64,000 nucleotides of DNA from the NCBI RefSeq assembly GCF_003130705.1, contig NZ_CP021354.1, forward strand, positions 5,828,001-5,892,000. Reading direction: 5' to 3'. Source of the DNA: Rhodococcus oxybenzonivorans. GTDB lineage: Bacteria > Actinomycetota > Actinomycetes > Mycobacteriales > Mycobacteriaceae. Of the stretch, positions 1 through 64,000 are shown piece by piece; within the stretch, counting starts at the first letter, position 1; every line of letters begins with the position of its first letter. The notes beneath the pieces are model-generated. The model saw only the letters and a program-made list of their open reading frames with translations, had not been told where the DNA came from and made no database searches. Made by a program: the position numbers and the translations under genes.

Positions 1-1
1 C

Positions 2-6165
<6,164 letters not shown>

Positions 6166-6169
<4 letters not shown>

Positions 6170-7230
6170 CAACGTCCGGAAGATATTGGCACAGAGCCGG
6201 GATCGTGATGCTCGCGGCAACCGCTCTGCTGGCCGGTGCCTGCAGCGAGTCGACGTTCGACTCGAACGACTCGGCGGCTTTCGCCACCGGACAGGCCGAT
6301 GCGTCGGCCTTCCCGGTGTCGATTTCGTCGGCACTGGGCACCGCCGAGATCACGGAAGCCCCCGAGCGTGTGATCACGCTCGGCTGGGGCAGCGAAGATG
6401 CCGCACTCTCGCTCGGCGTCGTTCCCGTCGCCGTCCAGAACATGAAGTCCGATACCGGAACCGATGACGGCCTCCTGCCGTGGTCACGCGCACGCCTCGA
6501 GGAACTCGACCCGAACGCCGAGCCCACCCTGCTGACGGCGTCGAGCAAGGAGATGCCGTACGAGCAGATTGCATCGCTAGATCCCGATGTCATCCTCGCC
6601 GTGCACTCGGGACTGAACCAGGAGCAGTTCGACAAGCTGTCGGCCATCGCGCCCACGGTGGCATATCCGGAACGACGCTGGGCGACCAGCTGGGAAGACC
6701 AGATCACCACCGTCGGAAAGGCTCTCGGACGGTCCGCGCAGGCCGAGGAACTGGTCACGAAGACGCAGGAGACGCTGGCCGAGCAGAAGTCGCAGCATCC
6801 CGAGTTCGCCGGCAAGACGGTGGCGTTCGGTAGCGGCACCGAGCCGGGCTCGTACAACTTCTATTTCGACACCGATCCGCGGCTGAAGATGCTCGTCAGT
6901 CTCGGGTTCACCGTCGACCCGCTCGCGCAGCAGCTTCGGGAGGACAGCGATCAGACCAAGTTCGCAGCTCCGGTCAGCCTCGAACTGCTGCCCACGTACA
7001 ACCCGGATGTTCTCCTCGCGTGGTATCTGTCGCCGGAACTGCAGAACGAGGTGCAGTCGAACCCGCTGTTCGCCGGTCTGAAGTCGGTGCGCACCAACTC
7101 CTACATCGGCCTGACCGACCCGCCGCTGGTGTTCGCGTCGAGCTCACCGAACGTCCTGAGCATGCCGTGGCTGCTCGACAAGCTGGTTCCGCAGCTCTCG
7201 CAGGCCGCGAACAACGTCTCGACCAGCTAG
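6166..7230 (+). CDS. Fe(3+)-siderophore ABC transporter substrate-binding lipoprotein
   Basis: Binds ferric siderophore outside the membrane and hands it to an ABC importer, whose permease and ATPase genes are not in this window. The protein has 354 residues. Residues 1-26 form a lipoprotein signal peptide with lipobox LAGAC (Cys26 lipidated). The rest matches the FecB/FepB/periplasmic-binding-protein-2 fold, with ERVITLGWGSEDAALSLG near the N-terminus and DPDVILA in the middle. The ATG overlaps the NRPS stop (ATGA), so the two are translationally coupled and probably serve the same siderophore. Confidence 0.93.
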
Positions 7231-7243
7231 TTCCCCCACAGCG

Positions 7244-8509
7244 TCACTGTGCCGCCGCCGAGAGGTCTTCGGCGGCGGCACTGCTGTAGGTGCGCAGTCC
7301 CTTCAGGACGAGCGCCAGGACGGCGAGCACGGCGATGCCGCCGGCGCCGTAGAGCAGGAACGCTTCCCGCGGACCGACTGCGGCACCGACGGCACCGGCG
7401 ACGAGTGCTCCCGCTGCCGAACCGGTGGAGATCTGCGCCCCCCACACACCGGCGACGCGGCCCCGGTATTCCTCCGGCGTCTCGGTCTGGATCACGGCGT
7501 AGCGCAGGATGTCGCCGACTACCCGCCCGAATCCGTGTGCGGCCAGGCCGAGGAACGTGACGGCGAACATCGGCACGGCGCCCACGCCCACCAGGCCTCC
7601 CGCTGCGATCATCGCGGCCAAGAACACTACGAGTCCGCCTCGACGGGCCGTCCCGGTCCAGCCGCTGGTGAGCGATCCGGTGAGCGCGCCCACGGCGGGG
7701 GCGCTGTAGAGGAAGCCGGTTGCGGCGGGACCGGTGTGGAGCACCTCGCTCGCATAGGCGGGCAGCAGAACGTTCCATCCCGTCAGCATCATCGCGCAGA
7801 TGCCCACGAGCAGAGTGCCGCCCACCACGGAATCCTTGGCGGCGTAGGTGAACCCGCTGGCGATCGAACGCAGGGGGCCCTCGGTGTTCTTGACAGGTGG
7901 TGGCAGCGAAGGCAACCGGGCGATGCAGTAGGCCGTGATCGCCGAGGAGACAGCGGCGAGCACGTAATTGGTGCCCACCGACGTGGTCGCGATGATCACG
8001 CCGCCGATCGCCGGCGACGCGACGGTGCCGAGGTCGGCCATGACCGTCATCAGTGCCCCAGCGGCCGCCATCTTGTCCTTCGGCAGCAGCGACGGGATCA
8101 CGGCCATCAGAGCCGTCGACGAGATCCCGCCTGCCAGTCCCTCGATCACGCCACACAGGTAGATCACCCACAGCTGCGGCGTCGGCAGAAACGCGTTGAC
8201 CGCCAGGATCGCGAAAGCGATACCCGCACTGGCTCGCGCGAGGGCGATCACGGGTCGCCGGTCGTACCTGTCCGCGATCACTCCACCGAACAACGTTCCG
8301 ATGAACACCGACGACCCCACGACGATGCTGGCCGCGCCGACCGAGAGTGTGGAACCGGTCATGTCGTACACCTGGAGCGGCACCGCCACGAGCAGCAGGC
8401 CCAGTCCGAAGATCGAAATGGTACGGGCAACGAAGATGTACCGGAATTCGCGACTCGTCCGTAGCGGTGTCAAGTCGATTGCGTACCTCGAGAATCCAGC
8501 CATCGTCAT
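7244..8509 (-). CDS. MFS siderophore exporter, EntS-like
   Basis: Twelve-helix major facilitator of 421 residues, convergent with the siderophore-binding lipoprotein gene. The N-terminal pattern (helix 1 FVARTISIFGLGLL, then GGVIADRYDRRPVI in the loop between helices 2 and 3) is typical of the EntS enterobactin exporter group. It therefore most likely secretes the apo-siderophore made by the NRPS. It is transcribed away from the iron box at 8569-8587 and diverges from the aryl carrier gene, so both sides could be iron-repressed. An overlapping slightly longer frame on the same strand lacks membrane helices and is a shadow. Confidence 0.9.
   Translation of the reverse strand: MTMAGFSRYAIDLTPLRTSREFRYIFVARTISIFGLGLLLVAVPLQVYDMTGSTLSVGAASIVVGSSVFIGTLFGGVIADRYDRRPVIALARASAGIAFAILAVNAFLPTPQLWVIYLCGVIEGLAGGISSTALMAVIPSLLPKDKMAAAGALMTVMADLGTVASPAIGGVIIATTSVGTNYVLAAVSSAITAYCIARLPSLPPPVKNTEGPLRSIASGFTYAAKDSVVGGTLLVGICAMMLTGWNVLLPAYASEVLHTGPAATGFLYSAPAVGALTGSLTSGWTGTARRGGLVVFLAAMIAAGGLVGVGAVPMFAVTFLGLAAHGFGRVVGDILRYAVIQTETPEEYRGRVAGVWGAQISTGSAAGALVAGAVGAAVGPREAFLLYGAGGIAVLAVLALVLKGLRTYSSAAAEDLSAAAQ
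7249..7281. terminator. Hairpin between convergent siderophore genes
   Basis: A 13-bp perfect stem (7249-7261 pairing with 7269-7281, GTGCCGCC... / ...GGCGGCAC) with a 7-nt loop lies just after the lipoprotein stop and inside the last codons of the exporter. It could terminate transcription from the left. There is no clear T-run, so Rho-independent action is uncertain. Confidence 0.45.
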
Positions 8510-8568
8510 CCATTCACACTCGGTCGCAGCAGTTCGCTATTCCCGCTCGCGGAAGCGACGAACTATGC

Positions 8569-8587
8569 TTAGGCTTCACTAACCCAG
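8569..8587. promoter_or_regulatory. Probable IdeR/DmdR iron box
   Basis: The 19-mer begins TTAGGCT and contains CTAACC. It matches 13 of 19 positions of the actinobacterial iron-box consensus TTAGGTTAGSCTAACCTAA. It lies between the divergent exporter (start 8509) and the aryl carrier gene (start 8656), overlapping a TATGCT that could be a -10 element on the + strand. An iron-loaded IdeR/DmdR1 repressor would shut off both directions in iron-replete cells (inference). Confidence 0.65.
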
Positions 8588-8655
8588 CAACCTACCCCAT
8601 GTCGCCGAAGACGCTCAACGAGTCGAGTTCCGAGCGACGAACCGGAGGGAAACCC

Positions 8656-8898
8656 GTGAGCTCTGCCCCGAAGACCGCACTCAGCCGGAACCGGATTCGC
8701 GAGGACGTCGCCGACGTGCTCGGCGTTCCGGTGACCGAACTGGACGATTCGGCGAACCTCCTCGACGAGGGCATGGACTCGGTGCGCGTCATGGCGCTGG
8801 TGGAGCGGTGGCGGACGGCCGGCGCCTCCGTCGATCTCGTGGACCTCGTCGGCGAGCCGACCCTCGACGCCTGGTTCGACGTCACTGCGGCCCGATGA
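8656..8898 (+). CDS. Stand-alone aryl carrier protein (ArCP) for siderophore assembly
   Basis: Eighty residues that align well with the C-terminal ArCP domain of EntB/DhbB. The phosphopantetheine site is Ser42 in EGMDSVRVMAL, followed by the WRTAGASVDLVDL and PTLDAWF pattern found in EntB. It would carry an activated aryl acid (2,3-dihydroxybenzoate or salicylate) as the chain starter for the NRPS. In EntB the domain is fused to isochorismatase; here it is free. The GTG at 8656 is chosen because GGAGGG lies 6 bp upstream; an in-frame ATG at 8599 without a good ribosome site would add 19 residues. Its stop overlaps the next gene by 4 bp. Confidence 0.88.
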   Translation: MSSAPKTALSRNRIREDVADVLGVPVTELDDSANLLDEGMDSVRVMALVERWRTAGASVDLVDLVGEPTLDAWFDVTAAR

Positions 8899-9731
8899 GC
8901 GCGCCCCGCCTCCCACTTGTTCTGCAGGTCGCCGACATTCGCCCGGTCACCCCACGGATGACGTGCGTCCGGTTCGCCGGGACGGAGGTACTCGACTACG
9001 CCGCGGGATCGTGTGTACCCAACATCAAGTTGTGCTTTCCGCATCCCGTGCACGGACTGCTACTCCCTGATCCCGACGTGAGCGGCCGCTACCAGTGGCC
9101 GGAGCCCGAGGGACGGCAACTGGTACGCACGTACACGGTGCGGCGGCTCAGCCGGGAGAACGCCGAACTGGACGTGCATTTCGTCGACCACGGCGATGAC
9201 GGTGTCGCTGCAGAGTGGCTCCGGAGCGCCGCGCCCGGTGATCGGCTGGGTGTGCTCGGCGGCGGCGGTAAATCGATCCGTCCCGCGCAGTGGTACCTGC
9301 TGGCGGGCGACGAGTCGGCACTTCCCGCCATCGCGGCCATCCTCGAGGACCTGCCCGCCGATGCGTCGGGACGGGTGCTGATCGACGTCGCCGACGAGCA
9401 CGAGCGCCAGGATCTACGTCATCCAGCCGGAGTCGAGGTGGAATGGCTGTACCGCCGCGGCGGTGCCAGTCGCCTCGCCGACACGGTCCGTGCCGCTGTC
9501 CTGCCCGCCGACCGGTCCACGGTGTTCGCGTGGGTGGGTGCCGAATCCGCTACGGTCCGCGAACTCCGCCGATACCTGCGCACCGAGGTCGGGCTCGATC
9601 GGTCCCAGGTGCTGCTCATCGGGTACTGGCACCGCGGCATGTCCGAATCGGCGTACAAGGCGGCCGCCGACAACGACCGTGACCCGGCCGAGTCCTCGAG
9701 TCGACCCGGCATTTCCCGGACGACCGCCTAG
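8895..9731 (+). CDS. Siderophore-interacting protein (FAD-dependent ferric-siderophore reductase, ViuB family)
   Basis: Cytoplasmic flavoprotein of 278 residues that reduces ferric siderophore to release Fe(II). The N-terminal half is the FAD-binding barrel, with RTYTVRR at the flavin site and a long insert FVDHGDDGVAAEWL. The C-terminal half is the SIP NAD(P)H-binding domain with WYLLAGDESALPAI and the final GYWHRGMSE motif typical of the family. It is translationally coupled to the ArCP gene (ATGA). The ATG at 8895 is preferred over upstream in-frame codons lying inside the ArCP gene. Confidence 0.92.
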   Translation: MSAPRLPLVLQVADIRPVTPRMTCVRFAGTEVLDYAAGSCVPNIKLCFPHPVHGLLLPDPDVSGRYQWPEPEGRQLVRTYTVRRLSRENAELDVHFVDHGDDGVAAEWLRSAAPGDRLGVLGGGGKSIRPAQWYLLAGDESALPAIAAILEDLPADASGRVLIDVADEHERQDLRHPAGVEVEWLYRRGGASRLADTVRAAVLPADRSTVFAWVGAESATVRELRRYLRTEVGLDRSQVLLIGYWHRGMSESAYKAAADNDRDPAESSSRPGISRTTA

Positions 9732-9792
9732 GCTTGACCCGGCTGGTCGGGTGCGGGTCGACCGGTGTCGACACGGGAGGACGCGAGGGGCA

Positions 9793-11136
9793 ATGGCACA
9801 CGAGACGAGCGGGTCCGGCAAGACGAGCGTGCTTCGGACACCACGCTTCTGGATCGCACCACTGTTGCTGGTGTCGATCGTCATGTCGCTGTTGGCCGCG
9901 CTGTACATGGGCGGCATGCTCGACCCCACCAAGAATCTCGACCATTTCCCGATAGCGCTGGTCAACCAGGACGAGGGTGACACGCTGCCCGGCTCGACTC
10001 CGCCCCAGCAGCAGAACCTCGGCGACCAGATCGAGGCGGGGCTGATCGAGGGTGTCGACCCCGAGAAGGTGGAACTCCGGCGAATCGGAATCGCCGAGGC
10101 GCAGTCGAAACTCGACAACGGTGACCTCTACGGTGCCATCGTCATTCCGAGCGACTTCACGAAACGCACGTTCATCCTGGCTCAGGCGAGTGTGATTCCC
10201 GGTGACGTGGAGCGGCCCGTCATCACCATCTACACCAATCCGCGGGCAGGAACGATCAGCGCGAATCTGGTGTCGAACATCGGTCAGATGGCGATGGACA
10301 AAGCCAATCAGACGATGGGCGAGCAACTCACCGCCCAGGTGACGCAGCAACTCGCGGCTACCGCACCCGATGCCCAGCTGTCGGGTGCCAGCCGGCTCGT
10401 CCTCACCGACCCCATCGACGTCCGGACCGTCGCCCACAACCCGCTGCCCGAAGGCACCGGATACGGTCTGGCGGCGTTCTACTACGCCCTGCTCCTCGTC
10501 CTTGCGGGATTCACCGGCGCCACCATCGCGAGCACTCTCGTCGACGGCATGCTGGGATTCACCCCCACGGAGGTCGGGCCGCTGTACCTGCACAACGAGG
10601 CAGTGCCGATTTCGCGTTTCAACACCTTGCTGGTCAAGTGGGCCCTCATGACACTGCTCGCGGGAATCGTTTCCGGGCTGTACTTGTGGATCAGCTCGGC
10701 CCTGGGGCTGCCGATCACCGACCCGCTGGCCCTGTGGGAGTACGGCGCTTTCGCCATCGCCGCTGTGGGTATCACGGCAATGTCGGTGATGGCCGCGTTC
10801 GGCAATCTCGGACTGCTCATCAATCTGATGATCTTCGTCGTCCTCGCGCTGCCCTCCTCGGGAGGAACCATCCCACTCGAGGCTGCACCACGGTTGTACA
10901 CCTGGCTCGGCGAATTCGAGCCGATGCACCAGATCTACATCGGGGTGCGCGCCATCCTGTTCTTCGGCGCGAAGGGCGACGCAGGACTCATCCATGCAGT
11001 GTGGATGACCGCCGGAGGTCTGCTCATCGGCCTGATCTTCGGGGCCGTCGTCACCCGTTTCTACGACCGTAAGGGACTGCATCGCCGGCACAAGGCACCG
11101 AACGCACTCGAAACGGTGGACGTGGCCGGAGCGTAG
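9793..11136 (+). CDS. ABC-2/YhgE-Pip-like membrane protein (DUF3533 type)
   Basis: Membrane protein of 447 residues. One helix near the N-terminus (WIAPLLLVSIVMSLLAALYMGG) is followed by a roughly 200-residue extracytoplasmic domain starting HFPIALVNQDEG, the hallmark of the YhgE/Pip and DUF3533 group. About five C-terminal helices start near residue 230, with the last ending in a basic tail. Relatives are poorly characterised and are linked to export or phage/bacteriocin interaction. It sits 61 bp downstream of the SIP gene and could be co-transcribed, but a siderophore role is not shown. ATG 9793 follows a GAGGGG ribosome site. Confidence 0.75.
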   Translation: MAHETSGSGKTSVLRTPRFWIAPLLLVSIVMSLLAALYMGGMLDPTKNLDHFPIALVNQDEGDTLPGSTPPQQQNLGDQIEAGLIEGVDPEKVELRRIGIAEAQSKLDNGDLYGAIVIPSDFTKRTFILAQASVIPGDVERPVITIYTNPRAGTISANLVSNIGQMAMDKANQTMGEQLTAQVTQQLAATAPDAQLSGASRLVLTDPIDVRTVAHNPLPEGTGYGLAAFYYALLLVLAGFTGATIASTLVDGMLGFTPTEVGPLYLHNEAVPISRFNTLLVKWALMTLLAGIVSGLYLWISSALGLPITDPLALWEYGAFAIAAVGITAMSVMAAFGNLGLLINLMIFVVLALPSSGGTIPLEAAPRLYTWLGEFEPMHQIYIGVRAILFFGAKGDAGLIHAVWMTAGGLLIGLIFGAVVTRFYDRKGLHRRHKAPNALETVDVAGA

Positions 11137-11137
11137 A

Positions 11138-11347
11138 TCAGGCGGACGAACTCGACCAATACGTTCCGAACTGTTCGTACCAGGGATGCGGGGCCGGCGC
11201 GGCCGCCAGGATCCTTTCGACGAACTGATCGGGATCGCCGAGTTCGGACACTCTGACTCCCCGAGCCTTGTAGTCGGCGAATGTGGAGTGGAGTCCGGCG
11301 ATCACCTTGTCGGTGACCGACCGCTCGAACTCCTCGATGGTTGCCAT
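11138..11347 (-). CDS. Small hypothetical protein, 69 residues
   Basis: Short acidic-then-aromatic protein starting MATIEEFERSV and ending YWSSSSA. I recognise no domain. It is supported as real by a nearly perfect ribosome site (GGAAGGAGG at 11356-11364) 8 bp before the ATG. It fills the gap between a membrane-protein gene and a polymerase gene and is convergent with the former, 1 bp apart. Predicted mostly helical and soluble. Confidence 0.6.
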   Translation of the reverse strand: MATIEEFERSVTDKVIAGLHSTFADYKARGVRVSELGDPDQFVERILAAAPAPHPWYEQFGTYWSSSSA

Positions 11348-11465
11348 CGGATGCGCCTCCTTCCGGCGAGAAGCATCTTGCCCCAGTGTACTGCCCTACC
11401 TGCGGGTTTCCTCGCTGCCGACGGGGGCGTCCCGGCCTGTCGGAGGCGGGGAGCAGACTGGGCCC

Positions 11466-13010
11466 GTGAGAGTGGTGATGGTTCCGGACGCCGATGGTGG
11501 TGCGACGACGATCCGCACCGATCCGGCCGGAGTTCCGCTCGAGTCGCCACGACATCACTCCAACGCCGCGGGTGCGGTGCGCGACATCGAAGCCGCCGGT
11601 CATCCCCGCTGGATCTGGACCGGCACCGCGGCCGTCTACCCTTCGTTGCTGCGGGCCGGAATACGGGTGGGGCGTTGTCACGACCTCGCCCTCACCCACG
11701 CGATCCTGAGCATGCGCGACGGGGTTCCGGCGCCACCCGCCGAGGAACCGCTCACCGACGATCGTCTCGGTCTGTTCGACACCACACCGGTCGCCGATCC
11801 TGAACAGGTGGTCGCCGACTTCGCTGCACAACGGAAGACGATCGGCACCGATTCCCGGCTGGATCTTCTGGTGGCGGCGGAGTCGGCGGGCGCGCTCGCC
11901 GCCGCGGAAATGGGCTTCGACGGATTACCCTTCTCGGCTCCCGCCCACGAGGCGTTCCTCGAAGCCGCACTGGGACCACGCCCGGTGGGGTACGACCTTC
12001 CCCAGCGCATCCAGACAGTGTCCGGCGAGATCGGTGCGGCGTTCGGCCGCAGCATCAACCCGGCGTCCCATGTGGAGGTAGTCGACGCCTTCCGCCGCGA
12101 AGGCATCGAACTGGTGTCGACGCGCAAGCATCTGCTGCGCGAGATCGACCATCCCGCCGTGCCCCTCCTCCTGCGTCACCGTGACCTGTCGAAGTTGTTC
12201 AGCACCAACGGCTGGCAGTGGCTCGACAGCTGGGTCCGCGACAACCGCTTCCGGCCGGTCTACGTGCCCGGTGGTGTGGTATCCGGCCGCTGGGCGAGTC
12301 GTGGTGGCGGGGCGCTGCAGATTCCGAAGCCGCTCCGGTCGAGCGTGATCGCCGACCCGGGTCACACCTTCGTCATCGCCGACGCCGGTCAGCTGGAGCC
12401 CCGCATTCTGGCGGCCATGTCGGGAGACCCGCGCATGGTGGCTGCGGCGGGCGCGGATGACCTGTATGCCCCGGTAGCCGCAGAGACGTTCGACGGTGAC
12501 CGCGCCAAGGCCAAGGTGGCGATCCTCGGTGTTCTGTACGGTGCCACGGCGGGTGAGGCCCGTTCGCTACTCACCCTGCTGCGCACACGTTTCCCTGTCG
12601 CAGTCGAGTACGTGGAGAAGGCTGCCCGGGCAGGCGAACGGGGTGAGGTGGTGCGTTCGTGGCTCGGCCGGGCCTGCCCACCGCCCGCATCCGATTTCTG
12701 GTCACACGGTGACGCCCGTTCGCGTGGGCGGTTCACGCGCAATTTCGTCGTGCAGGCCACCGCCGCCGAATGGGCGCTCTGTGTGCTGGCCGATCTGCGA
12801 CGCCGGCTCGCCGACGATTCCGACAGCGAGCTCGTCTTCTTCCAGCACGACGAGGTGATGGTGCACACCCGGAACCCGGAGACGGCTACCCGGCACGTTC
12901 TCGGAGCCGTCGACGTGGCCACCCGCCTGCTCTTCGGGGACACCCGGGTGCGGTTCCCCATGGACGTGGCAGTGCGGGACTGCTACGGCGAGAGTTCTAT
13001 CGAGTCCTGA
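11466..13010 (+). CDS. Orphan family-A DNA polymerase (bifunctional 3'-5' exonuclease/polymerase type)
   Basis: About 514 residues, roughly half the size of PolA. The C-terminal half holds the family-A polymerase motifs. Motif A is degenerate (DAGQLEPRIL in place of DYSQIELR), motif B is RAKAKVAILGVLYGATAG, and motif C is QHDEVMVH. The N-terminal half has a diverged exonuclease-like region; no 5'-nuclease domain is present. Such short PolA-like proteins are widespread in actinobacteria and usually annotated as bifunctional exonuclease/polymerase; their cellular task is not settled. Start taken at GTG 11466; an ATG four codons later (11478) is an alternative. The upstream open frame has no ribosome site. 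Confidence 0.85.
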   Translation: MRVVMVPDADGGATTIRTDPAGVPLESPRHHSNAAGAVRDIEAAGHPRWIWTGTAAVYPSLLRAGIRVGRCHDLALTHAILSMRDGVPAPPAEEPLTDDRLGLFDTTPVADPEQVVADFAAQRKTIGTDSRLDLLVAAESAGALAAAEMGFDGLPFSAPAHEAFLEAALGPRPVGYDLPQRIQTVSGEIGAAFGRSINPASHVEVVDAFRREGIELVSTRKHLLREIDHPAVPLLLRHRDLSKLFSTNGWQWLDSWVRDNRFRPVYVPGGVVSGRWASRGGGALQIPKPLRSSVIADPGHTFVIADAGQLEPRILAAMSGDPRMVAAAGADDLYAPVAAETFDGDRAKAKVAILGVLYGATAGEARSLLTLLRTRFPVAVEYVEKAARAGERGEVVRSWLGRACPPPASDFWSHGDARSRGRFTRNFVVQATAAEWALCVLADLRRRLADDSDSELVFFQHDEVMVHTRNPETATRHVLGAVDVATRLLFGDTRVRFPMDVAVRDCYGESSIES

Positions 13011-13092
13011 CCACACCAATTTCCGGTGTCGCCGACGGGCCACGCGTGGTGTACTGGGACCCATTGCTGGTGGGGGCGGCGAAGGAGAACCC

Positions 13093-15321
13093 ATGACCAA
13101 GTTGGATTCGACGGGCGCGAGCACAAGCGGTGAGGCGCCGCGCAAATTCCGCTGGCCCGCGTTCACCATCGTGGCCATCGCGATCATCGCCTTCTTCGCG
13201 GGGGGATTCGGTGGGTCGTTCCAGGGAAAGCTGACCGAGGTTCAGAAGAACGACAACGCCGCCTACCTGTCGAGTACCGCAGAGTCGACCGTCGTCACCA
13301 ACGAGTCGTCGAAGTTCCTCACAGTGGAGACGATTCCCGGCTTCGTACTGTTTCACCGCGACTCGGCACTCACCGATCAGGACAAGGCTGCCATCGCGCA
13401 GGCCGGCGAGGACATTGCCGCCGTCGAGGGCGTCGATGCGGAGGGGATGTCGCAACCCCAGTACTCCGAGGACGGCACCACGGCGTCGATTTTCGTTCCC
13501 CTCGTCGCAAAGGAGAACGGCACTGCCGTCGCCGGTGACGTGCTCGCCACCACGGAACAGGATGTGCTCACCGCAGCCGAGAACGCGGCCGTCGGGCTCG
13601 AGGTGCTCCCCGCGGGGCCCGGCGGTCTACTCGTGGCCTTCATCGATGCGTTCGCCGGGCTCGACGGCGCCCTACTCGGTGCCGCCCTGCTCGTCGTCGT
13701 CCTGATCCTGCTGGTGGTGTATCGATCCCCGGTGCTGTGGTTCTTCCCGCTGTTCTCGGCGCTACTCGCCCTGGGCCTGGCGTCGATGGTGATCTACTTC
13801 CTCGCGAAGGCGGAGGTGCTCACGCTCACCGGTCAGAGCCAAGGCATTCTCTTCGTCCTGGTCATCGGTGCGGGCACCGACTATGCCCTGCTCCTGATCT
13901 CTCGGTATCGAGAGGAGCTCCATTTCTATCCCAGCCGGTTCGACGCGATGGCCAAGGCCTGGCGGGAGTCGGCTCCCGCCATCACGGCGTCCGCGGTCAC
14001 CGTCATCCTGGGCCTGCTGTGCCTGACTTTCTCGGAGCTCAATTCCAACAAGAGCCTCGGTCCCGTTGCTGCCATCGGCATCGCCTGCACGTATCTGGTG
14101 ATGATGAGCTTCCTGCCGGTGGCTCTGGCCACCGCCGGTCGGTGGGTGTTCTGGCCACGCAAGCCTCGGGTGGACGAGGCAGCGGATCTCACCACGCACG
14201 GTCTGTGGGGCAAGATCGCCGCCCAGGTCGGCAGCAAGGACCGGCCGTTCTGGATCGGTACGACAGTGCTGTTGGCCGCACTGTTCCTGGTGGGCATCGG
14301 CAGTTTGAAGACGGAGGGGCTGACGTCCTCCGAGAGCTTCACAAACCGCCCGGACGCCGTCGTCGGGCAGGAACTCTACGACTCCAAGTTCGATCCGGGC
14401 GCCGGCGCGCCGGCCGTCATCCTGACCAACGCCGCCCAGACGCAGGCGGTCATCGACGCGGTCAGCGCTGTCGACGGGGTATCGAAGGAGCCCGGCGCCG
14501 TGTGTCCACAGGTCGACGTGGCGAAGCTGTCCGCACTGGTCAAGGCGAACCCCGAGGCGGTGGCGTCAGCCGCAGCAGGACAGACGGGCTGCCCGCCCGA
14601 CTTCCTCACCGCGGCGCCGATCGACGGTCGCATGGTGGTCAACGCGACTCTCGCCGACTCGTACGATTCCCCGGAGGCCCTGGCGACCGTGGAGCGACTA
14701 CGTGAGACGGTGCACGCAATTCCCGGCGCCGACGGCTTGGTCGGTGGAGGCACCGCAACCACCCTCGACGTGCAGACGGCGTCTGTGCACGACCGGAACC
14801 TGATCATCCCCATCGTGCTCGTCGTGATCTTCCTGGTGCTGGCCGTGCTCCTGCGCGCACTGCTGGCACCGGTCATCCTCATCGCCACGGTGGTGTTGTC
14901 CTTCGCCGCGACTCTGGGCGTGTGCGGATTCTTCTTCACGCACGTGTTCCACTTCGCCAACGCCGATCCGGCGTTCCCGCTGTTCGCCTTCGTGTTCCTC
15001 GTGGCACTGGGCATCGACTACAACATCTTCCTGATGACCCGTGTGCGCGAGGAAACCCAGGAGCACGGCACACGGTCGGGCGTGTTGCGCGGACTGGCGG
15101 TCACCGGTGGCGTGATCACGTCGGCCGGTGTCGTCCTCGCAGCAACGTTCGCGGTGCTGGGTGTGCTACCTCTGGTGTTCCTCGCCGAGGTCGGTTTCGC
15201 GGTGGCCTTCGGCGTGCTCCTCGACACGATCATCGTGCGCAGCATCCTCGTTCCCGCCCTCTCACACGACATCGGCAAGAAGATCTGGTGGCCGTCCGAT
15301 TTGGCACAGGCAAAGGACTAG
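13093..15321 (+). CDS. MMPL/RND-family transporter
   Basis: Inner-membrane transporter of 742 residues with the two-fold RND layout. Helix 1 (about 18-38) is followed by an extracytoplasmic domain, then five helices including GAGTDYALLLISRYREEL (the conserved Asp-Tyr proton-relay pair). A second extracytoplasmic domain precedes a second helix bundle with GIDYNIFLMTRVREE. Members export lipids or small molecules driven by the proton gradient. No lipid-synthesis gene is adjacent, so the substrate is unknown. It follows the polymerase gene by 82 bp and is convergent with the glycosylase gene. Confidence 0.9.
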   Translation: MTKLDSTGASTSGEAPRKFRWPAFTIVAIAIIAFFAGGFGGSFQGKLTEVQKNDNAAYLSSTAESTVVTNESSKFLTVETIPGFVLFHRDSALTDQDKAAIAQAGEDIAAVEGVDAEGMSQPQYSEDGTTASIFVPLVAKENGTAVAGDVLATTEQDVLTAAENAAVGLEVLPAGPGGLLVAFIDAFAGLDGALLGAALLVVVLILLVVYRSPVLWFFPLFSALLALGLASMVIYFLAKAEVLTLTGQSQGILFVLVIGAGTDYALLLISRYREELHFYPSRFDAMAKAWRESAPAITASAVTVILGLLCLTFSELNSNKSLGPVAAIGIACTYLVMMSFLPVALATAGRWVFWPRKPRVDEAADLTTHGLWGKIAAQVGSKDRPFWIGTTVLLAALFLVGIGSLKTEGLTSSESFTNRPDAVVGQELYDSKFDPGAGAPAVILTNAAQTQAVIDAVSAVDGVSKEPGAVCPQVDVAKLSALVKANPEAVASAAAGQTGCPPDFLTAAPIDGRMVVNATLADSYDSPEALATVERLRETVHAIPGADGLVGGGTATTLDVQTASVHDRNLIIPIVLVVIFLVLAVLLRALLAPVILIATVVLSFAATLGVCGFFFTHVFHFANADPAFPLFAFVFLVALGIDYNIFLMTRVREETQEHGTRSGVLRGLAVTGGVITSAGVVLAATFAVLGVLPLVFLAEVGFAVAFGVLLDTIIVRSILVPALSHDIGKKIWWPSDLAQAKD

Positions 15322-15339
15322 GGTGTTGAAAACGAAGGG

Positions 15340-16194
15340 CTAGAACGCCTCTGCAGTCCAGAGGTGGAAGAGGGCATACGCACGCCACGGCCGCCACGCC
15401 TCGGCGAGAGCGGCAGCTTCGCTGCCCTTACCCACGCCGAGTGCCCGCCTGAGAACGAGGTCGTCGGCAGGAAACGCGTCCGGGTCGCCGAGCACTCGCA
15501 CCGTCAGATAGTCCGCCGTCCACGGTCCGATTCCGGGCAGCGCGAGTACACCGGCCCGGAACTTCGCCGGTTCGGTGTCGGCGTCGAGCCGCAACCCGTC
15601 CGCGGCGGCGTGCGCAAGCGCATGCACAGTGCGTGCCCGGGCGCCGGTCACACCGATCGCGGAACGCAACTCCTCCGGCGATCGATCGGCCAGTACCTCG
15701 GGTGCGGGAAACGCACGGAACTCGCCGTGCACCGGTCGCCCGTAGGCAGCGACCAACCGGGCACCGAACGTCCGCGCTGCGGCGAGCGACACCTGCTGGC
15801 CCAGCACGGTAAGGACTGCGGTCTCGAAGCCGTCGACGCTGCCCAGCCGGCGGAGTCCCGGCCGCAAGGTCACCAGCGAAGCGAGTTCCGGGTGCCGGAC
15901 GAGTGCGGCGTCGATGACCAGCGGGTCTGCGTCCAAATCGAGCCAGCGGCGCACGATATCGGTCAACTCCCCGATATCGGCGGAATGTGCCGGGACGATG
16001 TGGGTCTCGACATGCCGTTTCTCGGGGCGGACGACAACGGTCACCAGGGCGGGTCCGTGCGCGGCGTTCACCACGCGTGTGTGGGCGCCGGTGTCGGGAT
16101 CGTGCCGCTCGAGACCGGCGATGGTGTGGGCTCGCAGTGCACTCCACAGCGGAGCGTGGGTGAAGGGGTCGCGGTAGGGCAGGAGAACCCTCAC
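15340..16194 (-). CDS. DNA-3-methyladenine glycosylase II, AlkA-like
   Basis: About 284 residues. The N-terminal AlkA_N-like domain (LLPYRDPFTHAPLWSALRAH) is followed by a helix-hairpin-helix glycosylase domain with LGQQVSLAAAR, the hairpin LPGIGPWTADYL and a catalytic Asp in FPADDLVL. It excises alkylated purines. The Ada-type AraC/methyl-acceptor part that is fused to some actinobacterial AlkA proteins is absent. The GTG at 16194 overlaps the stop of the upstream methyltransferase gene by 4 bp; the much longer open frame upstream runs through that gene in another frame and is not coding. Last gene of the alkylation-repair operon. Confidence 0.9.
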   Translation of the reverse strand: MRVLLPYRDPFTHAPLWSALRAHTIAGLERHDPDTGAHTRVVNAAHGPALVTVVVRPEKRHVETHIVPAHSADIGELTDIVRRWLDLDADPLVIDAALVRHPELASLVTLRPGLRRLGSVDGFETAVLTVLGQQVSLAAARTFGARLVAAYGRPVHGEFRAFPAPEVLADRSPEELRSAIGVTGARARTVHALAHAAADGLRLDADTEPAKFRAGVLALPGIGPWTADYLTVRVLGDPDAFPADDLVLRRALGVGKGSEAAALAEAWRPWRAYALFHLWTAEAF

Positions 16195-16796
16195 GCTGCG
16201 GCTTCCAACGTCAGTAGCAGGGACTTCGCTGCGGCCCCGCCCACGTACTGGCCGAGGCTGCCGTCGCTGCGCACCACTCGGTGGCAAGGCACCACCACTG
16301 GCAGAGGGTTTGTCGCGCAGGCGGTTCCGACGGCCCGCACGGCGCGGGGACTGCCCGCAGCGGCCGCGACGGTGGCGTAGCTCCACGTCTGGCCGTAGTG
16401 GATCTCGGGTAGGTGGGTGAGCACCTCCCGCCGGAAGCCCTTGGCCAGGCGGAAGTCGAGCGGGACGTCGAACGACGTGCGTTCCCCCCGGAAGTACTCC
16501 TCGAGTTCGCGGGCCACCGCGTCCAGCCGGGCCGGCGCGCGGAGTATCCGGGGACTGATGTGCTCGGCGAGTCTCTGCAACACGGCATCGTGGCCCTCGC
16601 CGGCGAAGGCGACACGCACCAGGCCACGGTCGGTCGCGGCCAGGAGCAGCGAACCGACAGGACTGTCCACGGTCCGGTACGCGACGTCGAGGAGTCCGGC
16701 GTCGTCGGCGGCGGCGGCGAGCCGGGTGCGGAGTCGTCGTTCGACATCGGAATCCGATACCGACAAGGCGTCGATGATGTCCGGAATGGTGTTCAT
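16191..16796 (-). CDS. ogt: Methylated-DNA-[protein]-cysteine S-methyltransferase with N-terminal extension
   Basis: Suicide repair protein of 201 residues. The C-terminal transferase core has YGQTWSY, RAVG and the acceptor Cys171 in VPCHRVV. Compared with the sister gene at 17290-17802 it carries about 32 extra N-terminal residues rich in charged helix (SDVERRLRTRLAAAADD), and its finger loop reads TACATNP rather than AANGKNP. Its ATG overlaps the stop of an ECF sigma gene by 4 bp, the position where an anti-sigma factor is usually encoded. A role as alkylation-sensing partner of that sigma factor is therefore conceivable (inference only); repair of O6-alkylguanine is the secure call. Confidence 0.88.
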   Translation of the reverse strand: MNTIPDIIDALSVSDSDVERRLRTRLAAAADDAGLLDVAYRTVDSPVGSLLLAATDRGLVRVAFAGEGHDAVLQRLAEHISPRILRAPARLDAVARELEEYFRGERTSFDVPLDFRLAKGFRREVLTHLPEIHYGQTWSYATVAAAAGSPRAVRAVGTACATNPLPVVVPCHRVVRSDGSLGQYVGGAAAKSLLLTLEAAA

Positions 16797-17299
16797 CCTC
16801 TTTCTCCACTCACTCTTTCTCCCAGCATCGAGATCGAGCGGGACCTACGCAGGGCCGCAATACCGTCGGCCGCGGCGCGTCTGGCAGCGTCCGGCGAGTT
16901 GCCGAGAATCACCGCGATGTCGGCGTAGGGCAATCCTGCCAAGTAGCGGTAGGCCACGGCTGCGCGTTGTTTCATGGGCAAGGCACCCACCGCCTCCCAC
17001 AATTCGGGGTCGCCGCTTCCGGGCAGCCCGCGGTCGGTGGTCTGCTCGGGAACGTGATCCGTGGGAACGGCCCGGCGTTCCCGGGCCCGAATGTGATCGA
17101 GCGCCTTGCGGTGCGCGATGGTCACGAGCCAGGCCTCGACGTTACTTTCAGGCCGCAGATCGGGATACGCGCGCATGGCGGCGAGAAACGTGTCCGACCA
17201 GGCGTCTTCGGCGTCGACCGGGCCGACCACCGCCCGGCAGACCCGCAACACCGTGGGGCCGTGCTCGGCCACGATCTGCTCGAACGGAATCAGGCCCAT
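16793..17299 (-). CDS. ECF-type RNA polymerase sigma factor
   Basis: A 168-residue sigma-70 family protein of the extracytoplasmic-function class. Region 2 is residues 5-75 ([27 protein letters not shown], then [18 protein letters not shown]). Region 4 is about 100-150 ([31 protein letters not shown], then the helix-turn-helix). No zinc-finger anti-sigma gene is adjacent; instead it sits between two alkyltransferase genes, overlapping the upstream one by 10 bp and the downstream one by 4 bp. The start at MGLIPFEQ (17299) is chosen because the longer frame would run back through the upstream gene. It may direct transcription of the repair operon in response to alkylation damage (inference). 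Confidence 0.85.
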
Positions 17300-17802
17300 C
17301 GGCTCAGCCGGATTCCCGCCCGTTCCGCTTCGCGGGTCAGCAGGAAACGCTTGCGGTCGAGCCCTCCCGCATACCCCGTGAGGCTGCCGTCGGTTCCGAC
17401 GACCCGGTGGCACGGAACGATGATGCTGATGGGATTCTTGCCGTTCGCCGCGGCCACCGCCCGGATGGCCGTGGGACTCCCGAGCGCCGCCGCCAATTCC
17501 CGGTACGTCCACGTCTGCCCGTACGGGATGGTCCGCAGCGTGTCCCATACCCGCTGTTGAAACGGTGTGCCGCGGGCGGCGAGAGGCAGCGTGAACTCGG
17601 TGCGTCCACCGTCGAAGTACTCGGTGAGTTGTGTCGCGGCAGCCTCGAAACCCCCGTCGCCGCGTTCACCGAAAGTCGCGACATCGGGCTGATGCCGATG
17701 TTCGGCCATGTAGATGCCGCTGAGAACCCCGTCCACGCTGACCAGCGTGAGGGGACCGATCGGGGAATCGATGACGGTGTGTGCTGCTCGTTCGGCATTC
17801 AC
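17290..17802 (-). CDS. ogt: Methylated-DNA-[protein]-cysteine S-methyltransferase
   Basis: Canonical Ogt/MGMT of 170 residues. The N-terminal ribonuclease-like domain is short (from [10 protein letters not shown]). The DNA-binding domain has [23 protein letters not shown], the Arg finger [11 protein letters not shown] and acceptor Cys131 in VPCHRVVG. It removes O6-methyl groups from guanine. First gene of the leftward alkylation-repair operon (ogt, sigma, second ogt, alkA). The region upstream holds the divergent promoter area and a strong hairpin at 17876-17924. Confidence 0.93.
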
Positions 17803-17875
17803 GGGAACAATCCTTCCAGGTGTGCTGACCTCTGACAGGTAGACGCCTGGTAACGCCGAAACGTGAGATCACCCC

Positions 17876-17924
17876 GATGCCCCATTCTCGCGGGGCCGTC
17901 GTGAGACGGCCCCGCGAGGGCATC
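17876..17924. repeat. Perfect 14-bp hairpin between divergent genes
   Basis: Arms 17887-17900 and 17905-17918 (CTCGCGGGGCCGTC and its complement) enclose the loop GTGA. Outer arms GATGCC/GGCATC (17876-17881, 17919-17924) extend it with a small bulge. It lies between the leftward ogt start (17802) and the rightward ATG at 17940, in the probable 5' leader of the latter. There is no T-run on either side, so it is more likely a leader structure or a dispersed repeat than a terminator. Confidence 0.6.
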
Positions 17925-17939
17925 AGGCAGGATGTGGGA

Positions 17940-18494
17940 ATGGCTCTCGCATTCCCCAGCCCCGACGACCTCGTGCGCACCGCCACGGGTATGGCCCGCT
18001 GGTCGATGGACACCGCTGGTTTCGCTGCCTCACTCCCCGATCGAGTCGCCGCGCTGCTCGACCGAGTGGAGGTGCTCATCACCCGGATCGAGACAATCAG
18101 CGAACGCGCCGAAATGGCCGTCGCCAAGGCGAACGAGGTAGCCGACCGAGCCGCGACCGTGGTCACCTCGAGCACGGAGGTGTCCACCTCGGCTCAGACC
18201 CTGATCGGCCTGTACGAGCCGCTCGCAACCAAGGCGGCGCCGATGGCGGCACGGTTCGTCGACGACCTGTCGGAGGACGAGATTCATGCGGCGATCGGGT
18301 TGGTGAATCATCTTCCCGAGCTGACACTGCGTATGGAGGGGTTGCTGCCCATCCTCGCCAGCCTCGACACGGTGTCCCCGGAGATTCACCTGCTCCTCGA
18401 GGAAGTGCAGGGTGTGCGTCAGGCGATCCAGGGCGTTCCCGGCTTCAGATTCTTCCGTAAGCGCGGCGAAGCGAAAGAGGACGACGAGGTCTGA
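17940..18494 (+). CDS. Helical hypothetical protein with coiled-coil segment
   Basis: About 184 residues with no family I can name. Residues 15-110 form long amphipathic helices (RVAALLDRVEVLITRIETISERAEMAVAKANEVADRA), likely a coiled coil. A second helical part carries LPELTLRMEGLLPILASL, and a basic-acidic tail follows (FRKRGEAKEDDEV). There is no signal peptide or membrane helix. The repeating small and acidic residues are reminiscent of phasins or apolipoprotein-like actinobacterial proteins, but that is only an impression. ATG 17940 is preferred; the longer frame from 17877 would translate through the hairpin. Confidence 0.7.
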   Translation: MALAFPSPDDLVRTATGMARWSMDTAGFAASLPDRVAALLDRVEVLITRIETISERAEMAVAKANEVADRAATVVTSSTEVSTSAQTLIGLYEPLATKAAPMAARFVDDLSEDEIHAAIGLVNHLPELTLRMEGLLPILASLDTVSPEIHLLLEEVQGVRQAIQGVPGFRFFRKRGEAKEDDEV

Positions 18495-18501
18495 CGTCTA
18501 C

Positions 18502-19239
18502 TCAAGCCCGGTACCCGTCCGTTCCCGCGCGCCCGACGACGATCTTGGGCACCACCGCGCGGGACGACAGTCGCAGCAGCGCATCGACCAGTTCGACGAT
18601 GTCGTTTACCTCGATCATCGACTCCGGCGGAATCTTGTCGTGGGTCCACGCGGACATGTCGGTGTCGACGAACGCGGGAGCCAGGGCGGTAGCGGACACT
18701 CCGTTGCCCGACTCCTCCACGTTCAGTGTCTCGACCAGTGACATCAGGGCGGCTTTGGTGGCCCCGTAGACGGCCAGTCCCGCTTCGGCGTAGACGCCGG
18801 TGATCGAGGCCAAGGCGATGACCTTGGCGCCTTTCGCCGGATTCTCGGTCGCGGCGGTCCGGAGCATCGGCAGCGCCTGTTGCAGCAAGCTGAACGGGGC
18901 CCGCAGATTCACATCGACGCTCTTGGTGAAGCGGCGCATCGGAAACTCGCCGATCGGCCCGGCCGTCCCCACACCTGCGTTGAGCACCAACGCATTCAGT
19001 GAACCGAAGGTGTCGGCATGCGCGGTTACCACGCGGCCGGCGGAGGCTTCATCGGCGAGGTCGCCGGCCACGACGACCACCTCTTTCGCGCCGGCCGCGC
19101 GCAGCTCGGCTGCCACGACCTCGAGACGCTCGGCGTCACGAGCACTGAGGGTCAGCCCGTAGCCCGCTTCGGCGAGGCGGGTGGCGATACCGCGACCGAT
19201 TCCGCGCGATGCTCCCGTGATCAGTGCAGACCTGCTCAT
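18502..19239 (-). CDS. Short-chain dehydrogenase/reductase (SDR)
   Basis: Cytosolic classical SDR of 245 residues. It has the NAD(P)-binding TGASRGIGRGIA motif near residue 8, a structural NAG in LNAGVG, catalytic Ser in ALASITG and the YGATK catalytic pair. Arg after the first strand (SARDAERL) suggests NADPH preference. It is convergent with the coiled-coil gene (7 bp apart) and follows the frameshifted phosphotransferase with 4 bp overlap, so it is the last gene of the leftward acyl-CoA dehydrogenase operon. Substrate unknown. Confidence 0.87.
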   Translation of the reverse strand: MSRSALITGASRGIGRGIATRLAEAGYGLTLSARDAERLEVVAAELRAAGAKEVVVVAGDLADEASAGRVVTAHADTFGSLNALVLNAGVGTAGPIGEFPMRRFTKSVDVNLRAPFSLLQQALPMLRTAATENPAKGAKVIALASITGVYAEAGLAVYGATKAALMSLVETLNVEESGNGVSATALAPAFVDTDMSAWTHDKIPPESMIEVNDIVELVDALLRLSSRAVVPKIVVGRAGTDGYRA

Positions 19240-20262
19240 GCGGACTTCCCCTTCAGTGCGCGCAGTCCGGCGTCGACGAGCGCGGGCACCGCCTCACCAG
19301 CCTTGTCGAATCCCTCGGCCGCCGTGGCACCCGCGCGGTACCGGTGGTGGATGCCCTGGGCAATGACGGCCAGTTTGAAATTGGCCAATGCCAGGTAGAA
19401 GTTCCAATTCTTCAGTTCGCGACCGGACGCCACGGTGTACCGCTGGGCCAGATCGTCGGCGGACGGCATCCGCGGACTCGTCCACGCCGCTGCTTCACCG
19501 AGCACGAGGTCGAAGGCGGGCGCGCGATAGACGCACATCAACGCGACGTCGGTGAGAGGGTCGCCGAGAGTCGAGAGTTCCCAGTCCACTACCGCCGCAA
19601 CCTTGGTCACGTCTGCCGCCGACAGGATGGTGTTGTCGATCCGGTAGTCGCCGTGCACGATCGACGACTCCGACCGGTCGGGCACGGATTCCGCGAGAGC
19701 AGCGTGCAGACGATCGACGTCGGCCGAATCCTCGGTCTTGACCCTGGCCCACTGGCCCGCCCACAGCTTCACCTGCCGGGCGACGTATCCGTCGGGGCGC
19801 CCGAACTCTCCCAGGCCGACGGCCTGATAGTCCACGTTGTGCAGGTCACCGATCACCCGGACCAATTCGTCCACACAGGAGTCGATTTCGTTGTCGGACA
19901 GTACATCGAACTCCGACTGGGTGCGGATCACCTGTCCCGTGACGTGTTCGACGACGGTGAAGGGGGGCCCCCATCACGCTGTTGTCCTCACACAGCGCCA
20001 CCGTGGCTGCGACGGGAACGCTCGTGCCCTGCAGCGCCGACGTGACCCGGTATTCGCGGGCCACGTCGTGCGCGGACGGTGTGAGCCCCGCGGTGGGCGG
20101 CCTTCGCAGCACCCACCGCGAGGAGTCGTCGAAAATTGTGTAGGTGAGGTTGGACTTTCCGCCGGAGATCAGTTCGGCCCGCAGTTCGCCGTCGAGCGAA
20201 ACCTGCGACTCCGTCAGGAACTTCTCCAGGGCAACGAGGTCGAGCCCGCGATGCTCGGTCAT
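19236..20262 (-). pseudogene. Aminoglycoside-phosphotransferase-like kinase (acyl-CoA dehydrogenase-associated), frameshifted
   Basis: The gene is split into two frames. The upstream part (from 20262, MTEHRGLDLVALEKFL) has the nucleotide-binding GGKSNLTYTI and WVLRRPP. The downstream part (to 19236) has the catalytic loop HGDYRIDN and the metal-binding DWELSTLGDP. The frames join at a run of six C beside five G on the coding strand (near 19962-19972). Removing one C restores a continuous protein of about 341 residues reading VMGAPFTVVEHVTGQVIRT, the expected family sequence. The family (FadE-associated, ACAD10/11 kinase-like) works with acyl-CoA dehydrogenases on hydroxyacyl substrates, and one is adjacent. 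Either a true mutation or a homopolymer sequencing error. Confidence 0.85.
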
Positions 20263-21473
20263 GCCCCCGCCTCCCGCGCCGCTTTCTTCGCGGCACCGAT
20301 GACGCGCTTGGCGATCGCCCAGCGATGTACCTCGGACGGGCCGTCGTACACCCGGAACGGACGCACCTCACGGGAGAGCCGTGCGAGCGGCAGATCGCCG
20401 GACACACCGAGACCACCACACATCTGGATCGAGCGGTCGACGATCCGGAAGATCGCCTCTGCGGCATAGGTCTTGGCGATGGACGTGGCGTTGCTCGCGT
20501 GCCCGCCCTGATCGAGTTCCCAGCACGCCTGTGTCAGCAACGCACGAGTAGCGGCAATGTCGATCTCGTTGTCCGCGACCATCTTCTGGACCATGCCCAG
20601 ATCGCCCAGCTTGCCGCCGAACCCTTCACGCCGAGCGACGTGGGCCACCGCGACATCGTGACCGCGCCGCGCCGCACCGAGCCAGCGCATGACGTGCGTC
20701 ATCCGGGCCGGGCCGAGCCGCACCTGCGCGTAGGCGAATCCCTCGTCCACCTCACCGAGCACACCGCTGTCGGGTATGAAGAGATCGTCGAAGAACACCT
20801 CGCAGTGGCCTCCGATCATCGCCCGGTCGAGCGTGTCGATGTGCCGGCCCACTTTCAGACCGGGCACGTCGGCTGGGGTGAGGAACATGGTGGCGCCGCC
20901 GCGATCGCCGGGCTGCCCCGACGTGCGCGCGAAAATGATGAAGAATCCGGCACCGTCGGCACCGGTGATGAAGTACTTGTGCCCGTTGATCTTCCACCCG
21001 CCGGGCACCTTCTCGGCCCTCGTGGTCAATGCCGACGGATCGGACCCGGCGCCCGGGGAGGGCTCGGTCATGGCGAAAGCCGACCGCACGTCACCGTGGG
21101 CAAGGGGAGCGAGGAACTGCTCCTTCTGCTCCGCACTGGCGATGTGCGCGAGCATGTGGACGTTGCCCTCGTCGGGCGCGCCGATGTTGAGGGCGATCGG
21201 GCCGAACAACGAGTAACCGGCTTCCTCGAAGACCGGGGCCCGGTCCGTCATGTTCAACCCGTGTCCGCCGTATTCGACGGGAGCGTGCGGGGCGAAGACA
21301 CCGGCCTCCTTGGCGGCCTTCTGCAGCTCGACCCGCAGGGTGTCGCCACCTGCCGCGGTGATGTCGCCGCCGTGTTCGTCCTCGACAGGCAGCACCACCT
21401 CACGGGTGAACGCCCTGGTCTTCTCGACCAGCGCCGTCACCTCCGGCGCATAGGTCAGATCGATCGCCACCAC
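20259..21473 (-). CDS. Acyl-CoA dehydrogenase, ACAD10/11-like
   Basis: Flavoprotein of 404 residues for alpha,beta-dehydrogenation of an acyl-CoA. FAD-binding segments AFAMTEPSPGAGSDPSAL and KYFITGADGAGF are clear. The C-terminal motif reads RVYDGPSEVHRW, with Asp where medium-chain enzymes have the catalytic Glu, as seen in the ACAD10/11 type. The overlap with the phosphotransferase gene (4 bp) supports a kinase-plus-dehydrogenase pair acting on 4- or 3-hydroxyacyl-CoA (family knowledge; substrate not shown). Starts 94 bp downstream of the TetR gene, with an operator-like palindrome in the gap. Confidence 0.9.
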   Translation of the reverse strand: MVAIDLTYAPEVTALVEKTRAFTREVVLPVEDEHGGDITAAGGDTLRVELQKAAKEAGVFAPHAPVEYGGHGLNMTDRAPVFEEAGYSLFGPIALNIGAPDEGNVHMLAHIASAEQKEQFLAPLAHGDVRSAFAMTEPSPGAGSDPSALTTRAEKVPGGWKINGHKYFITGADGAGFFIIFARTSGQPGDRGGATMFLTPADVPGLKVGRHIDTLDRAMIGGHCEVFFDDLFIPDSGVLGEVDEGFAYAQVRLGPARMTHVMRWLGAARRGHDVAVAHVARREGFGGKLGDLGMVQKMVADNEIDIAATRALLTQACWELDQGGHASNATSIAKTYAAEAIFRIVDRSIQMCGGLGVSGDLPLARLSREVRPFRVYDGPSEVHRWAIAKRVIGAAKKAAREAGA

Positions 21474-21502
21474 TACCTCCAGTCAATACGAACACCCGGA
21501 CC

Positions 21503-21522
21503 GACCGATCACTCGCTCGGTC
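21503..21522. promoter_or_regulatory. Operator-like inverted repeat upstream of acyl-CoA dehydrogenase
   Basis: Arms GACCGA and TCGGTC are separated by 8 bp, in the 94-bp gap between the TetR gene and the acyl-CoA dehydrogenase start. The position and symmetry suit a TetR-family repressor site controlling the downstream operon. The regulator encoded just upstream is the obvious candidate (inference). Confidence 0.45.
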
Positions 21523-21567
21523 GCATTGGAGTCGACGATCCCACAGGAACGTGACGTGGTCAAGACG

Positions 21568-22188
21568 TCAGTCGACAGCCCCTACCGTGCTACGAGCAAT
21601 CACCAGATACCGTTCGACGATTTCGTCGGGCGACAACGGCCCGTCCTCGCGGTACCACGTGGCGACCGAGACACACATCGTCACGACAGCACGGCTCGCA
21701 TCCTCCGGGAAGGGTGTCCGGAACAGGCCGGCTGCGACGCCGTCGCGCACGATGTCGTCGACCAGTTGCTGCTGCTCGTCCCGCAGGGCAATGTAAGCGT
21801 GCCTGCTGTCCGGCTCCATACTCCGCGTCTCCCGGGACGCCACGAAGGACTGTTCACGCCGATACATGTGAAAACGCAGCAGGGATTCAATCACCGCGTC
21901 GAACCGCTCGCCCGGAGTCGGCCCTGCCTCGGCGACGGCCGCGCGACTGCGGTCGAGCAGGTCACGCATCACCGCGTTGGTCAACCCCACGAGCAGTGCC
22001 TGCTTCGAGGGGTAGTGATGGTAAAGGCCGGGTACGGACAGTCCGGCACGGGCCGCGATCTCACGAATCGAGGCGCCGTCGTACCCTTTCTCGACGAACG
22101 CAGCCAGGGCGGCCGCCAAAACCTTGGACAACCCCTGGTCCGTGTATTCCCGCCACGAACTACCGGCCTCCGTGCCGTTAACCGTCAT
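21568..22188 (-). CDS. TetR-family transcriptional regulator
   Basis: 206 residues. The N-terminal helix-turn-helix (about 25-70) has the signature GASIREIAARAGLSVPGLYHHYPSKQALL. The C-terminal ligand domain is helical. It lies in a leftward series between an alcohol dehydrogenase gene (23 bp upstream) and the acyl-CoA dehydrogenase gene, so it probably represses this catabolic operon in response to an acyl-CoA or related ligand. Confidence 0.92.
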   Translation of the reverse strand: MTVNGTEAGSSWREYTDQGLSKVLAAALAAFVEKGYDGASIREIAARAGLSVPGLYHHYPSKQALLVGLTNAVMRDLLDRSRAAVAEAGPTPGERFDAVIESLLRFHMYRREQSFVASRETRSMEPDSRHAYIALRDEQQQLVDDIVRDGVAAGLFRTPFPEDASRAVVTMCVSVATWYREDGPLSPDEIVERYLVIARSTVGAVD

Positions 22189-22211
22189 GGGACATACGGT
22201 AGAGCGTCCCC

Positions 22212-23339
22212 TCAGTAGTCGTCGTCCGAGTACACGATCAGCCCACGCAGGTTCTTCCCGTCGAGCATGTCCCGGTATCCGTCGTTGACCTGCTCGAGGC
22301 GATATGTCCGGGTCACCAACTCGTCGAGCTTCAGCGTTCCGTTGCGATAGAGGTCGAGGAGCGCTGGGATCTGCGACCTCGGGCCGACGCCGCCGAAGAT
22401 GGCGCCCTGCAACCGCTTCTGCAGCAAGGTGAGCTCGAAGAGACTGAGGGTCACCTGCGTGTCTGCCGCGCTACCCATTCCCGTCACCACCACTTGGCCG
22501 CCCTTGCCGGTGATGCTCATCGCCGGCTGAATCATGTCGCCTTCGATCTCACCGACCGTGATGATCGTGACCTCGGCCATCCGCCCCCAGGTGATCTCGC
22601 CGATCGTCGGAGCCGCCTCCTCGACCGATGCGAACACATGGGTGGCACCGAATTCCTTCGCCTTCTGCCGCTTGAACTCCACCGGATCGATGGCGACGAC
22701 GAAACGCGCGCCGGCACTGGCCGCGCCCTGCACCGAATTGATGCCGACACCACCGACGCCGATGACCACGACGGTGTCACCGACCTGCGTTCCACCGATC
22801 TGCGTGGCCGAGCCCCATCCGGTCGAGACGCCGCAGCCGAGGAGCGCCGCCTTGTCGAGAGGGATGTCGTTCTCGATCTTGATGACCGACGCCTCGCTCA
22901 CCGTCACGTAGGGGGAGAAGGTGCCGAGCAGACACATCTGCAGAACAGGCTCACCGCCCAGGGTGACCCGGAAGGTCTTATCGGCGATCGCCTGCCCGGT
23001 GAGGAGACCGGCACCCTCGTCGCAGATGTTCTGCATGCCCTTCGCACAGGAACGGCATCGTCCGCACGCCGGGACGAAGGCGAGGACCACGTGGTCCCCT
23101 TCGGCAAGATTCGACACTCCTGGGCCCACCTTGGTCACCACGCCTGCGCCCTCGTGGCCGCCCAGGACCGGAAAGAAGGGCAGGGGCGTGGCCCCGGTCC
23201 GCAGGTGCTCATCCGAGTGACACAACCCTGATGCCGCCAGACGGATCTGCACCTCCCCCGAAACCGGATCGCCGAGTTCGATCTCCTCGATCTCCCAGGG
23301 CTGCCCGATGCCTTTGATGACCGCTGCTTTCGTCTTCAC
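22212..23339 (-). CDS. Zn-dependent (NDMA-type) alcohol dehydrogenase
   Basis: About 375 residues of the medium-chain dehydrogenase family. Catalytic zinc ligands lie in GLCHSDEH and GGHEGAG. A structural-zinc loop has four Cys (CGRCRSCAKGMQNIC), and the Rossmann motif is GVGGVGINSVQ. The length and CGVSTGWGSA pattern fit the actinobacterial NDMA-dependent alcohol dehydrogenases with tightly bound cofactor. The start is placed at GTG 23339, which has GAGGAG just upstream; the ATG at 23375 adds 12 residues without a good ribosome site. Oxidises an alcohol whose product may feed the downstream acyl-CoA genes. Confidence 0.88.
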   Translation of the reverse strand: MKTKAAVIKGIGQPWEIEEIELGDPVSGEVQIRLAASGLCHSDEHLRTGATPLPFFPVLGGHEGAGVVTKVGPGVSNLAEGDHVVLAFVPACGRCRSCAKGMQNICDEGAGLLTGQAIADKTFRVTLGGEPVLQMCLLGTFSPYVTVSEASVIKIENDIPLDKAALLGCGVSTGWGSATQIGGTQVGDTVVVIGVGGVGINSVQGAASAGARFVVAIDPVEFKRQKAKEFGATHVFASVEEAAPTIGEITWGRMAEVTIITVGEIEGDMIQPAMSITGKGGQVVVTGMGSAADTQVTLSLFELTLLQKRLQGAIFGGVGPRSQIPALLDLYRNGTLKLDELVTRTYRLEQVNDGYRDMLDGKNLRGLIVYSDDDY

Positions 23340-23553
23340 GCCGACTCCTCGAGAAGGAAATATGGCCTGGATCACACCTACGTCGGAGTCTGCCTGAACT
23401 GTTCTCGCCGTGCAGCAAAATCAGCCGCGCACGGACGGCCCAAGAAGGAAGGGGGACCCGGCGACGCCCTGCTTCGGTACCGGGAGTTCACTAGAGTTGA
23501 GCGAGGTCGCCCAGATCGACAGTCATTTCCGACAGAGAGCCAGGGACCACCCG

Positions 23554-24021
23554 ATGATCCACGTCCGTCATTCCGCGGTAGCCGCCGTCCCCATCGACGT
23601 GGCGTTCACGTACATCGACGACTACAGGACAGTCCCCGACTGGATGTTCGGCGTGTCGGAGTTCCATCCCATCGGCGAATTCGATCAGGGATTGGGTTCG
23701 ACGTTCGATGCGTCGATTCACATCGGCCCGACCACGCTGCGATCCCGCCTCGAGGTCACCGCATGGGAGAAGGATCGGGTGATCACGTTGGCATCGCTCG
23801 ACGGCGCGGCCAACTCGTCGACATGGACGTTCGTGGCGCTCGGTCCGGACAAGACCGAACTCGGCGTCGACTTCGCGTACAAGCTCCCCGGAGGTTTGGC
23901 CGGCAAGGCCCTCGGGCTCATCGTCGAACCGTTCGTCGAGACGGCCGTGAAGAACACCGAGGCGACCTTGCGGCACAACCTCGAGGAGCTGTACGAGAAA
24001 GGCGACGCCGACGGCAGCTAG
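23554..24021 (+). CDS. SRPBCC/polyketide-cyclase-like protein
   Basis: About 155 residues. Residues 3-140 have the START-like helix-grip pattern: VRHSAVAAVPIDVAFTYIDDYRTVPDWMFG at the start, a central beta sheet (DVTAWEKDRVITL-type strands) and a long C-terminal helix ending LRHNLEELYE. Members bind hydrophobic ligands. Rightward, isolated from the leftward operons on both sides. Its TAG stop overlaps the stop of the convergent quinone reductase gene through a shared CTAG. ATG 23554 is chosen as the family start. Confidence 0.82.
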   Translation: MIHVRHSAVAAVPIDVAFTYIDDYRTVPDWMFGVSEFHPIGEFDQGLGSTFDASIHIGPTTLRSRLEVTAWEKDRVITLASLDGAANSSTWTFVALGPDKTELGVDFAYKLPGGLAGKALGLIVEPFVETAVKNTEATLRHNLEELYEKGDADGS

Positions 24022-25007
24022 CGGCCCGGCAGGAAAGCGAGCCGACCGACCGTCGTTCCCTCGCCGAGTCGAGCGAGTCCGTCCGCTACCTCGCTGAGTC
24101 CGAGGCGTTCACTGATCATCGGCTTGATGTCACCGGCATCGGCCAACCGTGTCAGCTCTGCGTGGCACTCCCTGATCGCCGCGGGATCGTAGGCGTTGTA
24201 GAGACCCCAATGCAGTCCGATGATCGAGTAGTTCTTGATCAGCGCATGGTTGAGGCCGGGCGAGGGAATGGTGCCACTGGCGAAACCGATCACGACGATT
24301 CGGCCCTCGAACGCGATGCACTTCGTGGACTTGGCGTACGAGTCGCCACCCACCGGATCGAACACGACGTCCGCGCCCCGCCCCCCGGTGAAGTCCTTCA
24401 CTGCGGCGACGAAGTCCTCACTGTGCCGGTCCACGACGAGATCGGCGCCGAGAGCCCGGGTGTACTCGGCCTTCTGCGGGCCGCCCACCACACCGATCAC
24501 CTTTGCGCCGGCCGCCTTGCCCAACTGCACGGCCGCGCTACCCACTCCACCGGCTGCCGCCTGCACGAGAAGTGTCTCGCCCGCCCGCAGCTGTGTCCTG
24601 CGGTGGAGCGCGAACCACCCCGTCTGATACCCGATCGACAACGCCGACGCCTCCGCGTCGTCCAATGTGGCCGGTGCCGGGAAGGCCGTGGCCACCGACA
24701 TCACGGCGAGCTCCGCGAAACCGCCGTTCGGCAGGCTGGGCATGCCGATCACCCGGTCACCGACCGCGAACTCGGTGACACCCTCACCGAGCGCCACCAC
24801 CTCGCCGCACAATTCCACCCCGGGAGTGAAAGGCAGCGGCGGCTTGATCTGGTATTCGCCGCGGCACAACAGCACGTCCGGGAAGTTGGCGGGAGCTGCA
24901 AGAACCTTGACCAGCAGCTCCCCGGACTTCGGCTCCAGGTCCGCGACGTCCTCGAAAGTGAGGACCTCCCTGGGTTGTCCTACTTCGTGCACACGCCATG
25001 CCTTCAT
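24018..25007 (-). CDS. NADPH:quinone oxidoreductase family protein (zinc-free MDR)
   Basis: 329 residues of the medium-chain reductase superfamily without zinc ligands. It has the N-terminal GroES-like fold (PANFPDVLLCRGEYQIKPPLP), the nucleotide-binding AAAGGVGSAAVQLGKA and a C-terminal GLHWGLY segment. It reduces quinones or enones with NADPH. Last gene of a leftward run, 3 bp after the FabG-like SDR gene. Could act as an enoyl reductase for the adjacent dehydrogenases (inference). Confidence 0.88.
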   Translation of the reverse strand: MKAWRVHEVGQPREVLTFEDVADLEPKSGELLVKVLAAPANFPDVLLCRGEYQIKPPLPFTPGVELCGEVVALGEGVTEFAVGDRVIGMPSLPNGGFAELAVMSVATAFPAPATLDDAEASALSIGYQTGWFALHRRTQLRAGETLLVQAAAGGVGSAAVQLGKAAGAKVIGVVGGPQKAEYTRALGADLVVDRHSEDFVAAVKDFTGGRGADVVFDPVGGDSYAKSTKCIAFEGRIVVIGFASGTIPSPGLNHALIKNYSIIGLHWGLYNAYDPAAIRECHAELTRLADAGDIKPMISERLGLSEVADGLARLGEGTTVGRLAFLPGR

Positions 25008-25010
25008 CGA

Positions 25011-25769
25011 TCAGTCCTTCGGTCCGCCGGCGACGTAGACGACCTGCCCGGAGACGAACCCGGCGCCTTCACTCGCGAAGAACGAGGCGGTGTGGGCGAT
25101 GTCCTCGGGCTGACCGACACGAGCGACAGGAATCTGTGACGCCGCGGCGGCTTTGAAATCCTCGAAGCTCATACCGACGCGCTCGGCCGTGGCGGCGGTC
25201 ATCTCCGTCTCGATGAATCCGGGCGCAATCGCGTTCGCGGTGACGCCGAATTTGCCGAGCTCGAACGCCAGCGTCTTGGTGAAGCCCTGCATGCCTGCCT
25301 TGGCGGCCGAGTAGTTGGCCTGGCCGCGGTTGCCGAGCGCCGACGTGCTGGACAGGTTGACGATGCGGCCGAACTTGGCATCCACCATGTATTTCTGGAC
25401 GGCACGTGACATCAGGAAGGCTCCACGCAGATGCACGTTCATCACGGCGTCCCAGTCGTCGACCGACATCTTGAACAGCAGGTTGTCGCGGGTGATCCCG
25501 GCGTTGTTGATCAGGATCGTCGGTGCGCCCAGCTCGGACGCCACGCGCTCGACAGCCGCCGTGACCGAGGCCTCGTCCGCCACATTGGCACCCACGGCGA
25601 GGGCCTCGCCGCCGGCCGACGTGATCGCGTCGACCGTCCCGGCACAGGCGGACTCGTCGAGGTCGAGGACGGCGACTGCATGTCCGTCGCTCGCCAGCCG
25701 CTGTGCGACGGCGGCGCCGATACCGCGGGCCGATCCGGTGACGATGGCGGTTCTACGGTCCTGGCTCAC
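25011..25769 (-). CDS. FabG-like 3-oxoacyl reductase (SDR)
   Basis: About 252 residues. It has [15 protein letters not shown] for the cofactor, [14 protein letters not shown] (FabG signature), Ser in NLSSTSALG and catalytic YSAAK. The ending [12 protein letters not shown] is typical. The GTG at 25769 overlaps the upstream acyl-CoA dehydrogenase stop by 4 bp and has GGAGGAAACAA before it; the longer frame to 26174 runs through that dehydrogenase gene. It likely interconverts a 3-hydroxyacyl and 3-oxoacyl thioester in beta-oxidation. Confidence 0.9.
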
Positions 25770-27007
25770 TTGTTTCCTCCATGGTGGTTGTCGTCGGTTG
25801 TCGAACGGTATTTGCGCAGTTCTCGTCTTGCGATGGAAAGTTTGTGCACTTCGTCCGGACCGTCCGCGAGGCGCAGCGTCCGCATATGGGCATACATCAT
25901 CGCCAACGGGAAGTCGTCGGTGACACCGGCGCCGCCGTGCACCTGGATCGACCGATCGATGATCTTCAGCGCAATATTTGGTGCCGACACCTTGATCGCC
26001 GCGATCTCCGTGCGCGCCTCCTTGTTCCCGACGGTGTCCATCAGGTAGGCCGCCTTGAGCGTCAACAGGCGCACCATCTCGATCTCGATCCGGGCCTCGG
26101 CGATCCAGTCCTGAATATTGGCGTTTTCGCTGACCGGTTTCCCGAACGTCACCCGCGACGACGCCCGCCGGCACATCAGCTCGAGCGCCCGCTCGGCCAT
26201 CCCGATCGCCCGCATGCAGTGGTGAATGCGTCCCGGGCCCAACCGGGCCTGGGCGATCGCGAAACCCTCCCCCTCACCTTTCAGCACGTCCTTGGCCGGA
26301 ACCCGCACGTCTGCGAAGTCGATTTCCGCGTGCCCCTCCCGGTCCTGATATCCGAACACCGGCAGGCCCCGCATCACCGTGACACCGGGGGCATCGATCG
26401 GAACCACCATCATCGACTGCTGCCGGTGCGGCGCCGCCGACGGATCGGTCTTACCCATCACGATCATTACCTTGCAGTTTCGATGCAAGGCATTGGACGC
26501 GAACCACTTCCGGCCGTTGAGCACGTAGTCGTCGCCGTCGCGGACCATCGACATCTCGATGTTCGTCGCATCCGAACTCGCCACCGCGGGCTCCGTCATC
26601 GCGAACGCAGACGCCATCGTCCCGTCCAGCAACGGCTTCAGGTACTTCTCCTTGTGCTCGTCGGTGCCGAACAGCGTGAGCACTTCCATGTTCCCGGTGT
26701 CCGGGGCGTTGCAGTTACACGCCTCGGACGCGAGGTGGCTGCGGCCCATGATCTCTGCCAACGGCGCATACTCGAGGTTCGTCAGGCCCGGCCCCCACTC
26801 CGGATGCGGATGAAACAGATTCCACAAACCCCGGCTACGCGCCTCCGCCTTCAACTCCTCGAGGATCGGCGGCTGGAAATGCGGATCACCCGCGTCGCGC
26901 ATCTGCTCGTCGTACACCCTCTCCGCGGGATACACGTGCGAGTCCATGAACTCCAGCAGATCGGTCTGGTACTTCTTCGCGCGGTCGGATACGTCGAACA
27001 CAGACAT
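25766..27007 (-). CDS. Acyl-CoA dehydrogenase, ACAD10/11-like
   Basis: 413 residues. FAD-binding motifs [17 protein letters not shown] and [13 protein letters not shown] are present; the C-terminus reads [18 protein letters not shown], again with Asp at the usual catalytic-Glu position of medium-chain enzymes. N-terminal [17 protein letters not shown] is typical of the ACAD11-type group. Overlaps the FabG-like gene by 4 bp and lies 22 bp downstream of an SDR gene, so a co-transcribed set SDR, dehydrogenase, FabG, quinone reductase is likely. Confidence 0.9.
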
Positions 27008-27029
27008 GCGAACTCCTCGTGGAGGTGGG

Positions 27030-27839
27030 TCAGGAAGTCTGGCCGAGTAGTGCGGCCTGATAGCGGCGCATTCCCCGGATCCATCGGTCGTAGTCGGCGC
27101 CCTTGTGTCGATACATCTCCAGCACCTCGGGGTGCGGAAGGATCAGGAACTGCTCCGCTTCGATTGCTGCGAGAGCACATTCGGCCACGTCGGCCGGTTC
27201 GAGTACCGCTCCGGCCGTGGTGACTGCGCGTGCAGCCGTGGCCGACAACGCAGCGTCGTCCGTCAACAGCTTGGTGTTGACACCCATCGGGCACAGGCAA
27301 CTGACGCGCACACCTTGATCGCCGTAGGTGACGGACAGCCACTCGGCGAAGCCCACGGCCGCATGTTTGCTCACCGAATAGGGCGCCGAGCCGATCTGCG
27401 TCAGGAGTCCGGCCGCCGAGGCCGTACTGACGAAGTATCCTTCGCCGCGCTCGACCCAGCCCGGTACCAGCAGACGCGCGGCCCGAATGTGCGCGCGAAC
27501 GTTGACGTCCAGCGCGAGGTCCCACACTGCGTCGTCGAATTCGAGGTCGCTGCCTGCCGCCACACCTGCATTGGCGAAGTAGAGGTCGACGGGACCGAAT
27601 TCGCTTTCCGCTGCCGAGATGAGCGATGCGATCTGCGTCGTGTCCGATGCGTCCGCTCCCACCGCGATAGCTGCACCCGGACTGGTGGCGGTGATCCGAT
27701 CGACGACGAACTGCGCCGACGCTGCGTCGAGGTCGGATACGACCACGCGGGCGCCTTCCGCGGCCAGCCGCTCCGCCAGAGCACCACCGATTCCGCCTCC
27801 ACCTCCGGTGACGATGGCAACTTTCTGCGCGATCTGCAC
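27030..27839 (-). CDS. SDR-family oxidoreductase
   Basis: 269 residues. It has [15 protein letters not shown] as cofactor site, Asp after strand 2 (VVSDLDAAS), suggesting NAD(H), an ANAGV loop, Ser in STASAAG and catalytic YSVSK. The C-terminal extension with [19 protein letters not shown] is common to SDRs of actinobacterial lipid or steroid catabolism. First gene after the palindromic operator at 27890-27921 in the leftward direction, so it probably heads that transcription unit. Confidence 0.88.
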
Positions 27840-27889
27840 GAGATTCCTCCCTCGGGGGACACGCTGATGAGCCCCAGTCTTCCACAGAA

Positions 27890-27921
27890 CATACCTGAAT
27901 CCGGTGTCGGATTCAGGTATG
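27890..27921. promoter_or_regulatory. Perfect 32-bp palindromic operator
   Basis: Two 14-bp arms, 27890-27903 (CATACCTGAATCCG) and 27908-27921 (its exact complement), flank GTGT. It lies 51-82 bp upstream of the SDR start (27839) and just beyond the 3' end of a TetR gene. AT-containing arms without a T-tract fit an operator rather than a terminator. The adjacent TetR protein is the likely ligand-responsive binder. Confidence 0.65.
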
Positions 27922-27955
27922 CGGACCTGGTATTGCCGTCACCGAGCCACTGTCT

Positions 27956-28651
27956 TCAGTCCCGATCGGGAAACCGCAGGCCGTTCGCCCAGATTCGGGT
28001 AGTGGTGAACACGACGTCGTCGAATTCGATGGGGGTGCCTCCGGAGCCGTGCTCGTTCGCCACGAAGGCGCTGTAGGCCAGGCGGCTGACCATCCCGGAC
28101 AGCGCCCGCGACGCCAGCATCGGATCCAGCTTCGTGTCGGCAATTCCGCGCGCCTGTAGTTCGGCTATGCCCCGGGCATTGCGGGCAATGAAGGCGTCGG
28201 CACGCTGCCGGCGCAGGTCCGCGAATGCCGGGTCGATGTGGGCTACCTGCTCGAGAAGCCCCATCAGCTTGGCATTGCGACGATAAGCCTCGAGGTACGC
28301 GCGGTTACTGGCCTCGAGCACCGCGTACGGATCATCGGTGTCCTGCACCCGCTTCATTCCCGGGTGCATCATGTCTTCCTGCGCCGCCTCCAGGACAGCG
28401 GCGAACACCTGCTCCTTGTTGTCGAAGTAGGTGTAGAAAGACCCCGTCGAGCACTGAGCTTCCTTGGTGATGTCGGTGAGCCGCGCGTCGAGGTACCCGG
28501 ACCGCTCGAACACCGTGCGCGCTGCCGCCACCAGAGCCGCACGAGTACGTGCCCCCCGAGGGGTCGCGGGCGGCTCCCGCAGCAGAGCGGTGGCCGCCAT
28601 CGACGGGGCGGGTTGATCGTCCCAGTCTTCGTGGGCGGTGCGCGTGGTCAT
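27956..28651 (-). CDS. TetR-family transcriptional regulator
   Basis: 231 residues. An extended N-terminus (about 30 residues with PATPRGARTR) precedes the helix-turn-helix LTDITKEAQCSTGSFYTYFDNKEQVF, and the effector domain ends IWANGLRFPDRD. Upstream is an SDR gene (44 bp), downstream the palindrome at 27890-27921 and the next catabolic unit, which it probably represses. Confidence 0.92.
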   Translation of the reverse strand: MTTRTAHEDWDDQPAPSMAATALLREPPATPRGARTRAALVAAARTVFERSGYLDARLTDITKEAQCSTGSFYTYFDNKEQVFAAVLEAAQEDMMHPGMKRVQDTDDPYAVLEASNRAYLEAYRRNAKLMGLLEQVAHIDPAFADLRRQRADAFIARNARGIAELQARGIADTKLDPMLASRALSGMVSRLAYSAFVANEHGSGGTPIEFDDVVFTTTRIWANGLRFPDRD

Positions 28652-28695
28652 TTCCTACTTATACGCCAGCGCACCGACCCGGCCCAATCCGACGC

Positions 28696-29457
28696 TCAAG
28701 TGATCGTGATGCCGCCGTCCACCGCGATAGTTTGTCCCGTGACGTACGCGGCAGCGTCCGACGCCAGCCAGACGACGGTCGCAGCCAGCTCCTGTGGGTC
28801 ACCGAGCCGGCCGAGCACCAGCCGCGGCCGCATCGATTCGAGGTACCCGTCCTGGTACTGGTCTGTCATCTCCGTCTCGAAAAATCCGGGGGCGATCGCG
28901 TTGACGCGGATCCCCTTGCGGGCACCCCACTGCTGCGCGAGGTCTCGGGTCAAACCGATCACCCCGGCCTTGCTCGCGGCGTACGCGGCCTGGGGCAGTC
29001 CCGCGGTGGTCAACCCCAGCACGCTCGCAATGTTGACGATGGCACTGCCCGGCTTCATCACCTTGCCGGCCGCCTGAGCCGCCCAATAGGACCCGTTCAG
29101 GTTGATGTCGACGACCTGCCGGAACTGCTCGGGGGTTTCCCTCGTCGCGGGCACGGCGGTACCGACGCCTGCGTTGTTGATGAGCACGTCGACTCGACCG
29201 AACTGCTCCATGGCCTTGTCGATCATGTTCTGCGCTTGCGCCGGGTCCGCGATGTCCGTCGCCACACTGAGCGGCGTCCTCCCCGCAGCCCGTACCAGCT
29301 CCGCAGTCTTCTCGAGACGGTCCGTGCGCCGGGCGGCGAGCACCACATCGGCGCCCGCCTCCGCCGCAGCCTGTGCAAACGCAACCCCGAGACCCGAAGA
29401 CGCACCGGTCACGACGACCACCCGGTCGGTCAAGCTGAACTTGTCGAGAACGGACAT
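28696..29457 (-). CDS. SDR-family oxidoreductase
   Basis: 253 residues. Cofactor motif TGASSGLGVAFAQ, AARRTDRLE favouring NADPH, NNAGVGTAVP, Ser in NIASVLG and YAASK. The ending GQTIAVDGGITIT is FabG-like. Sits 40 bp downstream of the acyl-CoA dehydrogenase gene at 29498-30643 and is probably co-transcribed with it. Probable 3-hydroxyacyl or hydroxy-lipid dehydrogenase. Confidence 0.88.
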   Translation of the reverse strand: MSVLDKFSLTDRVVVVTGASSGLGVAFAQAAAEAGADVVLAARRTDRLEKTAELVRAAGRTPLSVATDIADPAQAQNMIDKAMEQFGRVDVLINNAGVGTAVPATRETPEQFRQVVDINLNGSYWAAQAAGKVMKPGSAIVNIASVLGLTTAGLPQAAYAASKAGVIGLTRDLAQQWGARKGIRVNAIAPGFFETEMTDQYQDGYLESMRPRLVLGRLGDPQELAATVVWLASDAAAYVTGQTIAVDGGITIT

Positions 29458-29497
29458 ACGAAGCGACTCCTTTGTCGTCGGGCTACGGGGTACGGGC

Positions 29498-30643
29498 TCA
29501 GAGGCCGAGGTCGCGGCCGATCAGTTCCTTCATGATCTCGTTGGAACCGGCCCAGATCTTGGTGACACGCGCATCCATCCACGCGCGGGCGGCGCGGTAT
29601 TCCGTCATGAAGCCGTAGCCACCATGGAGCTGGACACAGTGGTCGAGGACCTCGTTCTGCACCTGTGCAGTCCACCACTTCGCCTTGGCCGCGTCTACGG
29701 CAGTCAGCTCACCGGCGGCATGGGCGGCGACGCAGTTGTCGACGAAAGCCTGGGTCACCTCGACGCGCGTCACCAGATCTGCAAGAAGGAACTTGTTCCA
29801 CTGCAACGATCCGATGGACTGACCGAACGCCTTGCGCTCCTTGGCGTACTGGATCGTCTCCTCGAGGATCGGCGCTGCGTGCGCAATGTTCGAGACGGCG
29901 GCACCGACGCGTTCCTGGGGAAGCATCTCCATCATGTGGATGAAGCCGCGGTCGATCTCGCCGATGATGTTGGTGGACGGCACCCGAACGTCCTCGAAGA
30001 ACAGTTCCGCCGTGTCGGCCTCGTGCTGACCGACCTTGTCGAGCTTGCGGCCGCGCTCGAAGCCCGCCATCCCGGTCTCGACCGCGAACAGGGTAATTCC
30101 CTTGGACTTCTTCTCCGGGCTCGTGCGTGCAGCGACGATCACCAGGTCGGCGTTGTAGCCGTTGGTGATGAAGGTCTTGGAACCGTTGATGATCCAGTCG
30201 TCGCCGTCCTTGACCGCGGTGGTCTTCAGCGCAGCCAGGTCCGAACCGCCGGACGGCTCGGTCATCCCGATTGCGGTGAGCAGCTCGCCGGTGCAGAACT
30301 TCGGCAGCCAGCGCTGCTTCTGCTCCTCCGTGGTGAGCTGAACAAGGTAGGGCGCGACGACGTCGGCGTGAATCCCGAAGCTCGACGACACAGCAGCACT
30401 CGCACGTGAGAGCTCCTCGGCGAGAACAGCGTTGAACCGGTAGTCGCCGGCTTCGCTTCCGCCGTAAGCCTCGGGTACTTCGAGTCCCAGGAGGCCGTTA
30501 CGGCCGGCCTCGAGCCAGATTTCGCGGTCGATGAAGCGCTGCTCGATGAGCTTGTCTGCCACCGGCATGATGTTGCGGTTCACGAACTCGCGGGCGGACT
30601 CGCGGAACGCCTCGTGATCGGGGCCGTACAGGGTGCGTCGCAT
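29498..30643 (-). CDS. Acyl-CoA dehydrogenase, long-chain/isovaleryl-type catalytic base
   Basis: About 381 residues. FAD motifs AIGMTEPSGGSDLAALKT and KTFITNGYNADLV are present. The C-terminal motif IWAGSNEIMKELIGRDL lacks the medium-chain Glu, but MLPQERVGAAVSN supplies the catalytic Glu at the long-chain/isovaleryl-type position. ATG 30643 is chosen (AAGGA 6 bp upstream); an in-frame TTG two codons earlier is less likely. Divergent from a TetR gene across a tandem operator at 30695-30727. Confidence 0.9.
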   Translation of the reverse strand: MRRTLYGPDHEAFRESAREFVNRNIMPVADKLIEQRFIDREIWLEAGRNGLLGLEVPEAYGGSEAGDYRFNAVLAEELSRASAAVSSSFGIHADVVAPYLVQLTTEEQKQRWLPKFCTGELLTAIGMTEPSGGSDLAALKTTAVKDGDDWIINGSKTFITNGYNADLVIVAARTSPEKKSKGITLFAVETGMAGFERGRKLDKVGQHEADTAELFFEDVRVPSTNIIGEIDRGFIHMMEMLPQERVGAAVSNIAHAAPILEETIQYAKERKAFGQSIGSLQWNKFLLADLVTRVEVTQAFVDNCVAAHAAGELTAVDAAKAKWWTAQVQNEVLDHCVQLHGGYGFMTEYRAARAWMDARVTKIWAGSNEIMKELIGRDLGL

Positions 30644-30694
30644 GACCAATCCTTCTGGGTTCGAACTTTTCGCTGTGTGGACGCTTCGGGCATG

Positions 30695-30727
30695 TAAGCG
30701 CCTGCTTATTTTCTAAGCGCTTGCTTA
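30695..30727. promoter_or_regulatory. Two tandem TAAGCGCYTGCTTA operators
   Basis: Copies at 30695-30708 (TAAGCGCCTGCTTA) and 30714-30727 (TAAGCGCTTGCTTA) each pair TAAGC with GCTTA around four bases; starts are 19 bp apart. They sit between the divergent acyl-CoA dehydrogenase (start 30643) and TetR gene (start 30785). A pair of TetR-dimer sites on nearly the same DNA face, controlling both directions, is the natural reading. Confidence 0.7.
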
Positions 30728-30784
30728 TAGTGATACTGCGACACGGTATTGTCAACCGCCGCAGAGCCGAGGATGGAGAGAGTC

Positions 30785-31384
30785 ATGAGCGAATCACCGA
30801 GTCAGGTGATCAGCCCCTCCAAGGCTGCCGCGCGCATCCGCGCTGCTGCTGTCGACGCCTTCGCCACCAACGGGTACGGCGGAACCACTACCCGCGAGAT
30901 CGCGGCCCGGCTCGACATGAGCCCGGCAGCCATGTACCCGCACTACCGGTCCAAAGAAGAACTGCTCTTCGCCATCAGCTACGAGGGACACACCGCGGCC
31001 CTCGACGTCGTGACCGGCGCCGATCTACCGGACGAGCCGCCGTCGACCCGACTGAAGGCGCTGATCGGAGCCTTCGCCAGCTGGCAGGCCACCCATCACG
31101 CCCAGGCACGTGTCGTCCAGTACGAACTCAACGCACTCACCCCCGAGCACTATCGCGACGTCGTCAAGCTTCGGCGCGACATCACCCGCATCGTCCGGGC
31201 CGTCGTCGATGCCGGCGCCGCCACCGGTGAGTTCACCGTTCCGGACGGCGAAGGCGTCACCCTCGCCCTCATGTCCCTGTGCGTCGACATCTGCCGATGG
31301 TTTCCGGCCGGCGCCTATACCGAACCCCATGTAGTAGCCGACCTCTACGCAGACCTTGCCATGCGCATGGTGGGAGCGAACTGA
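30785..31384 (+). CDS. TetR-family transcriptional regulator
   Basis: About 199 residues. Helix-turn-helix at 20-60 (GGTTTREIAARLDMSPAAMYPHYRSKEELL) and an effector domain ending YADLAMRMVGAN. ATG 30785 has GGAGAGA just before it; an upstream in-frame ATG at 30773 or TTG at 30749 would extend it by 4-12 residues. Divergent from an acyl-CoA dehydrogenase gene with two matched palindromes in between, so it most likely represses itself and that gene. Confidence 0.9.
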   Translation: MSESPSQVISPSKAAARIRAAAVDAFATNGYGGTTTREIAARLDMSPAAMYPHYRSKEELLFAISYEGHTAALDVVTGADLPDEPPSTRLKALIGAFASWQATHHAQARVVQYELNALTPEHYRDVVKLRRDITRIVRAVVDAGAATGEFTVPDGEGVTLALMSLCVDICRWFPAGAYTEPHVVADLYADLAMRMVGAN

Positions 31385-31415
31385 CTCTTGCCCTTGCCTC
31401 GCCCGGCGAGTAACA

Positions 31416-31431
31416 TCGAACATAAGTTCGA
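31416..31431. promoter_or_regulatory. LexA (SOS) box
   Basis: TCGAAC-ATAA-GTTCGA is a perfect match to the mycobacterial/actinobacterial LexA consensus TCGAAC-N4-GTTCGA; flanking A and T extend the palindrome to 18 bp. It lies 30 bp upstream of the GTG of the HNH/DUF222 gene, so this gene should be induced by DNA damage. Confidence 0.85.
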
Positions 31432-31460
31432 TTCGGGGGATTCGACGGTGGGGGCTTTCG

Positions 31461-32786
31461 GTGGATTCAGCAGCAGTGTCTACATTTCTGGCCGAGTTGC
31501 CGGATCTGGGCAGCGATATCGATGATGCTGCGCGAATCGACCTACTCCGCACATTAGAAGAACTGAAGGCCGCATGCGCGGGGGCACAGGCCCGGGTGAC
31601 GGCCGACCTCGATGCCTCCATTCGCGCGTCTCGCGCCGATCAGGGCGTGCCCAGAAATCAGCAAGGGCGGGGCATCGCCAACCAGGTGGCGTTGGCGCGG
31701 CGCGACTCCCCCTTTCGCGGTGGGCGCCATCTCGGAATGGCCACCGCGCTGGTCCACGAGATGCCTCGCACCCTCAGACTGCTCGAGCAGGGAATCCTCA
31801 GTGAGTGGCGGGCCACCATCCTCGTCCGCGAAACCGCCTGTCTCACGCGGGAAGATCGCACTGCCCTCGACTTCCTACTCTGTGCCGATTCCTCGACGCT
31901 CGACGGACTCGGCGACCAGGCCGTGTGCGCCAAGGTCCGGGCTGCCGCCGCGCGGATCGATGCGGAGGCGGTAGTTCGTCGAGCGCGGAAGGCCGTCTCC
32001 GATCGGCGGGTCACCTCACGACCGGCACCCGACACCATGGCGTACGTCAGCGCCCTCCTGCCAGTGGCGCAGGGAGTAGCCGTACATGCCACCCTCGCCC
32101 GCGATGCCGACGCGATCCTGGCCGCAGGCGATGCGCGAACCAGGTCGCAGATCATGGCCGACCTCCTGGTCTCCCGCGTCACCGGTAGCACCGCCGCTGC
32201 CGAACGGCCCGTCATCACAGTGAACCTGGTTATCTCCGACCAAGCCCTTCTCGGTGGCGGATGCGAACCCGCTCACGTGCAAGGGTACGGCCCTGTTCCC
32301 GCAGCGCTTGCCAGGCAATGGGTTTCGGACGCCGCCAGCGCCGAGTCCGAGTCGGGAGCCTTGTTGCGACGGGTGTATGCCAACCCGCAGTCGGGTGCCT
32401 TGACCGCCACGGAGTCGCAGGCACGGTGCTTCCCGACGGGCCTGGCCAGGCTGATCGATCTCCGCGACAAAACTTGTCGAACACCATGGTGTGACGCGCC
32501 GATACGACACCACGACCACATCCAGTCCCGGCATACCGGAGGCCCCACCACCGCACACAACGGTGCCGGGCTTTGTGCTGCGTGCAACTACGCCAAGCAG
32601 GGGGTCGGGTGGAACGCCAGTGCGCACCAGCAACCCGGCAAGGCACACGAAATCGAACTGCGCACGCCCACAGGACACCGATACCGGTCAACGGCACCCC
32701 CACTGCCCAGGCCCTTACGAATCCGCGGAACCGAGGTCACCTCACCGGTCGAGCGCCTCATCATCCACTACCTTCACGCGGCCTGA
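31461..32786 (+). CDS. DUF222/13E12-family protein with C-terminal HNH nuclease domain
   Basis: About 441 residues. The N-terminal DUF222 region (LRTLEELKAACAGAQARVTADLDASIRASRA) is helical. The C-terminal HNH domain has CRTPWCDAPIRHHDHIQSRHTGGPT, then NGAGLCAACNYAKQG, with paired Cys for structural metal and the His-Asn-His set. This family (REP13E12 in mycobacteria) is abundant, often mobile-associated and often SOS-induced. The GTG at 31461 follows GGGGG and sits just after the SOS box; the longer frame to 31356 overlaps the TetR gene. Function is unproven; a DNA endonuclease role is inferred from the domain. Confidence 0.88.
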   Translation: MDSAAVSTFLAELPDLGSDIDDAARIDLLRTLEELKAACAGAQARVTADLDASIRASRADQGVPRNQQGRGIANQVALARRDSPFRGGRHLGMATALVHEMPRTLRLLEQGILSEWRATILVRETACLTREDRTALDFLLCADSSTLDGLGDQAVCAKVRAAAARIDAEAVVRRARKAVSDRRVTSRPAPDTMAYVSALLPVAQGVAVHATLARDADAILAAGDARTRSQIMADLLVSRVTGSTAAAERPVITVNLVISDQALLGGGCEPAHVQGYGPVPAALARQWVSDAASAESESGALLRRVYANPQSGALTATESQARCFPTGLARLIDLRDKTCRTPWCDAPIRHHDHIQSRHTGGPTTAHNGAGLCAACNYAKQGVGWNASAHQQPGKAHEIELRTPTGHRYRSTAPPLPRPLRIRGTEVTSPVERLIIHYLHAA

Positions 32787-32816
32787 ACATCAGCAAGATT
32801 TGCAATCCGACCCCAA

Positions 32817-32835
32817 CACACGTGTGCGGTAGCAT
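32817..32835 (+). promoter_or_regulatory. Possible promoter of the ESX-accessory operon
   Basis: A 10-bp palindrome CACACGTGTG (32817-32826) is followed by TAGCAT (32830-32835), an acceptable -10 element, 45 bp before the ATG at 32881, which has GGGGATGGGG as ribosome site. No clear -35 element. Weak evidence. Confidence 0.25.
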
Positions 32836-32880
32836 CACCGCACGCGACCGTGGGGGTCCAGTCGAGCAGGGGGATGGGGA

Positions 32881-33222
32881 ATGAGCAACACACTGCGTCT
32901 GGAAGATGACGCGATCGAAAGATGTGTGGGTATCTGCAACGCAATGGTCTCGCAGGTGGACCAGGCGATCAAGAACGCCGACCAGTTGAGGTTTGTTTCG
33001 GGCTTCGGAGGATTCGACTCCGCTCAACAGCTTCAGGCTCGCTACGACGAGAAGTTCAACGGTGGAGATGGCTCAGGTTCGGTCCGTGAGCGCCTCAGGG
33101 AGTTTCGCGATGTCATCCTCACGATGCGTGACACATTCACAGCGGGGGGTGAAGCGTTCGCCGACACGGATAGCGCGATCAGTCTCGCGCTCGCAGGCAT
33201 TCGAACTGGAGCCGACCAATGA
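32881..33222 (+). CDS. Small helical protein, ESX/WXG100-like
   Basis: 113 residues with no signal peptide, predicted as two long helices joined by a Gly-rich turn (SGFGGFDSAQQL, then FNGGDGSGS). The canonical Trp-x-Gly is absent. Size, fold and position at the head of a group with DUF3558, PPE-like and EspG-like genes suggest a type VII secretion substrate of the EspC/WXG100 type (inference). Overlaps the lipoprotein gene by 4 bp. Less GC-biased third positions than neighbours hint at an accessory origin. Confidence 0.6.
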   Translation: MSNTLRLEDDAIERCVGICNAMVSQVDQAIKNADQLRFVSGFGGFDSAQQLQARYDEKFNGGDGSGSVRERLREFRDVILTMRDTFTAGGEAFADTDSAISLALAGIRTGADQ

Positions 33223-33809
33223 TACGCAAGGCACTCTGCGGAGCCGCGGCCCTCACTGTCCTGCTGGGCGGATGTGGCACCGAATCCGCGAGCGGCGATT
33301 CCGATCCGGTCGATATGCCCACTTCAACGATGCGGGTACCCCGGCATGTGGATCAGTCCGACAGGCCTCAGGTCGTCTTTGATCCCTGCCTAGATCTATC
33401 CGATGCGACGTTGACCGCAGCCGGGTACGACCCTAAAAGTAAGAAGAACGCCGACTTCACACCTGACTCGTATACCTTCTTGGGCTGTAGCTATGACAGC
33501 TTTCGCAAGCCTGAGGGCTTCTACTACGGCATGAACGTTCTCTCGGGCAACATCACCTTCGCCGAGGAAGAAGAGAAGAAGCGTGGCCACGCCGCACCCA
33601 TCGATATCAATGGCCGAAGTGCGCTACTAATCTTCGACAGTACGGTGACCGATTACTGCGAGTTGAGCATCGAGACCTCATACGGCGTACTAGGTTTCAC
33701 GCGGAGTATCTTCTCAGATCACCCCGGTGCGACACCCGAATCCGGGTGGTGCACAGGCCTCGAGGACACCGCCCGGATCTTTGAGCCGTTCATCCCGAAG
33801 GGGGACTGA
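33219..33809 (+). CDS. DUF3558-type lipoprotein
   Basis: 196 residues with a lipoprotein signal peptide and lipobox LLGGC (Cys19). The DUF3558 pattern follows: FDPCLDLSDATLTAAGYDP, a middle LGCSYDS, and TDYCELSIETSYG, giving Cys pairs likely to form disulfides outside the membrane. DUF3558 lipoproteins are actinobacterial and frequently linked to ESX genes. Codons such as CTA, AGT and AAT are more common here than in flanking genes. Sandwiched by the ESX-like gene (4-bp overlap) and the PPE-like gene (3-bp gap). Confidence 0.8.
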   Translation: MIRKALCGAAALTVLLGGCGTESASGDSDPVDMPTSTMRVPRHVDQSDRPQVVFDPCLDLSDATLTAAGYDPKSKKNADFTPDSYTFLGCSYDSFRKPEGFYYGMNVLSGNITFAEEEEKKRGHAAPIDINGRSALLIFDSTVTDYCELSIETSYGVLGFTRSIFSDHPGATPESGWCTGLEDTARIFEPFIPKGD

Positions 33810-33812
33810 CCG

Positions 33813-35159
33813 ATGGCGCCGCAGGATCCGCTCGCTTCCCTTTTCGATGTTCTCTTGCCGTCGGGTCCAGGGGCGGAGCACCGCACCAAGCTGCAGCATT
33901 CGGCGGATCAGCTTGGGTCGGATGAGATCGATCCCCCGTACATCACCATGATGGAGAGCTTCGAGGGTTGGCAGCACGCGGAGATGTACGCGAAGACGAG
34001 GGAGATGGATCCGAGCGTCATTGGCGATCTCGCGCAGGCTTGCCACGCGATCGTCAGCTCTCTGCCTATCGGGTTCGGCTTTGCGCTTCTCAGAAGCACG
34101 ATTGCCGAGAAGTGGGAGGGCGCAGCCGCCGACGCCGCCCTTGCTGCGACAGAGACCCTCGCGGGCGCGAGCGACAAACTCACCGCGGGCGTGCAGGCAA
34201 TAGGGGTGAAGCTCGACATTCTGAGCAGCGCCGCGCAGGACGTGAAGAACTCGATTCCGGCACCGACGTCCGACCAACCTCTCAGCCTTCTTCCGTTGAC
34301 ACCAACTGTGGCGGCTACCCAGGAAGAAGCACGGGAAGCGGCGCGCGAAGAAGCTGTACGCAAGCTGCAGAACATTTACGTCCCCAACTATCAGGACGTA
34401 GGCACGAACGTGCCGGTGCTTCCTGCGCCGCACTCCCCATCAGGCGCAGCTGCTGACGGTGCGCGAATCCTCGGCGTGGACGGCGCGGGTTCGACGGGTG
34501 CGACTGACCGATCTGTGCTGAACGGCGACGGGGGGTTCGCGTCCGGCACCGGCGATTCCCCCGCGAACGGTGATGCCGCGACGGACGGACAACCCAACGC
34601 CCATGACCCGGCGGCCACGTCTGCCGCCAGTGCCGAGGGGGCCGGACAGGGCGGAGGCACTGGATCCGGATCAGCAGGTACTGCGGCCCCGACTACCGCC
34701 GCGAACAGCCAGAACGCCGGGGCGGCCGGTTCAGGTGTGGGTGGTACCGCAGGTTCCGGCGGTGTCGGCGGCTACGGCGGAGGTTCGCGGTCGAGCAGCT
34801 CCGGCGCGGGTAGTGGTGGCAGTGGCGCTGGCGGATCGAGCACCCGCAAGCGCAATGACAAGCGGGACAGCGAATCACAGGGAAGCTCAGTGGTATCGGG
34901 AAGCCCGATACCCCCTGGTGGTGCAGCGGCAGGAGCTGGTGCGGCGGCCGCCGCAGCTGCCGCGACACCGGTGAAGCCGAGCATGAGCCGACCCGGAATG
35001 GGCATGGGTCCAGGCATGATGGGTGCCCCCGGAAGGGTAGGCGGCAACGGTGATGGTGACACCGAACACCAAACCCCCAGCTACCTGATCAACGTCGACA
35101 ACGGCAACGAATTGATCGGCAAACTCGATCCCGTAGCCCCACCGGTCATCGGCGCATGA
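33813..35159 (+). CDS. PPE-like type VII secretion substrate with low-complexity C-terminus
   Basis: 448 residues. Residues 1-200 are helical with a W-x-G turn (IAEKWEGAAADAAL) and long Ala-rich helices, as in PPE or WXG-type ESX substrates; REEAVRKLQNIYVPNY closes the helical part. Residues 200-400 are a disordered Gly/Ala/Ser-rich stretch (GSGSAG, GYGGGSRSSSSGAG), then GMGMGPGMMG and a short folded-looking C-terminus. The protein probably pairs with the small helical protein and needs the downstream EspG-like chaperone. The DPP sequence near residue 40 is not a canonical N-terminal PPE, so PPE membership is tentative. It overlaps the next gene by 4 bp. Confidence 0.68.
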   Translation: MAPQDPLASLFDVLLPSGPGAEHRTKLQHSADQLGSDEIDPPYITMMESFEGWQHAEMYAKTREMDPSVIGDLAQACHAIVSSLPIGFGFALLRSTIAEKWEGAAADAALAATETLAGASDKLTAGVQAIGVKLDILSSAAQDVKNSIPAPTSDQPLSLLPLTPTVAATQEEAREAAREEAVRKLQNIYVPNYQDVGTNVPVLPAPHSPSGAAADGARILGVDGAGSTGATDRSVLNGDGGFASGTGDSPANGDAATDGQPNAHDPAATSAASAEGAGQGGGTGSGSAGTAAPTTAANSQNAGAAGSGVGGTAGSGGVGGYGGGSRSSSSGAGSGGSGAGGSSTRKRNDKRDSESQGSSVVSGSPIPPGGAAAGAGAAAAAAAATPVKPSMSRPGMGMGPGMMGAPGRVGGNGDGDTEHQTPSYLINVDNGNELIGKLDPVAPPVIGA

Positions 35160-35917
35160 ACTGGCAGCTGTCCTCGGCGCAGTTCATGTCTCTCTGGGAG
35201 GCAACGAATCTCGATAGAATGCCGTACCCGTTGTTGTATCGTTCGGCCGCTGCGACCGCGGACGGGTACGCCCGCCAACAGGGCGAACTGAAAGAGTGGC
35301 GGCTCGCCCTCCGCGAGCCGGAGCTCGACGCCGCGATAGCCGCCCTACGGAACCCTGATATGTCGGTTACCGTCGTCGTCCCCTCCGCCGAAGCCGACTC
35401 TGGGGTGCGGCGGAGGGGCAGCATCCGTGGCCGGGTTGCGGTCGTCGCCGAACAGTTGCGAGGTTCTCCCGGGCGCGGAGACATACGACTCGACTTGAAC
35501 ACCGCCACGGACAGCGCAAATCTCGACTGGCTCACTACCCGGTTGCTGCTCGATCTTCCCGACTGCGCACCCGGACGAACCCCCTCGCTGACGGCACACC
35601 CCGACGACCTCGATACCGGTGGCCACCGCTCCTCGGTGCTGCAGCATGCTCAGGCTTCGGACGGCGCATTACTGAGGCGACTGGTCACTCGACCACGGAA
35701 GGGAATCGGATACATCTGCATCCGGGGACCACGCCGGGAGCTCGACGAGCCGGTGCTCGGTGAACTGACGTGGATCGATGTGGAAGCCGACGGACGATAC
35801 CTCTACCACCAGGATCACCGCGTCCATCTGCAATCGGCGACCGTTCAGACCGTCCACGAAGAGCTCGGGAAACGTCTGGGCACTGCCCTGGTCGCACCTT
35901 CGCCGAGACGGCGCTGA
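35156..35917 (+). CDS. EspG-family ESX secretion chaperone
   Basis: 253 residues resembling the EspG fold: N-terminal WQLSSAQFMSLWEATNLDRMPYPLLYRS, the central VVVPSAEADSGVRRRGSIRGRVAVVAEQ strand region, and a C-terminal YICIRGPRRE... YLYHQDHRVHLQSAT. EspG proteins bind the helical tip of cognate PPE proteins in the cytosol and deliver them to an ESX machine. Translational coupling to the PPE-like gene fits that role. No eccB/C/D or mycP is in the window. Confidence 0.75.
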   Translation: MNWQLSSAQFMSLWEATNLDRMPYPLLYRSAAATADGYARQQGELKEWRLALREPELDAAIAALRNPDMSVTVVVPSAEADSGVRRRGSIRGRVAVVAEQLRGSPGRGDIRLDLNTATDSANLDWLTTRLLLDLPDCAPGRTPSLTAHPDDLDTGGHRSSVLQHAQASDGALLRRLVTRPRKGIGYICIRGPRRELDEPVLGELTWIDVEADGRYLYHQDHRVHLQSATVQTVHEELGKRLGTALVAPSPRRR

Positions 35918-35933
35918 GCGTTACTCTGGTCGC

Positions 35934-36407
35934 ATGGCCGATCGGGACAGGGACGGAACAGGCAAACCCGTCAATGCGCGCCCCCGCGACGAACTCGGCC
36001 GCCCGCTGCCGCACGACGCCGAGGGTGTGCCCCGAATCCCGGATGACTTGCGGTTACCACCCGACGAGTCGATCACCGAAGCGCAACGCCTACTGGACCA
36101 CGGCATGCCCTTCCACGCCCATGAAGTTCTGGAAGGCACGTGGAAGATCGCGCCCGAGGATGAGCGGGAACTGTGGCAAGGACTCGCGCAGCTCGCCGTC
36201 GGATTGACGCATCTGATGCGCGGCAACAAGACCGGCGCCCGCTCACTTCTGCGCCAAGGTCACGACCGTATCCGGCATTACGAGGTCGAGGCACCGCACG
36301 GCCTCGACATCTCCGGACTGCTGATGTGGTCCGAGCACCTCATAGATGAGATCGATCGCGTCGACCCGTTGCCGGCGACGCCCGTCCCCCGATTGCGAAT
36401 CCCCTGA
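35934..36407 (+). CDS. DUF309-domain protein
   Basis: About 157 residues. The DUF309 core is residues 45-130: EAQRLLDHGMPFHAHEVLEGTWK, LWQGLAQLAVGLTHLMRGNKTGA, LLRQGHDRI. It has conserved His/Glu residues in HAHEVLE that suggest metal binding. Biochemical function unknown. ATG 35934 lies 16 bp after the EspG gene; its TGA shares a base with the next ATG, so it is coupled to the LON-domain gene. Confidence 0.85.
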   Translation: MADRDRDGTGKPVNARPRDELGRPLPHDAEGVPRIPDDLRLPPDESITEAQRLLDHGMPFHAHEVLEGTWKIAPEDERELWQGLAQLAVGLTHLMRGNKTGARSLLRQGHDRIRHYEVEAPHGLDISGLLMWSEHLIDEIDRVDPLPATPVPRLRIP

Positions 36408-37045
36408 TGCCACTGCTCCCCATGTTCCCGCTGGGATCGGCGATGCTGCCCGGCCAGCAGCTGCCGTTGCACGTCTTCGAACCGCGGTACCAGGAGTTGG
36501 TTCGCGACTGCCTCGCCTCACCTGACGGCCCCCGCTTCGGTGTCGTCCTGATCGCCCGCGGCCACGAGGTGGGTGGTGGTGACGTCCGCCATGATGTCGG
36601 GACCATCGCCCGCATCGAATCCCATGCCGCTGTCGGCGACGGACGTTACGAGCTGTTCTGCCGGACCGAAGATCGCATCAAGGTGTCGAAGTGGCTGCCC
36701 GACAATCCTTATCCGATCGCCGAGGTCGATCTGTGGCCAGACGAGAACACCGGCACACAGACCGCCGACTACGAATTTCCGGCCCTCGTCGAGCGACTCG
36801 AGTTCCTGTACGGCCTGTTGCGGCGGCTGGCGGTCGCCACCGACAACGTCCCACCCGAGGTTCCCGTGGTCAGCGGTTTCCGAGGTGACCTGGGGGCGCG
36901 GCTCTACGAGCTGGCCACCTACATCCCGATGGGCGACGCCGATCGCCTCGAAATTCTCGCCGCTGCCGGCGCCGACGAACGGACCAGGGTGGTGTCCGAA
37001 GCCATCGAGAACGCCATCGAAATGGTGCAGTTTCGGCTGCTGTGA
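36407..37045 (+). CDS. LON substrate-binding domain protein (stand-alone)
   Basis: 212 residues matching the N-terminal domain of Lon protease only: LPMFPLGSAMLPGQQLPLHVFEPRYQELVRDCL, then FGVVLIARGHEVGGGD and GTIARI. There is no ATPase or protease domain. Such proteins occur widely in actinobacteria; their role is unclear, possibly substrate recognition. Starts on the last base of the DUF309 stop codon (TGATG). Confidence 0.88.
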   Translation: MPLLPMFPLGSAMLPGQQLPLHVFEPRYQELVRDCLASPDGPRFGVVLIARGHEVGGGDVRHDVGTIARIESHAAVGDGRYELFCRTEDRIKVSKWLPDNPYPIAEVDLWPDENTGTQTADYEFPALVERLEFLYGLLRRLAVATDNVPPEVPVVSGFRGDLGARLYELATYIPMGDADRLEILAAAGADERTRVVSEAIENAIEMVQFRLL

Positions 37046-37106
37046 TCCACCCCTCCCCGAGGATGGTCAAGGGTGGTCCGGAGAGCGTGTACAGTAGGAA
37101 ATGCAA

Positions 37107-37183
37107 CGCGGGGTGGAGCAGCTCGGTAGCTCGCTGGGCTCATAACCCAGAGGTCGCAGGTTCAAATCCTGTCCCCGCTACCA
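37107..37183 (+). tRNA. Initiator tRNA-Met (CAT anticodon)
   Basis: 77 nt including the encoded CCA. The cloverleaf has acceptor arm CGCGGGG/CCCCGCT with an unpaired C1:T72, D-loop AGCTCGGTAGCT, anticodon stem CTGGG/CCCAG around CTCATAA, and T-loop GGTTCAAATCC. The C1 mismatch at 1-72 and three consecutive G:C pairs in the anticodon stem identify the initiator rather than elongator species. A strong terminator follows within 6 bp. Confidence 0.93.
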
Positions 37184-37188
37184 CAGAG

Positions 37189-37225
37189 AACGACCCCGGA
37201 GATTTCAATCTCCGGGGTCGTTTTT
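37189..37225 (+). terminator. Rho-independent terminator after initiator tRNA
   Basis: A stem of 14-16 bp (from 37189/37190 to 37203, pairing with 37208-37222; core CGACCCCGGAGAT) with a TTCA loop is followed by TTTTT (37221-37225). Textbook intrinsic terminator. Confidence 0.92.
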
Positions 37226-37298
37226 GCATGCGTACGCTCATGCCGCCCCATCCTCCCGAACTAGAACGTATTCTCGATGGGGAGGCTCAGGAGGTACC

Positions 37299-38516
37299 GT
37301 GCAGCTCGACGACGTGGATCTATACGACCCAGACACGTATGTGAACGGCGTGCCGCACGAGATGTTCGCCGCGCTTCGCCGAGATGCACCGATCTATCGG
37401 CATTACGACCACAGCGGCCAGCCGTTCTGGTGCGTCACCCGCCACGCAGACATCGTGGCCGTGAACCGGGACGCCACCACCTACTCGTCCTGGCGAGGCG
37501 CCACCTACATCGACGACCTCGACCCCGCAGATCTGGCCGGCCAGCAGTTGATGATGCTGAACATGGATCCGCCCGACCACACGGCGTTGCGCAAAATCGT
37601 CAGCAAGGGCTTCACACCGCGGCGGATCGGTGAACTCCACGACATCCTCGCGCGCCGGGCCACCACGATCGTCGATGCGGTGATCGAACGGGGCGAATGC
37701 GACTTCGTCGTCGATGTGGCGTCAGAACTTCCGTTGCAGGCCATCGCCGACTTCCTGGGTGTACCGCAGGAGGATCGTAAGCTCATCTTCGACCTGACCA
37801 ACCAGATGATCGGTTCGAGCGACCCGGAGTTCCACGGTGAGGAAGGTCAGGAGCGCGACGCCGCCGCTCAGATGTTCGCGTACAGCCAGTCGATGTTCGA
37901 GGACCGTCAGCAGCATCCGCGCGACGACATCGCGACCGCGTTGATCAAGGCCGATGTCCACGGTGAGAAACTCAGCGAACTCGATTTCAACATGTTCTTC
38001 ATGCTGCTCGCGGTCGCCGGCAACGAGACCACCCGCAACGCCATCTCGCACACGCAGTTGGCCCTGATGGAACACCCCGACGAGCGCCGGAAGGTGCTCG
38101 ACGATCCGGCCAAGCTCGACTCCCTCATCGAGGAGGGTCTGCGCTGGGCCACCCCGGTCATGCAGTTCCGGCGCACCGCGACCACCGACACCGTGCTCGG
38201 TGGTGTGGAGATTGCCGAGGGTGATCGAGTGGTGATCTGGCACATGTCCGGCAATCGCGACGAAGCGGTATTCGATGACCCCTATGCGTTCGACATCGAC
38301 CGCTCCCCCAACCACCACGTTGCGTTCGGCGGCGGCGGTCACCACTTCTGTCTCGGCGCCAACCTCGCACGGGCCGAGATGAAGGTGATGCTCGCCGAAA
38401 TTCTGCGTCGTATGCCCGACATGGAGCAGACCGAGCCCGCCCAGCGACTGCGATCCAACTTCATCAACGGCCTGAAACACCTGCCCGTCCAGTTCACGCC
38501 GGCGGCCGCTTCGTGA
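37299..38516 (+). CDS. Cytochrome P450, CYP124/125/142-like
   Basis: About 405 residues, soluble bacterial P450. I-helix oxygen-binding motif AVAGNETTRNAISH, ExxR in EEGLRWATP, and heme loop FGGGGHHFCLGANLARAE with ligand Cys351. The AGNETTRN form is shared by actinobacterial CYP124/125/142, which hydroxylate sterol side chains or branched lipids; that substrate is only suggested. GTG 37299 has AGGAGG 5 bp upstream. Likely followed by the flavin oxidoreductase gene as a separate unit. Confidence 0.92.
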   Translation: MQLDDVDLYDPDTYVNGVPHEMFAALRRDAPIYRHYDHSGQPFWCVTRHADIVAVNRDATTYSSWRGATYIDDLDPADLAGQQLMMLNMDPPDHTALRKIVSKGFTPRRIGELHDILARRATTIVDAVIERGECDFVVDVASELPLQAIADFLGVPQEDRKLIFDLTNQMIGSSDPEFHGEEGQERDAAAQMFAYSQSMFEDRQQHPRDDIATALIKADVHGEKLSELDFNMFFMLLAVAGNETTRNAISHTQLALMEHPDERRKVLDDPAKLDSLIEEGLRWATPVMQFRRTATTDTVLGGVEIAEGDRVVIWHMSGNRDEAVFDDPYAFDIDRSPNHHVAFGGGGHHFCLGANLARAEMKVMLAEILRRMPDMEQTEPAQRLRSNFINGLKHLPVQFTPAAAS

Positions 38517-38599
38517 CGGGGCACCGCGAAAACACCGCCCAGCCATAGCCATTCGACGGGCAGGCTGCGGCCTACCGGGTTTTCTGTCAGGCTGAGAGA

Positions 38600-40213
38600 G
38601 TGAACAACGTCGACGCAGTGGTCATCGGATCCGGCCCCAACGGCCTCGTCGCTGCCGCGACTCTGGCGGACGCAGGGTGGGATGTCGCAGTTGTCGAGGC
38701 ACAGCCCACAGCTGGTGGCGCCGTGCGATCCGCGGAGCTCGTGCCCGGATACTGTTCCGACCTGTTCAGCGCCTTCTATCCGCTGTCTGAGGTCTCCCCT
38801 GCGATCCGCGGGCTCGACCTCGAAGCGCACGGGCTGCGGTGGAGTTACGCACCCAAAGCCCTCGGACACGCCCGGTCGGCAGACGACGAGGATGCGCCCG
38901 TCATCCATCCGGATCCCGCGGACACCGCCGCGGATCTCGAACGCAGGCAGCCCGGTGACGGTGACGCGTGGATGCAGCTGGTCGAGCAATGGCACGACAT
39001 CAAGGACCCGTTGATCAACACCTTGTTCAGCCCGTTCCCGCCCGTGCGGGGCCCGGGTCGCCTGCTGCGGCAACTGGGCACCGCGGATACTCTGCGGCTG
39101 GCTCGATTCCTCCTGCTTCCTGCCCGGCGGATGGCCCACGAGCTGTTCCGCAGCGAGGCTGCCCGCGTGCTGCTGCTCGGCAACGCGATGCACGCCGACG
39201 TTCCGCCCGACTCCGCCGGCAGCGGCGTCATGGGTTACATCCTGACGATGCTCGCCCAGGACCACGGCTACCCCGTGCCGATGGGTGGGGCGGGTGAGCT
39301 GGCAGCCGCCATGGTGCGGCGAGGAGAACGCGCCGGCGCGCAGTATCACTACAACGATGCGGTCACCGCCATCGACGTGCGTGCCGGGCGCGCCGTCGGC
39401 GTGCGAACGGCGTCGGGTGCACATTTCCTCGCGCGCCGGGCCGTGGTCGCCGATGTCTCGGCACCGGCCCTCTACGGCTCGCTGCTCCCGGACGCCGCAG
39501 TCTCGTCCCGGCTGCGCGACGATCTACGGCACTTCGAATGGGACACACCGGTTGTCAAGGTGAATTATGCGCTCTCGCACAAGATTCCGTGGCGTTCCGC
39601 CAGCCTTGCCGGGGCGGGCACCGTCCATCTCGGGGCCGGCGACGACGGACTCGTGCATTGGATGGCCGATCTGACCACCGGAACCGTCCCCGAGACTCCG
39701 TTCCTGCTGTTCGGTCAGATGACCACCTCGGATCCGACGAGATCACCCGAGGGCACCGAAAGTGCGTGGGCATACACGCATCTTCCGCGCGGCGTCAGCG
39801 ACGACGCGTCCGCCGAATTGCTGGCACAGCGGGTGGACGACGTGCTCGAGGCGCACGCGCCCGGGTTCAAGGACATCGTCGTCGGGCGCGTCGTCCAGCG
39901 ACCCTCCGATTTGGAGGCGTCCAATGCCAACCTCGTCGGGGGCGCCGTGAACGGCGGGACTGCGCAGCTCCACCAGCAGCTGGTGTTTCGGCCAGGACCG
40001 GGCAATGCCCGCGCAGAGACGCCGATCAGCGGTCTCTACCTGGGCAGTTCCTCAGCTCACCCGGGCGGTGGCGTCCACGGCGTCTGCGGGCTGAATGCCG
40101 CCCACGCCGCGCTGAGTGCGGACGGTCCGCGCGGTTGGCTGCGACGGCGCACCTCGACCAGTGTCATCGACCTCTTGTCGAAGGGCCCGAAAGGGAAACC
40201 CTTCGAGAAATGA
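38600..40213 (+). CDS. FAD-dependent NAD(P)-type oxidoreductase, phytoene-desaturase/PYROXD2-like
   Basis: 537 residues. FAD-binding motif VVIGSGPNGLVAAATLADAGWDVAVVEA at the N-terminus, GGAVRSAELVPGY next, and a C-terminal GLYLGSSSAHPGGGVHGVCGLNAA closing the FAD site, as in carotenoid desaturase-like oxidoreductases. No carotenoid synthesis genes nearby, so the substrate is unknown. Start GTG 38600 after GAGAGA. Confidence 0.88.
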   Translation: MNNVDAVVIGSGPNGLVAAATLADAGWDVAVVEAQPTAGGAVRSAELVPGYCSDLFSAFYPLSEVSPAIRGLDLEAHGLRWSYAPKALGHARSADDEDAPVIHPDPADTAADLERRQPGDGDAWMQLVEQWHDIKDPLINTLFSPFPPVRGPGRLLRQLGTADTLRLARFLLLPARRMAHELFRSEAARVLLLGNAMHADVPPDSAGSGVMGYILTMLAQDHGYPVPMGGAGELAAAMVRRGERAGAQYHYNDAVTAIDVRAGRAVGVRTASGAHFLARRAVVADVSAPALYGSLLPDAAVSSRLRDDLRHFEWDTPVVKVNYALSHKIPWRSASLAGAGTVHLGAGDDGLVHWMADLTTGTVPETPFLLFGQMTTSDPTRSPEGTESAWAYTHLPRGVSDDASAELLAQRVDDVLEAHAPGFKDIVVGRVVQRPSDLEASNANLVGGAVNGGTAQLHQQLVFRPGPGNARAETPISGLYLGSSSAHPGGGVHGVCGLNAAHAALSADGPRGWLRRRTSTSVIDLLSKGPKGKPFEK

Positions 40214-40300
40214 TCCCGCGCGTCCCGTGATTCACGCCTTGCCGAGCCCCCTTACCGTGCGATGATCTGAGTCGTCGAACTGGGACAACGAAGGGGCGTC

Positions 40301-41140
40301 ATGCACCATCGAGAATCATCCTTCGCCGGTGTCGGTGGAGTCCGCATCGCCTACGACGTGTGGCTCCCGGACCGTCGCCCCCGCGGCGTGCTGGTCCTCT
40401 GCCACGGATTCGGCGAGCATGCCCGGCGCTACGACCACGTGATCGAGAGGCTCGGCGAACTCGACCTCGCGATCTACACTCCCGATCATCGTGGCCACGG
40501 ACGATCGGGCGGCAAGCGAGTTCACCTGCGAGATTGGACCGAGTTCACCGACGACCTGCACCAGTTGTTCGGTATTGCATCCACCGACTGGCCCGGCACC
40601 GATCGTTTTCTCCTGGGCCACAGCATGGGGGGTGCCATCGCCCTGTCCTACGCGCTCGATCATCAGCAGGACTTGAAGGCTTTGATGCTGTCGGCGCCCG
40701 CCGTCGACATCACCAGTGGGACGCCGCGGGTGGTCGTCGAGATAGGCAAGCTCATGGGCCGGTTCCTTCCCGGGCTGCCGGTGGAGTCACTCGACGCGAA
40801 ACTCATTTCCCGCAATCCGGCTGTCGTGTCGGCCTACGAGGATGATCCGCTGGTGCATCACGGGAAGGTTCCTGCCGGCATCGCCCGCGGCATGATCGTC
40901 ACCGCGGAGAAGCTGCCCGAGCGGCTGCCATCGTTGACTGTCCCGCTCCTGCTCCAGCACGGCAAGGAGGACGGACTCGCCAGCGTCCGTGGTACCGAAC
41001 TGATTGCCGAGTACGCCGGTTCCCCGGATCTGACGGTCGAGATCTACGAAAACCTCTACCACGAGGTGTACAACGAACCTGAGAACGAAGAGGTTCTCGA
41101 CGACCTGGTGAACTGGTTGCGTCCCCGCGTTCAGAGCTGA
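40301..41140 (+). CDS. Monoacylglycerol lipase-like alpha/beta hydrolase
   Basis: 279 residues. Oxyanion HGFGEHARRY, nucleophile Ser in GHSMGGA, Asp in GKEDGLA and His in NLYHEVYNE give a full triad. The early PDHRGHGRSGG motif is that of Rv0183-type monoglyceride lipases. Cytosolic or loosely membrane-bound; hydrolyses monoacylglycerols. ATG follows GAAGGGG. Confidence 0.92.
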   Translation: MHHRESSFAGVGGVRIAYDVWLPDRRPRGVLVLCHGFGEHARRYDHVIERLGELDLAIYTPDHRGHGRSGGKRVHLRDWTEFTDDLHQLFGIASTDWPGTDRFLLGHSMGGAIALSYALDHQQDLKALMLSAPAVDITSGTPRVVVEIGKLMGRFLPGLPVESLDAKLISRNPAVVSAYEDDPLVHHGKVPAGIARGMIVTAEKLPERLPSLTVPLLLQHGKEDGLASVRGTELIAEYAGSPDLTVEIYENLYHEVYNEPENEEVLDDLVNWLRPRVQS

Positions 41141-41201
41141 CCGCGCGCGTCCGCGGCAGGGGTGCACTGCACACCTGTTCGGGGGATGTCAGGATGGGCT
41201 G

Positions 41202-42005
41202 ATGAAACGTCACGTCTCCGCCACTCTCGACATCGAGGTCACCGACGCCACCAGTCTCGAGTTCAAGATTGCGGTGGCGCGGAATCCGGCCTCCGAATTG
41301 TCGGAGTCGCTGACGTTCACTCTCGACGGCGACCGGATCGACGCACGGGAGATCCTGGCAGAGCACGGTACTCGCGTGCACCTGCTCGAGGTAGCGCCGG
41401 GATCACTGCGCGTCGAGTACTCGGCTTCGGTTGCGGGCAAGGGCGATCCGCCTCCGGTCACCGACTACGACATCTCGAAGTATCTGCGGCCCAGTCGATA
41501 TGCCGAGGCGGACAAGTTCTTCGGATTCACCGGCGGCGAGTTCGATCTATCCAAGCCGAAGGCCGAACTCGTGCAGGACATCACGAACTGGGTCGGGTCA
41601 CGGTTGCTTTACCAGGGTGGATCGAGCAGATCCACCGACAGCGCGGTAGACACCATGCTTTCCGGCGCTGGGGTATGCCGTGACTTCGCACACCTCACCG
41701 TGGCGCTTCTGCGCGCCGTCACCATTCCTGCCCGCCTCGTGGCGGTGTACGCACCGGGGTGTAATCCGATGGATTTTCATGCTGTCGTCGAGGCGTTCGT
41801 CGACGAGCAATGGCGGGTGGTCGACGCAACGCAACTCGCCCCGCGTGAATCTTTGATGCGGATCGCGACGGGTCGCGACGCCGCCGACACCGCGTTTCTC
41901 GACAATCACGGCGGGGCCATCACTCTCGAAAACACGGTTGTCACCGCCGTGGTGGACGGCGAATTCCCCTCCGACGACTACCTCACTCCGACGTCACTCA
42001 CCTGA
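41202..42005 (+). CDS. Transglutaminase-like (cysteine-protease fold) protein
   Basis: 267 residues with a beta-rich N-terminal domain (1-130) and a transglutaminase core: catalytic Cys in SGAGVCRDFAH, His in MDFHAVVEAF and Asp in RVVDATQLAP. No signal peptide, so cytosolic. Family members cleave or crosslink peptides; precise role unknown. Convergent with the MarR gene (3 bp apart). Confidence 0.87.
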   Translation: MKRHVSATLDIEVTDATSLEFKIAVARNPASELSESLTFTLDGDRIDAREILAEHGTRVHLLEVAPGSLRVEYSASVAGKGDPPPVTDYDISKYLRPSRYAEADKFFGFTGGEFDLSKPKAELVQDITNWVGSRLLYQGGSSRSTDSAVDTMLSGAGVCRDFAHLTVALLRAVTIPARLVAVYAPGCNPMDFHAVVEAFVDEQWRVVDATQLAPRESLMRIATGRDAADTAFLDNHGGAITLENTVVTAVVDGEFPSDDYLTPTSLT

Positions 42006-42008
42006 CGG

Positions 42009-42389
42009 TCAGGTTGCGTCCGAGAGCTTTTCGTTGAGAACGGCCAACTGAATCTTCTTGGCGTCGGCGTGCACCTGCCGCCCGTGTTCGGTGACGTCCA
42101 CGAACACGCCCCTCCGATCTGCTTCACACAAGGAACGGGCGACGAGGCCGGCTTTCTCGAGTCTGGCCACGCTGCGGGACAACGCGCTGGGGCTGAGGTA
42201 CATCTCTGCGGCCAGGTCCTGCATGCGCGGCCGGTCACAGGTGGCATCCATGAGGCGGTCGAGCGTCTCGAAATCACTCATGCTCAAGCTGTGAGCGTGT
42301 TGCATCTCACGGTCCAACTCGCAGGCTATGTCGTTGTACCTGCTTGCAAGCAGCCTCCACGTGTCGCGCAGGTCTGCATTCGATCCCAT
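42009..42389 (-). CDS. MarR-family transcriptional regulator
   Basis: 126 residues. Winged-helix core with DLAAEMYLSPSALSRSVARLEKAGLVARSL and wing EADRRGVFVDVTEHGRQ. Divergent from a drug-exporter-type MFS gene with an AT-rich gap of 100 bp containing TGCA half-sites, so it probably represses that exporter. Confidence 0.92.
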   Translation of the reverse strand: MGSNADLRDTWRLLASRYNDIACELDREMQHAHSLSMSDFETLDRLMDATCDRPRMQDLAAEMYLSPSALSRSVARLEKAGLVARSLCEADRRGVFVDVTEHGRQVHADAKKIQLAVLNEKLSDAT

Positions 42390-42461
42390 GTCCGCATCCT
42401 AGCGCGCGACCGAATTAGATGCAAAGGAATTAAATGCGGACGAAATTAGTGCTTGCGCATT

Positions 42462-42476
42462 GATTGCATGTGCATC
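42462..42476. promoter_or_regulatory. Probable MarR operator
   Basis: GATTGCATGTGCATC has inverted TGCA half-sites (TGCATGTGCA at 42465-42474) and is 14 bp upstream of the MFS GTG. Further GATGC/TGC elements (GATGCAAAGG near 42417, AAATGCGG near 42432) in the same AT-rich gap could be additional half-sites. Confidence 0.5.
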
Positions 42477-42489
42477 TACATTCCCTTCT

Positions 42490-43914
42490 GTGACTATCCT
42501 CGAGACCACCTCGCCGACCGAGCAGACCTGGACTCCCCGCCTCTGGGGCATCCTCGCCGTGCTGTGCCTCGTAATGTTTCTCGACGGTCTGGACGTGTCG
42601 ATGGTGGGCGTCGCGCTGCCCTCCATCGGCACTGAACTAGGACTGTCGACCACCTCGCTGCAATGGATTATCAACGGCTACGTCCTGGGATTCGGCGGAC
42701 TGCTGTTACTTGGTGGCCGCACCGCCGACCTGCTCGGGCGGCGTCGGGTGTTCCTGATCGCCCTCACCGTGTTCGCCGTCGCGTCCCTGGTCGGCGGTCT
42801 CGTCGACAACGGCACGCTGCTCATCGCCAGCCGCTTCGTCAAGGGACTGGCCGCGGCGTTCACCGCGCCGACCGCGATGTCGATTCTCACGACGACGTTC
42901 AAGGAAGGCCCGGCGCGCAACCGGGCGTTGTCGATCTTCTCGGTGTTCGGAGCAAGCGGCTACTCGTCCGGGCTGATCCTGGGTGGCCTCCTGACCAGCG
43001 CCGGCTGGCGTTGGACCTTCCTCATGCCCGTGCCGTTCGCAGTTCTCGCGCTGGTTGCCGGAACCATCCTGATTCCGCGCGATCGAGCCGCCGACACGGG
43101 CGGGCACGACGTGGTCGGAGCAGCAACACTGGTGTCCGGGATGTTGCTCACCGTGTACACCGTCGTGTCGGCGCCGGCGCGCGGATGGTCGGAACCGCTC
43201 ACTCTGGGGTCCTTCGCGCTGGCCGCAGCACTTCTCGCATCGTTCTTCGTGGTGGAGCAGCGGGTGGCACACCCACTCGTGCGGCTGAGTATCCTGCGGG
43301 TGGGAACGATCGTTCGCGCCAATCTCAGCATCGTCGCACTGTTCGGCTCCTACCTGAGCTTCCAATTCATGATGACCATTTTCCTGCAGTCGGTATTGGG
43401 CTGGTCGCCCCTCGAGATGGCCCTGGGCCTGCTCCCCGCCGGCGTGATCGTAGCCTTTGGATCGCCGTTCGTCGGACGGCTCATCGATGCTTTCGGCACG
43501 GCACGCATGATCATCGCCGCGCTGACGTCCCTCAGCCTGGGCTACCTGTGGTTCCTCTTCGCCGGTAGTGACGATCCGAACTACGTTTTCGCCATCCTGC
43601 CCAGTGTGATTCTGCTGGGGGTGGGGTTCGCCTTCGGATTCACGTCGATCATGGCCCAGGCCACGTCGGGCGTCGACGACTCCGAGCAGGGCCTGGCGTC
43701 GGGACTGGTGCAGACCTCTGCACAGGTGGGTGCCGCACTCGTTCTGGCACTCACGACTGCGCTGGTCACCGCCGGCTCACATGCCGCGACCAGCATCAGC
43801 GGCACCGGCTTCCACCAGTTCCATTCGGGTCTGGTACTCGTCACCGGGGTCGCGCTGGCTGGGCTCCTGGTCACCGTCTCACCGTTGCTTCGCCGAGTAA
43901 TCAACCCCGCGTAG
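42490..43914 (+). CDS. MFS multidrug transporter, DHA2 (14-helix) family
   Basis: About 474 residues. Motif C-like and motif A features include LDGLDVSMVGVALPSIGTELGLS at helix 1 and GGRTADLLGRRRVF in the first loop; fourteen hydrophobic segments run to the C-terminus. Proton-driven export of hydrophobic compounds. GTG 42490 is chosen because the upstream in-frame ATG lies within the operator region. Confidence 0.9.
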   Translation: MTILETTSPTEQTWTPRLWGILAVLCLVMFLDGLDVSMVGVALPSIGTELGLSTTSLQWIINGYVLGFGGLLLLGGRTADLLGRRRVFLIALTVFAVASLVGGLVDNGTLLIASRFVKGLAAAFTAPTAMSILTTTFKEGPARNRALSIFSVFGASGYSSGLILGGLLTSAGWRWTFLMPVPFAVLALVAGTILIPRDRAADTGGHDVVGAATLVSGMLLTVYTVVSAPARGWSEPLTLGSFALAAALLASFFVVEQRVAHPLVRLSILRVGTIVRANLSIVALFGSYLSFQFMMTIFLQSVLGWSPLEMALGLLPAGVIVAFGSPFVGRLIDAFGTARMIIAALTSLSLGYLWFLFAGSDDPNYVFAILPSVILLGVGFAFGFTSIMAQATSGVDDSEQGLASGLVQTSAQVGAALVLALTTALVTAGSHAATSISGTGFHQFHSGLVLVTGVALAGLLVTVSPLLRRVINPA

Positions 43915-43936
43915 CGGATGGGAGGCGGCGTTCGGC

Positions 43937-44908
43937 TCAGGCCGAGCGCTGCCTCGACCGCGACAGTGCCCGGGCCGCAAAGTCGGCGGTGAGGTCGATG
44001 ATTACCCGACTTTCTTTCAGCGCCTTGCCGATCACCGGGAAGGCATGGATCTGGCCACTCCACAAATGCGTCTCGATGTCCTGCCCCGCGCGGTCGAACT
44101 TGTCGGTGAGAATCTCCACATCGGGACGCATGAGCTCGTATTCGGCAGCGGTGAGAAAGACCGGCGGGAAAAGTCCCGGGTCGGCATTCACCGGGGATTG
44201 CGCGCCGGGAATGTCGTCCGGACCGGCCAGCCATCGGTCCTTGAGCTTGGCCACCTGCGACATCGGCAGATAGGCGTCGCGCTTCATGAACTCGGGATCA
44301 TGGTCCTCGAGATCGAGATTGAGCAACGGGGAATAGCCGATCACCGCGGCAGGCGGCACGAGGTTTCGCAGCGCAGCCACCTCGGCCACCTTCATGGCGA
44401 GGTATCCCCCGGCGGAATCTCCGGCGACGATCACCCTCGTCGGATCCTCACACTGCTTCAGAACTTCGGTGTACGCGGTCATCGCGTCGACGAGCGACGT
44501 TCCGATTGCCGCCTCCGGGAGCTGGCGATATTCCACCGATACGACCGGCACACCCGTGCGCGCGGCGAGGAGTCCGCACAGGGCGCGGTGGGTAGCGAGC
44601 CCGCAGAATACAAAGCCGCCGCCGTGGAAGTAGACGATGGTGGCGCCGTCGAGCGCGCCGGTGGAGCGTCGCGGATGCGTGATCTTCTCGCACGGCACCC
44701 CGCCGAGAGTGATCTTCTCGATGTCGAGGCCGTTCGGCTTGGGCAACCGGTCGGTCAACTCGTCGATGACGGCCAGGAGTTGCAGGGCACGGTCCGTGGT
44801 CGGCCACACCGTGAACAACGGCTTGATCACGGTCCGGGCGAAGAGAAACGTCAGCCGCGCTCGCCGACTGACGTCCCAGTGCCACACCGTCGATCCGCGT
44901 GTCTGCAT
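43937..44908 (-). CDS. HSL-type alpha/beta hydrolase (esterase/lipase)
   Basis: 323 residues. Oxyanion motif YFHGGGFVFCG, nucleophile Ser in GDSAGGYLA, acidic YELMRPDVEIL and His in QIHAFPVIG, the hormone-sensitive-lipase layout. Related actinobacterial proteins are steryl or acyl esterases. The N-terminal hydrophobic stretch (FLFARTVIKPLFTVW) may attach to the membrane. Convergent with the MFS gene. Confidence 0.9.
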   Translation of the reverse strand: MQTRGSTVWHWDVSRRARLTFLFARTVIKPLFTVWPTTDRALQLLAVIDELTDRLPKPNGLDIEKITLGGVPCEKITHPRRSTGALDGATIVYFHGGGFVFCGLATHRALCGLLAARTGVPVVSVEYRQLPEAAIGTSLVDAMTAYTEVLKQCEDPTRVIVAGDSAGGYLAMKVAEVAALRNLVPPAAVIGYSPLLNLDLEDHDPEFMKRDAYLPMSQVAKLKDRWLAGPDDIPGAQSPVNADPGLFPPVFLTAAEYELMRPDVEILTDKFDRAGQDIETHLWSGQIHAFPVIGKALKESRVIIDLTADFAARALSRSRQRSA

Positions 44909-44955
44909 GCACCCTCCAACCTCGCCCCCGGATTTCGATTCCGAGTACCCGAAGT

Positions 44956-45480
44956 TCAGCTCTCCAATCGGCGCTCGAGCTGCGCAATGATGTCGGCGGC
45001 CACCTCGGTGGGCGAACCACCAACGTCGACGACGATGGCGTTCTCGTCCGGTTCGATCGGCTCGAGCGTCGAAATCTGCGTGTCGAGGAGCGAAGCCGGC
45101 ATGAAATGGTCGAGCCGGGTGGTCAGTCGCTGCCCGATCTGTTCTCTCGATCCGGCGAGATGGACGAACACGACCTGATCGCCGCGCAGCACGTCACGAT
45201 AGCTGCGCTTGAGGGCCGAGCACGTGATGATTCCCGGGAGACCCTTGTCGGTGTGGTCCTTGATCCAGGCCGCGATCAGGTCGAGCCACGGCCACCGGTC
45301 CTCGTCGGTCAACGGCTGCCCGGACGCCATCTTCGCGACATTCGCCGGCGGATGCAGGGCGTCACCCTCCTGCAGGTCCCATCCCATGGCGCCGGCGATA
45401 ATCCCGGCCACCGTGGACTTCCCCGACCCGGACACACCCATCAGTACCAGTACCGGAATTGCCTTGTCGTTACGCGTCAT
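44956..45480 (-). CDS. gntK: Gluconokinase
   Basis: 174 residues of the GntK/NMP-kinase-like family. P-loop MGVSGSGKST near residue 15, substrate motif EGDALHPPANVAKMASGQPLTDEDRWPWL and lid CSALKRSYRDVLRG. Phosphorylates gluconate to 6-phosphogluconate, the substrate of Edd encoded at 51277-53130. The start at 45480 (MTRNDKAIP) is preferred; the longer frame enters the permease gene. Directly follows gntP (11 bp). Confidence 0.95.
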   Translation of the reverse strand: MTRNDKAIPVLVLMGVSGSGKSTVAGIIAGAMGWDLQEGDALHPPANVAKMASGQPLTDEDRWPWLDLIAAWIKDHTDKGLPGIITCSALKRSYRDVLRGDQVVFVHLAGSREQIGQRLTTRLDHFMPASLLDTQISTLEPIEPDENAIVVDVGGSPTEVAADIIAQLERRLES

Positions 45481-45491
45481 TGGTCTATCCC

Positions 45492-46886
45492 TCAGATGAA
45501 TGCGCTCAGCGCGAGGACACCGGCCAGGCCGGTCACGGAAATGATGCACTCCATCACCGTCCACGTCTTCAGGTTCTGGACCACCGAGACTCCCAGATAT
45601 TCCTTGACAAGCCAGAAGCCGGCGTCGTTGACGTGGGAAAGGAAGAGTGATCCGGAGCCGATGGCGAGAACCATCAACGACACGTGGGTGGACGTCAGTT
45701 CGGCAGCGACCGGGGCGAGAATCCCTGATGCGGTGACAGTCGCGACGGTGGCCGAACCTGTGGCGACGCGGATCAACACCGCGACCAGCCAGGCGAGGAA
45801 CAGCACCGGAAGAGCGCTGCCCTTGATGGCTTCGGCGATCACATCGGCGATACCCGTGTCGATGAGAACCTGCTTGAATCCGCCGCCCGCTCCGACGATG
45901 AGAAGGATTCCCGCGATCGGGGGCAGCGAACTCTCGAGCGACGACGCAATGGCTTTGCGGTCCATACCGCCACCGCGGCCGAGTAGCGCCATCCCGGCGA
46001 GCACGGCCAGTCCGAGGGCGACGACCGGGGTTCCGAGGAAGTCGAGCAGGTTCTTGGCGGCGGCCTCCGAATCGGGGGCGATGACGTCGGCGATGGCCTT
46101 ACCCAGCATCAGGACGACGGGCAGCAGAATGGCGGCGAGGGTCGCCGCGAAACCGGGGCGCTGACGCTCGGCCGCTGCCTCGGCACCCTCGAGGTCCTCG
46201 GTGGTGACATAGAGCTCGGGTACCGGCACGTCCACCCAGCGCGCCGCCAGCTTGCTGAACAGCGGCCCGGCCACGATCACGGTGGGAATGGCCACGACCA
46301 CACCGAGCGCGAGGGTGAGCCCCAGATTGGCGTTGAGGGCCGACACCGCGACGAGCGGTCCGGGGTGCGGTGGGACGAGGCCGTGCATGGCCGACAAACC
46401 GGCGAGGGTGGGGATGGCGATGCGCATCAGCGACAGGCCCGACCGTCGAGCTACCAAGATGATCACCGGCATCAGCAGTACGAGGCCGATCTCGAAGAAC
46501 ATCGGTAATCCGATGACCGCGCCGACCAGAGCCATCATCCAGGGCAGTGTGCGTGGCCCGGAACGTGCGACGAGCGTGTCGACCACCCGATCTGCGCCAC
46601 CGGAGTCGGCAAGCAATTTTCCGAACATTGCGCCGAACCCGATGAGGATGCCGACACTTCCCATCGTCGCGCCGAAGCCCTCCACGAAGGCGGCCACCGA
46701 GTCCGTGGCTCCGAGCCCGGCGGCGATACCGACACCGACGGCACCGATCGCCAACGCGAGAAAGGGATGCAGCTTGAGCCAGGTGATCATCGCGATGATG
46801 GCGGCGACGCCGACGACGGCGGCCGTGATCAAGCGCGCGTCATGACCGGCGCTGTCCGCGGCGGCGAGTAGTGAAGCGGTACCCAT
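45492..46886 (-). CDS. gntP: Gluconate permease (GntP family)
   Basis: 464 residues, about 12-14 membrane helices. Family signatures ADSGGADRVVDTL, PLVAVSALNANLG and HVNDAGFWLVKEYLG (near the C-terminus). Proton symport of gluconate. The ATG at 46886 follows GGGAGC; the longer frame upstream crosses the promoter region. Co-transcribed with gntK, divergent from the GntR regulator. Confidence 0.94.
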   Translation of the reverse strand: MGTASLLAAADSAGHDARLITAAVVGVAAIIAMITWLKLHPFLALAIGAVGVGIAAGLGATDSVAAFVEGFGATMGSVGILIGFGAMFGKLLADSGGADRVVDTLVARSGPRTLPWMMALVGAVIGLPMFFEIGLVLLMPVIILVARRSGLSLMRIAIPTLAGLSAMHGLVPPHPGPLVAVSALNANLGLTLALGVVVAIPTVIVAGPLFSKLAARWVDVPVPELYVTTEDLEGAEAAAERQRPGFAATLAAILLPVVLMLGKAIADVIAPDSEAAAKNLLDFLGTPVVALGLAVLAGMALLGRGGGMDRKAIASSLESSLPPIAGILLIVGAGGGFKQVLIDTGIADVIAEAIKGSALPVLFLAWLVAVLIRVATGSATVATVTASGILAPVAAELTSTHVSLMVLAIGSGSLFLSHVNDAGFWLVKEYLGVSVVQNLKTWTVMECIISVTGLAGVLALSAFI

Positions 46887-46928
46887 CTGTTGCTCCCGGG
46901 TTATCGGTGGTGGACTCGACCCATGTTC

Positions 46929-46942
46929 GTGACGCCCGTCAC
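46929..46942. promoter_or_regulatory. Palindrome in the gntP/gntR intergenic region
   Basis: GTGACG-CC-CGTCAC is a perfect 14-bp palindrome 43 bp upstream of gntP. Further AT-rich elements (CTACGATTAC near 46959, TTACGTAGTACTT near 46982) follow toward the regulator gene. Either could be the GntR-family operator; which one cannot be told from sequence. Confidence 0.4.
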
Positions 46943-47053
46943 TTTGCCTCATAAATCCTACGATTACAAGATGCGCTGCCATTACGTAGTACTTAGAAGC
47001 GAAGATGGGCGTCAATGTGTGTTCAGTGCGGGCGATCATGGGAGCATCGGCGA

Positions 47054-47779
47054 ATGACCAACTCAGACGCCGTCGAGTACCGGCAATTGCACGAGACGGT
47101 GCTCGACCGGTTGGGAAGCGACATCGTGGCGGGTGTCGTCGCGCCCGGCACCCGCATCTCGGCCGACGACGTGGTGACGCAGTACTCCGTCTCCCGCACC
47201 GTGGTCCGGGAAGTGGTGCGCGTACTCGAATCTCTGGGACTTCTCGCGGTCCGGCGCAGAGTAGGCATCACCGTCCTCGGCGAGGACCACTGGAACTCCC
47301 TCGACCCCAGCGTCATTCGATGGAAGCTGGCCGGGCCACAGCGCTTCGAGCAGCTGTCCAGTCTGAGCGAGTTGCGGTCGGGTATCGAGCCTCTCGCGGC
47401 CCGTCTCGCAGCAGAGCGCGCCACACCGGAACAGTGTGGCGCGCTCACAGCGGCAGTGATCGGCATGGCGTCCACCGCCCGGGCTGCGGACACCGACGCC
47501 TATCTCGGCCACGACTCCGACTTTCATCGGACGTTGCTGGCCGCCTCGGGCAATCCCTTACTGAGGGCGATGTCGCAGATCGTGGTGGAGGTTCTCGAGG
47601 GCAGGACCCGGCATTCGCTCATGCCGCACGTCGCCGAAGACGAGGCCATTGCGCTCCACGGCGTCGTCGCTTCGTCCGTTCAGAGGGGCGATGCGGCTGC
47701 CGCGGAGGCGGCCATGCGGGCGATCGTCACCGAATCCGCCACCGCGATCGAAGAACTGAAGGACGACGCCGAGCGCTGA
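47054..47779 (+). CDS. GntR-family (FadR/FCD) regulator of gluconate genes
   Basis: About 241 residues. Winged helix with VVTQYSVSRTVVREVVRVLESLGLLAVRRRVGITV; C-terminal FCD domain with His/Asp metal-ligand pattern (HDSDFHRTLLAASGNP, HGVVASSVQRGD). Divergent from gntP, so probably a gluconate- or 6-phosphogluconate-responsive repressor. ATG 47054 preferred over an upstream in-frame ATG at 47015 in the promoter. Confidence 0.9.
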   Translation: MTNSDAVEYRQLHETVLDRLGSDIVAGVVAPGTRISADDVVTQYSVSRTVVREVVRVLESLGLLAVRRRVGITVLGEDHWNSLDPSVIRWKLAGPQRFEQLSSLSELRSGIEPLAARLAAERATPEQCGALTAAVIGMASTARAADTDAYLGHDSDFHRTLLAASGNPLLRAMSQIVVEVLEGRTRHSLMPHVAEDEAIALHGVVASSVQRGDAAAAEAAMRAIVTESATAIEELKDDAER

Positions 47780-47783
47780 GTAT

Positions 47784-49238
47784 CTACACCACCGGATCCG
47801 ATTGCATGGCTTCGAGTTCGACGCCCTTGGTCTCTTTGACCCAGCGGAGGACGAAGACGAGCGACAACACCGCGCACACGGCGTAGAAGCCGTAGGAGAT
47901 GCCGAGCGAGAAATCCTTCATCGACGGGAAGCTCACGGTGATCAGCCAGTTCGCCGCCCACTGCGCACCGGCAGCCAGGGACAGGGCCGCCGCCCGGATG
48001 CGGTTGGGGAAGGCCTCTCCGAGCAGGACCCAGACCACGGGTCCCCACGACATTCCGAAGGCCACCACGAAGAGGTTGGCGGCGATCAGCGCGATCGGCC
48101 CCTGCAGACCCGTGAGCTGGGGAGTTGTCACCCCGTTCACGACGGTGGTGGAAGCGGTGCCGAAGATGACGGCCATGGTCGCCAGTGTCACGGCCATACC
48201 GGCCGAGCCGATGATCAGGAGCGGTCGACGGCCCACCCGGTCGATGTACGCGATCGCGATGAGAGTGGTCGCGATGTTGACCACCGCGGTGATGACGGTG
48301 ATCTGCAGCGAACTGCCCTCGTCGAAACCGACCGCCTGCCACAGCACGCTCGAGTAGTAGAAGATCACGTTGATGCCGACGAACTGTTGAAAGACCGACA
48401 GACCGATCCCTATCCACACGATCGGCAGGAGACCGATCGCCGACCCCTTCAGGTCCCTGATGGAGGGTTCGTTCTCGCGAGCAAGAGTGGCACGAATGCT
48501 CTCGACTTTGAGGTCGAGACCCTTCTCCCCGAGAAGCACTGCGAGAACGCCGCGGGCCTCACCGAGACGACCCTGGGCGATCAGGTAGCGGGGCGATTCG
48601 GGGATGGTCAGCGACAGCAGTCCGTACGCGAGCGCGGGAACGCACATGGCGAGGAACATCCACCGCCAAGCTTCGAGTCCGAACCACAATTCCTCCTGGG
48701 ACCCGCCGGCAAGGGCGGCCAGGGCGTAGTCGACGAGGAGCGAGACGAAGATGCCGGTGACGATCGCGAGCTGCTGCAGTGAACCCAGGCGTCCCCGCAC
48801 CCGGGCCGGAGAAATTTCCGCGATGTATGCGGGGGCGATCACCGAGGCCAAGCCGACACCGAGGCCGCCGACGATGCGGAACACCACGAGGACTTCGACA
48901 TCAGGGGCGAACCCCGTCCCCAGCGCGCTGAGCAGGAACATCACCGCGGCAGCCTGCATCGTGACGAGCCGTCCGTACCGGTCGGCGATGCGGCCGGCCA
49001 CCATGGCGCCCGCGGCCGCGCCCAGCAGGGCCGAAGCGATGGCGAAGCCGAGCAAGGCCGACTCGACCTGGAACTTGCCTTCGATCGCCGAGACCGCGCC
49101 GTTGATCACCGCGCTGTCGTATCCGAACAAGAGGCCGCCCAAGGCAGCGACAGCCGCGATCCGGAAGGGCACAGCTGTGCCCTCCCCTGTGTCGCTGGGC
49201 GGCACCTTTGCGCCGGGTGACAGAACGTTTTCGGTCAT
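47784..49238 (-). CDS. Sugar-porter MFS transporter
   Basis: 484 residues, 12 helices. Sugar-porter signatures: GGLLFGYDSAVINGAV at helix 1, GRIADRYGR, PAYIAEISPARVRGRLGSLQQ, PESPRYLIAQGR, FQQFVGINVIFYYS and the C-terminal GPVVWVLLGEAFPNRIR. Probably imports glucose or a related hexose by proton symport. The ATG at 49238 has GAGGAGTCCC upstream; the longer frame enters the promoter. Part of the Entner-Doudoroff island. Confidence 0.92.
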   Translation of the reverse strand: MTENVLSPGAKVPPSDTGEGTAVPFRIAAVAALGGLLFGYDSAVINGAVSAIEGKFQVESALLGFAIASALLGAAAGAMVAGRIADRYGRLVTMQAAAVMFLLSALGTGFAPDVEVLVVFRIVGGLGVGLASVIAPAYIAEISPARVRGRLGSLQQLAIVTGIFVSLLVDYALAALAGGSQEELWFGLEAWRWMFLAMCVPALAYGLLSLTIPESPRYLIAQGRLGEARGVLAVLLGEKGLDLKVESIRATLARENEPSIRDLKGSAIGLLPIVWIGIGLSVFQQFVGINVIFYYSSVLWQAVGFDEGSSLQITVITAVVNIATTLIAIAYIDRVGRRPLLIIGSAGMAVTLATMAVIFGTASTTVVNGVTTPQLTGLQGPIALIAANLFVVAFGMSWGPVVWVLLGEAFPNRIRAAALSLAAGAQWAANWLITVSFPSMKDFSLGISYGFYAVCAVLSLVFVLRWVKETKGVELEAMQSDPVV

Positions 49239-49309
49239 GGGACTCCTCGGGAGGAAGGGGGTGTATGCGAGGCCGAGACCCGCCGCGCGGCGAAGGCGCA
49301 CGCAATAAA

Positions 49310-49325
49310 TGTGGTGTGGACCACA
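49310..49325. promoter_or_regulatory. CRP/GlxR-like or ROK operator upstream of sugar porter
   Basis: TGTGG-TGTGGA-CCACA is an inverted repeat matching the CRP/GlxR layout TGTGA-N6-TCACA with one change in each arm. It lies 72 bp upstream of the transporter start. It may bind a CRP/GlxR-type cAMP regulator or the adjacent ROK protein. Confidence 0.45.
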
Positions 49326-49429
49326 GTAGGCAAGAAAGCCGCGAATCGTCAACCTATGAACATAGAAACCCGAAAATACCGAGCGTGATGTTCGGGAATG
49401 AATGCTGTCAGCCAGGCGGGCGGTGTCGG

Positions 49430-50608
49430 TCAGGAGGGCAGTGCAGAACGCAAGCCCAGCGCGACGGCACCGAGCACCTGGGCCCGGGAGCCCAACTCGG
49501 CGACGCGCACCTCGAGCGATCGCACTGCGCTGGGCACGGCGTAACGCGCCAGGACCTCACGAAGGGGACCGAGCAGCAAATCGCCCGCCAGGGCGAGTTC
49601 CCCGCCGATGACGAGACGCTCAGGGTTGAGGAGGTTGCAGAGGCTCGCGGCTGCGACGCCGACATGCCTGCCGGTGTCGGCGAGCACCCTGACGCAGGCG
49701 GCATCACCGTTCTCGGCCATGGCGACGACGTCGGCGATACTCAGGCCGGTGCCGCGGCTCGGCTCGAGCAGGGCGATGACGACGTGGGAGGCGACGAGCG
49801 TCTCGAGGCATCCTCGGTTGCCGCAACGGCATACCTGACCGAACTCGTCGAGAGTGACGTGGCCGATTTCGCCTGCGGTGCCGCCTCTTCCACGGTAGAG
49901 CCGGCCGTCGAGGACAAGGCCCGCGCCCACACCGTCGGACAGTTTGATGTATGCGAGATCGGTGGTTCCCCGGCCTGCGCCCCACATGTGCTCGGCCAAT
50001 ACACCGAGGTTGGCATCGTTGTCGACGTGGACGGCGATACCGAGATGATCGGACGCGATGGCGGCGGCGTCGACACCCACCCAGCCGGGGAGGATCGACG
50101 GGCCACCGACCTCACCGGTGTCGGTCTCGAGCGGCGCAGGCAGGCCCATGCCGACGGCCAGGACGGACGTGCGGTCGCAGCCGAGACGGTCGAGGGCAGC
50201 GTCGAGAAGGGTGCCCGCCTGCACCACGCCTTCTTCGGCGCGATGTCCGGCTGCGAGTTCGACTCTCTCCTCGGCCAGGACATCGTGTGCCATGTCGGCG
50301 ACTGCGACGGTGAGGTGGCGGTGGCCGAAGTCGATCCCGACCGCGAGCCCCATCTTCCGCGTCAGTCGCACCGCCCGACCGCGCTGGCCGGGGTGGTCGC
50401 CGTCGGGCACGGTGACCATTCCGGCCGCGGTCAGTTCCTTGACCATGTTGGAGACGGTGGCGGGAGCCAAACCGGTGCGCCTGGCGATCTCGGCCTGAGT
50501 CAGCTCGCCCGACATCTGCAGGGCACGCACCACTCGGTGCTGATTGGCGGACTTCAGCGAAGACTGCGAGCCCGGCCGTCCTGGATCACCGTTTTCCTTG
50601 TCTCGCAC
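49430..50608 (-). CDS. ROK-family transcriptional regulator
   Basis: 392 residues. An N-terminal MarR-like helix-turn-helix (LTQAEIARRTGLAPATVSNMVKEL) precedes a ROK sugar-kinase-like domain. This has AVGIDFG (phosphate 1), DNDANLGVLAEH (sugar site), GEIGH and the zinc motif CRCGNRGCLE. NagC/Mlc/XylR-type sugar-responsive repressor. Lies 29 bp after eda and upstream of the sugar porter. GTG start inferred from the frame beginning. Confidence 0.9.
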   Translation of the reverse strand: MRDKENGDPGRPGSQSSLKSANQHRVVRALQMSGELTQAEIARRTGLAPATVSNMVKELTAAGMVTVPDGDHPGQRGRAVRLTRKMGLAVGIDFGHRHLTVAVADMAHDVLAEERVELAAGHRAEEGVVQAGTLLDAALDRLGCDRTSVLAVGMGLPAPLETDTGEVGGPSILPGWVGVDAAAIASDHLGIAVHVDNDANLGVLAEHMWGAGRGTTDLAYIKLSDGVGAGLVLDGRLYRGRGGTAGEIGHVTLDEFGQVCRCGNRGCLETLVASHVVIALLEPSRGTGLSIADVVAMAENGDAACVRVLADTGRHVGVAAASLCNLLNPERLVIGGELALAGDLLLGPLREVLARYAVPSAVRSLEVRVAELGSRAQVLGAVALGLRSALPS

Positions 50609-50637
50609 GACCTCACCGTACCGCGCGCGTTCTCGGC

Positions 50638-51264
50638 CTAACGAGCGAGTGCTGCCGCCTCACTGGCCAGCGCGCTGATCCGGTCCCAGTCCTTCTGCTT
50701 CACGGCGTCGGAGGGCGTGAGCCAGGATCCGCCGACACACCCGACGTTGGGCAGTGCCAGGTAGTCCCGCACATTCGAGGTCGACACCCCGCCGGTGGGG
50801 CAGAACCTGGCCGCGGGAACCGGCGAATGGATCGAGCCGAGAAACTTGGCACCCCCGGACGCCTCGGCCGGGAAGAACTTGAGCTCCCGGTAGCCGTGTT
50901 CGAGGAGGAACAACACCTCGGACACGGTCGCGGCACCGGGAAGGTGCGGCAAACCGGTGTCGGTCATCGCCTTCAGCAGCGACTCGGTGCTACCCGGCGA
51001 CACCAGGAACTGGGCACCGGCTTCTGCCGCACGCGCCGCCTGGTCCGGTTCCACAATGGTGCCTGCACCCACGCAAATGTCCGGCACCTCGGTCGCGATC
51101 GCCTTGATGGCGTCGAGTGCGCAGGATGTGCGCAGGGTCAGTTCGATCATGGGGATGCCGCCGGCCACCAGCGCACGCGCCACCGGAACGGCATGTGCAA
51201 CGTCGTCGATCACGACGACAGGGATGACCGGGACACGGTCGAGGAGAGAAGGACTGACAGTCAC
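50638..51264 (-). CDS. eda: 2-keto-3-deoxy-6-phosphogluconate aldolase
   Basis: 208 residues. Class I aldolase with Glu41 in MIELTLRT, Schiff-base Lys near residue 129 in RELKFFPAE and phosphate-binding CPTGGVS. Cleaves KDPG to pyruvate and glyceraldehyde 3-phosphate. Lies 12 bp downstream of edd, completing the Entner-Doudoroff branch. Confidence 0.95.
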   Translation of the reverse strand: MTVSPSLLDRVPVIPVVVIDDVAHAVPVARALVAGGIPMIELTLRTSCALDAIKAIATEVPDICVGAGTIVEPDQAARAAEAGAQFLVSPGSTESLLKAMTDTGLPHLPGAATVSEVLFLLEHGYRELKFFPAEASGGAKFLGSIHSPVPAARFCPTGGVSTSNVRDYLALPNVGCVGGSWLTPSDAVKQKDWDRISALASEAAALAR

Positions 51265-51276
51265 TGGAATTGCTCC

Positions 51277-53130
51277 TTATGCGGGTTGGGGATGAAAGAC
51301 GCTGGCGCCCTGGGTGGCCGGTCCGACGGCGGCGCGGAGTCCGGCGAAGAGTTCACGCCCCGTGCCGACCCACTCGTCGGCACTGAGCGCACGACCGGTC
51401 GCCGGGCGGGCGGCGAGTTCTTCGTCGTCGAGGTGCACGTTCACAGTTCCGGTCACGGCATCGACGGTCAGGAGGTCGCCGTCACGCACACGCGCGAGCG
51501 GTCCGTCTGCGGCCGCCTCCGGGGTGAGGTGAATAGCTGCCGGCACCTTGCCCGAGGCGCCGGACATCCGGCCGTCGGTGACTAATGCGACCCTCCGGCC
51601 CTGGTCCTGCAGAACACCGAGTACCGGTGTGAGCTTGTGCAATTCGGGCATGCCGTTGGCGCGTGGGCCCTGGTACCGGAGCACGGCCACGAAATCGCCT
51701 GTCAGCGTGCCCGCCTCGAACGCGGCGAGGAAGTCGAGCTGGTCGTCGAAGACCCTGGCCGGCGCGGTCACCACGCGGTGGTCCAGGTGAACGGCCGACG
51801 TCTTCATCACGCACGAACCCAGATTTCCGGTGAGCATCGTGAGCCCACCGCTGACGTCGAACGGGTCTTCCGGTCCGCGCAACACGCTGGTGTCGAGGCT
51901 GATTCGCGTACCCGGCTGCCATTCGACGCCATCACCGGACAGCTTCGGCTCTTCCGTGTAACGGCGGAGTCCGGCGCCGGCAACGGTCTTGACGTTCTCG
52001 TGCAGCAGGCCCGCATCGAGCATGGAGGAGACCACGTAGCCGAGGCCGCCGGCGGCGTGGAAGTGGTTCACGTCCGCCGAACCGTTGGGGTAGATGCGGG
52101 CGAGCAACGGCACCACCGCGGACAGCTCCGCCAGATCGTCCCAGGTCAGCGTGATGCCCGCGGCCCGGGCGATCGCGACGAGGTGCATGGTGTGGTTGGT
52201 CGATCCGCCGGTCGCGAGCAACGCGACGCAGCCGTTGACCACGGCACGCTCGTCCACGACCTCGCCGACCGGCGTGTAGTCGTCGCCCAGCGCGGTGAGC
52301 CCGGTGACCCGCTTCCCCGCTTCGGACGTGAGGGCGTCTCGCAGCGGCGTCCCCGGGTTGACGAAGCTCGACCCCGGCAAGTGCAGGCCCATGACCTCCA
52401 TGAGGAGCTGGTTGGAGTTGGCCGTGCCGAAGAACGTGCAGGTGCCTGCGCCGTGGTAGCTGGCCGCCTCCGCGTCGAGCAGTTCCTCACGTTCGGCCTT
52501 GCCCTCCGCGTAGAGCTGGCGAACGCGGGACTTCTCGTTGTTCGGCAGACCGGACGTCATCGGTCCGGCCGGAACGAAAATCGTCGGAAGATGCCCGAAT
52601 CCCAGTGCGCCGATGAGCATTCCCGGCACGATCTTGTCGCACACACCCAGCATCAGCGCGCCGTCGAACATGTCGTGCGACAGTCCGATCGCCGTCGCCA
52701 TCGCGATCACGTCACGGCTGAACAACGACAACTGCATGCCGTCGCGGCCCTGGGTGATGCCGTCGCACATCGCGGGAACACCGCCGGCGAACTGGGCGAT
52801 GCCACCGGCCTCCATGACCGCGGCCTTCAGCTGTCGCGGGAAGTGCTCGAACGGCTGGTGCGCCGACAGCATGTCGTTGTACGACGAGACGATCGCGATG
52901 TTGGGCTTGACGAAGCTGCGCAGCGCCTTCTTGTCGGCCGGGCCGGACGCGGCGAAGCCGTGCGCGAGGTTCGCGCAGGCCAGTTTGCCGCGGGCCGGTC
53001 CGTGGTCGCCCGCCTGCCGGATCCGGTCCAGGTAAATCGTGCGCTCGGGCCTGCTGCGTTCGATGATCCGCTCGGTGACGGCGGCGAGGACGGGGTGCAC
53101 GTCGGCAGTCGGTGTGGGTGTTTCGGTCAT
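51277..53130 (-). CDS. edd: Phosphogluconate dehydratase
   Basis: 617 residues of the IlvD/Edd family. Iron-sulfur Cys and active-site segments [43 protein letters not shown] and [17 protein letters not shown] are all present. Dehydrates 6-phosphogluconate to KDPG. The ATG at 53130 overlaps the zwf stop by 4 bp; the longer frame upstream is zwf antiframe. Confidence 0.95.
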
Positions 53131-54623
53131 GCGGGAACTCCTTCGTGCCAGATGCGTCCGTCGCGCTCGATGAGAGTGGTGGCGTCGGTGGGTCCGTTGG
53201 TACCCGCCGGATACCGGCGCGGGAGCCGTTCGGAGCGGTTCCAGCCGACAAGGATCTGTTCCACCCATTCCCATGCTGCCTCCACCTCGTCGCGACGCAT
53301 GAACAGGGTGGGGTTGCCCCGGACGACGTCCATCAGCAACCGCTCGTAGGCATCCGGTGAGGGCCGCTTGAACGTCTCGATGTAGTTGAGGTCCAACGAC
53401 ACCGGCCGCAGGCGGATACCACCGGGGCCGGGTTCCTTGGCCGTCATGTGCAATCGCATGCCCTCGTGGGGCTGGAGCTGGATCACGAGACGGTTGGGTT
53501 CGCTGTGGCCTTCACTGCCGGGAAACATCGGGTGCGGGACGGGCTTGAACTGCACCACGATCTCCGAGCATCTGCGGTCCATCCGCTTACCGGTGCGCAG
53601 GTAGAACGGCACACCCGCCCACCGCCAGTTCTGGATCTCGGCCTTCACGGCAATGAACGTCTCGGTGCGACTGTGGGGGTTCTCGACCTCGTCTCGGTAA
53701 CCGGGAACGGCCACACCCTCGGCCAGTCCGGGACCGTACTGTCCTGCGACGGTGCACCGTTCGACATCGTCCGGGCTCATGGGCTTCAGCGCTTGCAGCA
53801 CCTTCAGCTTTTCGTCGCGCACAGTCTCACGATCGACGTAGGTGGGTGGTTCCATCGCGACGAGGCACAGCAGCTGCAGCAGGTGGTTCTGCAGCATGTC
53901 GCGCAGCGCTCCGGCCGACTCGTAGTACCCCCCACGACTCCCGACACCCAGTGATTCCGCGACATTGATCTGCACGTGGTCCACGGACGTGGAATTCCAC
54001 AACGGCTCGAGAAACGTATTGGCGAAGCGAGTGACCAGGAGGTTCTGCACACTCTCCTTGCCGAGGTAATGATCGATGCGGAAGATCTGCGATTCGTCGA
54101 ATACGGCGCCGACCGCGTCGTTGACGGCGCGCGCCGAGGCGAGGTCGTGTCCGATCGGTTTCTCGAGTACCGCCCGGGACCGCGCACTCGCAAGGCCGTG
54201 CAACTGCAGGTTCTCGCAGATCGGCCCGAACAGTCCCGGTGCGCAGGCTAGATAGAAGACTCGGATGAGCTCCTCCCGCCCCGCGAGACATTCGGTGAGG
54301 CCCGTCCAGGTGTCGGGATCGGCGAGGTCGACGCTCACGTACTCGAGCCGACGGAGAAATCGGTCACACGTCTGCGCATCCAGTTGATCATTCGGGACGA
54401 ACCGCGCGAGTTCCCCACGGACCTTGTCCCGGTAGCCCTCGGTGTCGAGGCCCGCTCGCGAGGCGCCGATCACTCGGGTCTCCGGTGGTAGCTGTCCGTC
54501 GCGATCGCGCAGGTAGAGCGCCGGAAGCAGCTTTCGGACGGCGAGGTCGCCTGTTCCGCCGAAGACGACGAAGTCGCAGGGATCCACCGTCTTGGCTGGA
54601 AAGACCGTGTTCGCAGGTGGCAT
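53127..54623 (-). CDS. zwf: Glucose-6-phosphate 1-dehydrogenase
   Basis: About 498 residues. Cofactor motif [18 protein letters not shown], substrate-binding [13 protein letters not shown] with catalytic His, and C-terminal AWEWVEQIL. Oxidises glucose 6-phosphate to 6-phosphogluconolactone; coupled to edd and eda it forms a zwf-edd-eda operon. ATG 54623 with AGGGAG upstream; the longer frame overlaps the divergent ROK gene. Confidence 0.95.
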
Positions 54624-54646
54624 GTCATTCTCCCTCTGAAAGCCAA

Positions 54647-54662
54647 TGTGTGGGCCGTCACA
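54647..54662. promoter_or_regulatory. CRP/GlxR-like site between zwf and ROK gene
   Basis: TGTGT-GGGCCG-TCACA matches the TGTGA-N6-TCACA consensus of CRP/GlxR with one mismatch. It lies 24 bp upstream of the zwf ATG, within the probable leader or promoter. Confidence 0.55.
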
Positions 54663-54774
54663 GACGAGAGTAGGGCACCTTTGGCTCTCAATCAAGACAG
54701 ACTTAAGTATTTTCAAGAACAAAGATGCATCGCTTACGTTGTCAGTCGAGCGTCCGGGTTGGTTGAATGGCCGT

Positions 54775-55965
54775 ATGCGGACGACGCCACGATCGACTAC
54801 TTCCCCGGCGACGGGCGGCGACGTCTTCGCGCTCATCCGCGACGGCCAAGCAACCACCCGAACCGAGATCGGGAATCTCACCGGCCTGTCCCGCACGGCG
54901 GTGGCGGCCCGCGTCTCGACACTGCAGGCGTCCGGACTCGTCGTGGAACGAGAAGAAGGCGTCTCGACCGGCGGCCGGCCACCGGTCAAGCTCTCCTTCC
55001 ATGTTCAGGCAGGGGTGGTGCTGTCCGCCGCGATCGGCCGGAGTCGCACCCAGCTCGCGATCTGCGACCTGGCCGGGGACGTCCTCGTCGTCGAGGACGT
55101 CGAGCAGGAAATCGGCACGAGCCCAGCGGAATTGATGCCGGTCATTGCGCAACGTCTGATCTCGCTTCGCGAGAGCCTGGGTGGGACGGCCCGCCGCACC
55201 GTGGGAGTCGGAATCAGCCTGCCCGGCACCGTCGACATCGAGCGCGGGTGCAGCCTCAACTCACCGATGATGTCGGGGTGGGACGGAGTGCCGTTGCAAC
55301 CGTTTCTCGCCGAGGTGACCGATGCGCCCGTCTTCGTCGACAACGACGCCAACGTCATGGTTCTGGCGGAGCGGCGTGGAGAGCGCCGCGACTTCGCCGA
55401 CATGCTCCTGATCAAGGCATCCACCGGCCTCGGCGCCGGGATCGTGTCCGGAGGAGCCCTTCAGCGGGGCGCTCTCGGCGCTGCCGGTGAAATCGGACAT
55501 ACGAAAACCGCAGCGGCACAAGGTGTGGTGTGCCGCTGCGGCGACGTGGGATGTGTCGAGGCCGTTGCGGGTGGGTGGGCCTTGGTCCGTAACCTTCAGG
55601 GACAGGGACGCAACGTCACCCACATCCGCGACGTGATCACGCTGGCGCTCGCGGGCGACGCGGAGGCGCGGCGGATGATCCGGGAGAGCGGGCGTCAGAT
55701 CGGCGAAGTGTTGTCCGGCGTGGTCAATCTCCTCAACCCGGAGGTCGTCATCGTCGGCGGCGACATGGCACAGGCCTACGACACTTTCGTCGCCGGACTT
55801 CGGGAAACCCTGTACGGCAATGCTATTGCCGTGGCCACACAACAGCTACAGATTCTGCCCTGGACGCACGGGGAGCTGTCCGGGGTGGTCGGTAGCGCCA
55901 CCATGGCACTCGACCACGTCCTCAGCGTGCGGGCCGTCGACCGGCTCCTCGCGCAGCAACGATAG
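54775..55965 (+). CDS. ROK-family transcriptional regulator
   Basis: About 396 residues. N-terminal helix-turn-helix (TTRTEIGNLTGLSRTAVAARVSTLQASGLV), then the ROK domain with VFVDNDANVMVLAERRG, GEIGHTKT and zinc motif CRCGDVGCVE. Divergent from zwf-edd-eda, so a likely sugar-responsive repressor of that operon. ATG 54775 chosen; no strong ribosome site is visible, so an upstream start is possible. Followed by a triple hairpin. Confidence 0.88.
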   Translation: MRTTPRSTTSPATGGDVFALIRDGQATTRTEIGNLTGLSRTAVAARVSTLQASGLVVEREEGVSTGGRPPVKLSFHVQAGVVLSAAIGRSRTQLAICDLAGDVLVVEDVEQEIGTSPAELMPVIAQRLISLRESLGGTARRTVGVGISLPGTVDIERGCSLNSPMMSGWDGVPLQPFLAEVTDAPVFVDNDANVMVLAERRGERRDFADMLLIKASTGLGAGIVSGGALQRGALGAAGEIGHTKTAAAQGVVCRCGDVGCVEAVAGGWALVRNLQGQGRNVTHIRDVITLALAGDAEARRMIRESGRQIGEVLSGVVNLLNPEVVIVGGDMAQAYDTFVAGLRETLYGNAIAVATQQLQILPWTHGELSGVVGSATMALDHVLSVRAVDRLLAQQR

Positions 55966-56036
55966 GGCGCTCCGCGCCCCGTGAGTGGTTGACGAGTCCC
56001 TGGACTCGTTAACCACTCACGGGCGGCGGAGCCGCC
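55965..56036. terminator. Triple hairpin between convergent genes, with a 22-bp palindrome
   Basis: Three hairpins lie side by side: GGGCGC/GCGCCC (55965-55979), a 22-bp stem with one G:T pair (55978-55999 with 56002-56023, containing GAGTGGTTGACGAGTCC), and GGCGGC/GCCGCC (56022-56036). They separate the ROK gene from convergent catC. They probably act as a two-way terminator; the long central palindrome looks like a dispersed genome repeat. Confidence 0.65.
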
Positions 56037-56317
56037 TACTTGACGTCGGAACCGTGCCGGGTGAGCGCGGTGATCTCGATGTTCATGTAGGGGAACAGCG
56101 GCAGATTCCACAGTATTTCGTGGAGTTCGTCGGCCGAGTCGACGTCGAAAATGCTGATGTTGCTGTACTTTCCGACGATTCGCCAGATCTCCGGCCACTT
56201 ACCGGAGCGCTGCAGCTCCTGAGAGTAGGCCTTCTCCTTGGCGATGGTCTCGTCCCGGACGTCCGGGTCGAGATCGCGGGGAATGTTGACGTCCATCCGG
56301 ACGTGAAAGAGTGCCAT
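56036..56317 (-). CDS. catC: Muconolactone delta-isomerase
   Basis: 93 residues, full family length. MALFHVRMDVNIPRDLDPD start, catalytic-region EKAYSQELQRSGKW and LPLFPYMNIEITAL end. Converts muconolactone to 3-oxoadipate enol-lactone. Follows catB by 15 bp in the catABC operon. Confidence 0.96.
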   Translation of the reverse strand: MALFHVRMDVNIPRDLDPDVRDETIAKEKAYSQELQRSGKWPEIWRIVGKYSNISIFDVDSADELHEILWNLPLFPYMNIEITALTRHGSDVK

Positions 56318-56332
56318 CGGGTGGTGTTCTCC

Positions 56333-57454
56333 TCAGTTCCTGGTCCAAGTCTTGACGGCATCCATGTTGAGCTCGACTCCGAGCCCGGGACCTTCGGGCA
56401 GATGCACCTTGCCGTCGCCGTACTGCAGTGGTTGCTGCAGCAGTTCTTCGCTGAACAGCAGGGGTCCGAACAGTTCGGAACCGAAGTCGATGCCGGGCTC
56501 CGAGCAGGCGAAGTGAATGGACGCCGCTGTGCCGATCGGCCCCTCGATGGACGTGGCTCCGTGGCAGGCGATGCCGGCCGCCTTGGCGATGGCCACCACC
56601 TCGCGACTGCGCTTGAGCCCACCGCATTTGGTGGTTTTCACGGCGATGACGTCGGCCGCGCCGCGCCGCGCGACCTCGAGAGCATCGTGCGGCGTCTGGA
56701 CACTTTCGTCCGCCATCACGGGGACGGGGACGAGCCGGTTGAGTTCGGCGAGGACCTCGAGCTGTTCACCGGGGGTGGGCTGCTCGATCAGTTCGACGCC
56801 GCCTTCGACGAGGAGGGGCACGTACTTCAGCGCGGTGAGCCGGTCCCAGCGGGCATTGACATCGATCCGGACGCCGGCCTTGCCCTGCAGTGCCTGGGCG
56901 ATCCGAACGACCCGGGCAGTGTCGACCTCCGGGTCGAGGGCGCCCATCTTGAGTTTGAAACTGAAGTGCCGCTTCGACTCGACGAGACCGAGGGCCTCCT
57001 CGACGATCTCCTCGGCGGGAGCGGCGCCGAGAGCCCAGGTGACCTCGACGCTGTCACGGAAGGCTCCGCCGAGCAGCGTATGCACCGGCACACCGAGGCT
57101 GCGCGCCCAGGCGTCGTGCAATGCGACGTCGACGGCGGCCTTCGCGAAACGCGCGTTCGCGACCACCCTTTCGATGTCCGACATGATTCCGGTGATCTCG
57201 TCGACACCCCGCCCCAGCAGGACCGGGACGATGTAACGCTTGACGATCGCCTGCATCGTCTCCACCGATTCGCCGCCCCACCACGGGCCGCCCGGAACGA
57301 CACCCTCGCCGTAACCGGTCACGCCGCCCGCGGTGGTGACGGCGACGAGCAGCAGTGGCTGCGCCGTCATCGACGTGGTGGCGAACTTGTGGGGACGCAC
57401 CAGCGGCACATCGAGGATCGTCGTTTCGACGGAAACGATAGACAGGTCGGTCAT
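56333..57454 (-). CDS. catB: Muconate cycloisomerase
   Basis: 373 residues of the enolase superfamily. Catalytic Lys pair in FKLKMG, metal ligands along RIDVNARWD, LIEQPT and MADESVQTP, and the second Lys in IAVKTTKCGG. Converts cis,cis-muconate to muconolactone. ATG at 57454; the longer frame has no ribosome site. Between catA and catC. Confidence 0.96.
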   Translation of the reverse strand: MTDLSIVSVETTILDVPLVRPHKFATTSMTAQPLLLVAVTTAGGVTGYGEGVVPGGPWWGGESVETMQAIVKRYIVPVLLGRGVDEITGIMSDIERVVANARFAKAAVDVALHDAWARSLGVPVHTLLGGAFRDSVEVTWALGAAPAEEIVEEALGLVESKRHFSFKLKMGALDPEVDTARVVRIAQALQGKAGVRIDVNARWDRLTALKYVPLLVEGGVELIEQPTPGEQLEVLAELNRLVPVPVMADESVQTPHDALEVARRGAADVIAVKTTKCGGLKRSREVVAIAKAAGIACHGATSIEGPIGTAASIHFACSEPGIDFGSELFGPLLFSEELLQQPLQYGDGKVHLPEGPGLGVELNMDAVKTWTRN

Positions 57455-57483
57455 CGAATCACTCTCTCTACGGGTGGAACAGC

Positions 57484-58395
<912 letters not shown>

Positions 58396-58419
58396 TCACG
58401 CGCCGAGGTCTTGCGTTCT

Positions 58420-58478
58420 GTACGCTATGCGTACTAACATCACGCTGTGCGTACATATCTACTGTGCGCGCAGTCACA
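58420..58478. promoter_or_regulatory. catA promoter operators: paired CatR boxes plus CRP/GlxR-like site
   Basis: Box 1 is a perfect palindrome GTACGCTATGCGTAC (58420-58434). Box 2 (58440-58454, ending ACGCTGTGCGTAC) matches it at 13 of 15 positions after allowing R at the centre and starts exactly 20 bp later. A CRP/GlxR-like TGTGC-GCGCAG-TCACA follows at 58463-58478. The set lies between divergent catA and catR. The IclR-type CatR is the expected binder of the two boxes. Confidence 0.75.
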
Positions 58479-58535
58479 TTGAAATGTCAACCCCAACTTC
58501 CGTGCACCCTGACGAAACCGCTGGTGGAGGCCGCA

Positions 58536-59305
58536 ATGCCCGAGAACGATCGCGACTACATCCAGAGCATCGAACGTGGCTTCGCAGTGCTTCTGGCCTT
58601 CGATGCGCAGCGCCCCAACCCGACACTGGCCGAACTCGCGACCGAAGCGGGGCTCTCGCGTCCCGCGGTCCGCCGGATCCTGCTCACACTGCAGAAGCTC
58701 GGTTACGTCGCCGGCTCGGGAGGCCGGTGGTCACTCACGCCCCGCGTGCTCAGCATCGGGCAGCACTACTCGGAGTCGCACGCCCTCATCGAGGCGGCGA
58801 TGCCGCGACTGCTCGAGGTGGCGGAGAAGACTCAGGAGTCGGCCTCGCTGGGAGTGCTCGACGGGGCCGACGTGGTCTACGCAGCGCGCGTTCCCGTCCG
58901 CCGGATCATGAGTATCAACGTCTCGGTAGGCACCCGCGTCCCCGCGTACGCCACGTCGATGGGGCGCGCACTGCTCGCGTGGGCTCCCGCCGACGTCGTC
59001 GAACGCGTGGTCAGCGAGTCGACCTTCGCCAAAACGGACCCGACACCATCGGCAGCGCCGCAGAGCTCGAACGTGAACTCACCAAGGTTCGTGAGCAAGG
59101 ATTCGCGTTGACGTCCGAGGAGCTCGAAAAGGGACTCATCTCGCTGGCCGCCCCGGTCCGGGACGCGGCGGGCTCCGTCGTGGGCGTGGTGGCCTGCTCC
59201 ACCTCCACTGCACGCAATACGCCCGCACAATTCCGGGAACAGGCCGTGCCGTGCGTCCTCGCCGCCGCGGCCGCCCTCAGCTCCGACATGGGGTTCGCGG
59301 GCTGA
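58536..59305 (+). pseudogene. catR: IclR-family regulator CatR, frameshifted
   Basis: The first part (58536 to about 59040) has the IclR helix-turn-helix (PTLAELATEAGLSRPAVRRIL) and effector-domain start VAEKTQESASLGVLDG, then runs into a foreign frame and stops at 59111. The following frame continues the family sequence (AAELERELTKVREQGFALTSEELEKGL, then PVRDAAGSVVGVV) to 59305. One base missing near 59036-59042 (AAAACGGACCC where one more G would give KTGPDTIG) explains it. Restored length is about 256 residues, normal for CatR. True mutation or sequencing error cannot be separated here. Divergent from catABC, whose activator or repressor it should be. Confidence 0.85.
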
Positions 59306-59319
59306 CAGCTGCGATCCGG

Positions 59320-59808
59320 CTACAGCGGGTCGAGCACGAATTCGCAGGACATCTCGTGCGTTGCGCCGGGTGGCGGTACCACCCGCGTCCCGAGCGAGCG
59401 GTAACCGCGCGCATGCACGATCACGTTGATGTGACCCACCTCGTTATCGCTGGGGACGCTGGAGAATTCGCACGGCGCGGGCTTGATGGTGGAGATGTCG
59501 AAGCGACCCCCGGCGCAGGTGACGACAATGCCGCGCAGGTTGTTGCGCAGAATCTCGACGGAGTACCCGGAATAGCATCCATCGGCGTCCGCGTGCCACA
59601 CCTCGAGCTCTGCCCCCGACAACGTTTCGCCGTCGCGCGACCGCACCACTCCCGTGATGCGCAGCGGAGTTCCGGGTTCACCGGGGAGTGCCGCGAGGTT
59701 TGCCTTCCAGGGCAGCACTCGCTGGGCGGGGAGGTAGAACTCCCGGTCGACGTGGTCGAGGCTTGCCCGATCCACGTGCGGTGCGGACGTGGTCGACGTC
59801 GAGGTCAT
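59320..59808 (-). CDS. Shortened intradiol ring-cleavage dioxygenase-like protein lacking two Fe ligands
   Basis: 162 residues aligned to the C-terminal barrel of CatA; the N-terminal helical domain is missing. ELEVWHADADGCYS keeps the first tyrosine ligand (Tyr79). The second tyrosine is Cys113 (KPAPCEF), at the same 34-residue spacing as in CatA. His126 is kept, but the second histidine is Asn128 (GHINVIV), and about 11 residues before it are deleted. Catalysis by the usual non-heme Fe(III) chemistry is therefore doubtful; a binding or regulatory role, or a different activity, is possible. The ATG at 59808 has only a weak ribosome site and the CatR-type boxes begin 21 bp upstream. Confidence 0.8.
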   Translation of the reverse strand: MTSTSTTSAPHVDRASLDHVDREFYLPAQRVLPWKANLAALPGEPGTPLRITGVVRSRDGETLSGAELEVWHADADGCYSGYSVEILRNNLRGIVVTCAGGRFDISTIKPAPCEFSSVPSDNEVGHINVIVHARGYRSLGTRVVPPPGATHEMSCEFVLDPL

Positions 59809-59828
59809 TATCAGATCCGATCTCTCTC

Positions 59829-59888
59829 GTACGCTGTGCGTACCGCGAGAACGCTGTGCGGTCGTTATCGAGTGTGCTTGTAGTCACA
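59829..59888. promoter_or_regulatory. Second copy of the cat promoter layout: paired CatR-type boxes plus CRP/GlxR-like site
   Basis: Box 1 is a perfect GTACGCTGTGCGTAC (59829-59843). Box 2 (59849-59863, core ACGCTGTGCG) matches 12 of 15 and starts 20 bp later. TGTGC-TTGTAG-TCACA, with GTGTG/CACAC extended arms, lies at 59873-59888. Same order and spacing as upstream of catA. Governs the shortened dioxygenase gene leftward, and perhaps the thioesterase rightward. Confidence 0.75.
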
Positions 59889-60038
59889 CGGTTCGTCAAC
59901 CCGCGGCCCGTTCACATCGGGGACGGGTGGGCCCGGGGCATCCGTGGGATAATTGCCCCGCCATCGGCGGACAACGACGTTTCGCCGCCCCGGTTCGCGC
60001 TTTGTGCCGGCCACGTCGCATCCCCGAGGATTACATCG

Positions 60039-60986
60039 ATGAACACCCCTCCCCGCAGCATCACACTCCGCTTCCTCGCGGCACCCACGGAGGTAGCAAC
60101 CCTGGGCGGATCGATCCAGGGTGGTCGCATCCTCGAGTGGATCGACAAGGCCGCCTACGCGTGCGCGGTCGGCTGGAGTGGCGGCTACTGCGTCACCGCC
60201 TATGTGGGAAACATCCGCTTCACCCGATCGATCGAGTCCGGTCACCTGGTGGAGGTCGAGGCAAGGCTGGTGCACACGGGCCGCTCGAGCATGCACATCC
60301 AGTGCACGGTGTCCTCGGCCGACCCGCGTACCGGTGAGTTCACCGAGGCCAGTAACTGTCTGGTGATCTTCGTGGCCGTCGATGATTCCGGCAAGCCGAA
60401 GAACGTCCCGCCGTGGCGGCCCGTCACCGCCGAGGACCACGCCGAAGCCGACGAGGCGATCATGCGGGTCGGACTCCGCGCCGACATCGAAGAGGCGATG
60501 AGCAGGCAGGAATACACGGACAAGGGCACGGCACCCGTGTCGGTCATGAGATTTCTCGCAGCCCCCACCGACGTCAACTGGGGCGGCAAGACCCACGGTG
60601 GCACGGTGATGCGCTGGATCGACGAGGCCGCCTACCTCTGCGGTACCGCCTGGAGCGGCGGTCCGTGCGTCTCGGTGTACGCCGGTGGGGTCCGGTTCTA
60701 CCGGCCGATCCAGATCGGTCACGTCGTGGAGGTCGATGCCCGACTGCTCCATACCGGCGCGCAGACCATGCACATCTCGGTGCACGTGCGATCAGGCGAT
60801 CCGCGCACGGGCGAGATGAATCTGACCACCCACTGCCTCACCGTGGTCGCCGCGGTCGACGAGGAAGGCGCCGCAACCACAGTGCGGCAATGGATTCCGC
60901 AGTCCGACGAGGATCGCGGGCTCGAGGCCCACGCCCGGGAACTCATCGCGCTGCGTGCCCGTGCCCGGATCGGTGCCCTGTCGTAG
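60039..60986 (+). CDS. Double hot-dog acyl-CoA thioesterase
   Basis: About 315 residues made of two repeated 4HBT hot-dog domains. The first has GGSIQGGRILEWIDKAAYACA and the second GGKTHGGTVMRWIDEAAYLCG, each with a central-helix Asp; VEVEARLVHTG and VEVDARLLHTG are matching strands. Hydrolyses acyl-CoA thioesters in the cytosol (family knowledge). ATG 60039 with CGAGGA 8 bp before it. Its link to aromatic degradation is unclear; it may share the bidirectional promoter region. Confidence 0.9.
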   Translation: MNTPPRSITLRFLAAPTEVATLGGSIQGGRILEWIDKAAYACAVGWSGGYCVTAYVGNIRFTRSIESGHLVEVEARLVHTGRSSMHIQCTVSSADPRTGEFTEASNCLVIFVAVDDSGKPKNVPPWRPVTAEDHAEADEAIMRVGLRADIEEAMSRQEYTDKGTAPVSVMRFLAAPTDVNWGGKTHGGTVMRWIDEAAYLCGTAWSGGPCVSVYAGGVRFYRPIQIGHVVEVDARLLHTGAQTMHISVHVRSGDPRTGEMNLTTHCLTVVAAVDEEGAATTVRQWIPQSDEDRGLEAHARELIALRARARIGALS

Positions 60987-61016
60987 CCAGGCCGAACGGC
61001 GACCGACCAGACGACA

Positions 61017-61955
61017 TCAGCCGCGCAGCACGTCCGACGGCGCCGCCCCGTACTTCTTCCGGAACGCCGCCGCGAACCGGCCGGTGTGGGTGAACCCCCA
61101 CCGCATCGCGACATCGGACACCGTGGCCGAGGGGTCGGCGCGGAGCAGGTCGGCGTGGACACGATCGAGCCGCACGTCGAGCAGGTAGTCGCGGGGGCTC
61201 ACCCCGACGTACTCCTGGAATCCCTCCTGAAGGCGCCGGACCCCGACACCCGCGATCTCGGCCATCTCGGCGGCCGTCCACGCCCGCGCGGGGTCGGCGT
61301 GGATCTCGTCGATGACCCGCTTGACGATGCGCGGCCGGGTACCGGCACCGGCCGTCTCGTCGTCCGGGATCGCTGCCAGGACCAGTGCCGTGGTGACCGC
61401 CCCCGACAGCTGCTCGGCGACGAGAGGGTTGGCGTAGACACCGTCCGAACGCAACATCTGATCGAGGAGTGACCGCACCAACGCCAGCCAACTGGCACCG
61501 TTCTCGCTGGTCAGATCGAATTGCGGGGGAAGGCGCAGTCCGGGCCGCGCCAGAATCCGCGCCATCTCCCTGTGTAAGTAGTCGCGGTCGACCCGCACCC
61601 CGATGATCGAGCAGTCCTTGCTCCAGTCGGTGATGAGCGTCGTGGTGTCGGGTGGACAGATGGTCCCCGACCCGGGCACCGACGACACCTCGGTCTTCCC
61701 GGTCACCGACTCCAGGTGTCCCGACAGCGGCACGTTCACCGCGTACGCACCCGGGTGATCCGACTGGATCGATACGTCGGCTCCCCACCCGATGTGGGTG
61801 ATCTTCACCGGGCCCAGCTCCACGGCTTGCGCGACCGTATTGCCGGCGGTCTCTCTGCTCAGCGGGGTCAGGCGGTGCGGGAAGTAGACGTCCGACACCA
61901 CGTGCGACGCCTCGTCCCAATCATCGGAACGGACGAACCTGGACGTGGTCGACAT
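61017..61955 (-). CDS. AraC-family regulator, probable activator of the phenol hydroxylase genes
   Basis: About 312 residues. An N-terminal AraC-ligand-binding-like domain precedes the C-terminal double helix-turn-helix (WTAAEMAEIAGVGVRRLQEGFQEYVGVSPRDYLLDVRLDRVH, then VSDVAMRWGFTHTGRFAAAFRKKYGAAPSDVL). AraC regulators of this type control phenol or benzoate genes in rhodococci. Divergent from the flavin reductase/monooxygenase pair, with direct repeats at 62015-62048. The true start is 61955; the longer 636-residue frame runs through the divergent reductase gene. Confidence 0.9.
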   Translation of the reverse strand: MSTTSRFVRSDDWDEASHVVSDVYFPHRLTPLSRETAGNTVAQAVELGPVKITHIGWGADVSIQSDHPGAYAVNVPLSGHLESVTGKTEVSSVPGSGTICPPDTTTLITDWSKDCSIIGVRVDRDYLHREMARILARPGLRLPPQFDLTSENGASWLALVRSLLDQMLRSDGVYANPLVAEQLSGAVTTALVLAAIPDDETAGAGTRPRIVKRVIDEIHADPARAWTAAEMAEIAGVGVRRLQEGFQEYVGVSPRDYLLDVRLDRVHADLLRADPSATVSDVAMRWGFTHTGRFAAAFRKKYGAAPSDVLRG

Positions 61956-62014
61956 GGCACAAGTGTGACCGCGGACACCATCGATTGCAATTTCCGCCGT
62001 GATCCGAGTCACTG

Positions 62015-62048
62015 CGCAAAGTGGATCGGCACCTCGCACAGCGGATCG
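62015..62048 (+). promoter_or_regulatory. Direct repeats, probable AraC-type activator site
   Basis: CGCAAAGTGGATCG (62015-62028) and CGCACAGCGGATCG (62035-62048) match at 12 of 14 positions with a 20-bp period, 73-106 bp before the reductase ATG. Same-face direct repeats are typical of AraC/XylS activators. Confidence 0.6.
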
Positions 62049-62120
62049 ACGCGCGGTGGACCTGGTCGTACCTTCGTGTTCACCGCACCAGCGCCCCGAC
62101 ACGAAGGGAGGCTTCCGATC

Positions 62121-62681
62121 ATGGAACAGCGCGAACTCCGGAACATTTTCGGACAGTTCGCCAGCGGAGTCACTGTCATCACGTGCAGCAACTCCGACGG
62201 CGAACCGCACGGGGCCACCGTCACCGCCTTCACCGCCGTCTCCCTCGAGCCACGGCTGTGCCAGGTGACGCTGACCCGTAAGTCGAAGGCGTGCCGCTAC
62301 CTCAGCAACGCGCCCTTCGCGGTGAACATCCTGGCCGCCGACCAGGTCGACACAGCACTGCATTTCGCCGGCCGGCCGCAGGAGCCGCAGCCGACATGGA
62401 CGGACGGCCCCACCGCCCCCGTCCTCTGCGGCTCGGCCGCCACGCTGTCGTGCGTGCCGTGGGCCGAGTACGACGGCGGCGACCATCTCATCTTCATCGG
62501 CGAGATCGTCGACGCGCAGACCACAGGAAAGGATCCGTTGCTGTTCTACCGCAGCACATTCCACGACCTCGGCACCCCGTCGGCTTCGGCCGCCTGGAAC
62601 GGTTCCATGGACGACCCGCACAGTGGCTGGTTCGACGCCACCACCTCGTTCACCCCGTTCCATCTCCACACCGTCTCCTGA
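62121..62681 (+). CDS. Flavin reductase component of a two-component aromatic monooxygenase
   Basis: 186 residues of the HpaC/flavin-reductase family: [40 protein letters not shown] and late [15 protein letters not shown]. Supplies reduced FAD to the oxygenase encoded 28 bp downstream. ATG 62121 follows GAAGGGAGG. Resembles PheA2-type reductases of rhodococcal phenol hydroxylases. Confidence 0.92.
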
Positions 62682-62709
62682 TTCCGATTCCCGAAGAAAG
62701 GCCATCTCG

Positions 62710-64000
62710 ATGACCACCACCGAATCCGCCCCCGACACCGCCGTCGACCGCACCAAGGTCAACGTCGCCGCCGACAGCGAGGTGAATCGCACGAAGAACT
62801 TCGCGTCGCGGCCCATGACCGGCGACGAGTACATCGAATCGTTGCGTGACGATCGCGAGATCTGGTTACACGGCGAGCGTGTCGAGGACGTCACCACCCA
62901 CCCGGCGTTCCGGAACCCCATTCGCATGACTGCCCGTCTCTACGACTCGATGCACACCGGTGAGCACGTCGACAAGGTCACCACCCCCACCGACACCGGA
63001 AACGGCGGCGTCACCATGCCGTTCTTCAAGGCGCCGACCTCGTCCGACGACCTCCTGAAGGAGCGCGACGCCATCGCCACCTGGGCGCGGATGACGTACG
63101 GCTGGATGGGCCGGTCCCCCGACTACAAGGCGTCCTTCCTCGGAACCCTGCACGCGAACAAGGAGCTGTACTCGCCGTTCCAGGACAACGCCGAACGCTG
63201 GTACAAGGAGTCGCAGGAGAAGGTTCTCTACTGGAACCACGCCATCATCAATCCTCCTGTGGACCGGCAGCTGCCCCCGGACGAGGTCGGCGACGTGTTC
63301 ATGAAGGTGGAGAAGGAAACCGACGCGGGCCTGATCGTCTCCGGCGCCAAGGTCGTGGCCACAGGCTCGGCGATCACCAACTACAACTTCATCGCCCATT
63401 ACGGCCTGCCGATCAAGAAGAAGGAATTCGCGCTCATCTGCACGGTGCCGATGGACGCACCGGGCGTGAAGCTGATCTGCCGGTCCTCGTTCACCCAGAA
63501 CGCCGCGGTGATGGGCACCCCGTTCGACTACCCGCTGTCGAGCCGGATGGACGAGAACGACACCATCTTCATCTTCGACAAGGTCCTCGTGCCGTGGGAA
63601 AACGTTTTCATGTACGGCGACGTCGACAAGATCAACGGCTTCTTCCCGCAGTCGGGCTTCTTGCCCCGCTTCACTTTTCAGGGCTGTACCCGCCTCGCCG
63701 TGAAGCTCGACTTCATCGCCGGCATGCTGATGAAGGCACTCGACGCCACCGGAGCGGGCGGCTTCCGAGGCGTGCAGACCCGAGTCGGGGAAGTGATCGG
63801 CTGGCGAAACCTGTTCTGGTCCCTCACCGAATCGATGGCACGCAACCCGGAGCCCTGGATCGGCGACACCGTCATCCCCAAGCTCGAATACGGCCTCACC
63901 TACCGCATGTTCATGATCCAGGGCTACCCCCGCATCAAGGAGATCATCGAGCAGGATGTGGCATCCGGGCTGATCTACCTGCCGTCGTCGGCCGCCGACT
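62710..64000 (+). CDS. FADH2-dependent phenol/4-hydroxyphenylacetate monooxygenase, oxygenase component (3' end outside window)
   Basis: At least 430 residues, open at the window edge. HpaB-family features: [25 protein letters not shown] near the N-terminus, [26 protein letters not shown], and [11 protein letters not shown]. Hydroxylates a phenol ortho to the OH using FADH2 from the reductase. Next to catABC this suits a phenol hydroxylase (PheA1-type) yielding catechol, but 4-hydroxyphenylacetate or nitrophenol specificity cannot be excluded. Confidence 0.92.

Follow-up and report, generated by a model that had tools for sequence, protein, structure and literature searches.

Results

The gene studied here lies at positions 59320..59808, on the minus strand, of the window, the 64,000-nucleotide stretch of Rhodococcus oxybenzonivorans DNA that we analyzed. 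From an ATG start, its open frame encodes a short CatA-like protein of 162 aa, so the initial annotation was right to describe the gene as intact. On one side is catR (58536..59305, plus strand), encoding a regulator of the IclR family, followed by catA (57484..58326, minus strand, with the start taken at the ATG), encoding a catechol 1,2-dioxygenase in which Tyr162, Tyr196, His220 and His222 are intact. By their positions beside catA, we take the next genes to be catB (56333..57487, minus strand) and catC (56036..56317, minus strand). On the far side of catABC, at about 53.1–55.0 kb, is what we take to be the gene for glucose-6-phosphate dehydrogenase. On the other side of the short gene, and divergent from it, is a thioesterase-superfamily gene with two 4HBT stretches (60039..60986, plus strand). 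Beyond this are a gene for an AraC-family regulator (61017..61955, minus strand), a gene for a flavin reductase, component 2 of a phenol hydroxylase and presumably PheA2-like (62121..62681, plus strand), and a frame that runs off the window and probably encodes a PheA1-like phenol hydroxylase oxygenase (62710..64000, plus strand).

The order pheA2, araC, thioesterase gene, short gene, catR, catA is found in all 11 genomes that have the short gene, with the thioesterase gene as its next neighbor each time. The short gene is therefore placed between phenol hydroxylase and the catechol branch. catB and catC come next in 10 of these genomes; the PMG_259 contig stops inside catA. Between araC and the thioesterase gene, seven of the 11 genomes carry an extra 1.55 kb that is absent from the window and three others. 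In R. wratislaviensis, this space holds a 494-aa gene (L005 3288-4772, minus strand), presumably multicopper-oxidase-like. The catR frame is broken in the window strain at about 59030–59050, leaving an open frame of 191 aa, and is intact, at 256 aa, in 10 of 10 relatives. The 191-aa form was not found among the best 120 of 451 protein-search matches, so an assembly error is possible, and the break is either a lesion or such an error. With catR frameshifted, CatR control may be lost in the window strain.

The short protein consists of an intradiol domain of CatA type, matching Pfam Dioxygenase_C (PF00775) with 52.3 bits against a cut-off of 27.3. The N-terminal helical domain PF04444 is present in the window CatA and has no match in the short protein. 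AlphaFold2 models, compared with PDB structures, predict a CatA-like beta-sandwich fold for the short protein; the initial annotation had proposed structure prediction as a check. On TIGR02438, the equivalog model for catechol 1,2-dioxygenase, the short protein scores 76.8 bits, below the cut-off of 404.4, and the window CatA scores 509. On TIGR02423, the model for the alpha chain of protocatechuate 3,4-dioxygenase, it scores 31.9 bits, below the cut-off of 126.25; the NCBIfam E-values are 1.1e-7 for the alpha-chain model and 1e-5 for the beta chain. Identity to CatA of R. opacus 1CP is 33%.

Orthologues of the short gene are present in 11 of 28 genomes of the genus, the window's own genome included: the window copy and ten others at 78–83% identity, all with intact frames. 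Among the 17 genomes without it, 13 match by longer intradiol genes only (open frames of at least 240 aa) and four give no match. Near the C-terminus, the other ten orthologues share, whole or nearly so, a stretch of 17 aa that is missing from the window copy. Protein searches added two divergent rhodococcal members of the short family at 53–56% identity, P0012 from R. daqingensis and P0010 from NPDC059234. A scan of genome contigs returned 11 loci, six of them short-family members and five CatA-like or other intradiol genes. Among the matches listed for 401 genomes of the family (the 28 of the genus included), no further short member was found, and the top match outside the genus had 89.8 bits and a frame of 303 aa. 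Searching two more genera (4 and 9 genomes) with P0012 returned only frames of at least 290 aa. In R. daqingensis, P0012 is encoded on a 408,819-bp contig and the CatR homologue P0123 on another of 259,955 bp, which means that the short gene may be unlinked to catR in that species. A further protein, P0008, is 188 aa long; its last four fifths match the window protein (94%), its N-terminus is foreign, and it lies on a 2,247-bp contig. It is either a natural fusion or a chimeric assembly.

We aligned 13 short-family rows, some of which nearly duplicate the 11 orthologues, with 43 other intradiol rows. In this 56-row alignment, Tyr79 of the short protein (codon 59572..59574) corresponds to CatA Tyr162, Cys113 (59470..59472) to Tyr196, His126 (59431..59433) to His220, and Asn128 (59425..59427) to His222, all four codons being on the minus strand; the CatA residues were checked and are numbered on the 280-aa CatA (ORF number minus 20). 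The ligand set originally proposed from the window sequence is thus the right one, as is the spacing of 34 residues from the first Tyr to the second Tyr or Cys, which is equal in the two proteins. The short protein does not have the two-Tyr/two-His iron ligand set of catechol 1,2-dioxygenase. Second-shell Arg and Gln residues are also important in that enzyme. An 11-residue gap ahead of His126 in the short family takes out CatA Arg217, and CatA Gln236 is replaced by Arg142 in all 13 short-family rows. Tyr79, Cys113, Asn128, Arg142, Cys78, Cys98 and Cys155 are invariant in these rows, giving the family four new invariant cysteines (Cys78, Cys98, Cys113 and Cys155); His126 is kept in 12 of the 13, with Tyr in P0010. 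In the other 43 rows, position 128 is His throughout, position 142 is Gln in 42, and position 113 is Tyr in 37 and a gap in six.

According to the available part of a review of iron complexes (PMC8231159), the second Tyr and second His are the axial ligands in catechol 1,2-dioxygenase, the first Tyr and first His are equatorial, and the axial Tyr leaves upon catechol binding to the active enzyme. It is therefore precisely the two axial ligands that have been exchanged in the short family, and the equatorial two remain. The initial annotation had suggested searching close relatives for Cys113 and Asn128, with Tyr and His in all of them pointing to a decaying copy. We found the opposite: Cys and Asn occur in 11 of 11 orthologues, as does the whole Tyr/Cys/His/Asn set. 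The alignments indicate that the altered ligand set is a fixed family trait rather than decay.

Upstream of the short gene is a tandem CatR-type operator, CGCANAGCGT-N10-CGCANAGCGT (59831..59860, minus strand), with box 2 starting 32 nt before the ATG. Box 1 is preceded, at a distance of 39 nt, by a TTGAC element (59895..59899, minus strand) paralogous to the TTGAC of PcatA. In the 8.0-Mb genome the operator occurs just once more, between catA and catR (58422..58451, minus strand); the reversed control pattern gave no match, and a single-box pattern search led to the same two places. The earlier claim that the gene has its own operators and a catechol-type promoter is thus stronger than it was stated. 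Across the 28 genomes of the genus, the two-box pattern has 30 matches in 20 genomes, and the reversed pattern none. Assigned to genes by their positions against the short-gene and intradiol search matches, 11 lie ahead of the short gene, with exactly one per short-gene genome; nine lie at catA in short-gene genomes and one at a second catA-like match in G004; the remaining nine lie at catA, each in one of nine genomes that lack the short gene. No match was obtained in eight genomes. G024 and G016, which both carry the short gene, have a catA operator that deviates from the pattern and hence is uncounted. We considered a chance origin of the operator and reject it on these counts (two genomic sites against zero reversed, 30 across the genus against zero).

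The operator of the short gene is intact in all 11 genomes, and the spacing of its two boxes is always 20 nt. Box 2 of the window copy fits the full palindrome GTACGC-N3-GCGTAC and box 1 its core only. PMC8222616, in its accessible text, gives a CatR consensus for R. erythropolis and a spacing of 18–22 nt for tandem IclR-family sites; the short-gene operator is of this CatR (IclR) type in palindrome, tandem arrangement and distance between centers. The stretch from TTGAC to the boxes has 26–30 identities with PcatA over 39–40 positions in all 11 genomes, a similarity matched by none of 500 shuffles in each genome. TTGAC is 39–40 nt from box 1 at the short gene and 39 nt at catA, and box-to-box distance is 20 nt in both; box 2 is 30–32 nt from the ATG at the short gene versus 103–106 nt at catA. 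With box 2 so near the ATG, the leader of the transcript may be very short. Judged by its sequence, the short-gene promoter is a paralogue of PcatA. A GGGAAATTATCCCAC-like stretch at about 59940–59960 of the window is strongly conserved in the upstream region common to the thioesterase gene and the short gene.

In a protein tree of 58 rows, the short family forms one clade (100/100) on a very long stem, and because of this stem the tree does not place the family. Tests on 56 rows, the same set minus two long rows, considered a grouping with five CatA rows of the opacus clade (p-AU 0.08) and one with a wider set of 19 CatA rows surrounding those of Rhodococcus (p-AU 0.32); neither grouping was supported and neither was rejected. 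Duplication of catA together with its promoter would be the simplest history.

The short gene is under purifying selection, strongest in residues 63–117. Pairwise dN/dS is 0.12–0.30 across all pairs; the median is 0.225 for pairs that include the window copy and 0.18 when only the ten relatives are compared; medians among relatives are 0.061 for catA, 0.084 for catB and 0.065 for catR. Median dN among relatives is 0.076, against 0.013 for catA. Pooled pN/pS is 0.210 (bootstrap 0.153–0.269). It falls to 0.084 (0.033–0.160) in residues 63–117, which hold Tyr79 and Cys113, compared with 0.058 in the matching stretch of catA. In residues 125–133, which hold His126 and Asn128, it is 0.167, compared with 0.000 in catA; it reaches 0.64 in the loop ahead of them (residues 118–124), 0.33 and 0.38 toward the C-terminus, and 0.45 in the N-terminal tail. 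The 17-aa stretch missing from the window copy falls in a fast-evolving part of the gene. Synonymous codon variation is seen in 65 of 107 columns with invariant residues across the 11 genomes, including those of Tyr79, Cys98, Cys113 (six TGC, five TGT), His126 and Arg142. Cys78, Asn128 and Cys155 each have a single codon throughout, so these three give no evidence of turnover.

Published data bear on the expression of this gene family. In R. opacus PD630, catA is repressed by CatR, with cis,cis-muconate the likely inducer, according to the part of PMC9582017 available to us. A study of R. opacus 1CP (PMC13101518, likewise available in part) lists a CatA3 (WP_005264055), which it names catechol 1,2-dioxygenase with “id 33%”, together with CatR (WP_005264056) and a PheA1 (WP_005264050). 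The CatA3 accession adjoins that of CatR and is five from that of PheA1, which fits the gene order in the window, and the 33% is close to the identity found here. A row for glucose-6-phosphate dehydrogenase between catABC and CatA3 in Table 3 of that study counts against orthology, because the presumed gene for this enzyme in the window lies beyond catABC as seen from the short gene. By accession order only, CatA3 is probably the orthologue of the short gene. In the same table, CatA3 is up on phenol (wild type) and on p-cresol (triple mutant) and not on styrene, and catABC is up on all three; co-induction is thus not complete. The available text has no mention of iron-ligand loss in CatA3. It does report a PaaI-family thioesterase up on phenol, which may be compared with the thioesterase gene beside the short gene.

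Discussion

Our analysis shows that the short gene is a real, conserved paralogue of catA, probably under CatR control. In this group of soil Rhodococcus, half of the iron-holding residues have been permanently exchanged in a well-preserved gene behind the same genetic switch; for these reasons, its product probably does a job in phenol breakdown other than the one on its label. Most likely it binds a pathway ligand, quinone or metal in the rebuilt pocket without cleaving it, or supports CatA. The full explanation that we favor, and to which we give about an even chance, is a CatA paralogue of the CatR regulon that leaves the ring uncleaved and binds a catechol-type ligand, a quinone or a metal. 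In this scheme, catA would have been copied along with its promoter to give the short gene. Muconate would free the shared operator from CatR, such that the short protein would be made together with CatA during phenol or benzoate degradation. A pocket formed by Tyr79, Cys113, His126 and Asn128 could then hold the catechol-type ligand, its quinone or a metal, and the protein would buffer or trap a reactive intermediate, or assist CatA. The idea in the initial annotation, that the gene is selected for some role without catalysis or for another chemistry, is supported by Cys and Asn in 11 of 11 orthologues, codon turnover at Cys113, low pN/pS and an operator kept in all 11 genomes. The uneven constraint around the former iron site, looser in residues 125–133 and in the loop at 118–124, counts against the favored explanation, as do the Tyr in place of His126 in P0010 and the incomplete co-induction of CatA3 with catABC.

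What else could the short protein be? PcaG, the alpha chain of protocatechuate 3,4-dioxygenase, is a short intradiol domain that has no functional iron site and accompanies a catalytic relative. By analogy, the short protein may attach directly to CatA or another intradiol enzyme, as a non-catalytic subunit or as a chaperone. The promoter module and neighborhood that it shares with catA, the absence of N-terminal helices, as in PcaG, and the lower E-value for the alpha-chain than for the beta-chain model are all consistent with this. We nonetheless consider it unlikely: the score of 31.9 bits is far from the alpha-chain cut-off of 126.25, the strongest constraint surrounds the former active site (residues 63–117) and is not evidently at an interface, and the titles of the R. 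opacus 1CP CatA structures name no such partner. A more specific and rather unlikely form of ligand binding is that the exchange of axial ligands created a new metal/catechol site that holds iron(III)-catecholate, or traps an o-quinone on Cys113, without turnover. Since the axial Tyr departs when catechol binds the active enzyme, as described in the available part of PMC8231159, the short-protein site may be pre-opened for a bidentate catecholate, and with the catalytic Arg and Gln absent it could hold the complex or trap the quinone without turning it over. If so, the protein would be a muconate-induced buffer that shields the cell while phenol is degraded.

Cys113 could instead serve a new chemistry, as a nucleophile or as a thiolate metal ligand, with His126 and Asn128 as possible partners. 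Cys113 and Asn128 are present in 13 of 13 rows, Cys113 despite codon turnover, and constraint on residues 63–117 is about equal to that on active CatA; but P0010 has Tyr for His126, and residues 125–133 are less constrained than in CatA, which makes such an enzyme distinctly improbable. We think it less probable still that the protein is a working, if altered, catechol 1,2-dioxygenase, as the database and published names (“catechol 1,2-dioxygenase”, “CatA3”) say. Both equatorial ligands are kept and, to go by PDB titles, intradiol chemistry survives an axial-ligand swap in a double mutant of protocatechuate 3,4-dioxygenase, so the ligand change alone is no proof of inactivity. However, the axial ligands of the short family are replaced by other residues, not swapped, and the TIGR02438 score is 76.8 bits against a cut-off of 404.4. 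We infer inactivity because the ligands, the Arg and the Gln are all lost together. A decaying relic of a catA duplication would account for evolution faster than that of catA (median dN 0.076 versus 0.013) and for the 17 aa lost from the window copy. The selection data contradict it: frames and operators are intact in 11 of 11 genomes, whole-gene dN/dS is 0.12–0.30, codons have turned over, and the altered residues are fixed even in the two members at 53–56% identity, save His126 in one. We therefore reject decay, to which we assign hardly any probability, and the original argument that an intact frame speaks against it is upheld by those frames and ratios.

What is the significance of a protein that is annotated as catechol 1,2-dioxygenase without that enzyme's defining residues? 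In phenol-grown R. opacus, the short protein has probably been counted as a third active copy, which calls for caution with annotation-based dioxygenase counts in strains used for lignin or phenol bioconversion. The short gene should not be named catechol 1,2-dioxygenase without an assay. It is also the only gene in the window genome, besides the catA/catR pair, behind this two-box operator. CatA and a fixed axial-ligand variant in one cell offer a clean natural pair with which to learn what an intradiol fold does when it cleaves no ring.

Among the titles and abstract openings listed from the literature available to us, mostly outside subscription journals and hence weak evidence of absence, we found neither a bacterial intradiol paralogue without iron ligands nor a pairing of “intradiol” with “pseudoenzyme”; the accessible text on spider-mite intradiol paralogues (PMC9167512) likewise yielded nothing on lost ligands. 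Compared with CatA of R. opacus 1CP (PDB 3HGI, 3HJ8), the short protein lacks the N-terminal domain, the axial ligands and the catalytic Arg and Gln, and has four new invariant cysteines. In size and fold it resembles the single-domain intradiol dioxygenases SACTE_2871 (4ILT) and those of a spider mite (5VG2) and a phage (9YH9). Those are dioxygenases by their PDB titles, whereas the short family is without that ligand set. In arrangement it resembles PcaG, also a short intradiol domain that has lost a working iron site and has a catalytic relative nearby. Unlike PcaG, the short protein is of CatA type in sequence and falls far under the alpha-chain cut-off.
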